Assembly (NCBI RefSeq): GCF_020171465.1
Contig: NZ_JAIUZR010000002.1
Coordinates: forward strand, 1-37,830
Length of the DNA stretch: 37,830 nt
From: Lutimonas saemankumensis
GTDB taxonomy: Bacteria; Bacteroidota; Bacteroidia; Flavobacteriales; Flavobacteriaceae
Direction of reading: 5' to 3'
Under the pieces are notes generated by a model that did no database searches, was not told the origin of the DNA, and worked only from the letters and a program-made list of their open reading frames with translations. Below are positions 1 through 37,830 of this stretch, one piece after another (the first letter of the stretch is position 1; every line of letters begins with the position of its first letter). Both the position numbers and the translations under genes were made by a program.

Positions 1-1
1 A

Positions 2-814
2 CAGACGGGAGGTGACACTTATCTTTGGAGTACTGGAGAAACGACCCAAAGTATTACGGTCAGTCCCACAAAGACAAAAGGTTATGAGGTAAAGGTAAAA
101 TCCGGGGATTGTGAGGATAGTGATGAAGTAAATGTATTTGTTGAATCCTTGATTGAAGAAGAAATTCTTGTTTCAGCCGGGAGTGATAGATCAATATGTG
201 TCGGAGAGACAGTTACATTATCTGCAACCGGAGGTGTCTCCTATAAATGGAGTAATGGTGAGAGTGGTAAAAGTATTGTTGTAAATCCTACCGAAACGAC
301 TACTTTTTCTGTTGAAGGAACTGATGGAAGGACAAGTGACACGGCCGATGTTACTGTGTATGTTGAAGATATTAATTTAGATTTAGGACGAAATTTAACC
401 ATTAAGCAAGGTGAAGAGGTGAAATTGACCGCATCTGGAGGAGATACATATGAATGGAGTAATGGTGAATCAACGGAGTCAATTGTAATAAGACCAGAGG
501 AGACTATTATAATAAGTGTTACTGCGTTTAAAAATGGTTGTCAAGATTCGGATTCTATACAGATTAGTGTAGAAAAAAACATCGAGGAAATACCTCTCAA
601 TCCGTCAATAGAAGTTGAAAAAAACTGGACAATCTGCGTTGGTGAAAAAATTGTTCTCAGCGCTAATGGAAACGGCAGTTTCAAATGGAGTACTGGAGAT
701 GAAAAAGCTTCGATTGAGGTGAGTCCAAAAAGAACAACGATTTACACGGTAAGTGCTTCAATTAATGGTAAAACTGTTTTGGAACAAGTTCTTGTTAATG
801 TGGATCAATCATGT
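2..814 (+). repeat. Ig-like domain-encoding repeat array (first protein)
   Basis: Degenerate in-frame repeats with a period of roughly 210-240 bases. Each carries a core reading tggagtaatggtga or a close variant, encoding WSNGE or WSTGE. The array continues past the left window edge. Similar cores recur at 3049-4101, a possible substrate for recombination between the two genes. Confidence 0.8.
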
Positions 815-1081
815 GGAGAACAATCAGTAAATAATTTATCCATTCAGGCTCATCCAAATCCTTCATATGGAGAAGTGAATTTTAGGGTAACTGGAATAGA
901 AAAACAATCAGAATTGAAAATTTACGACATTAACGGACGTTTAGTCTTTTTTGATAAAATTTCCGATCTTTTGATATTAAAGCAGATTACATATAACTTA
1001 TCTGAATTACCAAAAGGAGTCTACATAGTTCATGTCTCAAATTCGATTAAACAAATTACAACCAAAATATTACTAATATAA
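2..1081 (+). CDS. Ig-like repeat protein with T9SS type A sorting tail (5' partial)
   Basis: C-terminal part of a secreted surface protein. The reading frame is open to the left window edge, so the true start lies outside; the in-frame TTG at 149 is not a believable start because the repeat pattern runs straight through it. Three full Ig/PKD-like repeats of about 70-80 residues plus part of a fourth are visible. Each contains the pattern (C)xGExVxLxAxGG, then YxWSNGE, then SIxVxP and TTxYxV. They are followed by a Por-secretion tail of about 80 residues: HPNPSYGEV near its start, then KIYDINGRLV and LPKGVYIVHV. Known: such tails direct export through the type IX secretion system and attachment to the cell surface. 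Repeats and tail closely resemble those of the next gene, so the missing N-terminus may be a related beta-helix domain (inference). Confidence 0.9.
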   Translation, partial: QTGGDTYLWSTGETTQSITVSPTKTKGYEVKVKSGDCEDSDEVNVFVESLIEEEILVSAGSDRSICVGETVTLSATGGVSYKWSNGESGKSIVVNPTETTTFSVEGTDGRTSDTADVTVYVEDINLDLGRNLTIKQGEEVKLTASGGDTYEWSNGESTESIVIRPEETIIISVTAFKNGCQDSDSIQISVEKNIEEIPLNPSIEVEKNWTICVGEKIVLSANGNGSFKWSTGDEKASIEVSPKRTTIYTVSASINGKTVLEQVLVNVDQSCGEQSVNNLSIQAHPNPSYGEVNFRVTGIEKQSELKIYDINGRLVFFDKISDLLILKQITYNLSELPKGVYIVHVSNSIKQITTKILLI

Positions 1082-1230
1082 TTCATTCTATAAAGAGCAA
1101 TATACATCTTAAAAAGTCGTTTATACTTAGAATCTATTTTTAAATTCTCTCTCTACAGTAACTTACCTATTTTACTGTTACTCACAGAATTTATGATTTA
1201 TAAAGTTGTTATTGAATTAAAGAATGTATT

Positions 1231-4200
1231 ATGTCTTGTAGGATTTTATCATTGAAATTGGTGCTACTTTTCACCGTATGTTTATACGGACAGAACAAGG
1301 AGGCTTTTTTATCGAATTTTCGGATTGAATCAAGTAATCCGACAAGAATATATTTCGATGTCTCAGGAGATATTTCAACTTTGACTGTTCAGGGGTTTAA
1401 ACTTTCTCAAAATACGATTAAGGGAATAAACAGAGTAAACAACTTTTTTGAGGTCACTAAGGCTTTTACTTATTGGGATAATTCCACGATTCGGCTAGAA
1501 AATGGTGATGGTACCGTGGAGGATTTTAACTTAGTAGCGATAGAAAACAAGATTCAGCTTTCAGCTAATTTTAATCAAAGCTGGTATGTTGATTCAACTC
1601 GAAAATCTTCGGGTGATGGGAAGACACAAAATACTGCTTTTAAAAGTATATCTGAAGCTATTAAAGCTATAACTCAAGGAGGTGCAATTATACATGTAAA
1701 AAAAGGAATATATAGAAATGATGAGCTAAGATTATGGAATGCATTGCCAAAGACTTCAAAATCTGAGCCTGTAGTGATTCAAGGTTATAGCGAAATTCCA
1801 GGAGATTTGAATGGAATCAGATATTATAAATATGAAAAGGGTAAATCTCTTGATGGATCTGAAGCTCCTTTGATGGAAGGAGGGGATAGATCAAAAGGAA
1901 CTGGTCTATCATTAGCGGCTAGTGGAGTTACGAACAGAGATTATATCATTGTCAAAAATCTACAATTTCAAAACTTTCGAAAAGGAATTATAAGCAATGG
2001 AGGAAGTAACCTTGGATTGGATAATTGTGTCATTAGAAATTCTGGTATTGGGACAAGTGATAATGGAATACATTTCTATTCCGGTCAGAATAATAGAATC
2101 ACCAATTGTATTTCGATAAATGCGTCAGTTGCTGCTTTTAATATTGGTGGAAGTCACAATTTTGTCGCAAATTGCGAAGCTTATGGAGAGGATTCTGGAG
2201 CATTAAAAATGGACTACTATTACTCTGTGAAAGGGAGGAACAATATTTTTTTCAACAATTTATCGAAAAAGATTTTAAATGACGGAAAGGATTGGGAACA
2301 TGGATTTAGTTTATCTGGAGACATTCAAGGGGAGACAGAATATAATTTGATTCAAGGACATGAGGCTACTGGAGGGGTTAGAGGAGTTGAATTAAGAAGA
2401 GGTGGATGCGCATATAATGTAGTTCGAGGATTAAAAGCGTATGACACTGAATTAGGAATTCAAATAAGAGATGGAGCGAATAATAATGTTGTGGAAGATG
2501 GTTTGTTTGTTAATGTAAATAAAGGTATTGATTTTTCGGCAACGAAAGAGGCTGGCGACGGGAGCGCATATTACAATATATTGCAAAATCTTGTTATTGT
2601 AAATGCAAATTATGTTTTATTTCATAGGGGAAAATCAGAAGAGTACAAGCCTGAAGTTAAGGGAAATAAATTCTTTAACTTAACCATTTTTAATGCTTCC
2701 CTTTTTTGGAAAAACTATGAAATATTACCAAAATCATCATCCAACGAATGGATAAATTGTAATATTGTTAATGTTAAGAGTCAAGGATATAAAGTTGGGC
2801 AATCATTCTCCAATTCGAACTTTTTTGGAAGTTGGCAATCATTAGTGGGTTCTTCAAATATTTCTGAGGAACCTGGTTTTGTTGACCCGAAAACGAATAA
2901 TTTTAGACTTAAATCAACCAGTAAGCTTATTGATGCGGGTAAAGATTTGAAATCAGTCAAAACAGATTTTGAAGGTAATCACAGACCCCAGGGTTCCTCT
3001 TCGGATATTGGAGCTTTTGAATTTATTGAGAGATTGCAAGGATCCAATAATCTTGATTTGGGTGAAGATCGATATATTTGCAGCGGCGATCAAGTTGAAT
3101 TAAGCGCTAAAGGAGCTCAAAGTTACTTATGGAATACAGGGGAAACAACATCTAATATCTTTGTGAGTCCAAATAGAACTACAACATATGAAGTTATTGG
3201 GTATAATGATGGGATTTCGACATTGGATTCAATAACTGTATTTGTAGATCAGATTCAAGCATCGGCAGGAAATGATGTTTCAATTGATGTTGGGGAGTTG
3301 GTAACCTTAACAGCAAGTGGTGGAAATATTTTCTTATGGAGCAATGGGGAAAGAACGAAAAGCATAACTGTAAGTCCAAGTACTACAACCGAGTATACAG
3401 TTATTGTTTCAAATGGTAGCTGCGAGGATTTTGACCAAGTCATCGTAACGGTGGACACAAATCAAGAAAAGCCTAAAGCCAATGCAGGACAAGATGTTAG
3501 CATCTGCAAAGGAGAATCGATTACCTTGACAGCCTCAGGAGGTGAAAATTATCTTTGGAGTACGAATGAATCAACATCTAGTATTGAAGTAAATCCAACT
3601 GAAAATACTGTTTACAATGTAATCGTGTACAATAGTAACGGTTCTGATACTGATAGTGTTAATGTATTTGTGACAGATGTAGTAGCCGATGCAGGAGATG
3701 ATCGTACAATCGAACCGGGCTCTTCCATTACTCTTGTTGCCTCGGGAGGAGATGAATATATTTGGAGTAATGGCAGTAAATCTAGAGAAATAGAAGTTAC
3801 GCCACTAGAAACCACAGAATATACAGTTGTAGTGAAAAAAAATGGATGTGAGGATACAGACCAGGTGCTTATAACAGTAGTCGCTCCGGAAATTCAAATA
3901 TTTTCTGAAACAGGTAAAAATACTCTCTGTTCAGGTGAAAGTACGAATCTATATGTGACAGGTGGAGATAATTATCAATGGAGCACAGGTGAAACAAACT
4001 CAAGTATAAATGTGAGCCCGGATGAGTCTACAGTTTACTCAGTGAGAGTTGAGAAAAATGGAGAATATTATTTAGCTCAATATTCAATAAGTGTAATAAA
4101 CTGTAACCAAAATGGAGTGAATACGAGTTTCAGTGAAGATCTTACAGTTTATCCAAATCCTGGAAAAGAGTTTATTAATATAGCAGTTCAGAATGATGAA

Positions 4201-4383
4201 TCAGAAAGTTTTGATTTAAATATTTTAAATATGGAAGGGAAAATTGTGCATTATGATAAAATTTCACAAAACATATCTGGATTTTCAAAACAAATAGATG
4301 TATCGAGGCTTTCTAAAGGGGTGTATTATTTAAGAGTGTATAATGCGAATAATTTAATGGTCAAAAAAGTAATGGTTCTTTGA
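1231..4383 (+). CDS. Secreted parallel beta-helix protein with five Ig-like repeats and T9SS tail
   Basis: A 1050-residue exported protein. Residues 1-20 form a signal peptide (hydrophobic VLLFTVCLYG, cleavage before QN); the Cys at 17 is not in a good lipobox. Residues about 25-110 look like a beta-sandwich. Residues about 115-600 are a right-handed parallel beta-helix of the pectate-lyase / PL6-like type: it opens with YVDSTRKSSGDGKTQNTAF, continues with HVKKGIYR and many N-x-I/V coil repeats (NNRITNC, NNNVVED), and closes with LIDAGKDL and SSDIGAFEF. Five Ig-like repeats follow at about 607-673, 676-741, 749-816, 818-884 and 888-957. A T9SS type A tail (VYPNPGKEF, LSKGVYYLRVY) spans 966-1050. 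A polysaccharide lyase or epimerase acting on an acidic glycan outside the cell is plausible, but no catalytic residues are assigned. It converges on the minus-strand gene with only 14 bases between stops. Confidence 0.9.
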   Translation: MSCRILSLKLVLLFTVCLYGQNKEAFLSNFRIESSNPTRIYFDVSGDISTLTVQGFKLSQNTIKGINRVNNFFEVTKAFTYWDNSTIRLENGDGTVEDFNLVAIENKIQLSANFNQSWYVDSTRKSSGDGKTQNTAFKSISEAIKAITQGGAIIHVKKGIYRNDELRLWNALPKTSKSEPVVIQGYSEIPGDLNGIRYYKYEKGKSLDGSEAPLMEGGDRSKGTGLSLAASGVTNRDYIIVKNLQFQNFRKGIISNGGSNLGLDNCVIRNSGIGTSDNGIHFYSGQNNRITNCISINASVAAFNIGGSHNFVANCEAYGEDSGALKMDYYYSVKGRNNIFFNNLSKKILNDGKDWEHGFSLSGDIQGETEYNLIQGHEATGGVRGVELRRGGCAYNVVRGLKAYDTELGIQIRDGANNNVVEDGLFVNVNKGIDFSATKEAGDGSAYYNILQNLVIVNANYVLFHRGKSEEYKPEVKGNKFFNLTIFNASLFWKNYEILPKSSSNEWINCNIVNVKSQGYKVGQSFSNSNFFGSWQSLVGSSNISEEPGFVDPKTNNFRLKSTSKLIDAGKDLKSVKTDFEGNHRPQGSSSDIGAFEFIERLQGSNNLDLGEDRYICSGDQVELSAKGAQSYLWNTGETTSNIFVSPNRTTTYEVIGYNDGISTLDSITVFVDQIQASAGNDVSIDVGELVTLTASGGNIFLWSNGERTKSITVSPSTTTEYTVIVSNGSCEDFDQVIVTVDTNQEKPKANAGQDVSICKGESITLTASGGENYLWSTNESTSSIEVNPTENTVYNVIVYNSNGSDTDSVNVFVTDVVADAGDDRTIEPGSSITLVASGGDEYIWSNGSKSREIEVTPLETTEYTVVVKKNGCEDTDQVLITVVAPEIQIFSETGKNTLCSGESTNLYVTGGDNYQWSTGETNSSINVSPDESTVYSVRVEKNGEYYLAQYSISVINCNQNGVNTSFSEDLTVYPNPGKEFINIAVQNDESESFDLNILNMEGKIVHYDKISQNISGFSKQIDVSRLSKGVYYLRVYNANNLMVKKVMVL
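3049..4101 (+). repeat. Ig-like domain-encoding repeat array (second protein)
   Basis: Five degenerate in-frame repeats of about 210 bases encoding the LTASGG / YxWSNGE / SIxVxP / TTxYTV pattern. They match the array at 2-814 in style and partly in nucleotide sequence; tatctttggagtac occurs at the left edge and again near 3550. This suggests spread by duplication. Confidence 0.8.
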
Positions 4384-4397
4384 CACTCGTCTTCTCA

Positions 4398-5285
4398 TTA
4401 ATTTTCGGATAGATTTAGTAGATTGCCATATTTTTTATCCCATTCGGCTGAAACAAAACCGTTAAATCCTCCTGCCGGATGGAATGTGATTTCCCCGAAG
4501 TACAGTATTTTATCAACCTCATACCAATCAACTCTGACAAAATCAAAGTTCCTGGCAATTTTCTCTGAATATTTTATCATTTTTTTTAAGTTGAAAGGTT
4601 CTTCAACCTCGGAATCTGAGGAATGACCTTTTTTGGTTAAAATGTTCAGAATCTCTCCATCTATGTCTAATTTGTTCCAATCCTTGTCATAAAAAAATCT
4701 TAACTGATCTTTCTGATCTCGTTCCGTATCTACCTGAATTAACAAGACCCTCCCGTTAAAACAAAGAAATTTGTAATCATTTGGTATGTTATTATTTTTG
4801 TCAAGAAGTAACTTCTCGATTAAAATTCTTGGTTTTATATTTTTATACTGCCATTCTTTATCCACATTATAGTATCGAGTCTTTAATTTTTTTTCAAATC
4901 TTGATCTTAATTCTGGGAAATCAAGCTTGGTCTTTGACATAACTATTTGATTTCCTTGAGAATCATGATTTGTCTTAATTATAAATGGGTAATCAGGAAG
5001 TCTTTTAGGATGTAAATCTTTCACGTTCTTAGTTGAAAATAACAATGGTACTAAATATTTTTCTCCTATTTCTTCCGATATATATTTACGCACAGCATAC
5101 TTGTCTGCGCAAATAGTATGAAAATCAGATCTATCATTTAATTTAAGCCATTGTATTTTCTCCGTAAATAATTGAGGATTTTTTAAATTCGGATACTTGC
5201 CATTTCTTTTCTTGTACAAGATCGTTATATATAACGAATCTGGAATGAACCTAGATAACCGTATAAAAAGATTTTTAAATTTCAT
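4398..5285 (-). CDS. TupA-like ATP-grasp protein (putative glycan-modifying or glycosyltransferase)
   Basis: A 295-residue protein on the minus strand. The N-terminus reads NPQLFTEKIQWLKLND followed by CADKYAVRKYI, the hallmark opening of TupA-like ATP-grasp proteins found in capsule and LPS loci. Further family motifs are IIKTNHDSQGN (nucleotide-binding loop), PNDYKFLCFNGRV, FVRVDWYEVDKILYFGE and ITFHPAGGFNGF near the C-terminus. Known: the family is named after the teichuronopeptide protein TupA, and members often annotated as glycosyltransferases may instead form amide bonds on acidic sugars. It is the only convincing gene in the window on the minus strand, converges on the beta-helix gene and diverges from the main operon. 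A role in adding an amino acid to a uronic acid of the same polymer is possible (inference). Confidence 0.85.
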   Translation of the reverse strand: MKFKNLFIRLSRFIPDSLYITILYKKRNGKYPNLKNPQLFTEKIQWLKLNDRSDFHTICADKYAVRKYISEEIGEKYLVPLLFSTKNVKDLHPKRLPDYPFIIKTNHDSQGNQIVMSKTKLDFPELRSRFEKKLKTRYYNVDKEWQYKNIKPRILIEKLLLDKNNNIPNDYKFLCFNGRVLLIQVDTERDQKDQLRFFYDKDWNKLDIDGEILNILTKKGHSSDSEVEEPFNLKKMIKYSEKIARNFDFVRVDWYEVDKILYFGEITFHPAGGFNGFVSAEWDKKYGNLLNLSEN

Positions 5286-5808
5286 CTAAAATCTGGATTT
5301 AATCAGTTGCTTCTATAATTCATGTTCTATTTTCAAAAATACAGAAAGAATTAGTAAAAACTGGATTAAATCGTCCAAAGTTATACTTAAATTGGGATTC
5401 AATCGTTATACTATTTTATAAATAATATATTTGACGAATTTAAAAAGTTTATTATAGTTTCCCCTGTTATTATATAGTCTTTTCTTAAAGTTGAAGTATT
5501 CTGATTGTCAGTTTAATAGAATCATTGAGCAATCAATTAAACATCAACTATCATAAAATTTCATATTCGACAACAGAGTTAGCCATAATTTGACTTTTTT
5601 GAGTCATAAGCAAGTAGGTTCCTTATACCTATCCTGTCATTATTGTGAGTTTTTCTCAAAATCAATTGGGATTGACCATGGCGAAGCCGTTTATATTTAT
5701 CACATATCTTAGCTTATTTAATAAAATAATTTAATGCTTTTTTTATTAAGTTTAAAAATCACTTTACTAAATTAGACAACAATATATTTTAATCAAAAGA
5801 ATTAATAA
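5286..5808. other. Non-coding divergent intergenic region upstream of the main operon
   Basis: 523 bases with no believable gene. It separates the leftward TupA-like gene from the rightward polysaccharide operon and so should hold both promoters. On the minus strand 5334-5341 reads TATTTTTG, an exact TAnnTTTG, about 50 bases upstream of the leftward start, but I see no well-spaced -33 TTTG partner. On the plus strand 5747-5754 reads TAAGTTTA, one mismatch from TAnnTTTG and about 55 bases upstream of the 5809 start. TTTG followed about 20 bases later by a TAnnTT match occurs at 5430 and 5589. Two short hairpins (gact/agtc near 5592, tgag/ctca near 5646) lack T-tracts. A long leader is possible but no known riboswitch is recognised. 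Confidence 0.5.
5334..5341 (-). promoter_or_regulatory. Possible Bacteroidota -7 element for the TupA-like gene
   Basis: The minus strand reads TATTTTTG, matching TAnnTTTG, 49 bases upstream of the start codon at 5285. No convincing -33 TTTG lies at the usual 19-21 base spacing, so this is a weak candidate in very AT-rich DNA where chance matches are common. Confidence 0.25.
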
Positions 5809-6780
5809 ATGAAAAACTTTGCACTTATCGGAGTCGCTGGCTATGTAGCTCACCGTCATCTTAGGGCCATAAAAGAAACAAATAATGATCTTTTGGTTGC
5901 CTTGGATAATTTTGATAGTGTTGGGATTATGGATAGTTTTTTCCCCAACGCATCTTTTTTTGTTGAATTTGAAAGGTTTGATAGGCACATTGAAAAATTG
6001 AGGCGTAAAAATATTGATTTGGATTTTATCAGTATTTGTACCCCGAACTATTTACATGATTCGCATATTCGAATGGCTTTAAGAAGTGGAGCAAACGCTA
6101 TTTGTGAAAAACCTTTAGTTCTCAATCCTTGGAATTTGGACGCATTAAAAAACATTGAAAATGAATATGATGGCAAAGTGAATACTATCTTGCAATTAAG
6201 ACTTCATCCGAGTATTATTAAGCTTAAAGAGAAGATATCTTTAGCATCTGATTCTAAAATTCATGATGTTGATTTGACATATTTAACTTCAAGAGGTAAT
6301 TGGTATTATACTTCCTGGAAAGGTGATATATCAAAATCTGGTGGAATAGCCTCAAATATAGGCATTCATTTCTACGATATGTTATCTTGGGTATTTGGAC
6401 CCGTGAAATCAAATATTGTTCATCTCCATACTCACGATAGAGCAGCTGGTTTTCTTGAATTTGAAAAGGCAAGAGTCAGATGGTTTCTTTCAATTAATGA
6501 TAAATTACTCCCTAAAGATATTCAAGAAAAAGGCCAAAGAACTTATAGGTCTATAACAGTAGACGGAAAGGAAATTGAATTTAGTGATGGCTTTTTCGAT
6601 CTACATACAAAAAGTTATGAAAAAATTCTTAGTGGAGAAGGTTTTGGAATTGAGGAAGCAAGACAATCAATAAATATTGTTCACCAAATCAGAAATTCTG
6701 AGACTCTTCCGCTTCAAGGAGATTTTCATCCTTTAGCAAAGTTTGATCTATCTCCACACCCTTTTCGAAATAAAAAATAA
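5809..6780 (+). CDS. wbpB: WbpB/WlbA-like UDP-GlcNAc-uronate 3-dehydrogenase (Gfo/Idh/MocA family)
   Basis: A 323-residue NAD-dependent oxidoreductase. The N-terminus has the Rossmann motif LIGVAGYVAHRHL, followed by ALDNFDSVGIMDSFFP and FEFERFDRHIEKLR, which I recognise as characteristic of WbpB/WlbA. The Gfo/Idh EKP motif is at residues 100-102, and GGIASNIGIHFYDML carries the conserved active-site His. Known: WbpB/WlbA oxidises C3 of UDP-N-acetylglucosaminuronic acid on the way to 2,3-diacetamido uronic acids, working with the aminotransferase WbpE/WlbC and the acetyltransferase WbpD/WlbB. Neither partner, nor a UDP-GlcNAc 6-dehydrogenase, is in this window, which is odd. It is the first gene of the long rightward run; the next gene starts 8 bases after its stop. 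Exact substrate is inferred. Confidence 0.82.
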   Translation: MKNFALIGVAGYVAHRHLRAIKETNNDLLVALDNFDSVGIMDSFFPNASFFVEFERFDRHIEKLRRKNIDLDFISICTPNYLHDSHIRMALRSGANAICEKPLVLNPWNLDALKNIENEYDGKVNTILQLRLHPSIIKLKEKISLASDSKIHDVDLTYLTSRGNWYYTSWKGDISKSGGIASNIGIHFYDMLSWVFGPVKSNIVHLHTHDRAAGFLEFEKARVRWFLSINDKLLPKDIQEKGQRTYRSITVDGKEIEFSDGFFDLHTKSYEKILSGEGFGIEEARQSINIVHQIRNSETLPLQGDFHPLAKFDLSPHPFRNKK

Positions 6781-6788
6781 GTTTCCCG

Positions 6789-7709
6789 ATGAAAGTCATT
6801 AATTTTCATGAAATAAATTCTGTTTCAGAAGCTAAATGGTTTGAAAAGGTAATTAGTCTTTTGAAATCAAAAGATGCAGTATTATCTTGTGACGACTTGA
6901 GAAGCAACATTGAAGCAAATAATTACAAATCAGATGGTTATCTATTGACAGTTGATGATGGTCATGAATCCTTTAGAGAATTTATATTTCCCATAATCAA
7001 AAAGTATAATGTACCTATAACATTATTCGTTTCACCTAAAATATGCAAGGAAAAAAAGAATTTTTGGTTTCAAGAAATTAGAGGTTATGACAAAATAGAG
7101 TCAAAAAAAATAATTTCTGAAATTATTGATATTGACGCAGAGAAACTCGATAAAATTAATTTCAAATCAATCCTTAAATCTCTTGATATTAATACAATAC
7201 ATGAGTTTATAAGGAGATACAAAAAAATAAACGGAATATCAGAGATTCCACCTCAAAATGTTACTGTTGATGACCTAAGAATTTTTCAAAAATCAAATTT
7301 AGTAACAATTGGTGCTCATACGATGAATCATCCGATATTAAAAAATGAGACGGATGAAAATTCTAAATTTGAAATCAAATCCTCTATTGAACAGTTAAGT
7401 GATATTCTGAATAAGAATGTACATTATTTTGCTTACCCAAATGGAATCCCTGAAATGGATTATTCAATACGAGAGATGCAAGAGTTGATCGCAAATGGTA
7501 TCTTAATGGGGTTTTCGACCAAATTTAAGCCAGTTAGTGATAAATTTGGTAAAATGGAAGTCCCAAGAGGGGAAATAACTGATGGACAATTTGGAATTGG
7601 AATGAAATTATGGTTATGGGAGTATTGGAGAGAGCTTGTAAATTTGAAAAATGGAGATATTGAGAATGATGACAGAAAAAGGATGATTAATTTAATTGAA
7701 AGCAAATAA
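6789..7709 (+). CDS. NodB-fold polysaccharide deacetylase family protein (CE4-like)
   Basis: A 306-residue protein with the NodB homology fold and no signal peptide, so probably cytoplasmic. LLTVDDGHESF near residue 56 corresponds to the catalytic TFDDG motif, with Val in place of Phe. GAHTMNHP near residue 177 is the metal-binding H-S/T-xx-H-P motif, and YFAYPNG is the next conserved motif. Known: family members remove N- or O-acetyl groups from glycans or precursors. A segment of roughly 80 residues between the first two motifs (rich in Lys and Ile) looks like an insertion. It lies 8 bases after the WbpB-like gene and 11 before a glycosyltransferase, so it probably acts on a lipid-linked intermediate of the same unit (inference). 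Two further NodB-type genes lie at 28023 and 28791. Confidence 0.8.
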   Translation: MKVINFHEINSVSEAKWFEKVISLLKSKDAVLSCDDLRSNIEANNYKSDGYLLTVDDGHESFREFIFPIIKKYNVPITLFVSPKICKEKKNFWFQEIRGYDKIESKKIISEIIDIDAEKLDKINFKSILKSLDINTIHEFIRRYKKINGISEIPPQNVTVDDLRIFQKSNLVTIGAHTMNHPILKNETDENSKFEIKSSIEQLSDILNKNVHYFAYPNGIPEMDYSIREMQELIANGILMGFSTKFKPVSDKFGKMEVPRGEITDGQFGIGMKLWLWEYWRELVNLKNGDIENDDRKRMINLIESK

Positions 7710-7720
7710 TTTTTTAGAGA

Positions 7721-8794
7721 ATGAGAATATGCTTGGTAATACCGCTATTTGGGAGCGGAGGAGGTCAAAGATTTATTTCTACAATATCAAATTTCTGGAG
7801 CGAAGCAGGCCATGAAGTTAGTATCATATCGTTAAGAAAAGGAGATCCTTTTTTTTCATTATCTGGTAATGTGAGTGTACGTTATTTAGATTATGTTGAA
7901 ATAAAAGAGAAGAGCAAACTTAATAGATTAAGAAGTAGGCTAATGACCTTTTTTAATTTGAGAAATGAAATAAGAAAGGTAAATCCGGATTTTGTTCTAA
8001 GTATATTGAGTTCAACTAATGTATTGACTCTATTATCAACAAGGATGTTGGATATCCCCGTTTATGTTAATGATGTAATGAGTCCATATCGTAAACGATC
8101 ACTGCTCGAAAGAAAAGCGAGAAAGATTCTATATAAAAGAGCAAATGGAATAATAGCTCTAACAGAAGAAGCTAAAATTTTTATAATGAATGAAACAGGT
8201 TGCAAGAATGTAATTGTTATCCCTCGTCCTGTAAAAAAAATCAAAGATTATCCCGATATTATTAAAGAGAAAATTATTTTAAGTGTCGGTCGATTACATC
8301 CGGATAAGGGGCATAAGTACTTGTTGCAAATATGTAAAAAATTGAATCGAAAGGACTGGAAATTTGTTATTCTGGGAGAAGGAGAATTACAACAGTCGTT
8401 AATCGAATTAGCCAATAATTTGGATATTAGAGACCAGATTTTGTTTGTTGGTGCCGTCCAAAACATTGATCCTTGGTTAAGAAAAGCCAGTGTTTTCGCA
8501 TTCACATCAATTTCAGAAGCATGGGGTAATGCATTAACAGAGTCTATGGCGGCAGGAGTCCCGTCCGTTAGTTTTGATTGCGATGTGGCTCCAAGACATA
8601 TCATCGAAGATGGCATAAATGGATATATTGTCCCTCTTTTGGATATTGATGCATTCGTTAAAAAGATAGAAATGTTAATCGATGACCCAAGTTTAAGAGA
8701 TAGAATTTCTAAAAAAGCCAAAACTGATTCTACTAAATACGATTTACGGAATGTGGGTAACTCCATCTTGGATTTTTGCACCATTAGAAAATAA
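7721..8794 (+). CDS. Glycosyltransferase family 4 (GT-B)
   Basis: A 357-residue retaining GT-B glycosyltransferase. The N-terminal acceptor domain opens with MRICLVIPLFGSGGGQRF, the usual G-rich loop. The C-terminal donor domain has ILSVGRLHPDKGHKYLL and the E-x7-E type motif SEAWGNALTESMAAGVP, then a nucleotide-sugar-binding segment APRHIIEDGINGYIVP. The CDxAPRxIIxDGxNGxxVP ending is common in GT4 enzymes of O-antigen and capsule loci. Length is normal. Known: GT4 enzymes transfer hexoses or N-acetylhexosamines from NDP-sugars on the cytoplasmic side of the membrane. Donor and acceptor cannot be told from sequence. It lies 11 bases after the NodB gene and 9 before the epimerase. Confidence 0.9.
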   Translation: MRICLVIPLFGSGGGQRFISTISNFWSEAGHEVSIISLRKGDPFFSLSGNVSVRYLDYVEIKEKSKLNRLRSRLMTFFNLRNEIRKVNPDFVLSILSSTNVLTLLSTRMLDIPVYVNDVMSPYRKRSLLERKARKILYKRANGIIALTEEAKIFIMNETGCKNVIVIPRPVKKIKDYPDIIKEKIILSVGRLHPDKGHKYLLQICKKLNRKDWKFVILGEGELQQSLIELANNLDIRDQILFVGAVQNIDPWLRKASVFAFTSISEAWGNALTESMAAGVPSVSFDCDVAPRHIIEDGINGYIVPLLDIDAFVKKIEMLIDDPSLRDRISKKAKTDSTKYDLRNVGNSILDFCTIRK

Positions 8795-8803
8795 TTGAAG
8801 TAA

Positions 8804-9349
8804 ATGATTTTTAACGAAACGATAATTAGTGGACTAATAGAGATCTTACCTGAAGAGTATTTGGACCAAAGAGGCTCCTTTTTCAGAACTTATTGCAAAA
8901 AAGAATTTGAAGATAATGGTCTAATCAAAGAGTTCGTGCAAATGAATCATTCAATTAATAGTAAAAAAGGTACATTTAGAGGCTTCCACTATCAAATTGG
9001 ACCTAATAGAGATTGTAAGCTTATTAGGTGTATAGCAGGGTCGGCTTTGGACATTTTAGTTGACTTGAGAAGAAATTCTGAAACATTCTTAAAAAATGTT
9101 CAGATCGAAATATCCGAAGAGAATAAAAAGCTTCTATATGTGCCTGAAGGTGTTGCTCATGGATTTATTACTTTGAAGGGCAATACCCAATTGTTATATA
9201 ACCATACTGCATATTATAATCCTGAATTTGAAGGTTCAGTCAATTTTAAAGACCCTTTAATTGGGATTAAGTTACCAATGGAACCTGAAGTAATCTCTTA
9301 CAAAGATGCTTCAACTCCATTTTTAACTCAAGATTTTTGTGGAATTTAA
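8804..9349 (+). CDS. RmlC/RfbC-like NDP-4-keto-6-deoxyhexose 3- (or 3,5-) epimerase
   Basis: A 181-residue cupin of normal RmlC length. Active-site signatures are present: GTFRGFHYQ with the catalytic base His62, VDLR at 86-89, VPEGVAHGFITL with His119, and LLYNHTAYYNPEFEGSVNF containing Tyr132 and Tyr138. Known: RmlC epimerises C3 and C5 of dTDP-4-keto-6-deoxyglucose, while relatives acting on CDP- or GDP-sugars epimerise only C3 or C5. No RmlA, RmlB or RmlD gene is in the window, whereas CDP-glucose genes (13657, 14418) are, so the likely substrate is CDP-4-keto-6-deoxyglucose or its C-methylated product (inference). This recalls the route to CDP-6-deoxyaltrose in Yersinia pseudotuberculosis, where an RmlC-like enzyme and an SDR reductase follow the CDP-glucose dehydratase. 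Confidence 0.85.
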   Translation: MIFNETIISGLIEILPEEYLDQRGSFFRTYCKKEFEDNGLIKEFVQMNHSINSKKGTFRGFHYQIGPNRDCKLIRCIAGSALDILVDLRRNSETFLKNVQIEISEENKKLLYVPEGVAHGFITLKGNTQLLYNHTAYYNPEFEGSVNFKDPLIGIKLPMEPEVISYKDASTPFLTQDFCGI

Positions 9350-9360
9350 TCTAAAACTAA

Positions 9361-10191
9361 ATGATTTCTGTTTTGATTCTCTCATCTGATGGATATTCCG
9401 ATTGCTGGGATCCATTTTTTAAACTCTTGAATAAAAATTTTCCAGAATCTCGAGATTACGAAATTTTATTAAGTACAAATTCAAAATCTTATAATCATTC
9501 CGACTTACCGGTTCGAATAATTAACCATAAGGCTGGCACAGCCTGGAGTAAAAGATTCAAGGATAGTGTCAGGCAAGCCTCTTATGATATTATTTTACTT
9601 CTTGTTGAAGATGATTTTTTAAGGTCTAGAATTGACTCAATATTGTTGAATGATTTTGTTTCATTGATGAAAGCTAGTGAGGAAATTGCTCACATAAGGC
9701 TTCTATCTACTTTTGATAGGACAAAAATGAAGTCTTCGATCTATGATAATTTAGAAGAGATACAAACAAGAACTAAATTGAGATTAACTTTTTTACCTGG
9801 TTTATGGAGGAAAAATATTCTATTGAAATATTTAGTTGAGTATGAATCTCCTTTCATGGCAGAAAAAATTGCCGATTTTAAATCTTGGTATTATAGAGAT
9901 ACATTTTTAGCTGTATCAAGAGACTATGTCGAAAAAAATGGACAGTTTTACGATGGAATGCCAAGCGGTGGTTTATTTCGAGGGAAATGGGCTGATTGGG
10001 TTGTTGACGTTTTTGAAGAAAATGAAATAAATATTGATTATAGTATCAGGGGATTTGCGACTAATGAGTTTAGGAAGACAACCCGATTAAAATCAAGAAT
10101 TCAAATGTTGAAAAGTCCAATTACAACTATGCGATCATTTTTAAGCCTTTTTCTGGTAATAATCAAAACTAAATTATTCAAAAAATATTAA
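9361..10191 (+). CDS. Putative GT-A-like glycosyltransferase of unknown specificity
   Basis: A 276-residue protein that I do not place in a named family with certainty. It begins MISVLILSSDGYSDCWDPFF, typical of sugar-nucleotide-binding Rossmann-like starts. SYDIILLLVEDDFL puts an acidic triad (EDD, residues 83-85) after a hydrophobic strand, in the position of the metal-binding DxD motif of GT-A enzymes. Aromatic-rich segments follow (LTFLPGLWRK, FKSWYYRDTF, GGLFRGKWADW). The C-terminus is basic and hydrophobic and may rest on the membrane. Its place inside the CDP-sugar block, between the epimerase and the C-methyltransferase, suggests it might transfer the resulting branched sugar (inference). 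Family assignment is tentative. Confidence 0.6.
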   Translation: MISVLILSSDGYSDCWDPFFKLLNKNFPESRDYEILLSTNSKSYNHSDLPVRIINHKAGTAWSKRFKDSVRQASYDIILLLVEDDFLRSRIDSILLNDFVSLMKASEEIAHIRLLSTFDRTKMKSSIYDNLEEIQTRTKLRLTFLPGLWRKNILLKYLVEYESPFMAEKIADFKSWYYRDTFLAVSRDYVEKNGQFYDGMPSGGLFRGKWADWVVDVFEENEINIDYSIRGFATNEFRKTTRLKSRIQMLKSPITTMRSFLSLFLVIIKTKLFKKY

Positions 10192-10207
10192 CTGAATACA
10201 ATAAATT

Positions 10208-11440
10208 ATGAAATGTAGACATTGTAGTGAAAAATTGAATAATGTATTTGTGGATTTGGGATTCTCCCCAATCTCCAATGATATGTTAAAAGAAGATCAA
10301 TTGAATCTCATGGAAAGCTATTATCCCCTGAAGGTTTATGTTTGTCATAAATGCTATCTGGTACAATTAGATGAGTTCAAAAAGGCTGAAGAATTATTTT
10401 CAAGCGATTACACTTATTTCTCGTCCTTCTCAAAGACATGGATTGAACATACACGAGCGTATGTTCAAATGATGATCGAAAGGTTTCATTTCAATTCCGA
10501 TTCGTTGGTAGTAGAAATTGCATCAAATGATGGTTGTTTACTTAAGAATTTTGTTGAAAAAGAGATACCCGTTCTTGGAATCGAACCAACTGCAAATACA
10601 GCTAAAAGGGCTATTGAAAATGGTGTAGAGTCCATAGTTGAGTTTTTTTCAACGGAATTAGCCAAAAAGGAATTTGTGGATAAAGAAAGAGGGGCTAGTT
10701 TAATAGTTGGAAATAATGTTCTTGCTCATGTACCCGATATTAACGACTTTGTATATGGGATGAAGCAGGCATTGGATTCGGATGGTATAATTACTATGGA
10801 ATTTCCCCACCTCTCAAATCTTATCAAGGATTGCCAGTTTGATACAATTTATCACGAGCATTTCTCATACCTTTCATTAATCGCAGTAAAAAATATTTTT
10901 AAAAAATTCGATTTAGAAATTTTTGATGTAGATGAAATTAGCACTCACGGAGGTTCTTTAAGGATATATGCGAAACATAAAGAATGTCAAAAACATAAAA
11001 TTTCTGAGGAGGTGAATCGAATTATTGAAAGAGAAATTAAAGAAGGGTTAACCCAAATGAATTTTTACAAAGGATTTATGAGTAGAGTTAATCGAATTAA
11101 AAATAATGCACTTCGGTTCTTGATTGATGCGGAAAATTATGGTCAATCTGTTGCAGCATACGGCGCTGCATCAAAGGGTAACACTTTAATAAATTATTGT
11201 GGCCTGAAGGGAAATGATTTGATAAAATTTGTTGTGGATGCATCTCCTTATAAACAGAATAAATTTTTACCGGGAAGTCATATTCCTGTTGTTGATGAGT
11301 CCAGATTGAAGGAAGAGAAGCCAGATTATGTGATAATATTACCATGGAATTTGACCACTGAAATTGAAACTCAATTAGATTACATTAAAAATTGGGGTGG
11401 TAAACTAGTTACTTTCATCCCTGAACTCAGAATATTTTAG
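10208..11440 (+). CDS. TylC3/NovU-like NDP-sugar C3-methyltransferase
   Basis: A 410-residue, three-domain SAM-dependent C-methyltransferase. The N-terminal zinc-binding domain has Cys pairs CRHC at residues 3-6 and CHKC near 55-58. The central SAM-binding domain has VVEIASNDGCLLKNF, FSSFSKTW upstream, and the active-site motif IYHEHFSYLS. The C-terminal Rossmann-like domain contains AAYGAASKGNTLINY and ends with PWNLTTEIETQL. Known: TylC3, NovU, EvaC and related enzymes place a methyl group on C3 of NDP-4-keto-6-deoxy sugars, alpha to the ketone. Here the neighbouring RfbF and RfbG make the substrate a CDP-sugar. The product after reduction would be a 6-deoxy-3-C-methyl hexose (virenose and related sugars have this skeleton). 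The domain order and length are normal for the family. Confidence 0.88.
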   Translation: MKCRHCSEKLNNVFVDLGFSPISNDMLKEDQLNLMESYYPLKVYVCHKCYLVQLDEFKKAEELFSSDYTYFSSFSKTWIEHTRAYVQMMIERFHFNSDSLVVEIASNDGCLLKNFVEKEIPVLGIEPTANTAKRAIENGVESIVEFFSTELAKKEFVDKERGASLIVGNNVLAHVPDINDFVYGMKQALDSDGIITMEFPHLSNLIKDCQFDTIYHEHFSYLSLIAVKNIFKKFDLEIFDVDEISTHGGSLRIYAKHKECQKHKISEEVNRIIEREIKEGLTQMNFYKGFMSRVNRIKNNALRFLIDAENYGQSVAAYGAASKGNTLINYCGLKGNDLIKFVVDASPYKQNKFLPGSHIPVVDESRLKEEKPDYVIILPWNLTTEIETQLDYIKNWGGKLVTFIPELRIF

Positions 11441-11463
11441 ATTCAAAACAAAACATTGACATT

Positions 11464-12738
11464 ATGGGCAAGGGCGTTTTTATGTATAATCTTATTAAAG
11501 AACTTTTTCCATTTTGCCGAAGCATTACAGGCCAAGGAGTTCGAGATACACTTTCTACGATTAGTAAATATATTCCAATTGAAATTGTAGAGGTAAAAAG
11601 TGGAACAAAAGTCCTTGATTGGATTGTGCCTCTTGAGTGGAATATTAGAGAAGCCTGGGTGAAAAACAGCAGTGGAAAGAAAGTTATTGATTTCAATAAG
11701 TCAAATTTGCATATTTTAAATTACAGTATACCTATGCAAGCTGAAATGTCTTTGGAACAATTAAGAGATCATATTTATACTATTCCGGAGAAGCCCGATT
11801 GGATTCCATATAGGACTTCTTATCATGATGAAAATTGGGGCTTTTGCATGACCCATAATGATTTTTTAGAACTTGAAGATGATAAATACAAAATTAATAT
11901 TGACTCAACTTTAAAGAAGGGAGTATTATCATATGGAGAATTTTTTATTGAAGGAAATATTCCCAATGAGGTTTTAATTACTACACATATTTGTCACCCT
12001 TCAATGGCCAATGATAATTTATCAGGAATAAGTGTTGCAGTAGCACTTGCAGAATATCTTTCCAAGCGAGAAAATTATTACTCCTACAGGTTTTTATTTA
12101 TTCCTGGAACCATAGGTTCTATTACATGGTTGAGTAAGAATCGAGAAAAGGTGGGTCAAATTGAACACGGATTGGTTTTAACTTTGTTGGGAGATTCCTC
12201 AAATTTTAATTATAAGAAGTCTAGAAAAGGCAATCAAATGATTGATAAAATAGTGGAGAATTGTCTTAAAAATAATTATAAATCCTATGGAATTATTGAT
12301 TTTTATCCCTACGGATATGACGAAAGACAATTTTGTTCTCCAGGATTTGATCTTCCCGTAGGTAGACTATCTCGTGCTTGTCATGGGGAATTTGAGGAAT
12401 ACCATACTTCAGGGGATAATCTAGATTTTGTCAACGAAAAAAACCTTGATGAATCTCTACATTTAATTAAAAAAATCGTGAATACGATAGAAGGAAATTT
12501 CTATTTCAATAATTTATTCCCATATGGAGAACCTCAATTAGGAAAAAGAGGGTTATTCAAAAAGGTTGGAGGTGAAAGTAAATCTAAAAGTTTTGAGATG
12601 GCGCTTCTTTGGGTTCTGAATCAATCGGATTCAACTAAATGTTTATTAGATATTTCTGATATATCAGGGATTTCTTTTGAAGTTGTAAAAAAGGCAGCGG
12701 AAGAGTTGGAATCAGCTGGATTAATAGAGAAAATATAA
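11464..12738 (+). CDS. DUF4910-type peptidase-like protein with C-terminal winged helix
   Basis: A 424-residue protein of the DUF4910/DUF2172 type, distantly like zinc aminopeptidases (M28/M20 fold). The opening LIKELFPFCRSITGQGVRDT is characteristic. Putative metal ligands are His and Asp in TTHICHPSMANDNLSG, an acidic GDSSN, and EYHTSGDN, where the conserved His and Asp recall the last M28 ligand. PYGYDERQFCSPGFDLPVG is another conserved stretch. Residues about 370-424 (SFEMALLWVLNQ to the end) look like a winged helix-turn-helix. Translation may start at 11464 or at the ATG at 11482, which better fits the family N-terminus. It sits between the C-methyltransferase and the SDR. Its reaction is not established to my knowledge; hydrolysis or transfer of an acyl/amide group on a sugar is one possibility. 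Confidence 0.8.
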   Translation: MGKGVFMYNLIKELFPFCRSITGQGVRDTLSTISKYIPIEIVEVKSGTKVLDWIVPLEWNIREAWVKNSSGKKVIDFNKSNLHILNYSIPMQAEMSLEQLRDHIYTIPEKPDWIPYRTSYHDENWGFCMTHNDFLELEDDKYKINIDSTLKKGVLSYGEFFIEGNIPNEVLITTHICHPSMANDNLSGISVAVALAEYLSKRENYYSYRFLFIPGTIGSITWLSKNREKVGQIEHGLVLTLLGDSSNFNYKKSRKGNQMIDKIVENCLKNNYKSYGIIDFYPYGYDERQFCSPGFDLPVGRLSRACHGEFEEYHTSGDNLDFVNEKNLDESLHLIKKIVNTIEGNFYFNNLFPYGEPQLGKRGLFKKVGGESKSKSFEMALLWVLNQSDSTKCLLDISDISGISFEVVKKAAEELESAGLIEKI

Positions 12739-12743
12739 ATTTT

Positions 12744-13643
12744 ATGAATTTCAAGAATTCAAAAATTATTGTAACTGGAGCATCTGGTTTTATTGGTTCT
12801 GTTCTAGTTGAAAAATTATTAGACCATGGAGCAATGGTTTATGCTGTCTCAAGAAGTTATAAGAAGTTGGATAATTCGATTACTTGGAAAATTGGTAATC
12901 TAACAGACAGAGATTTTGTATTTGATTTAGTCGATTCAATTCAACCTGATTATTTTTTTCATCTTGCAAGTCATGTAGTTGGTTCAAGAAGTAGGGAGTA
13001 TGTGAAATCAACATTTGAAGACAATTTGATTTCCACTGTTAATATACTTGAAGCTCTGTGTGATTCAAAATGTAAGAGAGTAATAATTACAGGGTCCTTA
13101 GAGGAAGGAAAAGCAGGTCAGAAACCCATTGTACCCAGCTCACCCTATGCAGCTTCAAAAATTGCGGCCTCTAATTATGCAAGAATGTTTCATGAATTAT
13201 ATGGATTGCCTGTCTCTATTGCTACTCTTTATATGGTATATGGACCAGGCCAAAAGGATCTTAAAAAATTAGTTCCTTATACTATATTAAATATGATGAA
13301 AGGCAATATTCCAAATATATCCAGTGGGGTGAGAGAGATTGATTGGATTTATGTTGAAGACGTTGCAGAAGCTTTGATTTGCATGTCAAGAGCACCAAAA
13401 ATTGAAGGTAAATCAATTGACATAGGTTCTGGACAACTAATTTCGATAAAGGATTTTATTTTAAAATTAACGAACCTAATGAACCCAAACCTAATACCAA
13501 AATTTGGAGCTGTTAAAGACAGGAAAATGGAACAAGTCAGAAAAGCTAACACTGATATGACTTATAAACTTTTAGGATGGAAAGCTAAAACTAATTTGGA
13601 AACAGGCTTATTGAAAACAATTAATTTTTATAAAAATATTTAA
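12744..13643 (+). CDS. NAD-dependent epimerase/dehydratase (SDR), probable CDP-sugar 4-ketoreductase
   Basis: A 299-residue extended short-chain dehydrogenase. The Rossmann motif TGASGFIGS is at residues 11-19. FFHLASHVVG follows the central beta strand. The catalytic triad is TGS at 116-118 with Tyr135 and Lys139 (SPYAASKIA). The C-terminal substrate part includes VREIDWIYVEDVAEAL. Known: enzymes of this family reduce the 4-keto group or epimerise C2/C4 of NDP-sugars. No 3-dehydrase (RfbH/AscC type) is present, so abequose, paratose or ascarylose are unlikely, and reduction of the C-methylated CDP-4-keto sugar is the most economical role (inference). It lies 5 bases after the DUF4910 gene and 13 bases before rfbF. 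Confidence 0.85.
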   Translation: MNFKNSKIIVTGASGFIGSVLVEKLLDHGAMVYAVSRSYKKLDNSITWKIGNLTDRDFVFDLVDSIQPDYFFHLASHVVGSRSREYVKSTFEDNLISTVNILEALCDSKCKRVIITGSLEEGKAGQKPIVPSSPYAASKIAASNYARMFHELYGLPVSIATLYMVYGPGQKDLKKLVPYTILNMMKGNIPNISSGVREIDWIYVEDVAEALICMSRAPKIEGKSIDIGSGQLISIKDFILKLTNLMNPNLIPKFGAVKDRKMEQVRKANTDMTYKLLGWKAKTNLETGLLKTINFYKNI

Positions 13644-13656
13644 ATAATTTAAAAAT

Positions 13657-14427
13657 ATGAAAGTAGTAATTTTAGCAGGGGGTCTTGGTTCCAGATTGGG
13701 AAATGTCACAGAATTAATTCCTAAGCCAATGGTGGAGGTAGGAGGAAAACCAATACTATGGCATATTATGAAAATTTACTCATATTATGGGTATAATGAG
13801 TTTGTTATTGCCCTGGGGTACAAGGCCAACGTAATAAAGAATTATTTTATTAACCTTCAACATTACAATTGTGATCTAACTTTAAATACTAAAACAGGAG
13901 AAATCATTTTCAACAATGACGATAGTGAAGACTGGAAGGTGACTCTTGTTGATACTGGGGTAAATACTTTAAAGGGAGGCAGAATTAAGAGATTAGAAAA
14001 GTATTTAGATGATGTGAATTTTTTGACCTATGGTGATGGGGTTGCAAATTTAAATATTGATCAACTACTGAATTTTCATCAAAGTCACGGGAAGGTTATA
14101 ACTATTTCAGGTGTAAAACCACCTTCCAGATTCGGAGAACTGGTCGAAAAGGAAGGTAAAGTAATATCGTTTGAAGAAAAACCTCAAGCTAGTAAAGGTC
14201 TCATCAATGGAGGATTTATGATCTTTAACAAGGCCTTACTTGAAAAACTAACAGTAAACGAGGACTGTGATTTTGAATTTGGACCATTAGAAGAATTGGC
14301 AAGTCAGGGAGAAGTGATGACTTACAAACACGATGGTTTTTGGGAGTGTGCTGATACGATAAGAGATGTAAATCATTTAAATAGACTTTGGTCCACTGGA
14401 AAAGCAAAATGGAAATTATGGGATTGA
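13657..14427 (+). CDS. rfbF: Glucose-1-phosphate cytidylyltransferase
   Basis: A 256-residue protein, almost exactly the usual RfbF length. The nucleotidyltransferase signature VILAGGLGSRLGNVTELIPK is followed by PMVEVGGKPILWHIMKIY, a stretch I recognise as RfbF/DdhA-specific. FLTYGDGVANLNI supplies a metal-binding Asp, and PPSRFGELV, SFEEKPQ and INGGFMIF are family blocks. WECADTIRDVNHLNRLW is the typical C-terminus. Reaction: CTP plus alpha-D-glucose 1-phosphate gives CDP-glucose plus pyrophosphate. Its coding end overlaps the start of rfbG, a pairing seen in many CDP-deoxysugar loci. This is the committed step of the CDP-sugar branch in the window. Confidence 0.95.
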   Translation: MKVVILAGGLGSRLGNVTELIPKPMVEVGGKPILWHIMKIYSYYGYNEFVIALGYKANVIKNYFINLQHYNCDLTLNTKTGEIIFNNDDSEDWKVTLVDTGVNTLKGGRIKRLEKYLDDVNFLTYGDGVANLNIDQLLNFHQSHGKVITISGVKPPSRFGELVEKEGKVISFEEKPQASKGLINGGFMIFNKALLEKLTVNEDCDFEFGPLEELASQGEVMTYKHDGFWECADTIRDVNHLNRLWSTGKAKWKLWD

Positions 14428-15500
14428 AAGAATTAAAAAAATATTATCAAGGAAAGAAAGTTCTTGTAACAGGCCATACTGGCTTTAAGGGCTCCTGGTT
14501 AGTAATTTGGTTGTTGGATTTGGGGGCAGATGTAATCGGATTTTCTTTAGAAGAATTATCTGAAAAAGATAATTATAGATTATCTGGAATTTCTCATCGA
14601 ATAAAGGATCTCAGGGGTGATATTCGAGACCTTTCGAAAATTAAAGAAGTATTTGAGGCGGAAAAACCGGAAATAGTTTTTCACCTAGCAGCGCAATCAT
14701 TAGTTATTGAAGGTTATAATAATCCGATTTACACGTATGAAACTAACGTTATGGGCACTGTAAATATGCTTGAAGCGATTAGGCTGTGCGAAAGTATTCA
14801 AACAGCTATATTTGTTACTACGGACAAGGTATATGAAAATAATGAGTGGATATGGCCCTATAGAGAAAATGAACCTATGGGAGGGTATGATCCATATAGT
14901 TCAAGTAAAGGTGCATCAGAGTTGGTTATTGCATCCTATCGACATAGCTTTTTTAATCCTTCTGATTATGAAGATCATGGGAAATCGATTGCGTCAGTTA
15001 GAGCTGGTAATGTAATAGGGGGAGGTGACTGGAATAAAAACAGGATTGTACCAGATTGCATTAATGCAATTGAAAATGATGAGATGATCAAGGTTAGAAA
15101 CCCAAATGCTGTTAGGCCATGGCAACATGTTCTAGAACCACTTGGAGGCTATTTGATTTTGGGTATGGAAATGATGAAAGATCCTGAAAAATATAGCGAA
15201 GCCTGGAATTTTGGCCCGGAGGTTGCAAATATGATCAAAGTCTCAACCTTGGTGGATGAAATAGTCAATCAATATGGAAAGGGAAACTGGAAAGATGAAT
15301 CGATTAGAAATGCACCTCATGAGGCAAATTTTCTTTCTTTGGATATCAATAAGGTAAAGTATCGCCTAAATTGGAATCCTCTTCTATCTTTTGAGGAAAC
15401 CATTAGTTACACAGTTGATTGGTATAAAAATTATAAGACAACTAATGTCTTTTCTCTGTGTCAGAGTCAGATTAAGGAATACACTAATCGTTTAGGATAA
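14418..15500 (+). CDS. rfbG: CDP-glucose 4,6-dehydratase
   Basis: A 360-residue SDR dehydratase. The NAD-binding motif GHTGFKGSW is at residues 19-27, HLAAQSLVIEGYNNP follows, the active-site TTDKVYEN comes next, and DPYSSSKGASELV holds the catalytic Tyr and Lys. SVRAGNVIGGGDW and RPWQHVLEPLGGYL are strongly typical of RfbG. It makes CDP-4-keto-6-deoxyglucose. I chose the ATG at 14418 because only about ten residues precede GKKVLVTG in known RfbG proteins; in-frame ATG 14409 or TTG 14388 would extend it. With the 14418 start it overlaps rfbF by 10 bases, suggesting translational coupling. With the epimerase (8804), C-methyltransferase (10208) and SDR (12744) it completes a plausible CDP-branched-sugar route. 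Confidence 0.94.
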   Translation: MGLKELKKYYQGKKVLVTGHTGFKGSWLVIWLLDLGADVIGFSLEELSEKDNYRLSGISHRIKDLRGDIRDLSKIKEVFEAEKPEIVFHLAAQSLVIEGYNNPIYTYETNVMGTVNMLEAIRLCESIQTAIFVTTDKVYENNEWIWPYRENEPMGGYDPYSSSKGASELVIASYRHSFFNPSDYEDHGKSIASVRAGNVIGGGDWNKNRIVPDCINAIENDEMIKVRNPNAVRPWQHVLEPLGGYLILGMEMMKDPEKYSEAWNFGPEVANMIKVSTLVDEIVNQYGKGNWKDESIRNAPHEANFLSLDINKVKYRLNWNPLLSFEETISYTVDWYKNYKTTNVFSLCQSQIKEYTNRLG

Positions 15501-15533
15501 TATAGAAAATTAACAGCTTAATGAAGATCTTTA

Positions 15534-16811
15534 TTGTTGGATACTCTTGCTAATAAATATAATCGACAGTTAATTAGAATAATATCTATTGGTCCATTTG
15601 TTGCATTTGTAATGTATATATATTTGGGGTATATGGATTTTTTTAAGGTAATGACGCTTTTAGCGTACATTGGAACCATTCTTGTATTACTTTACAAAGG
15701 AAGATCAAAATCTCTCAAACTTCCGGCTTATCTGGTTTTTTATTTTTTATTCATTTGTTACGATTTTTTTTCTACGATGGAAATATTGGGTAGGGAATTC
15801 AAAACAATATGGTTATTTTCGAACAAAATGATCGGTGGGTTACTTTTTATGTTTATCATTGAAAACATTGATATTCCAAAGAAATATTTTAAACAAATTT
15901 TGAAGATTAGCAAAATTGTTTTATTTATTGCTTTCGCGGTTATACTTATTCAACAGGTTATCAATCCTAATTTTTTTATCCGAACTGATTTGATCAATTT
16001 AGAACATTCAAGAACTAGTGATGAGGATCGGTTATTATCAATTTATTCCTGGCTGGATTTATTGGCTATCGGATTTAGTTTTGTTCCAGTTTTTATCCTT
16101 GTCATTGAAGAAAACTTAAGGCACAAAAAATCGACGGTTCTTTGGTTAATCGCTGGTTTGATATTTTCTTTATTGTGTAAGTCCAGATGGGTAATGGTGA
16201 ACACAATGTTGGTTGGCATTATTTATATGATTTATAGCAAGAATCTGGGATTGTTAGTATTTAGGTTGTTGATTTTAGCCCCATTGCTGTTTACACTTTT
16301 AGTTTACTCGCTTAAACCCTTTAACATCAATATTGATGGAATTATTATGGATAGAGTATTTGAAAAAAGAAAAGGAGGGTTAATGAGTGGTTCAGCAAGC
16401 ACAAGAATTCTGGCTTTCAAGGCCTTTGATGCGTTATACTGGCAAGGAGATCCAGTTTTTGGAAAAGGAAATATTAAGTATGGTATGGGAGGAAGCGGAG
16501 AACAGGATTACAAACTTAGAAGATTTCTTGGAGGGCATTCTTCTCAAATTCATGTTGGATATCTTTCATTATTTTACATGTATGGAATTGTGGGTGGAGC
16601 GGCATTTATTATGTTTTTAATACTACTTTTTAAGAGATTATATCAAGATGCAAAAATCACAAAAGCTTGGGCTCCAATGGTTGGAATGCTGGGTTTTGCA
16701 GTTGCAAATTTGACTTTAGTATGGTTCTCAGTTTTCGAAATGGGATTTATTATCGTTCTTTTAGCCAATAAATATTACAAACAAGAATTGAAGGCAGATT
16801 ATGCTTTATAG
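15534..16811 (+). CDS. wzy: O-antigen polymerase/ligase-like membrane protein (Wzy)
   Basis: A polytopic membrane protein of 425 residues with about ten hydrophobic segments, the first at residues 16-36 (ISIGPFVAFVMYIYLGYM). The large soluble loop near residues 265-340 contains SASTRILAF, PVFGKGNIKYGMGG and FLGGHSSQIHVGYLSLFYMYG. This loop, ending in a His followed by two more membrane spans (GIVGGAAFIMFLILLF), is the usual pattern of Wzy/WaaL-type proteins. Known: Wzy joins lipid-linked repeat units on the outer face of the inner membrane. There is no ATG at the 5' end: an in-frame stop at 15522 forces a TTG start at 15534 or 15537, or a truncated start at ATG 15612 that would cut into the first helix. 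Its end overlaps wzx by 11 bases. Sequence is too variable to separate polymerase from ligase. Confidence 0.8.
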   Translation: MLDTLANKYNRQLIRIISIGPFVAFVMYIYLGYMDFFKVMTLLAYIGTILVLLYKGRSKSLKLPAYLVFYFLFICYDFFSTMEILGREFKTIWLFSNKMIGGLLFMFIIENIDIPKKYFKQILKISKIVLFIAFAVILIQQVINPNFFIRTDLINLEHSRTSDEDRLLSIYSWLDLLAIGFSFVPVFILVIEENLRHKKSTVLWLIAGLIFSLLCKSRWVMVNTMLVGIIYMIYSKNLGLLVFRLLILAPLLFTLLVYSLKPFNINIDGIIMDRVFEKRKGGLMSGSASTRILAFKAFDALYWQGDPVFGKGNIKYGMGGSGEQDYKLRRFLGGHSSQIHVGYLSLFYMYGIVGGAAFIMFLILLFKRLYQDAKITKAWAPMVGMLGFAVANLTLVWFSVFEMGFIIVLLANKYYKQELKADYAL

Positions 16812-18168
16812 AAAAATTTCAAATATTTTTAAGGGACATGAGAGGACGGTGAAGGCAAGAAAGAACATTTTCACTTCTTTTGCTATCAAAGGGATGAGCA
16901 TAATAGTGGGATTTTTGCTCATTAGAGTTACTTTAAATTATTTGAATCAGACGGAATATGGAATTTGGATTACTCTTACTTCATTTATTTCCTGGTTTAC
17001 ATTTTTCGAAATAGGATTAGGAAATGGATTAAAGAATAAACTTGCCGAATCATTAGCGAAAAATGATAATAAGATGGCTAGAATTTACGTGAGTACAACT
17101 TATGCCATATTGAGTATGGTCATTGGTTTAATTGCAGTAATATTCTTTTTTGCTAATTTCTTTATTGACTGGACAATAATATTAAATACCGGTAAAGAAT
17201 TGGGTCCAACTTTGACGAATTTGGCTCTAATAGTTTTTGGTTTTTTCTTTATGCGTTTCGTTCTGAAGTTGATAGGAACTATTTTGAGAGCCGATCAACG
17301 ACCTGCAATTGCAGGAGCATTTGGCCCGATCGGTAACTTGATCAAATTAATTGTAATCTATATTCTCACCTTATATACCGAGGGATCTTTATTATATTTA
17401 GGCTGGGTACTTAGTATTGTTCCTACTTTAGTTTTAATATTCGCAACGGTCTATTTTTACAATTCTGATTACAAACATATTGCTCCTTCCATAAATCATA
17501 TTGAATTCAAATATGCCAAAGACTTATTGAACCTAGGATTTAAGTTTTTCTTGATTCAGATTTCAGCTCTCGTAATGTTTCAATCCTCGAATATAATCAT
17601 AGCCCAGTATTATGGCCCTGAAGAAGTTACTCCTTACAACCTTGCGTACAAGTTATTTTCAATGATCAATATGGTATTTGCAATTATTGTTGCCCCATTT
17701 TGGGCAGCATTCACTGAGGCGTGGGTGAAAATGGATCTAAATTGGGTAAAAAAAACGGTTCGGAATCTGTTTTATATATGGATGGGACTTGTATTTATAT
17801 CATTATTTTTGTATTTAATTTCAGATACTTTTTTTGATGTTTGGTTAGGAACGGAAAAAATGAAATCTATAAATATCACTGATAGACTTAAAATTTCATT
17901 GATAATTTATTTCCTATTGTTTACGTTTGGAAGTGTTTTTAACATGTTCATCAATGGCGTGGGAAAATTACAAGTTCAGATGTATTCATTATTAATTGGA
18001 GCTACAATTTTCATTCCAATAACAATATTTTTTATCAAAATTCTGCATTGGGGAATAGAAAGTGTTGTTATCGCATCAATAGTATCAAATTTTTATTCTC
18101 CTTTTGTAGCACCTTTTCATTATTATAAATTAATTAATAATAGAGCTCATGGCATTTGGAATAAATAA
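16801..18168 (+). CDS. wzx: Wzx-type lipid-linked oligosaccharide flippase
   Basis: A 455-residue polytopic protein of the MATE/MVF-type polysaccharide exporter superfamily with about twelve hydrophobic segments. The start, FTSFAIKGMSIIVGFLLIRV followed by LNYLNQTEYGIWITLTSF, is the classic Wzx opening. FFEIGLGNGLKNKLAE closes the first amphipathic loop, and SNIIIAQYYGPEEVTPYNL marks the mid-protein repeat of the fold. It would flip the undecaprenyl-linked repeat unit to the periplasmic face. It overlaps wzy by 11 bases and the following acetyltransferase by 20, so the three are probably translated together. A flippase plus a polymerase in one block indicates Wzx/Wzy-dependent rather than ABC-transporter assembly. 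Confidence 0.9.
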   Translation: MLYRKISNIFKGHERTVKARKNIFTSFAIKGMSIIVGFLLIRVTLNYLNQTEYGIWITLTSFISWFTFFEIGLGNGLKNKLAESLAKNDNKMARIYVSTTYAILSMVIGLIAVIFFFANFFIDWTIILNTGKELGPTLTNLALIVFGFFFMRFVLKLIGTILRADQRPAIAGAFGPIGNLIKLIVIYILTLYTEGSLLYLGWVLSIVPTLVLIFATVYFYNSDYKHIAPSINHIEFKYAKDLLNLGFKFFLIQISALVMFQSSNIIIAQYYGPEEVTPYNLAYKLFSMINMVFAIIVAPFWAAFTEAWVKMDLNWVKKTVRNLFYIWMGLVFISLFLYLISDTFFDVWLGTEKMKSINITDRLKISLIIYFLLFTFGSVFNMFINGVGKLQVQMYSLLIGATIFIPITIFFIKILHWGIESVVIASIVSNFYSPFVAPFHYYKLINNRAHGIWNK

Positions 18169-18841
18169 AAAGTATTTTTCATTCATATTGAGGCCCTACC
18201 TTTTTAATGCCCACTTAAAAAGGTCAAAACTCCTGAAGAAATTTAAAAAAGAAAATTTATCTCTGGACTATTTCGTAACTATAACTAATTCTCGAATAGG
18301 AAATTTTAATCACTTTGGTGATGAAGTACAATTGATCAACTCCGAAATTGGAGATCACAGTTATGTCAATTCAAATACGAGAATTACACATTCAATTATT
18401 GGAAAATATTGTTCCATAGGATCAAATGTTACATTGGGTATGGGAATTCATCCAACGGATTTAGTGTCTACACATCCTGCGTTTTATTCCAATAAGAAAT
18501 CTTTTAAAACTTTCGCGGATTCAAATTTTGTTGAAGAATATAGTCCTATCATCTTAGGTAACGATGTTTGGATAGGAAGTAATTCAATCATTATGGGCGG
18601 GGTGAAAATTGGAAATGGAGCCATTATTGCTGCCGGTGCGGTGGTTACAAAAGACGTAAAACCTTATGAAATTGTCGGGGGAATTCCTGCAAAGCACATA
18701 AAAATGAGGCTTGATCCAATAGTTATTCAAAAGTTAGAAAAGATTAAATGGTGGGATTTCGAGGAGTCGTGGATCGAGGAGAACTATAAACTGTTTTTGG
18801 ATAAAGAAAAATTTTTAGACTTATTTAATGATGAAAAGTAA
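18149..18841 (+). CDS. CatB-related O-acetyltransferase (hexapeptide repeat)
   Basis: A 230-residue left-handed beta-helix acyltransferase. Hexapeptide repeats run from about residue 45 (SRIGNFNHFG) to residue 180. The xenobiotic-acetyltransferase-type insertion GMGIHPTDLVSTHPAFY carries the likely catalytic His. The C-terminal repeats GNDVWIGSNSIIMGG and GAIIAAGAVVTKDVKPYEIV are typical, and IVGGIPAKHIKMR closes the domain. Reaction expected: acetyl-CoA-dependent O-acetylation of a sugar. It overlaps wzx by 20 bases. The final helical tail (KWWDFEESWIEENYKLF) is standard for the family. Acceptor unknown. Confidence 0.87.
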   Translation: MAFGINKKYFSFILRPYLFNAHLKRSKLLKKFKKENLSLDYFVTITNSRIGNFNHFGDEVQLINSEIGDHSYVNSNTRITHSIIGKYCSIGSNVTLGMGIHPTDLVSTHPAFYSNKKSFKTFADSNFVEEYSPIILGNDVWIGSNSIIMGGVKIGNGAIIAAGAVVTKDVKPYEIVGGIPAKHIKMRLDPIVIQKLEKIKWWDFEESWIEENYKLFLDKEKFLDLFNDEK

Positions 18842-18913
18842 AAAGATTCATGACACTATCTTTCATAGAATTTATCATAATTTTAAATTTAATCTTTTAA
18901 ATAGACTTTAATT

Positions 18914-20122
18914 TTGAAAGTTAAATCAAGAAATAAAAGATTAAATCTTGTTCATGTAGGAGCATCGGGATTTCCCAAACTCAAAACAGCATCTGTTAAT
19001 AGATATTTTAACCTTTATAGTATGCTCCCAAAAGACAAGTTTTCTTTCACCTTGATTAGTAATCGTTCATTAAACAGATCGCAAGATACTGAATGGATAC
19101 AGAATAAAGGTATCTATAAAGGATTGCAATATAGATTTACTACCCCGACCCCTTTCAAACCTCAGAATTTTTTCCAAAGAAGGTATTATAAAATTTATGG
19201 GAAAGTATATGAATTTAATTACTTGTTAAAACTTGGATTTTTAAAGAATATTGATGTTTTAATTTTTTATCCTAGAGGTAGTTTTTTCGAACTGTTGGGA
19301 TATAGGATTTATTCAAAAATTTTTAATTTACCGTTAATCGGGCACTACGTAGAATTAAGATCTGGATTTAAAAGTAGAAATAGTTATTTTAAAAGAATTA
19401 ATGATTGGATGTTTGATAATTATTATATGTTTTTAGTTGATGGCTTGATTCCGATCAGCAACTATTTATGGCAGCATGTTAGGAAAAAGAGAAACATTAA
19501 AATGCTTAAAATACCCCCTATCGCGGATTTTGATTTGTTTTCAATAGATTCGGATCGAAATCAAGGCAATTATTTTCTTTATGTCGGATCATCAGTTTAT
19601 TATCAACCTGTTATGAAAATTTTGGATGCATTTAAAAAACTGGAAGAAGAAAACTTCAACTTGGTTTTAGTGCTGCATGGAAGCGGGACCCAAAAAATTA
19701 GAAACAATGTTGAAATACACCCCAAAAAAAATAAGATCTTTATCTATTCGGGATTGTCATATGAGGACCTTGTTCAGCTTTATGTAAATGCAAAGTCTTT
19801 GATAGTTCCTCTTTCGAATAGTTTACAGGATATCGCAAGATTTCCAAATAAAATATCTGAATATTTAGCCTCTTCAAATCCAATTATTACGAATAGAGTT
19901 GGTGAAGTTGAGAATTATTTCACTGATGGTGAGAATGCATTAGTGGCAGAATTAAACGCGAGTGATGGTATTCTTGAAAAAATGCAAATAGTTGTAGATA
20001 ATCCTGAAAAGGCCGAAAAAATAGGTTATAAAGGATATGAATTAGGCTTAAAGTATTTTGATAAGAATAGCTATAAGAAAGAGTTTGAAACTTTTATTAC
20101 GAATTTTGTTTCTAAAAATTAA
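18914..20122 (+). CDS. Glycosyltransferase (GT4-like, GT-B)
   Basis: A 402-residue putative GT-B glycosyltransferase. The N-terminal half has LNLVHVGASGFPKLKTASVN and an internal hydrophobic Rossmann core; the C-terminal half has YFLYVGSSVYYQPVMKI, LVLVLHGSGTQ, IYSGLSYEDLVQLY and ARFPNKISEYLASSNPIITN, where the Glu before the Tyr is in the position of the second Glu of the E-x7-E donor motif. VGEVENYFTDGENALV completes it. No ATG is available: an in-frame stop lies at 18902 and the first possible start is TTG at 18914 (or ATT at 18911). It is separated from the acetyltransferase by 72 bases with no evident promoter or terminator. Donor and acceptor unknown. Confidence 0.8.
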   Translation: MKVKSRNKRLNLVHVGASGFPKLKTASVNRYFNLYSMLPKDKFSFTLISNRSLNRSQDTEWIQNKGIYKGLQYRFTTPTPFKPQNFFQRRYYKIYGKVYEFNYLLKLGFLKNIDVLIFYPRGSFFELLGYRIYSKIFNLPLIGHYVELRSGFKSRNSYFKRINDWMFDNYYMFLVDGLIPISNYLWQHVRKKRNIKMLKIPPIADFDLFSIDSDRNQGNYFLYVGSSVYYQPVMKILDAFKKLEEENFNLVLVLHGSGTQKIRNNVEIHPKKNKIFIYSGLSYEDLVQLYVNAKSLIVPLSNSLQDIARFPNKISEYLASSNPIITNRVGEVENYFTDGENALVAELNASDGILEKMQIVVDNPEKAEKIGYKGYELGLKYFDKNSYKKEFETFITNFVSKN

Positions 20123-20134
20123 AAATAATTCCAT

Positions 20135-20662
20135 ATGGTTTCAATTTTAAAAAAAAAATATTACAACTTTATGATAAGTATATCTGGATCAGAAAAGAGA
20201 GCGAAGATATACAGAAAAGTTTATGGAGTTTCGATCGGTAAGAATGTTCGTTTTACAGGGAAACCAGAATGGGGAACGGAACCCTATCTCATTAGCATAG
20301 GTAATAATGTCACTGTCACTCAACACGTTGCATTTATAACACATGATGGTGGAGTAGGACTTTTCCGAAAAGAATATCCGGGAATTAATGTTTTCGGAAG
20401 GATTACTATAGGAGACAATGTTTTCATTGGCGCGAGAACAATTTTTCTGCCTGGAGTTACAGTAGGAAACAATGTTGTTATTGCGGCTGGCAGTATTGTC
20501 ACAAAAGATGTCAAAGAAAATTCTGTTATTGCCGGAGCACCAGCTAAAAAATTGAAATCTTTAGATGAATATAAACAGAATGTTTTGAAGAAAGCAGCAT
20601 TCATAACTGAAAGCGATTATTTGAAAAGAAAAATCGAAGTATTAAAACACTTAGAAGAATGA
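20135..20662 (+). CDS. Hexapeptide-repeat acyltransferase (maltose-O-acetyltransferase-like)
   Basis: A 175-residue left-handed beta-helix acetyltransferase. IGKNVRFTGKPEWG and YLISIGNNVTVTQHVAFITH introduce the helix, with the catalytic His in FITHDGGVG. GRITIGDNVFIGARTIFLPG and GNNVVIAAGSIVTKDV are the repeats, and VIAGAPAKKLKSLDEY closes it. Known: such WcaF/MAT-like enzymes O-acetylate sugars in capsule loci. Codons 4-8 include a run of ten A residues (20149-20158), a possible slippage site that would shift the frame within the first ten residues. Its stop overlaps the following glycosyltransferase start by 4 bases (ATGA), indicating coupled translation. Confidence 0.87.
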   Translation: MVSILKKKYYNFMISISGSEKRAKIYRKVYGVSIGKNVRFTGKPEWGTEPYLISIGNNVTVTQHVAFITHDGGVGLFRKEYPGINVFGRITIGDNVFIGARTIFLPGVTVGNNVVIAAGSIVTKDVKENSVIAGAPAKKLKSLDEYKQNVLKKAAFITESDYLKRKIEVLKHLEE

Positions 20663-21744
20663 AAATACTTTTTTTTATTGAAAGTTTACATTCGGGAGGT
20701 AAGGAAAGGCGACTAACAGAGCTTATTAAGGGGTTATTATTGTACGACCAATTTGAAATCGAACTTGTTACTACGAAAAAAGATATTAACTATAAGGAGA
20801 TTTTGGATATGGATGTTAAAATACACTATTTATTGAGAAAAAAATCCAGAGACCCAAAAGTTTTCATTCAATTTTTTAAAATCGCTTGGCGATTCAAACC
20901 AGATTTCATTCATGTTTGGGGAAGAATGGTAGCGATTTATGCCATACCGACCAAATTACTTCTTAATATTCCTATGATAAATAGTGAAATTACTGATGCT
21001 CCACCAAACATTTTGCCGCCCGAACCATCGTTAAAATTAACATTTAAATTCTCTGATATTCTCCTATCAAATTCTCTCGCAGGTTTAAAGGCTTATAATG
21101 CTCCAAAGGAAAAAAGCAAGGTAATTTATAATGGTTTTGATTTTAATAGAATTGAAAACTTAATTGAGAAAAAAATAATTAGAGATCAATTCAAAATAAC
21201 GACTAGATATGTTGTTGCTATGGTGGCTACTTTTTCTTCTAAAAAGGATTATACTACATTCATAGAGGCGGCGAAACTTGTCTTATCTGAAAAAGATGAC
21301 GTTAGTTTTTTATGTGTAGGAGATGGAGATTTTTCAAAATATTTTGAAATGGTTCCAAATACCATGAAGAACAAAATACTTTTTTTGGGGAAGCAAAAGG
21401 ATGTGGAATCCATTATGAATATTTGTGATTTGGGGGTTTTAACCTCAAATTCAGATGAGCATGGGGAAGGAATTTCAAATGCGTTAATGGAATTCATGGC
21501 TTTTAAAAAGCCGGTAATTGCAAATGACAATGGAGGGAACATTGAACTTGTTGCCAACAATGTTAATGGATATATAATTAAAGATAAGGATTTTATTGAT
21601 CTAAGTAGAAAAGTACGGAATCTATTACAAGATGATGAATTGAGAGCGAGAATGGGAATAGAATCATTTAGGAGAATAAATAAAAATTTCCATATTGAAA
21701 ATATGATTAAAGGTTTTAAAGAAATCTATGATAAATATGAATAG
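20659..21744 (+). CDS. Glycosyltransferase family 4 (GT-B)
   Basis: A 361-residue GT-B enzyme. The start MKILFFIESLHSGGKERRLT is a textbook GT4 opening with the G-G-x-E/R loop. DFIHVWGRMVAIYA ends the N-terminal core. VYNGFDFNRIE-type linker (here VIYNGFDFNRIENL) precedes VAMVATFSSKKDYTTFI, the start of the donor domain. DEHGEGISNALMEFMAFKKP is the donor-binding motif with the E-x7-E acidic residues, then NDNGGNIELVANNVNGYII. Length is normal. It overlaps the acetyltransferase by 4 bases and the next glycosyltransferase by up to 17, so the three are likely translationally coupled. Sugar specificity unknown. Confidence 0.9.
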   Translation: MKILFFIESLHSGGKERRLTELIKGLLLYDQFEIELVTTKKDINYKEILDMDVKIHYLLRKKSRDPKVFIQFFKIAWRFKPDFIHVWGRMVAIYAIPTKLLLNIPMINSEITDAPPNILPPEPSLKLTFKFSDILLSNSLAGLKAYNAPKEKSKVIYNGFDFNRIENLIEKKIIRDQFKITTRYVVAMVATFSSKKDYTTFIEAAKLVLSEKDDVSFLCVGDGDFSKYFEMVPNTMKNKILFLGKQKDVESIMNICDLGVLTSNSDEHGEGISNALMEFMAFKKPVIANDNGGNIELVANNVNGYIIKDKDFIDLSRKVRNLLQDDELRARMGIESFRRINKNFHIENMIKGFKEIYDKYE

Positions 21745-22672
21745 AAAGATTAAAATATTAATTGTCATCAGTGGAAATTCAAATGCTAAAAGTCCATTTG
21801 TGCTTGATCAAGTGGAAGCTTTGGAACAGAGTCTGTTAGAATTTGATTTTTTTATGATCAAAGGAAATGGAGTTTTAGGTTACCTGAATAATCTGAATTT
21901 GCTTAAATCCAAATTGAACTCATTTCAACCGGATTTGATTCATGCGCATTATGGATTAAGTGGAATGCTTTCTGTTTTACAGCGAAAAGTTCCTGTAATT
22001 ACGACTTTTCATGGATCTGATGTTAATAATAAAAAAGAAAGGTTCTTTTCTTTTTTAGCCAACAAATTAAGTTATAAATCAATTTATGTTTCAGAAAAGT
22101 TAGCCGAGATAATGCATGAAAAATCCGCCATCATTCTTCCTTGTGGAGTAGATATGGAAGTTTTTTACCCTATAGATAAAATTGAAGCAAGGAGTAAAAT
22201 GAATTTAGATGTTAATAAAAAGTACATTTTATTTTCTTCATCCTTTAACAATACGGTGAAGAATTATGGATTGGCTAAGGAAGCGATTGAAATAATGGAT
22301 TCAGAAGATGTCGAATTGATAGAACTTAAAGGATATTCTCGATCTGAAGTTGCACTTTTAATGAATTCTGTTGATCTGGTAATCATGACATCATTTACGG
22401 AAGGCTCTCCTCAATTTATTAAAGAGGCTATGGCAACCAATACACCTATCATTTCGGTAGATGTAGGGGATGTTTCTGAAGTTACTAAAGGTACTACCGG
22501 ATGTTACATTGTGGAAAGAAACCCCCAAAAAATAGCAGTTCAAATTGAGAAATTGTTAAAAGAGAATATTTCTTCTAACGGGCGAAGTAAAATTCAACAT
22601 TTGGATAACAAGATAATTGCCGAAAAATTGACAGAAATATATAAATCAGTAAAATACAAGGATGAAAACTGA
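21728..22672 (+). CDS. Glycosyltransferase family 4 (GT-B), short
   Basis: A 314-residue GT4-type enzyme, somewhat short for the family. The N-terminal domain has ILIVISGNSNAKSPFVLDQV, DLIHAHYGLSGMLS and ITTFHGSDVNN, the usual HAHYG and HGSD pair. The linker reads ILPCGVDMEVFYP. In the donor domain SFTEGSPQFIKEAMATNTP carries the E-x7-E motif, followed by VGDVSEVTKGTTGCYI. Start could be ATG 21728 or ATG 21737; the second leaves MNRKIKILIV and fits the family better. It overlaps its neighbours on both sides (17 or 8 bases upstream, 11 bases downstream). Donor sugar unknown. Confidence 0.88.
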   Translation: MINMNRKIKILIVISGNSNAKSPFVLDQVEALEQSLLEFDFFMIKGNGVLGYLNNLNLLKSKLNSFQPDLIHAHYGLSGMLSVLQRKVPVITTFHGSDVNNKKERFFSFLANKLSYKSIYVSEKLAEIMHEKSAIILPCGVDMEVFYPIDKIEARSKMNLDVNKKYILFSSSFNNTVKNYGLAKEAIEIMDSEDVELIELKGYSRSEVALLMNSVDLVIMTSFTEGSPQFIKEAMATNTPIISVDVGDVSEVTKGTTGCYIVERNPQKIAVQIEKLLKENISSNGRSKIQHLDNKIIAEKLTEIYKSVKYKDEN

Positions 22673-23690
22673 ATTTGAAATAATTGACAATTGGGAGCAG
22701 ATTGACAAGGACAAATGGAAGAATTTTATTGATTTGCATCCATATGGAAATATATTTCAATCAATTGATATGTTTAAGGTTTATCTGGACACACCAAAGT
22801 ACGACCCCTATGTTATTGCCGTCATTGATAAAAATGGAGAAATTTTAGGAATTCAAGTCTCGGTAATTCAAACACTTTATTCAAGTTTTCTGAAAAAATT
22901 AACTTCCCGATCTATTGTTTATGGAGGGCCTGTTATATTGAATAATGATGAATTCGTTTTAGGGACAATATTAGATTTCTATAAAAGAATGATGCATTCA
23001 AAAGCATTATACTCCCAATTCAGAAATATGAAAGACTGGGGAAAGAGTCGGAAAATTTTTAGTCAAAATGGGTTTACTTATTTAGAGCACCTTAACATTC
23101 TTCTCAATTTGAAAAAAGGAGAGGACGTCTTATGGAAGGAAATGAAAAGAGTAAGAAGGAAAAGTATTAATCAGGCATACAGAAAGGAAGTATACTCTAG
23201 AAAGATTGATATAGCCAATGAGAATCACCTTAAGCATGTTTATGCGTTGTTTCTCGATGTATATAAGAGAATTAATTTACCTCTACATAGTATAGATTTT
23301 TTTCAAAACTCAATCTTGCATTTGAAAAAGGATATTCTTTGTTTTGGCCTTTTTTTGGATGAAGAATTGATTGCCGCAAGAATGGTGCTCTGTTACAATA
23401 AGAGAATTTATGATTGGTATACGGGTTCAAGTGATGAATATTTGAGTTATCGACCTAATGACGTACTTCCATGGGAAATAATGAAATGGGGTATAGATCA
23501 TAAATTTGAAGTATTTGATTTTGGAGGTGCTGGACAACCAAACGTACCGTATGGGGTTAGGGATCACAAAATGAAATTTGGAGGAGATCTTGTTAATTTA
23601 GGAAGATTTGAAATTGTTCATAATAGGTTTTTATACGAATTGGCAAATTTCGGATTCAAGATGAAAAAAAAATTATTTAAGTTTCAATGA
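22662..23690 (+). CDS. FemAB/FemX-like GNAT-fold acyl- or aminoacyltransferase
   Basis: A 342-residue protein with two GNAT-like halves in the style of FemAB/FemX and BioF2-like acetyltransferase domains. The N-terminal half has YGNIFQSIDMFKVY and YGGPVI. The C-terminal half has LHLKKDILCFGLFLDEELIA, DWYTGSSDEYLSYRPNDVLP and VFDFGGAGQPNVPYGVRDHK followed by MKFGG, which is the signature end of the family. Known: FemX-type proteins attach amino acids to the peptidoglycan stem peptide from aminoacyl-tRNA; relatives in polysaccharide loci are often uncharacterised acyltransferases. Its 4-base overlap with the DUF354 gene, and the PIG-L and ATP-grasp genes that follow, suggest N-acylation or aminoacylation of a sugar amine (inference). 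Confidence 0.82.
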   Translation: MKTEFEIIDNWEQIDKDKWKNFIDLHPYGNIFQSIDMFKVYLDTPKYDPYVIAVIDKNGEILGIQVSVIQTLYSSFLKKLTSRSIVYGGPVILNNDEFVLGTILDFYKRMMHSKALYSQFRNMKDWGKSRKIFSQNGFTYLEHLNILLNLKKGEDVLWKEMKRVRRKSINQAYRKEVYSRKIDIANENHLKHVYALFLDVYKRINLPLHSIDFFQNSILHLKKDILCFGLFLDEELIAARMVLCYNKRIYDWYTGSSDEYLSYRPNDVLPWEIMKWGIDHKFEVFDFGGAGQPNVPYGVRDHKMKFGGDLVNLGRFEIVHNRFLYELANFGFKMKKKLFKFQ

Positions 23691-24772
23691 AAATTTTAAT
23701 TGATATAAATCATCCTGCACATGTTCATTTATTGAAGAATTTTGCATTTGAAATGCAAAAGAAGGGGCATCAAATTCTTTTTACATGTCGAGATAAAGAA
23801 TTTGAAATTGAGTTATTGGAATCATTGAGGTTTGAATATATAAACTTCGGTAAAAAATTTTCAAGTTTATCAGGTAAAATATTAGGCTTATTTAAATTCA
23901 ACGTTAAACTTTTAAGAATTGCCCTAAAGTTTAAACCGGATATATTGTTAAGTTCTGGCTCAATTTACGCATCTCACGTTTCATTTCTTATAAGAAAACC
24001 TCACATTTCATTGGAGGATACCGGAAACATAGAGCAAGTACGACTATATTTGCCTTTTACTGACGTCGTTTTGACTTCAGAAACATTTCAGGAAGATTAC
24101 GGGAGTAAGCAAATCAGATATCCGGGATATCACGAAGTCGCCTATTTGAACAAGAATTATTTTACGCCTGACCCCTCCATTTTGAAAAAATTAGGTATTA
24201 AAAATGAAGATAAGTTTGTTGTTATCAGATTTATCTCTTGGAAGGCAACTCATGATGTTGGTGTTAGAGGATTATCATATGAAGACAAGATTAGTATCGT
24301 GAACAAGCTTTCAGAAAAATTCATAGTTTTTATTTCTTCTGAAGGTGATTTACCAAAAGAATTGGAAAATTTCAGGATAAATATCAATGCTATTGATATG
24401 CATAGCGTCTTGTATTATTCCTCATTGTTGTTTGGGGAAAGCGGAACGATGACATCAGAGTGCTTTATTTTAGGTACTCCAGCGGTACAGATTAGTGGAT
24501 TGCCTAAAGGTTCTATGGGGACTTTGGAGGCTCAACACAATTCAGGATTGGTATGGATCTATGAGAAATATGATGATGATATTTTGAATCATGTAATCTC
24601 TTTAATTGAAACTGACAAATCAAAGGAAATTTGGAAAAAGAAAAGGGATCAAGTACTGTCCGAGTTTATCGACTTAACTCAGTTTTTGGTTTGGTTTGTT
24701 GAGTGTTATCCAAGCAGTTTTAACGCAATAAAAAAAGATAATAATTTTATTAGACAATTTTTAAATAATTAA
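23687..24772 (+). CDS. DUF354 family protein (GT-B / UDP-GlcNAc 2-epimerase-like fold)
   Basis: A 361-residue protein starting MKILIDINHPAHVHLLKNF, the signature of DUF354, a family with the GT-B fold of UDP-GlcNAc 2-epimerase and MurG-like enzymes. LLSSGSIYASHVSFLIRKP, ISLEDTGNIEQVRLYLPF, RYPGYHEVAYLN and LLFGESGTMTSECFILGTPA follow the family order; the last motif (GxSGTMxxExxxLGTP) corresponds to the donor-binding loop of the fold. No established reaction is known to me. It could be a glycosyltransferase or a sugar-nucleotide hydrolase/epimerase. It overlaps the FemAB-like gene by 4 bases and lies 2 bases before the PIG-L gene, which makes joint function likely. Confidence 0.85.
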   Translation: MKILIDINHPAHVHLLKNFAFEMQKKGHQILFTCRDKEFEIELLESLRFEYINFGKKFSSLSGKILGLFKFNVKLLRIALKFKPDILLSSGSIYASHVSFLIRKPHISLEDTGNIEQVRLYLPFTDVVLTSETFQEDYGSKQIRYPGYHEVAYLNKNYFTPDPSILKKLGIKNEDKFVVIRFISWKATHDVGVRGLSYEDKISIVNKLSEKFIVFISSEGDLPKELENFRININAIDMHSVLYYSSLLFGESGTMTSECFILGTPAVQISGLPKGSMGTLEAQHNSGLVWIYEKYDDDILNHVISLIETDKSKEIWKKKRDQVLSEFIDLTQFLVWFVECYPSSFNAIKKDNNFIRQFLNN

Positions 24773-24774
24773 TT

Positions 24775-25407
24775 ATGAAAAATATTCTGATTCTTTCCCC
24801 ACATACTGACGATGCAGAACTAGGTTGTGGAGCCTTGATTTCAAGATTTGTTGAGGAAGAAAAAAACATATTGTGGGTAGTGTTTTCAACAGCCGAAGAA
24901 TCAATTCCAAAGGAAATGTCTGTAGATACCCTTAAGAATGAATTCCTTAATGTGGTTAATAAACTTAATATTTCAAAAAAAAATGTGATAATTAATCATT
25001 TTAAAGTTAGGTACTTACATGAAAAAAGGCAAGAGATTCTTGAATTGTTGGTAAAAATCAGAAACTCATTTCAACCAGAATTGGTTATCGGACCATCCCT
25101 TAACGATTTTCATCAGGATCATCAGATCGTAGCTAATGAAATGGTAAGAGCTTTTAAGTCCTCTTCAAGTATTATTAGTTACGAATTACCCTGGAATCAT
25201 ATAACCTTTAACACTCAGCTTTTTTTTAAATGTGAAAAGAGGCATCTTAGAAAGAAAATAGAGCTTTTGCAGTGTTATAAGTCTCAGATAGTTAAAAATA
25301 GATCCTACTTTTCTGAGGAATTCATAAATGGGTTGGCGAGGACTCGAGGTGTTCAGGTTAATTCAGAGTATGCGGAAGCTTTTGAGGTAATTAAATGGAT
25401 CGTATAA
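24775..25407 (+). CDS. PIG-L/LmbE family N-acetylglucosamine-type deacetylase
   Basis: A 210-residue zinc-dependent de-N-acetylase of the PIG-L superfamily. The signature PHTDDAELGCG is at residues 9-19 (His10, catalytic Asp12, zinc-binding Asp13), and DFHQDHQIVANEMVRAF supplies the third zinc ligand. The DDAELGCG form resembles BshB of bacillithiol synthesis. CYKSQIV and EAFEVI near the C-terminus are typical. Known: members remove the acetyl group from GlcNAc in GlcNAc-PI, mycothiol, bacillithiol and lincosamide intermediates, exposing a free amine. Here it is followed 18 bases later by an ATP-grasp ligase, an order suggesting deacetylation and then re-acylation of an amino sugar (inference). 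No signal peptide, so cytoplasmic. Confidence 0.9.
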   Translation: MKNILILSPHTDDAELGCGALISRFVEEEKNILWVVFSTAEESIPKEMSVDTLKNEFLNVVNKLNISKKNVIINHFKVRYLHEKRQEILELLVKIRNSFQPELVIGPSLNDFHQDHQIVANEMVRAFKSSSSIISYELPWNHITFNTQLFFKCEKRHLRKKIELLQCYKSQIVKNRSYFSEEFINGLARTRGVQVNSEYAEAFEVIKWIV

Positions 25408-25425
25408 TTTTATTTATTAATTAAC

Positions 25426-26490
25426 ATGAATTCAACAAATATATTGGTAACAGGTGCGGGATCACCAGGGATATCGGGAACGATATATTCTCTAAGAAAC
25501 AACTATGACAAAAGAAAGTTCAAAATTTTCACAACAGACATGAATGAAGAGGTGGTAGGAAAATTTTTAGCTGATGAATTTATTAAGATCCCTCCAGCAA
25601 AACAAGCATCAAATTACTTGGATGCAATAACCAATATTTGTTTGAGAAATAAAATTGGTATTATAGTTCCTCAAAATACCGCAGAATTGAATTTATTATC
25701 GCAGCACGAGGAAAATTTTCTGAAAAATGGGATTAAAGTTTTATTATCATCTCATGAAGCTATAAATGTTGCTAACAATAAGCATGAATTAATGAATGTT
25801 TGTCAGGAAAACAACATTCCTGTGGCTAGCTTTTATTTGGTGGAAACAGCAGATGATCTTCTGCGTTCTGCTAAACTCTTGGGATGGCCAGACCAGAAGA
25901 TAGTTATAAAGCCACCAGTATCGAATGGTATGCGTGGGGTAAGGATTATAGATGAGAATCTGGATTTGAAAGAAATGTTTTATGAGGAAAAACCAAATTC
26001 CCTTAATATTAAAATGAAGAACCTACTAGAAGTATTGGGTGAAAATTTTCCAAGTTTACTGGTAACGGAATATTTACCTGGAGAAGAATACTCTGTTGAT
26101 GTTTTAAGAAAAGATAATTTTTCAATAGAGATTCCAAGGATACGGAATTTGGTTCGAAGTGGAATAACTTTCAACGGTTCAATTGAAAAAAATGAGGAAA
26201 TAATAGAATATTGTAGAATATTATCAAAACAAATAGATCTTAAATATTGCTTTGGTTTTCAATTTAAGCTTGATGCACAAGGTACTCCTAAAATTCTCGA
26301 ATCTAATCCTAGAATTCAAGGCACTATGATTATGTCAACCCTGGCTGGTGCTAATATAATTTATAACGGAATTAAACTATTGTTAAATGAGGAGATAGCG
26401 GATATGGAGGTGGATTGGAATTACAAATTCTTTAGATTTTGGGGTGGAATTGGAGCGGGAAGAGAAGGTTTAGAATCAATACGTTTTTAA
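25426..26490 (+). CDS. ATP-grasp ligase (carbamoyl-phosphate synthase large-chain-like)
   Basis: A 354-residue ATP-grasp enzyme. An N-terminal Rossmann-like preATP-grasp domain opens with ILVTGAGSPGISGTIYSL. The ATP-grasp domain includes KIVIKPPVSNGMRGVRII (nucleotide-binding Lys and glycine-rich loop), VTEYLPGEEYSVDVL and the Mg-binding ILESNPRIQGTMIMS. Known: the fold forms amide (or thioester) bonds through acyl-phosphates; stand-alone CarB-like members occur in capsule loci and peptide-like natural product clusters. With the upstream PIG-L deacetylase providing a free amine, a sugar-amide ligase is an attractive role (inference). It ends 1 base before the HAD gene, so the two are almost certainly co-translated. 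Confidence 0.88.
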   Translation: MNSTNILVTGAGSPGISGTIYSLRNNYDKRKFKIFTTDMNEEVVGKFLADEFIKIPPAKQASNYLDAITNICLRNKIGIIVPQNTAELNLLSQHEENFLKNGIKVLLSSHEAINVANNKHELMNVCQENNIPVASFYLVETADDLLRSAKLLGWPDQKIVIKPPVSNGMRGVRIIDENLDLKEMFYEEKPNSLNIKMKNLLEVLGENFPSLLVTEYLPGEEYSVDVLRKDNFSIEIPRIRNLVRSGITFNGSIEKNEEIIEYCRILSKQIDLKYCFGFQFKLDAQGTPKILESNPRIQGTMIMSTLAGANIIYNGIKLLLNEEIADMEVDWNYKFFRFWGGIGAGREGLESIRF

Positions 26491-26491
26491 A

Positions 26492-27100
26492 ATGAACAGT
26501 AGTTTGCTGAATTATGATTGCTATATTTTTGATTTAGATAATACACTTTACGACGAAAATGTGTATTTATTTTCTGTATATCGTGAGATTTCAGAGTTTA
26601 TCTCTTCTAGATACGAATTTGAATCTGAAGTGGTAGAGAACTATCTGATCAATGAATTTAATGAAAGAGGTAGGCATAAATTACTCTCTAAAATGATTAC
26701 ACATTTCGAAATTAATGATGCTTTACTTTCAAATCTTCTGTTAATCATGAGAACTCATGTTATGTCTGCACCGATGTTATTATTTCCGAAAATGAGGTCA
26801 TTTCTTCTTCAGCTCATAACTTGTAAAAAGAAAACATTTGTACTAACAAATGGAAACGTTCAACAACAGAAGAATAAAATTAAACAAATTGATTGGACTG
26901 GTCTCAATAATATACATTTTGTATTTGCAAATGAAATAGAACCGAAACCGAGTCCAAAGGCGATTGCTACCATATTTTCAAATCATCAATTACATGGATC
27001 AAACGCGATATTAATTGGTGATTCTGAAAGCGATAAATGTTGTGCAATAAACGCTAACATTGACTTCATTTATGTGGATGAATTATTCGAAGGTGAATAA
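26492..27100 (+). CDS. HAD-superfamily phosphatase
   Basis: A 202-residue haloacid dehalogenase-like hydrolase. Motif I FDLDNTLYDE places the nucleophile at Asp14 and the general acid at Asp16. Motif II is VLTNG, motif III is the Lys of EPKPSPKAI, and motif IV is GDSESD. The helical cap (residues about 25-90) makes it a C1-type enzyme, like phosphoglycolate and pyrimidine phosphatases. It starts 1 base after the ATP-grasp stop. Such ATP-grasp/HAD neighbours are familiar in Bacteroidota glycan loci; the HAD enzyme might remove a phosphate from a sugar-amide product or supply a dephosphorylated precursor (inference). Substrate unknown. Confidence 0.88.
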   Translation: MNSSLLNYDCYIFDLDNTLYDENVYLFSVYREISEFISSRYEFESEVVENYLINEFNERGRHKLLSKMITHFEINDALLSNLLLIMRTHVMSAPMLLFPKMRSFLLQLITCKKKTFVLTNGNVQQQKNKIKQIDWTGLNNIHFVFANEIEPKPSPKAIATIFSNHQLHGSNAILIGDSESDKCCAINANIDFIYVDELFEGE

Positions 27101-27133
27101 ACTTTTTTATTACTTAAAAAATTAAGGAATCAA

Positions 27134-28012
27134 ATGTCGAAGAAAATAAACCTTATGATTGTTGGGGCGCACAAATCAGGTACTACCTCATTAAAGAATT
27201 ACTTAAATGAGCATCCTGATATTTTGGGGCATGTCCAAAGGGATATGAAGTTTTTCATGAATGAAGAAGAGTATAGTAAGGGATTTGAGGCAATTTTTGA
27301 CAAATACATGAATGTTGGAGATGTCGATAATGCAAAATGTATAGTTGCGAAGGATGCAGGTACTTATTTACTTGAAAGTAATTTGAAAAGAATTAAAGAT
27401 CATAATCACGAATGTAAAATTGTATTCTTGATCAGAAACCCCGTAAATAGGGCCTATTCTCACTATAAGTTTGAATTGGGAAAAGGGTATTATCATGATT
27501 TGGATTTTGAAAGAATTCTCAAATTTGAGGATTATTCTGAGAGTGAAGGTAAGTTTTTCAACCATGTATTAAAGCTGGGAAAGTACTCTGTTCATTATAA
27601 GACAATGCTTGAATTATTTGATAAAACCAATATTAAAGTGATACTTTTTGAGGATTTAAAGGAAAACCCAGAAAAGGTATGTAAAGATATTTTTTCATGG
27701 ATAGGAGTTGACTCTTCCTTTGAGCCAAATACGAATAAAGTACATAATCTTTCGAAAAAACCTAAATATAAATGGTATTCTGAGATTCTTGGCAAAATTC
27801 GAAACGCCGATATTTTATTGTCTTGGTTTAAGTTTATTTTTCCTGCAAGATTCTACAAAAAAACTGTAGATTGGATTCATAGTCTTAATTCTGGTGGAGA
27901 TTCTTTTGAACCATTAAAAGAAGAAGTAAAGAATGGTTTAACGAAATATTATAAAGATTATAACGTTGAAATGGAGGAGTTAGCAAAAATTGATTTAAAG
28001 AACTGGAAATAA
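27134..28012 (+). CDS. Cytoplasmic PAPS-dependent sulfotransferase
   Basis: A 292-residue soluble sulfotransferase. The 5'-phosphosulfate-binding loop LMIVGAHKSGTTSLKNYL covers residues 7-24, and the 3'-phosphate-binding segment IVFLIRNPVNRAYSHY has Arg101 and Ser109 at the conserved spacing. The intermediate DAGTYLL and the C-terminal FEPLKEEVKNGLTKYYKDYN resemble heparan-sulfate-type (NST-like) sulfotransferases. No membrane segment. Known: such enzymes move sulfate from PAPS to a sugar hydroxyl or amine. It begins 33 bases after the HAD gene and is followed 10 bases later by a NodB-type gene. Together with the genes at 29916 and 31387 it implies a sulfated surface glycan. No PAPS synthesis genes are in the window. 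Confidence 0.92.
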   Translation: MSKKINLMIVGAHKSGTTSLKNYLNEHPDILGHVQRDMKFFMNEEEYSKGFEAIFDKYMNVGDVDNAKCIVAKDAGTYLLESNLKRIKDHNHECKIVFLIRNPVNRAYSHYKFELGKGYYHDLDFERILKFEDYSESEGKFFNHVLKLGKYSVHYKTMLELFDKTNIKVILFEDLKENPEKVCKDIFSWIGVDSSFEPNTNKVHNLSKKPKYKWYSEILGKIRNADILLSWFKFIFPARFYKKTVDWIHSLNSGGDSFEPLKEEVKNGLTKYYKDYNVEMEELAKIDLKNWK

Positions 28013-28022
28013 AAATTGGAAA

Positions 28023-28787
28023 ATGAATTGGGATTTTACCTTTAAAAAGTATGAAGAATTATTAAAAGTTTTAAATGATGATGGATATCAATTTCAAACT
28101 TTTGAGCAATTCATTAAAAATCCAAAGAAGAAAGTTGTGGTTTTAAGACATGACGTAGACAGAAGATCTGCACATTCATTGGATCTAGCAAAAGCTGAGA
28201 GTACAGTAAACGCGAAAGCATCATATTATTTTCGAATTGTACCTGAAAGTAATGTAAAAAATATTATCGAAAAAATAGCCGCTCTTGGCCATGAAATAGG
28301 TTATCATTACGAGGATTTAGGTGCGAGTAAAGGTAATTTTCAAAAGGCTTATGAAAGATATTTAAAGAATTTGGGTTATTTTAGGTCCTATTATCCGGTT
28401 TCAACAATTTGTATGCATGGAAGTCCGGAAAACAAAATTGATAATCGAGACATTTGGAAAAAATATAATTATAAAAAAAACGGAATTATTGCGGAACCTT
28501 ATTTTGATGTAAATTATGACGAGGTATTTTATATTACAGATGCTTCCCGATCATGGAACAATAGAAATGTAAGTGTTAGGGATAAAGTTGAAACAAAATA
28601 TGAGTTAGATGCCTCAAGTATTGATAAAATGATTTACCTTGTTAAAAACAATCTGATGCCGGATCAAATAATTATTAATACTCATCCACATAATTGGTCC
28701 AAATTTGGCTTGTTATGGATTTATATTCTAGTCTGGCAAAGCATGAAAAATGTGGTCAAAGCAATTCTCATTCGGATAAGAAAATAA
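28023..28787 (+). CDS. Polysaccharide deacetylase-like protein (NodB-fold, divergent)
   Basis: A 254-residue protein with a divergent NodB fold. VVVLRHDVDRRSAHSLD holds the Asp residues of motif 1 (RHDVD), ALGHEIGYHYEDLG holds the His of motif 2, and INTHPHNWSKFG near the C-terminus gives the final His. CMHGSPENKIDNRDIW is another conserved segment. Such proteins are frequently found in O-antigen and capsule loci, usually annotated only as hypothetical or deacetylase-like. No signal peptide; the C-terminal segment (FGLLWIYILVWQSMKNVV) is hydrophobic. It lies 3 bases before a second, more canonical deacetylase gene, so the two may act on the same intermediate. Confidence 0.78.
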   Translation: MNWDFTFKKYEELLKVLNDDGYQFQTFEQFIKNPKKKVVVLRHDVDRRSAHSLDLAKAESTVNAKASYYFRIVPESNVKNIIEKIAALGHEIGYHYEDLGASKGNFQKAYERYLKNLGYFRSYYPVSTICMHGSPENKIDNRDIWKKYNYKKNGIIAEPYFDVNYDEVFYITDASRSWNNRNVSVRDKVETKYELDASSIDKMIYLVKNNLMPDQIIINTHPHNWSKFGLLWIYILVWQSMKNVVKAILIRIRK

Positions 28788-28790
28788 ATT

Positions 28791-29729
28791 ATGAATAATT
28801 TTTGTTTATTGTCAAATGACGTAGAAACTACTTCTATATGGCACAATGCTTTAAGAGATGAAACGGGACTAAAGGTGCTTAAAGAAGGGATGCCAATGTT
28901 GCTTGATCTTTATGAAAAATATAATATAAAGTCCACTTTTTTTTTCACAGGTTATATTGCCAAACTTTATCCGGAGATTGTGAAAATGGTCTTGCCTTTT
29001 GGTCATGAAGTTGCCAGTCATGGTCTGTCTCATAAAAAAGAACATGGATTTGATGTTATGCCTTTAAATATGCAAATTCATCATTTGAAAGAATCGAAGA
29101 AGATTTTGGAAGATTTATCGGGTAAAGAAGTAGTGTCATTTAGGGCTCCTGCGTTGAGAGTTAATGGTGACACAAGCCGGGCGCTTCTCGAAAGTAATTA
29201 CAAGATTGATAGTTCAATTGCCTCTCAGCGGTTTGATTTGTTCATGTCCTTTGGAGGTTTAAAGAAGCTCAAATGGCTATTTGCACCAAGATTACCATAC
29301 ATTTCTAAAGAAAGTTCCTTATTCAGCAAGGGGCAAAATGGAATAGTGGAAGTTCCTGTAAGCGCTATGATATTACCTTATTTGAGTACTACTATGAGAA
29401 TCTTTCCCAAGATAACTTCTTATCAAAGAAGATTTTTGGCATTTGAAACAGAAAGAAGTGGAAAGCCAATTGTTTTTTTAACTCATCCTAATGAATTCAT
29501 TGATGAAAGAGAGGAAAACAAGATTATCAATAAAAGATCTGAGAACCCATTAGCATCTTTTTTACAAGACACGTTGAGATCTAAACTTAAATCGAAGAAT
29601 TTAGGTGTGAATGGTATTAAGTTATATGAGAATCAAATTGAGTTTTTTGTTTCTCAAGGTTTTAACTTCTGCACAATAAAAGAATATTGCAGTAATTCAG
29701 GCTTATTGGAAAGAACTGAGAATAAATAA
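28791..29729 (+). CDS. Polysaccharide deacetylase (NodB, DUF3473-like)
   Basis: A 312-residue CE4-type deacetylase. LLSNDVETTSIW provides the motif 1 acidic residues, STFFFTGYIAKLYP is the strand following it, EVASHGLSHKKEH is motif 2 with two His, VVSFRAPALRVNGD is motif 3, and VFLTHPNEFIDER the last His. This set matches the deacetylase subgroup that carries a DUF3473-type C-terminal region in exopolysaccharide loci. A run of nine T residues at 28937-28945 encodes STFFF. No signal peptide is visible, so it is expected to act on the cytoplasmic face. It is followed by the 47-residue membrane protein at 29776 after 46 non-coding bases. Confidence 0.85.
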   Translation: MNNFCLLSNDVETTSIWHNALRDETGLKVLKEGMPMLLDLYEKYNIKSTFFFTGYIAKLYPEIVKMVLPFGHEVASHGLSHKKEHGFDVMPLNMQIHHLKESKKILEDLSGKEVVSFRAPALRVNGDTSRALLESNYKIDSSIASQRFDLFMSFGGLKKLKWLFAPRLPYISKESSLFSKGQNGIVEVPVSAMILPYLSTTMRIFPKITSYQRRFLAFETERSGKPIVFLTHPNEFIDEREENKIINKRSENPLASFLQDTLRSKLKSKNLGVNGIKLYENQIEFFVSQGFNFCTIKEYCSNSGLLERTENK

Positions 29730-29775
29730 TTCTTCGATATTATCATTTTGAAATATTAATTTAAAATAAAGAATC

Positions 29776-29919
29776 ATGTATTTGTATTTAGGACCTGGAC
29801 TGGGAGGAGGAGCAATAATCGTGGTTATTGGTGTAATTGTTCTTATACTAGTGACGATTTTCACTTTCCTTTGGTTTCCAATAAAAAGATTTTTGAAAAA
29901 GAAAAGAAGTAGTAAGTGA
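29776..29919 (+). CDS. Small membrane protein, 47 residues, coupled to a sulfotransferase
   Basis: A short gene, easily missed. The protein starts MYLYLGPGLGGGAIIVVIGV, continues as one hydrophobic helix to about residue 36 and ends in a basic tail (KRFLKKKRSSK). The LGPGxGGG start with a single helix and a basic end recalls small unnamed proteins I have seen next to polysaccharide and phospho- or sulfo-transfer genes in Bacteroidota (recollection, not searched). Its TGA stop lies inside the GTGA that starts the next gene (4-base overlap), strong evidence that it is translated and that the two proteins are needed together. It may help anchor or regulate the membrane sulfotransferase (inference). 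Confidence 0.78.
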   Translation: MYLYLGPGLGGGAIIVVIGVIVLILVTIFTFLWFPIKRFLKKKRSSK

Positions 29920-31403
29920 TAGTTGAATTCATTCTTGGCGTATCAGTATCCCTTGGTTTTTTTGTTATTTTAAAACTTTCAGGAATCACTGATTCCATAA
30001 ATTCATGGATTTTATCTACATCTAAATTTGTATACTTTAGTGGTCATCCATTGATGGATGACGATGAAATATTTTCACGGATCAAAAACCAGTTTAAAGG
30101 GGTTTTTATCGGAATCGTTGTCGTACTCGCCAAGATTTTCATTTTAATTGCCAGCATAATTATATTGGTGATTATTGCTTCAGTAATTGAAATGGCTTTT
30201 ACAACGGGAAAACTTCCTAATTTTAAAATTGAGAATCTTGGAGATTATATCAGAGCAAAATTTATTTTTGAAATACCTTTTCTAATTGGGACGATCAGTC
30301 CATTAGTTTTTATGTCAATTTTTCGAAAGAAAATTGTTAAGAAGAACAATGTATACTCACCTATAGATAAATTTTTGCATTATGTATTTCTTGGAAATAA
30401 GAATGTGGCATTGTTTCTTCTAAAACTTGAATTTGGAATAAACAAGAGATTATTGAATACGAATTTAAACAATAAGAATGTTTATGTATCTGGATTGGCA
30501 AGGGCAGGTACAACAGTTTTGATGCAATATTTAGGTCAATTAGATGATTTTAAGAGTTTATCTTATCAAAATCTTCCATTTTTATTTTTGCCTAAGTCAG
30601 GTACGACTTTTGTTTCAGGAAATAATACAAAAACTGTTGAAAGGTATCATAAGGATGGTGTAGGTCATAATATACGTTCTTATGAAGCTCTTGAAGAACC
30701 ATTTTGGAGAAATTACATTGGTCAAGATTATATTACAGACACTTTTCTGAATCAACATAATATACCAGAAAATGTATATGATAAGTATAATAAATTTCGA
30801 AAACTAGTTTCAAAGGAAAAAATCTATTTAGCCAAAAATAATAATCATTTATTGAGAGCAGAATCATTGAGATTGTTGGATCTGAAAAATGGAAATCAAA
30901 CAATAACCATTATTCCGTTTAGAAATCCTTTGGAACAATCTGCCTCTCTTTTAAAGCAGCATAAGTTTTTATCTCGCATGCAATCAGATGATGATTTTGT
31001 TTTAGATTATATGAATTTCTTGGTGCATCATGAATTTGGATTAAATGCAAAACCATTCAAATTTGATCACAATTTAGAAATACAATATTCCCAAAACAAA
31101 ATTGAATATTGGATGGAATTATGGTTTCATTTTTATGATAATATTTACACTAAATTTAGTAGCAAAAAAGAGGAATATTTATTTTTTTGTTATGAATCAT
31201 TTGTAGAATTTCCAGCTGAGTCGTTGAATATATTATTTGATTCGTTGGATCTCCCTAAAGGAAGTGCTGATAAAGTATCAGTAAGAAAATATGATATGAA
31301 GTCAAATTCAGGTAACAAAGTTTATAATTTAAAGTTTAGTGAATTATATTTAAAATTAAAGAAAGAATCAATTAATGGAATGTTAGATGGACAGAATCAT
31401 TAG
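29916..31403 (+). CDS. Membrane-anchored PAPS-type sulfotransferase
   Basis: A 495-residue fusion of a membrane region and a sulfotransferase domain. Hydrophobic helices lie at about residues 3-24, 62-95 (long enough for one or two spans) and 117-136. From about 186 the P-loop sulfotransferase domain begins: VYVSGLARAGTTVLMQYL gives the 5'-PSB loop at 193-200, and IIPFRNPLEQSASLLKQH gives the 3'-PB motif with Arg336 and Ser344. The domain ends with FFCYESFVEFPAESLNILF. Start codon is GTG at 29916, overlapping the 47-residue gene; its end overlaps the next gene by 17 bases. Most bacterial glycan sulfotransferases of this fold are soluble, so the multi-span anchor suggests action on a lipid-linked glycan at the membrane (inference). 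Confidence 0.86.
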   Translation: MIVEFILGVSVSLGFFVILKLSGITDSINSWILSTSKFVYFSGHPLMDDDEIFSRIKNQFKGVFIGIVVVLAKIFILIASIIILVIIASVIEMAFTTGKLPNFKIENLGDYIRAKFIFEIPFLIGTISPLVFMSIFRKKIVKKNNVYSPIDKFLHYVFLGNKNVALFLLKLEFGINKRLLNTNLNNKNVYVSGLARAGTTVLMQYLGQLDDFKSLSYQNLPFLFLPKSGTTFVSGNNTKTVERYHKDGVGHNIRSYEALEEPFWRNYIGQDYITDTFLNQHNIPENVYDKYNKFRKLVSKEKIYLAKNNNHLLRAESLRLLDLKNGNQTITIIPFRNPLEQSASLLKQHKFLSRMQSDDDFVLDYMNFLVHHEFGLNAKPFKFDHNLEIQYSQNKIEYWMELWFHFYDNIYTKFSSKKEEYLFFCYESFVEFPAESLNILFDSLDLPKGSADKVSVRKYDMKSNSGNKVYNLKFSELYLKLKKESINGMLDGQNH

Positions 31404-32751
31404 AATTTTACGTGTGCTTTTACTATTAATTTTGTTTTTCATTGGCATAAGCTATTTTAGTATAAAGGGATTTGAAAAGCAATATCATAATAGAAATATT
31501 TTAGAGAAAACAGCAGTTAAGGCGAATGAATTACCGAGATTAATGAAATCCTGGTATATATCAACATTTGTAAGACCGGAACAGGCTATTGAGATAGACA
31601 AAAGAGAAGACTTGCGTCAAATTGGAAAGTTTTCTGACAATTCCAAAGTTAGTGATTCTTTATTTTTTTTATTTTACAAATACTTAGGTGATAAAAGTGG
31701 AAAAGTTTATCTCCAAAATATCAAGAATGGGGAAATTAAATATTCATGGGATATTCCGATGGAATTAATTATGAATGATTTAATTAATATCGATAATGAA
31801 ATTCAAAATAAATTTTACAATGGATCATTCCCTTTAAATTTCACAAAAAAAGTAAAAAAGAATTATGCCTCTATTGATGCTACGCAACCTACAATAGTGG
31901 ATGATTTCTCATTACTGTTTAATTGTGGTTCGCTGGGATATTTATATAAGATTGATAAAAATTCAAATTTAGTTTGGAAAAGTGATAGATTGGTCCACCA
32001 TTCAATTGAATTGGATGATGATGGTAATATTTGGACTTGCTCCTTAGATTTTGAAAATGAAAGTGCTAATTATTTTAAATACAGGGAAGATGCCATTTTA
32101 CATCTATCAAGAGATGGAAAAGAATTAAAGTTTATTCCATTAACTGAGATGTTTAAGAAAAGTGGTTTATTTAAATCATTAATTGGGTCTAGTCCTAATT
32201 ATGATAATGATAAATATGGCTTAGATCCATATCACTTAAATAATGTACTTCCAGCTAAATCAAACTCCAAATATTGGAAAAAAGGTGATGTGTTTTTAAG
32301 TCTCAGAACTCAAAGTATGGTTTTAAATTACAGGCCTGAAACCGATTCTATAATTTGGTATAAACAAGGTCCCTGGTTTGGTCAACATGATATAAATATT
32401 GAAAATGATAGTTTAATTTCTGTTTTTAACAATAACGTATGGTTTTTTGGTGAAAGCTTTTATGAACCTGAATCAACAAGTAATATAATGTATTATGATT
32501 TCACTTTAAATAAGTCATATACAGCATATGATAAAGACTTTAAGTCTCCGTATGAAGGCAGGCAGACAAGAATAGAAGGTGGAGGTCTTTTAGTTGAGGA
32601 AACCGGGAAGGGTAGGTATTATATTTATGATGAAAATAAAAATTTGATAGAAAAATTTTATATTCCTTATTTCTCAAATGAAGATTGGGCAATGCAACCA
32701 AATTGGGGTAACGTTTATCTGTTTAAAGAGGAAAAGTTTATTCTTCAATAA
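31387..32751 (+). CDS. Arylsulfotransferase (ASST)-like protein, membrane-anchored
   Basis: A 454-residue protein with an N-terminal signal anchor (residues 5-24, ILRVLLLLILFFIGISYF) and a periplasmic beta-propeller of the arylsulfate sulfotransferase family. LVHHSIELDDDGNIWTC (His204/205), DPYHLNNVLP (His283), LSLRTQSMVLNYRPETDSII (Arg307) and FGQHDINIENDSLISVFNN (His334) reproduce the His-His-Arg-His order of the ASST active site, with shorter spacings than in the Escherichia coli enzyme. Known: ASST moves sulfate between phenolic compounds without PAPS, through a sulfo-histidine. Here its place in a glycan operon, overlapping the membrane sulfotransferase by 17 bases, suggests a role in glycan sulfation outside the cytoplasm (inference). 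It is the last gene of the long rightward run. Confidence 0.85.
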   Translation: MDRIIRILRVLLLLILFFIGISYFSIKGFEKQYHNRNILEKTAVKANELPRLMKSWYISTFVRPEQAIEIDKREDLRQIGKFSDNSKVSDSLFFLFYKYLGDKSGKVYLQNIKNGEIKYSWDIPMELIMNDLINIDNEIQNKFYNGSFPLNFTKKVKKNYASIDATQPTIVDDFSLLFNCGSLGYLYKIDKNSNLVWKSDRLVHHSIELDDDGNIWTCSLDFENESANYFKYREDAILHLSRDGKELKFIPLTEMFKKSGLFKSLIGSSPNYDNDKYGLDPYHLNNVLPAKSNSKYWKKGDVFLSLRTQSMVLNYRPETDSIIWYKQGPWFGQHDINIENDSLISVFNNNVWFFGESFYEPESTSNIMYYDFTLNKSYTAYDKDFKSPYEGRQTRIEGGGLLVEETGKGRYYIYDENKNLIEKFYIPYFSNEDWAMQPNWGNVYLFKEEKFILQ

Positions 32752-32880
32752 AATGATGAAAATTATTCATACGGATCATAAAAAGATTGAAGTTTTAGCA
32801 AAATAAATGGAAATTCGATTTTTTTTCTTATTTTTACAAAATATTGTATTGTTAAGTTGAAATAATTTTATCAGCCCCTC

Positions 32881-33027
32881 ATGATAAATTATATTATAAA
32901 GAAAGGCTCACATCACTTCTCGAGTTTTTTATTTAGCAATTTGTTTTTATTTGGGCTGGTTGAATTGATTGAATTTTTAGTGTCTAAAAAAGTATCTAGA
33001 TCCACAAAAATGAGCTTAAAAAAATAA
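32881..33027 (+). CDS. Possible small membrane protein, 48 residues
   Basis: An open frame from ATG 32881 to TAA 33027, ending 5 bases before the sugar transferase start. The translation opens MINYIIKKGSHHFSS, has one hydrophobic stretch (FLFSNLFLFGLVELIEFLV) and ends with a basic tail. No family is recognised. Support is only its length, its hydrophobic helix and the tight spacing to the next gene; in DNA this rich in A and T such frames arise by chance, so it may simply be leader sequence of the sugar transferase transcript. Confidence 0.3.
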   Translation: MINYIIKKGSHHFSSFLFSNLFLFGLVELIEFLVSKKVSRSTKMSLKK

Positions 33028-33032
33028 TTGCT

Positions 33033-34535
33033 ATGGTAACAAAATTACAAACACAAAACTTTATCGGAGATTTGCGGCAGAAGATTCTCAGGCAAAATCT
33101 AGTTTATCCGAAACCAAAAAATCGATTTGATGAAAAGGTGTTTTCAAGGAAAGAGAAATTGAGAATCATCGTCGAAGGTCAATCAAATCAATTATCAATT
33201 GAGGAAATTTGCTTTAGAGAAAATATCGACACTCAAGTTTTTTCGAAATGGACAAATGAATTTCTTAGTGGTGAATACGATCAGAATACTGATTCAGGAA
33301 CTGATCATGACGTATTATTTACAAATGAAAGAAAATATCAAATTGTAATCGAAGGGCAAACTGGTATTTCCAGTATCGCAAAAATATGTAATCGGGAGGG
33401 AATTTCTCATGAAACTTTTTTGGGGTGGTGCAAGGAATTTACTGAGTTAAGAAAGAGTCAAATAGAAAATGTCAGGAACAATAGATATTTATGGACAAGA
33501 AATAAGGATCTCACTGTTTCAAAATTAGGGTCAACAGAAATTTTTGATTATCTATCTCTTTATTTAAATTTTTATGATGATAAATTAACTATAATTTCTG
33601 ATGTTGAGGAGTTGTCAAATTATAATGAACAATCTAGAAATCAGATAATAGGATCAAAGAAAGTTAACGATATTAGATTTGTGAATAAATACTTTGAATG
33701 TATTAATTCAAAACTGATGGATGATGGAATATTTGTAGGATGTGTTGAGACTTTTCAAGCTAGAAGAAGAAAGATGAGAGTTAACAGAATTCCTATAATT
33801 AGTGATATTTATTTTGGGGTAGAGTTTATCTTTAAAAGAATTTTACCAAAAGTTTCGTTTACGAAGAGATTTTATTTTGATTTTACAAAAGGCAGTGATA
33901 GACTTTTGTCCAAAGCGGAAAGCTTAGGAAGATTGGTGAGTTGCGGCTTTGATATAATGGATTTTAAATCCATTGATGGATTATTGTATTTCGTTGTTAA
34001 AAAGAAGAGAGAACCTGAATTTAATGAAAGTCCTAGCTACGGTCCTATTTATAGAATGCCTAGATTAGGAAAGCATGGCAAGATAATTTATGTATATAAA
34101 TTTAGAACCATGCATCCTTATAGTGAATATTTACAGGATTTTTTGGTAAGTGCTTATGGTTATTCAAGTTCAGGTAAACCTGCTAATGATTTTAGAATCC
34201 CAAAGTGGGGAAGGTTTTTAAGACGCTTTTGGCTTGATGAACTCCCACAGTTGATTAATGTTGTTAAAGGAGATATGAAATTAGTGGGAATAAGACCTGT
34301 ATCAAAAAGGTATTTTCAAGATATTCCTTCAGAAATGAAAAAGCTAAGACTTACTCAGAAGCCAGGGTGTATTCCTCCATACGTAGCATTGAATCGTGAT
34401 GGGAATGTAATGAGTGTTTTACAAGCTGAAAGGGAATATCTGCAAGAAAAAATTCGAAATCCATATTTCACTGATATTAGGTATTTTTTCAAGGCCTTAA
34501 TTAGTATTATTTTTTTTCATAAAAGGAGTGCTTAA
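33033..34535 (+). CDS. Initiating sugar transferase with two transposase-like HTH repeats at the N-terminus
   Basis: A 500-residue protein. The C-terminal half (about 330-425) is a bacterial sugar transferase (polyprenol-phosphate hexose-1-phosphate transferase): GPIYRMPRLGKHGKII, VYKFRTMHPYSEYLQ, the catalytic Asp-Glu in WLDELPQLINVVKGD (402-403) and KLVGIRPVSKRYF. The middle (about 160-325, with IFVGCVET and SKAESLGRLVSCGFDIMD) matches a Bacteroidota subtype that lacks the usual N-terminal membrane spans. Unusual are two tandem helix-turn-helix repeats at 37-79 and 98-140: EKLRIIVEGQ...IEEICFRENIDTQVFSKW and RKYQIVIEGQ...IAKICNREGISHETFLGW, which look like IS3-family transposase OrfA HTH domains. 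It should start repeat-unit synthesis on undecaprenyl phosphate; the HTH part could bind DNA, perhaps for self-regulation (inference). A 281-base gap separates it from the ASST-like gene, so it may have its own promoter. Confidence 0.87.
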   Translation: MVTKLQTQNFIGDLRQKILRQNLVYPKPKNRFDEKVFSRKEKLRIIVEGQSNQLSIEEICFRENIDTQVFSKWTNEFLSGEYDQNTDSGTDHDVLFTNERKYQIVIEGQTGISSIAKICNREGISHETFLGWCKEFTELRKSQIENVRNNRYLWTRNKDLTVSKLGSTEIFDYLSLYLNFYDDKLTIISDVEELSNYNEQSRNQIIGSKKVNDIRFVNKYFECINSKLMDDGIFVGCVETFQARRRKMRVNRIPIISDIYFGVEFIFKRILPKVSFTKRFYFDFTKGSDRLLSKAESLGRLVSCGFDIMDFKSIDGLLYFVVKKKREPEFNESPSYGPIYRMPRLGKHGKIIYVYKFRTMHPYSEYLQDFLVSAYGYSSSGKPANDFRIPKWGRFLRRFWLDELPQLINVVKGDMKLVGIRPVSKRYFQDIPSEMKKLRLTQKPGCIPPYVALNRDGNVMSVLQAEREYLQEKIRNPYFTDIRYFFKALISIIFFHKRSA

Positions 34536-34626
34536 TAAAAGATCGTTATAAAACTAATCATTATCTTCACAAAGAAATATAATATTATTCATATTTATTT
34601 CGTTTTATAACCTTTATTGTATAATC

Positions 34627-37023
34627 ATGCATTTGAATAAATCGGAAAAGATTTTAGAAGATAATCTGGATGACTCAATTAATATGAAGGAAATATTCGA
34701 AAAATATTTCAAACATATTAAATGGTTTGTTTTCAGTGTATTATTATTTATTTCATTGGCCTTTATTAAAATTAGAAGTGAAATTCCCCAATATAAGGTA
34801 AGTGGTGTAATTCTCATTAAAGAAAATGAAAAAGGATCCTCAATAGGGAATTTAGAGTCTTTTGAAAATTTAGGGCTTTTCGGTTCTGAGACGAATAGAT
34901 TGGAAAATGAGATCCAAATTTTGAAATCTCGCAGGCTAATGACCAAGGTGGTCAAGGAACTAGAGTTTAATATAAATTATTTTATTGAGGATTCTCCATA
35001 TGATAAAGAATATTATCCAAATTTCCCGATAACCTTCGATTTTGTAGGAGATACCTTAATAGGTGATGATTTTTCCACTCTTTTTAAAATTAGAATTCTT
35101 TCGGATACTCGATTTCTATTTTTAAATGCAGAGGACGCTTCATATGGCTCAAAGGCATTTGGAGAAACCTTTGTTGCAGAATTAGGAAATGAAGAGCGTT
35201 CGATTCGAAAGGATCTTGTGGTTAACTTGAATCCTAATTTTGGTAGATCACTTGTAGGTGAAACTGTGATAATTAGCGTTTACCCAGTTGATCGAGTAGT
35301 TAGTAGTTATATGAAGAGGTTGGAGATAGAACCTATTAATGAGAGGATGTCCAAGGTGTTAATATTATCCTTAAATGAAAGTGTAAAGCAAAAAGGAATT
35401 TCTCTAATTAATAATTTGATAGAGCAATACAATGCTGATGGTATAACCGACAAGAATCTTGTCGCACAAAATACGACAGATTTTCTGGATCTTAGAATAG
35501 GTTTAATAGAAACAGAGTTAGCCGCTATCGAACTTACTGCAGAACAATTTCGAACAAAAAATAAAATGATTGATGTGAATACCGGGTCCAGTATTTATCT
35601 TCATTCATCCTCTGCAAATGAGTCGGAATTAGTTGATTCCAATACTCAGATTCAATTAGTTAATCTCATGATTGACGAAGTAGGTTCAATTCGCACAGGT
35701 GAATTGTTGCCAGGAAACGTTGGGATAGCGGATCCGACAATTATAAGCATGATCACCCAATATAATAATTTGGTTTTACAAAGGAACAGAATATTAAAGA
35801 GTTCAAGTGAAATAAATCCAATAATTATTAATATTGATTCGCAGTTGGAAAATTACAAAAGTAATTTAAGTAATAGTTTAAATAATCAAAAATCGTCACT
35901 TGAAATCAAGGTTGGTACGTTAACTACTCAAAGTAGTAAAATTAGCTCAAGAATAGCTTCAGTTCCTAAGAATGAAAGAGAGTTTAAAGATATTGTAAGG
36001 CAACAGGAGACAAAAAATGCTCTATATCTCTTTTTACTTCAAAAGCGAGAAGAGTCGGTACTTTCTAATGCTGTTAATGTTGATAAAGCCAAGGTGATTG
36101 ATAATGCCTACAGTAAACCTGGGAAAATATCACCGAAGAAATCAACAAATCTACTGGGAGCTATTATTTTAGGAATTTTAGTGCCATTTATCGTGATCTA
36201 TGTTCGGGATCTCCTAGACACTAAGGTTCATGATGAGAAAGATCTGAGGAAAATGGGAATACCATTTATAGGAGATGTTCCCTTTTCAAAGAATAAAGGA
36301 GATTTGTTGATAACAAATAATGATACTTCGAATATAGCAGAGGCCTTTAGGTATTTAAGAACAAATATTGGTTTTATGCTAGATAGAAAGGAATGGGGAA
36401 AGACTATTCTTTTTACATCTACTCAAAGCGGTGAAGGAAAAACATTCGCAGCATTAAATTTGGCATCCTCATTGGCAATTTCTGGAAAAAAAACATTACT
36501 CATAGCAATGGATCTCAGAGTTCCCAAGATAGCAAAGTACATGGACGTGGACGAAGTTAAAGGTGTTAGTAATTTCATAAAAGATAATGAATTAAGGGTT
36601 CGAGATATAATTAATAAGCATGCTGAAATAGAAAACCTTAGTTTGATATTATCAGGAGACATTCCTCCGAATCCTGTTGAACTTCTTATGAGTAAAAGAG
36701 TAGATGAGATTTTTGAAGAAGTTAAAAATGATTATGAATTTATTATCGTAGACAGTGCACCGGTAGGTATGGTAACAGATACATTTCAAATAAGTAGATT
36801 TGCCGAATTGACAGTTTATGTGATTAAGGCGAATTTTCTCGATAAGAGAATGCTTCATATCCCTGATAAATTAAATCGACAGAATAAATTGTCAAATATG
36901 TGTTTGCTACTTAATGGTACGGATCATTCGAAAGGAACATACGGTTATGGTTATGGTTATGGAGAAAAAAAGAAAAAGAGATTCTTCAAGAATTTGTTTT
37001 CGAGAAAAGCAGCAACCCTTTAA
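34627..37023 (+). CDS. wzc: Wzc-type polysaccharide co-polymerase and tyrosine autokinase
   Basis: A 798-residue inner-membrane protein. A Wzz domain spans about residues 22-130, with the first membrane helix at 32-49 (KWFVFSVLLFISLAFIKI). A periplasmic coiled-coil region (about 270-490) follows, then the second helix at 509-528 (LLGAIILGILVPFIVIYV). The C-terminal BY-kinase domain has Walker A GEGKT at 602-606, Walker A' LLIAMDLRVPK (Asp629) and Walker B FIIVDSAPVGM (Asp709). The tail carries alternating Tyr at 772, 774, 776 and 778 (GTYGYGYGYGE), the autophosphorylation cluster, and a basic end. It would control chain length and export together with Wzx/Wzy. No Wza outer-membrane exporter gene is adjacent, although wza usually accompanies wzc; it must be elsewhere or be replaced. 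Confidence 0.95.
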   Translation: MHLNKSEKILEDNLDDSINMKEIFEKYFKHIKWFVFSVLLFISLAFIKIRSEIPQYKVSGVILIKENEKGSSIGNLESFENLGLFGSETNRLENEIQILKSRRLMTKVVKELEFNINYFIEDSPYDKEYYPNFPITFDFVGDTLIGDDFSTLFKIRILSDTRFLFLNAEDASYGSKAFGETFVAELGNEERSIRKDLVVNLNPNFGRSLVGETVIISVYPVDRVVSSYMKRLEIEPINERMSKVLILSLNESVKQKGISLINNLIEQYNADGITDKNLVAQNTTDFLDLRIGLIETELAAIELTAEQFRTKNKMIDVNTGSSIYLHSSSANESELVDSNTQIQLVNLMIDEVGSIRTGELLPGNVGIADPTIISMITQYNNLVLQRNRILKSSSEINPIIINIDSQLENYKSNLSNSLNNQKSSLEIKVGTLTTQSSKISSRIASVPKNEREFKDIVRQQETKNALYLFLLQKREESVLSNAVNVDKAKVIDNAYSKPGKISPKKSTNLLGAIILGILVPFIVIYVRDLLDTKVHDEKDLRKMGIPFIGDVPFSKNKGDLLITNNDTSNIAEAFRYLRTNIGFMLDRKEWGKTILFTSTQSGEGKTFAALNLASSLAISGKKTLLIAMDLRVPKIAKYMDVDEVKGVSNFIKDNELRVRDIINKHAEIENLSLILSGDIPPNPVELLMSKRVDEIFEEVKNDYEFIIVDSAPVGMVTDTFQISRFAELTVYVIKANFLDKRMLHIPDKLNRQNKLSNMCLLLNGTDHSKGTYGYGYGYGEKKKKRFFKNLFSRKAATL
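36940..36963 (+). repeat. Hexanucleotide tandem repeat encoding the Tyr-Gly tail of Wzc
   Basis: Four tandem copies of a six-base unit, tacggt then tatggt, tatggt and tatgga, encode the YGYGYGYG tail. Gain or loss of a unit would change the number of phosphorylatable Tyr residues without shifting the frame. Confidence 0.75.
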
Positions 37024-37116
37024 TTCGATAATGGCAGTTCAAAGTTTCTTGATTTGTTTTGTTTAGAAAAGATCATAATCAGAAAAAATAGTCTCTTTAA
37101 CTTAAACAATTTATGT

Positions 37117-37124
37117 TATATTTG
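37117..37124 (+). promoter_or_regulatory. Bacteroidota-type -7 promoter element
   Basis: TATATTTG matches TAnnTTTG exactly, 33 bases upstream of the start codon at 37158. The -33 partner is imperfect (CTTTAA at 37095-37100, with about 16 bases between). It lies in the 134-base gap after wzc and would drive the downstream secreted protein as a unit separate from the polysaccharide genes. Confidence 0.6.
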
Positions 37125-37157
37125 TTTAATAAATATTAAAATTTAAATCAGTACAAG

Positions 37158-37830
37158 ATGATAAAAAAATTACTCTTAACATTTTTTATTTTTCTTCCCT
37201 TTTTAATGATCGGACAGTCAATTACGGTCATCACAAATTCAACGAGCTCTAATTGGTCACCGAACAAAGTTGTTAATAATGGAGATGTTTTAAATTGGAG
37301 TGTTGCCGATAATGGTTTGGTTTCTCCACCAGATCAAAATGTGAATGACCCAATTTTTGATTTCAGTTCTAACGATGGCAGTCAAATTATTATTACAATC
37401 ACAAGTACTGATAACTTTAGTGGTTTACAGGAATTCTGGCTCGATTACCTTAATATAATCTCGTTGGACATAAACGAGGCCACGAGTTTAATTGATTTTA
37501 GTTCAAGGGGTAACAGGAATTTAGGGACAGTTGATTTGTCTTCGCTATCCTCCCTTTTAAGTTTTCGATCTGATGTTACTGATTTAACATCCATAGATTT
37601 TTCGGCAAATGATTTGCTGGACTTTGTATATGTTATTAATAATGATCTTCCGACGGATCAGCTCGACAAGATAGTGAATGATCTGGATGCTAATGGTGCG
37701 AGTGATGGAAATCTACAGATAAGAAATCAATCGACTGGAGATGAGTTAAGTAGTTTATCCTATGATGGGTACACAAATTTGATCAATCGAGGATGGACAA
37801 TAGATGTTGATGCACCAGAGCCACCTGTTT
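37158..37830 (+). CDS. Secreted leucine-rich-repeat-like surface protein (3' partial)
   Basis: The frame opens with ATG 37158 and is still open at the right window edge after 224 codons. Residues 1-20 are a clear signal peptide (KKLLLTFFIFLPFLMIGQ, cleavage before or after the Gln). The body has leucine-rich-repeat-like strands: EFWLDYLNIISLDI, LGTVDLSSLSSLLSF, and LTSIDFSANDLLDFVYVINN, followed by PTDQLDKIVNDLDANGAS, a segment common after LRR blocks in BspA-like surface proteins of Bacteroidota. DAPEPPV at the edge may begin a linker to further domains. A T9SS tail is expected beyond the window but cannot be seen. A separate promoter (37117-37124) suggests it is not part of the polysaccharide operon. 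Confidence 0.8.
   Translation, partial: MIKKLLLTFFIFLPFLMIGQSITVITNSTSSNWSPNKVVNNGDVLNWSVADNGLVSPPDQNVNDPIFDFSSNDGSQIIITITSTDNFSGLQEFWLDYLNIISLDINEATSLIDFSSRGNRNLGTVDLSSLSSLLSFRSDVTDLTSIDFSANDLLDFVYVINNDLPTDQLDKIVNDLDANGASDGNLQIRNQSTGDELSSLSYDGYTNLINRGWTIDVDAPEPPV

Follow-up and report, generated by a model that had tools for sequence, protein, structure and literature searches.

Tandem IS3 OrfA-like helix-turn-helix repeats at the N-terminus of a putative sugar-1-phosphate transferase in a glycan locus of Lutimonas saemankumensis

The glycan locus and its transferase

The stretch of DNA analysed here (the window, 37,830 nucleotides) is a glycan locus, with genes for a Wzx-like flippase, a Wzc-like protein, glycosyltransferases, sulfotransferases and deacetylases, and with a weak Wzy match that stays under its cut-off. 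It encodes a protein (HTH-PGT) in which two helix-turn-helix (HTH) domains are followed by a methyltransferase-like domain and then by a sugar-transferase domain (Table 1). The Wzc-like gene lies downstream of the HTH-PGT gene in six of seven HTH-PGT loci, G119 being the exception, and a homologue of the 254-aa neighbour is found upstream in five of the six other loci; the contig of G663 begins too close to tell.

Table 1. Coordinates of the features discussed, in positions of the window
Feature	Positions	Strand	Basis or remark
HTH-HTH-(methyltransferase-like)-PGT protein	33033..34535	+	500 aa ORF
HTH1, residues 35-82	33135..33278	+	Pfam PF01527 best stretch 37-81; alignment A5
HTH2, residues 94-141	33312..33455	+	Pfam, NCBIfam, alignment A5
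Class I methyltransferase-like fold, residues 163-327	33519..34013	+	Predicted model
Sugar-transferase (PF02397) catalytic part, residues 336-497	34038..34523	+	Pfam and alignment
Wzc-like chain-length / BY-kinase-like gene	34627..37023	+	Pfam Wzz, GNVR, AAA_31
Conserved 254-aa neighbour	28023..28787	+	No Pfam family at 0.001
Leader element TTTTATC-NN-CCCCTCAT	32861..32892	+	Upstream of HTH-PGT gene
TAnnTTTA promoter-like box	32829..32836	+	~40 nt upstream of CCCCT; inferred from sequence
Second leader-like layout TATATTTG-AAAAAG-CCCCT	5426..5478	+	Before first gene (5809) of main operon

A preliminary description of this DNA had placed the two repeats at positions 33141-33452, which correspond exactly to residues 37-140 of the ORF 33033-34535. 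It had also set the start of this transferase subtype near residue 160, with about 150 residues added in front, and both statements agree with the relative L009, which begins at query residue 158.

The PF02397 match covers residues 338-491 (E 7.7e-27) and starts at profile position 35; in eight relatives it starts at positions 32-36. Residues D402-E403, which we take to be the catalytic dyad, are invariant in 14 of 14 sequences. The re-entrant membrane helix presumably lies within the first ~34 profile positions, which are unmatched here, and judged by the Pfam span and this placement it is absent from the window protein. Solved WbaP-type chains were matched only from residues 313-366, and PglC-type chains from 45-46. 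HTH-PGT thus shares with the monotopic phosphoglycosyl transferases PglC, WbaP and EpsZ a PF02397 catalytic part with its D-E pair, but its match begins after the re-entrant-helix part, its middle domain is methyltransferase-like, and HTHs stand at its N-terminus instead of transmembrane helices. Neither the four-helix membrane bundle nor PF13727 was found in it, nor a strongly hydrophobic segment (best 19-residue hydrophobicity, 1.26), and it may have another kind of anchor.

The absence of the usual re-entrant helix, with a methyltransferase-like domain in its stead, extends to the transferase family, and the label 'initiating' is for this reason only putative. In L009 (5998-8446) and L017 the gene for such a transferase adjoins a second PF02397-like gene, which has hydrophobic segments and looks canonical by eye, so that in these two loci initiation may not fall to the family member. 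In L157 the family is present as two tandem copies, the second only 247 aa long.

In a low-confidence predicted model (mean pLDDT 49.5), residues 163-327 resemble class I methyltransferases; no glycine-rich SAM motif was seen by eye in alignment A1. A further structure prediction was also of low confidence (mean pLDDT 36.6), and the assignment of the HTH fold therefore rests on sequence profiles. A search of PDB sequences with the N-terminus gave no matches, and one with profile A5 gave a single match (E 0.19).

Origin and distribution of the HTH pair

The tandem repeat that had been noted from the sequence is real: the two HTH units align gap-free with a BLOSUM62 score of 91, as compared to a mean of 23.6 (sd 4.9) in a shuffle control in which none of 5000 shuffles reached 91. 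The likeness to transposase HTHs was also upheld. HTH_Tnp_1 (PF01527) matched the whole protein with E 1.6e-7 and 31.9 bits, above the curated cut-off of 24.1, and residues 1-166 alone in two stretches with E 5.9e-9; in a six-frame search of the genome the repeats scored 21.1 and 17.6 bits, each singly under the cut-off. Among the six other HTH-bearing proteins, those of G661, G664 and G663 passed, G253 (22.0) and G119 (21.3) fell just under, and G776 was unlisted at E 0.01.

With NCBIfam, the window protein matched IS66 TnpA (best), IS3, IS481 and SciP models, all under their own cut-offs. Comparison with OrfA of nine elements by hhalign gave a probability of 99.5, which bears out the IS3 OrfA-like type that had been proposed. 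The IS3 model was the best match of OrfA in the four of these nine elements that were checked with NCBIfam, and the adjacent OrfB passed the IS3-family cut-off in all three nearest elements tested; IS481 had a better E-value there, yet stayed under its own cut-off. SciP (DUF1153), a regulator that inhibits CtrA, likewise has a small HTH of this broad kind, but its model (9.6e-3 with the whole protein, 3.5e-4 with the N-terminus) and that of DUF1153 (0.18 and 0.007) remained below their curated cut-offs.

The fused HTHs share the fold-core pattern of IS3-family OrfA. They differ from OrfA in being tandem, in sitting on an enzyme, in having no OrfB beside them (the neighbours are an ASST-like and the Wzc-like gene) and in the loss of several basic positions, and the OrfA tail with its leucine-zipper region was not seen in the HTH-PGT protein. 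A tree built from 48-residue units placed HTH1 and HTH2 as sister clades (joint support 0.91) beside the IS3 OrfA units and grouped the single HTH of G776 with the HTH2 clade (0.99); the placement of the single HTH of G119 was unreliable. This topology fits one capture of an HTH followed by its duplication, with the reservation that units so short give weak trees.

The same domain order was sought in other genomes, as the preliminary description had proposed, and the two-HTH form was found in five of 22 genomes of the genus (two of the six with completeness of 90% or more and contamination of 5% or less). The homologues in the four other genus genomes span residues 1-500, 1-500, 2-500 and 8-500. 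One-HTH forms occur outside the genus, in G119 (another genus) and G776 (another family). At the level of the family, the protein was found in six of 299 genomes at E 1e-20, with HTHs in G000, G253 and G119; the search of the order gave eight of 395 genomes, with HTHs in G000 and G119; and a profile search of the phylum gave the transferase family in 26 of 395 genomes at E 1e-40, with HTHs in G000, G119 and G776. Further HTH matches in long frames in L023 and L084-L086 belonged to a glycosyltransferase and to VWA-like proteins and were taken as chance; long-frame matches outside these four were in G149, G766, G685, G897, G892 and G894.

We rejected the idea that the HTHs are a standard part of the subtype: 35 other loci gave no match to HTH profile A5 (12 tested at E 1 and 23 at E 0.01, the latter without L172, a 149-aa fragment, and L174, which repeats the contig of L157). 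Ten of these 35 HTH-less loci have transmembrane-like segments in the N-terminal slot, namely L006 and L008, with four hydrophobic segments in front of the transferase, and another eight, whose frames measure 648-684 aa and contain three to eight such segments; the remaining loci have none at the same threshold. The slot is thus variable, holding HTHs, transmembrane-like segments or nothing, and HTHs are one of its fillings.

Two trivial origins were also discarded. A frameshift or assembly artefact is at odds with the five genomes of the genus in which the frame is open (nearly) throughout, and a recent IS insertion with the six-frame search of the own genome, in which no second HTH_Tnp_1 match was found at E 0.1. 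Could the pair be a neutral leftover of an older event, kept by chance? OrfA-like sequences are common mobile parts, and the two HTHs are joined by a linker with hardly any conservation (mean identity 0.05 across five species). However, HTH1 retains a mean identity of 0.46 and HTH2, the best-conserved piece of the added N-terminus, 0.51 in the five orthologues, and these values, with the open frames and the lack of another HTH_Tnp_1 match, make a chance relic very improbable.

The CCCCT leader element

The HTH-PGT gene is preceded by a leader that can form a 7-bp stem around a CCCCT loop. The exact TTTTATNNNCCCCTCAT site of this leader occurs once in the own genome; with up to two mismatches the element had 55 matches versus 42 for the reversed control, so that only the exact element is distinctive. 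The promoter-like box preceding it is to be viewed beside the -7 box of Bacteroidota, TAnnTTTG. The two intergenic regions singled out in the preliminary description, 5286-5808 and 32752-33032, both hold a promoter-like box and then CCCCT, and the CCCCT copy of the latter is conserved in front of orthologues; this speaks in part for the regulatory role raised there. The layout at 5426 is the single regex match in the window, and five of 100 window shuffles contain one; under covariance model R1 it is second best in the window (18.5 bits, E 0.23), and it is weak as a hairpin.

CCCCT is found upstream of all seven HTH-bearing genes versus two of 36 HTH-less ones. The HTH-less counts are 2/12 within 400 nt and 0/24 (ORFs of 23 loci) within 300 nt, and the 12 include L006, with 92 nt only, and L018 and L020, where the assumed starts are not true start codons. 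The complete layout (promoter-like box, AAAAAG, CCCCT) lies ahead of all HTH-PGT genes but the window's own (six of seven), where AAAAAG is missing; five were matched at strict spacing and G119 only at looser spacing, with a regex composed after the leaders were seen and later loosened. In other loci of G+C <=40%, 349,302 bases in all, the loose regex gave two matches. In G253 the glycan locus of the HTH-PGT gene has a second, similar leader (L087:12594-12658), ahead of a 1064-aa gene, and in G776 a further layout (L180:1533) lies on the contig of the HTH-PGT gene, outside any ORF >150 aa.

This distribution raises the possibility that HTH-PGT is a trigger enzyme, in which the HTH pair would bind nucleic acid and regulate its own locus through the CCCCT leaders of its own gene and of the main operon. 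We consider this a serious alternative, though one that is less likely than not. Apart from the counts above, the exact element is unique in the genome and has a similar layout before the main operon and further copies in G253 and G776; the residues of the HTH fold are kept, and the window protein has no strongly hydrophobic segment. The sole R1 match at E 1 in the own genome is the HTH-PGT leader, itself a member of the training set of ten hairpins, which also included that of L017. But five of the seven genes come from one genus and that of G776 may be a lateral copy, leaving few independent events, and the association of leader and HTHs may largely reflect descent.

The hairpin also counts against such regulation. 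It is present in L017, which has no HTH, while G119 has the layout and no fold in a 42-nt window; in G776 the CCCCT of the first leader copy falls outside the loop. Windows of 42 nt had z < -2.3 in three of the seven first leader copies, and two longer leader folds were no stabler than shuffles (z 0.28 for the 5426 leader and -0.13), the proposed stem of the window leader being absent from the minimum-energy structure of the longer fold. R1 itself is not specific, since 84 of 199 family genomes contain some match at E 1; its next matches (L115-L120, six read) are not before recognised glycan genes, and eight further stretches of the HTH-PGT contigs (83,845 bases) gave none. Rfam gave no matches in the window at gathering thresholds. 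The leader is thus better supported as a sequence element than as a hairpin.

A different factor might read the leader, with the HTHs uninvolved, for example a NusG paralogue on the model of UpxY or RfaH, or else the ribosome acting on a leader peptide. The own genome does encode another NusG-type protein, with neighbours that resemble a further glycan locus, and this reading would account for the hairpin of L017 and for the in-frame xCC-CCT codons that recur, as read by eye, in several leaders. The paralogue lies outside the present locus, however, its gene has no CCCCT in the 140 nt before it, and several leaders, again by eye, lack a start codon in the frame that they share; we regard this reading as improbable. 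At L146:7934-8473 and 6500-6531 the NusG paralogue is next to UDP-sugar dehydrogenase-like and Wza-like genes, named by eye, and CCCCTC directly precedes the start of the Wza-like gene.

Residues of the fused HTHs and their candidate role

Fold-core columns C26, E29, F36 and W39 are invariant in all 12 fused units, with F43 retained in 11 of them. The mean net charge of the 48-residue unit was -0.58 in the 12 fused units versus +2.14 in 22 IS units (p 9e-4) and +1.45 in the 11 nearest IS units (p 0.01), p-values that overstate independence, as the compared units are related. At columns 17, 38 and 41, K or R is found in 2, 2 and 5 of the 12 fused units versus 11 of 11 nearest IS units at each. 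Several basic positions of OrfA are thus mostly lost, which argues against plain OrfA-like recognition of DNA and against the trigger-enzyme alternative, although all 12 fused units are basic at columns 8 and 28, which counts against a simple loss of DNA binding. In IS2, R50, right after the conserved W49, is a proposed DNA contact whose mutation weakens binding (PMC3219604). The matching column is basic in one of 12 fused and none of the 11 nearest IS units and does not discriminate, because the latter lack a basic residue as well. Taken together, the fused HTHs lean towards a changed role.

The explanation that we favour, tentatively and at a little short of even confidence, is that the pair is a domesticated docking or dimerisation module. 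An HTH of the IS3-family OrfA type would have become the N-terminal module of a sugar-1-phosphate transferase by capture and would later have been duplicated. The enzyme that received it is a member of a family in Bacteroidota that has a methyltransferase-like domain and lacks the re-entrant helix, and in which the N-terminal slot is otherwise empty or transmembrane-like. The pair would serve mainly in protein contact, either dimerisation or docking to a glycan-assembly partner, for which the neighbouring Wzc-like protein is a candidate, and would set where or when the enzyme acts instead of working as a classical transcription factor. Among the points for protein contact are the transmembrane-like segments that other members hold in the same slot. 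WbaP is a functional homodimer and the activity of EpsZ is raised by a bound regulator (PMC12802240; PMC10942596). EpsW-EpsZ offers a parallel, being a regulatory module that acts on a phosphoglycosyl transferase (PMC12802240), but there the regulator is a separate receiver protein and not a fused HTH.

The lost charge slightly favours docking or dimerisation, and the leader favours autoregulation; a role with nucleic acid fits the CCCCT leader at least as well as docking does. That the transferase should also be a nucleic-acid-binding regulator, with domesticated, duplicated HTHs reading the CCCCT leaders of both operons, is in our judgement less likely than not.

As a sequence finding, the HTH-transferase fusion is sound and unusual; the order of the domains, the kinship of the HTHs with OrfA, the fact that several species have kept them and the loss of several OrfA-type basic residues can be taken as shown. 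No publication describing an HTH on a phosphoglycosyl transferase was recognised in the literature searched, which covered few subscription journals. The lipid carrier used by phosphoglycosyl transferases is in limited supply, and the tuning of that step is described as an open question (PMC12802240). A transposase-derived HTH pair on such an enzyme would, if confirmed, represent a new mode of control, by protein contact or by the reading of its own leaders, and in the latter case the expression of the pathway would be tied to the occupancy of one key enzyme. The family is also an instance of a sugar transferase that has no re-entrant helix and whose N-terminal modules are exchangeable.
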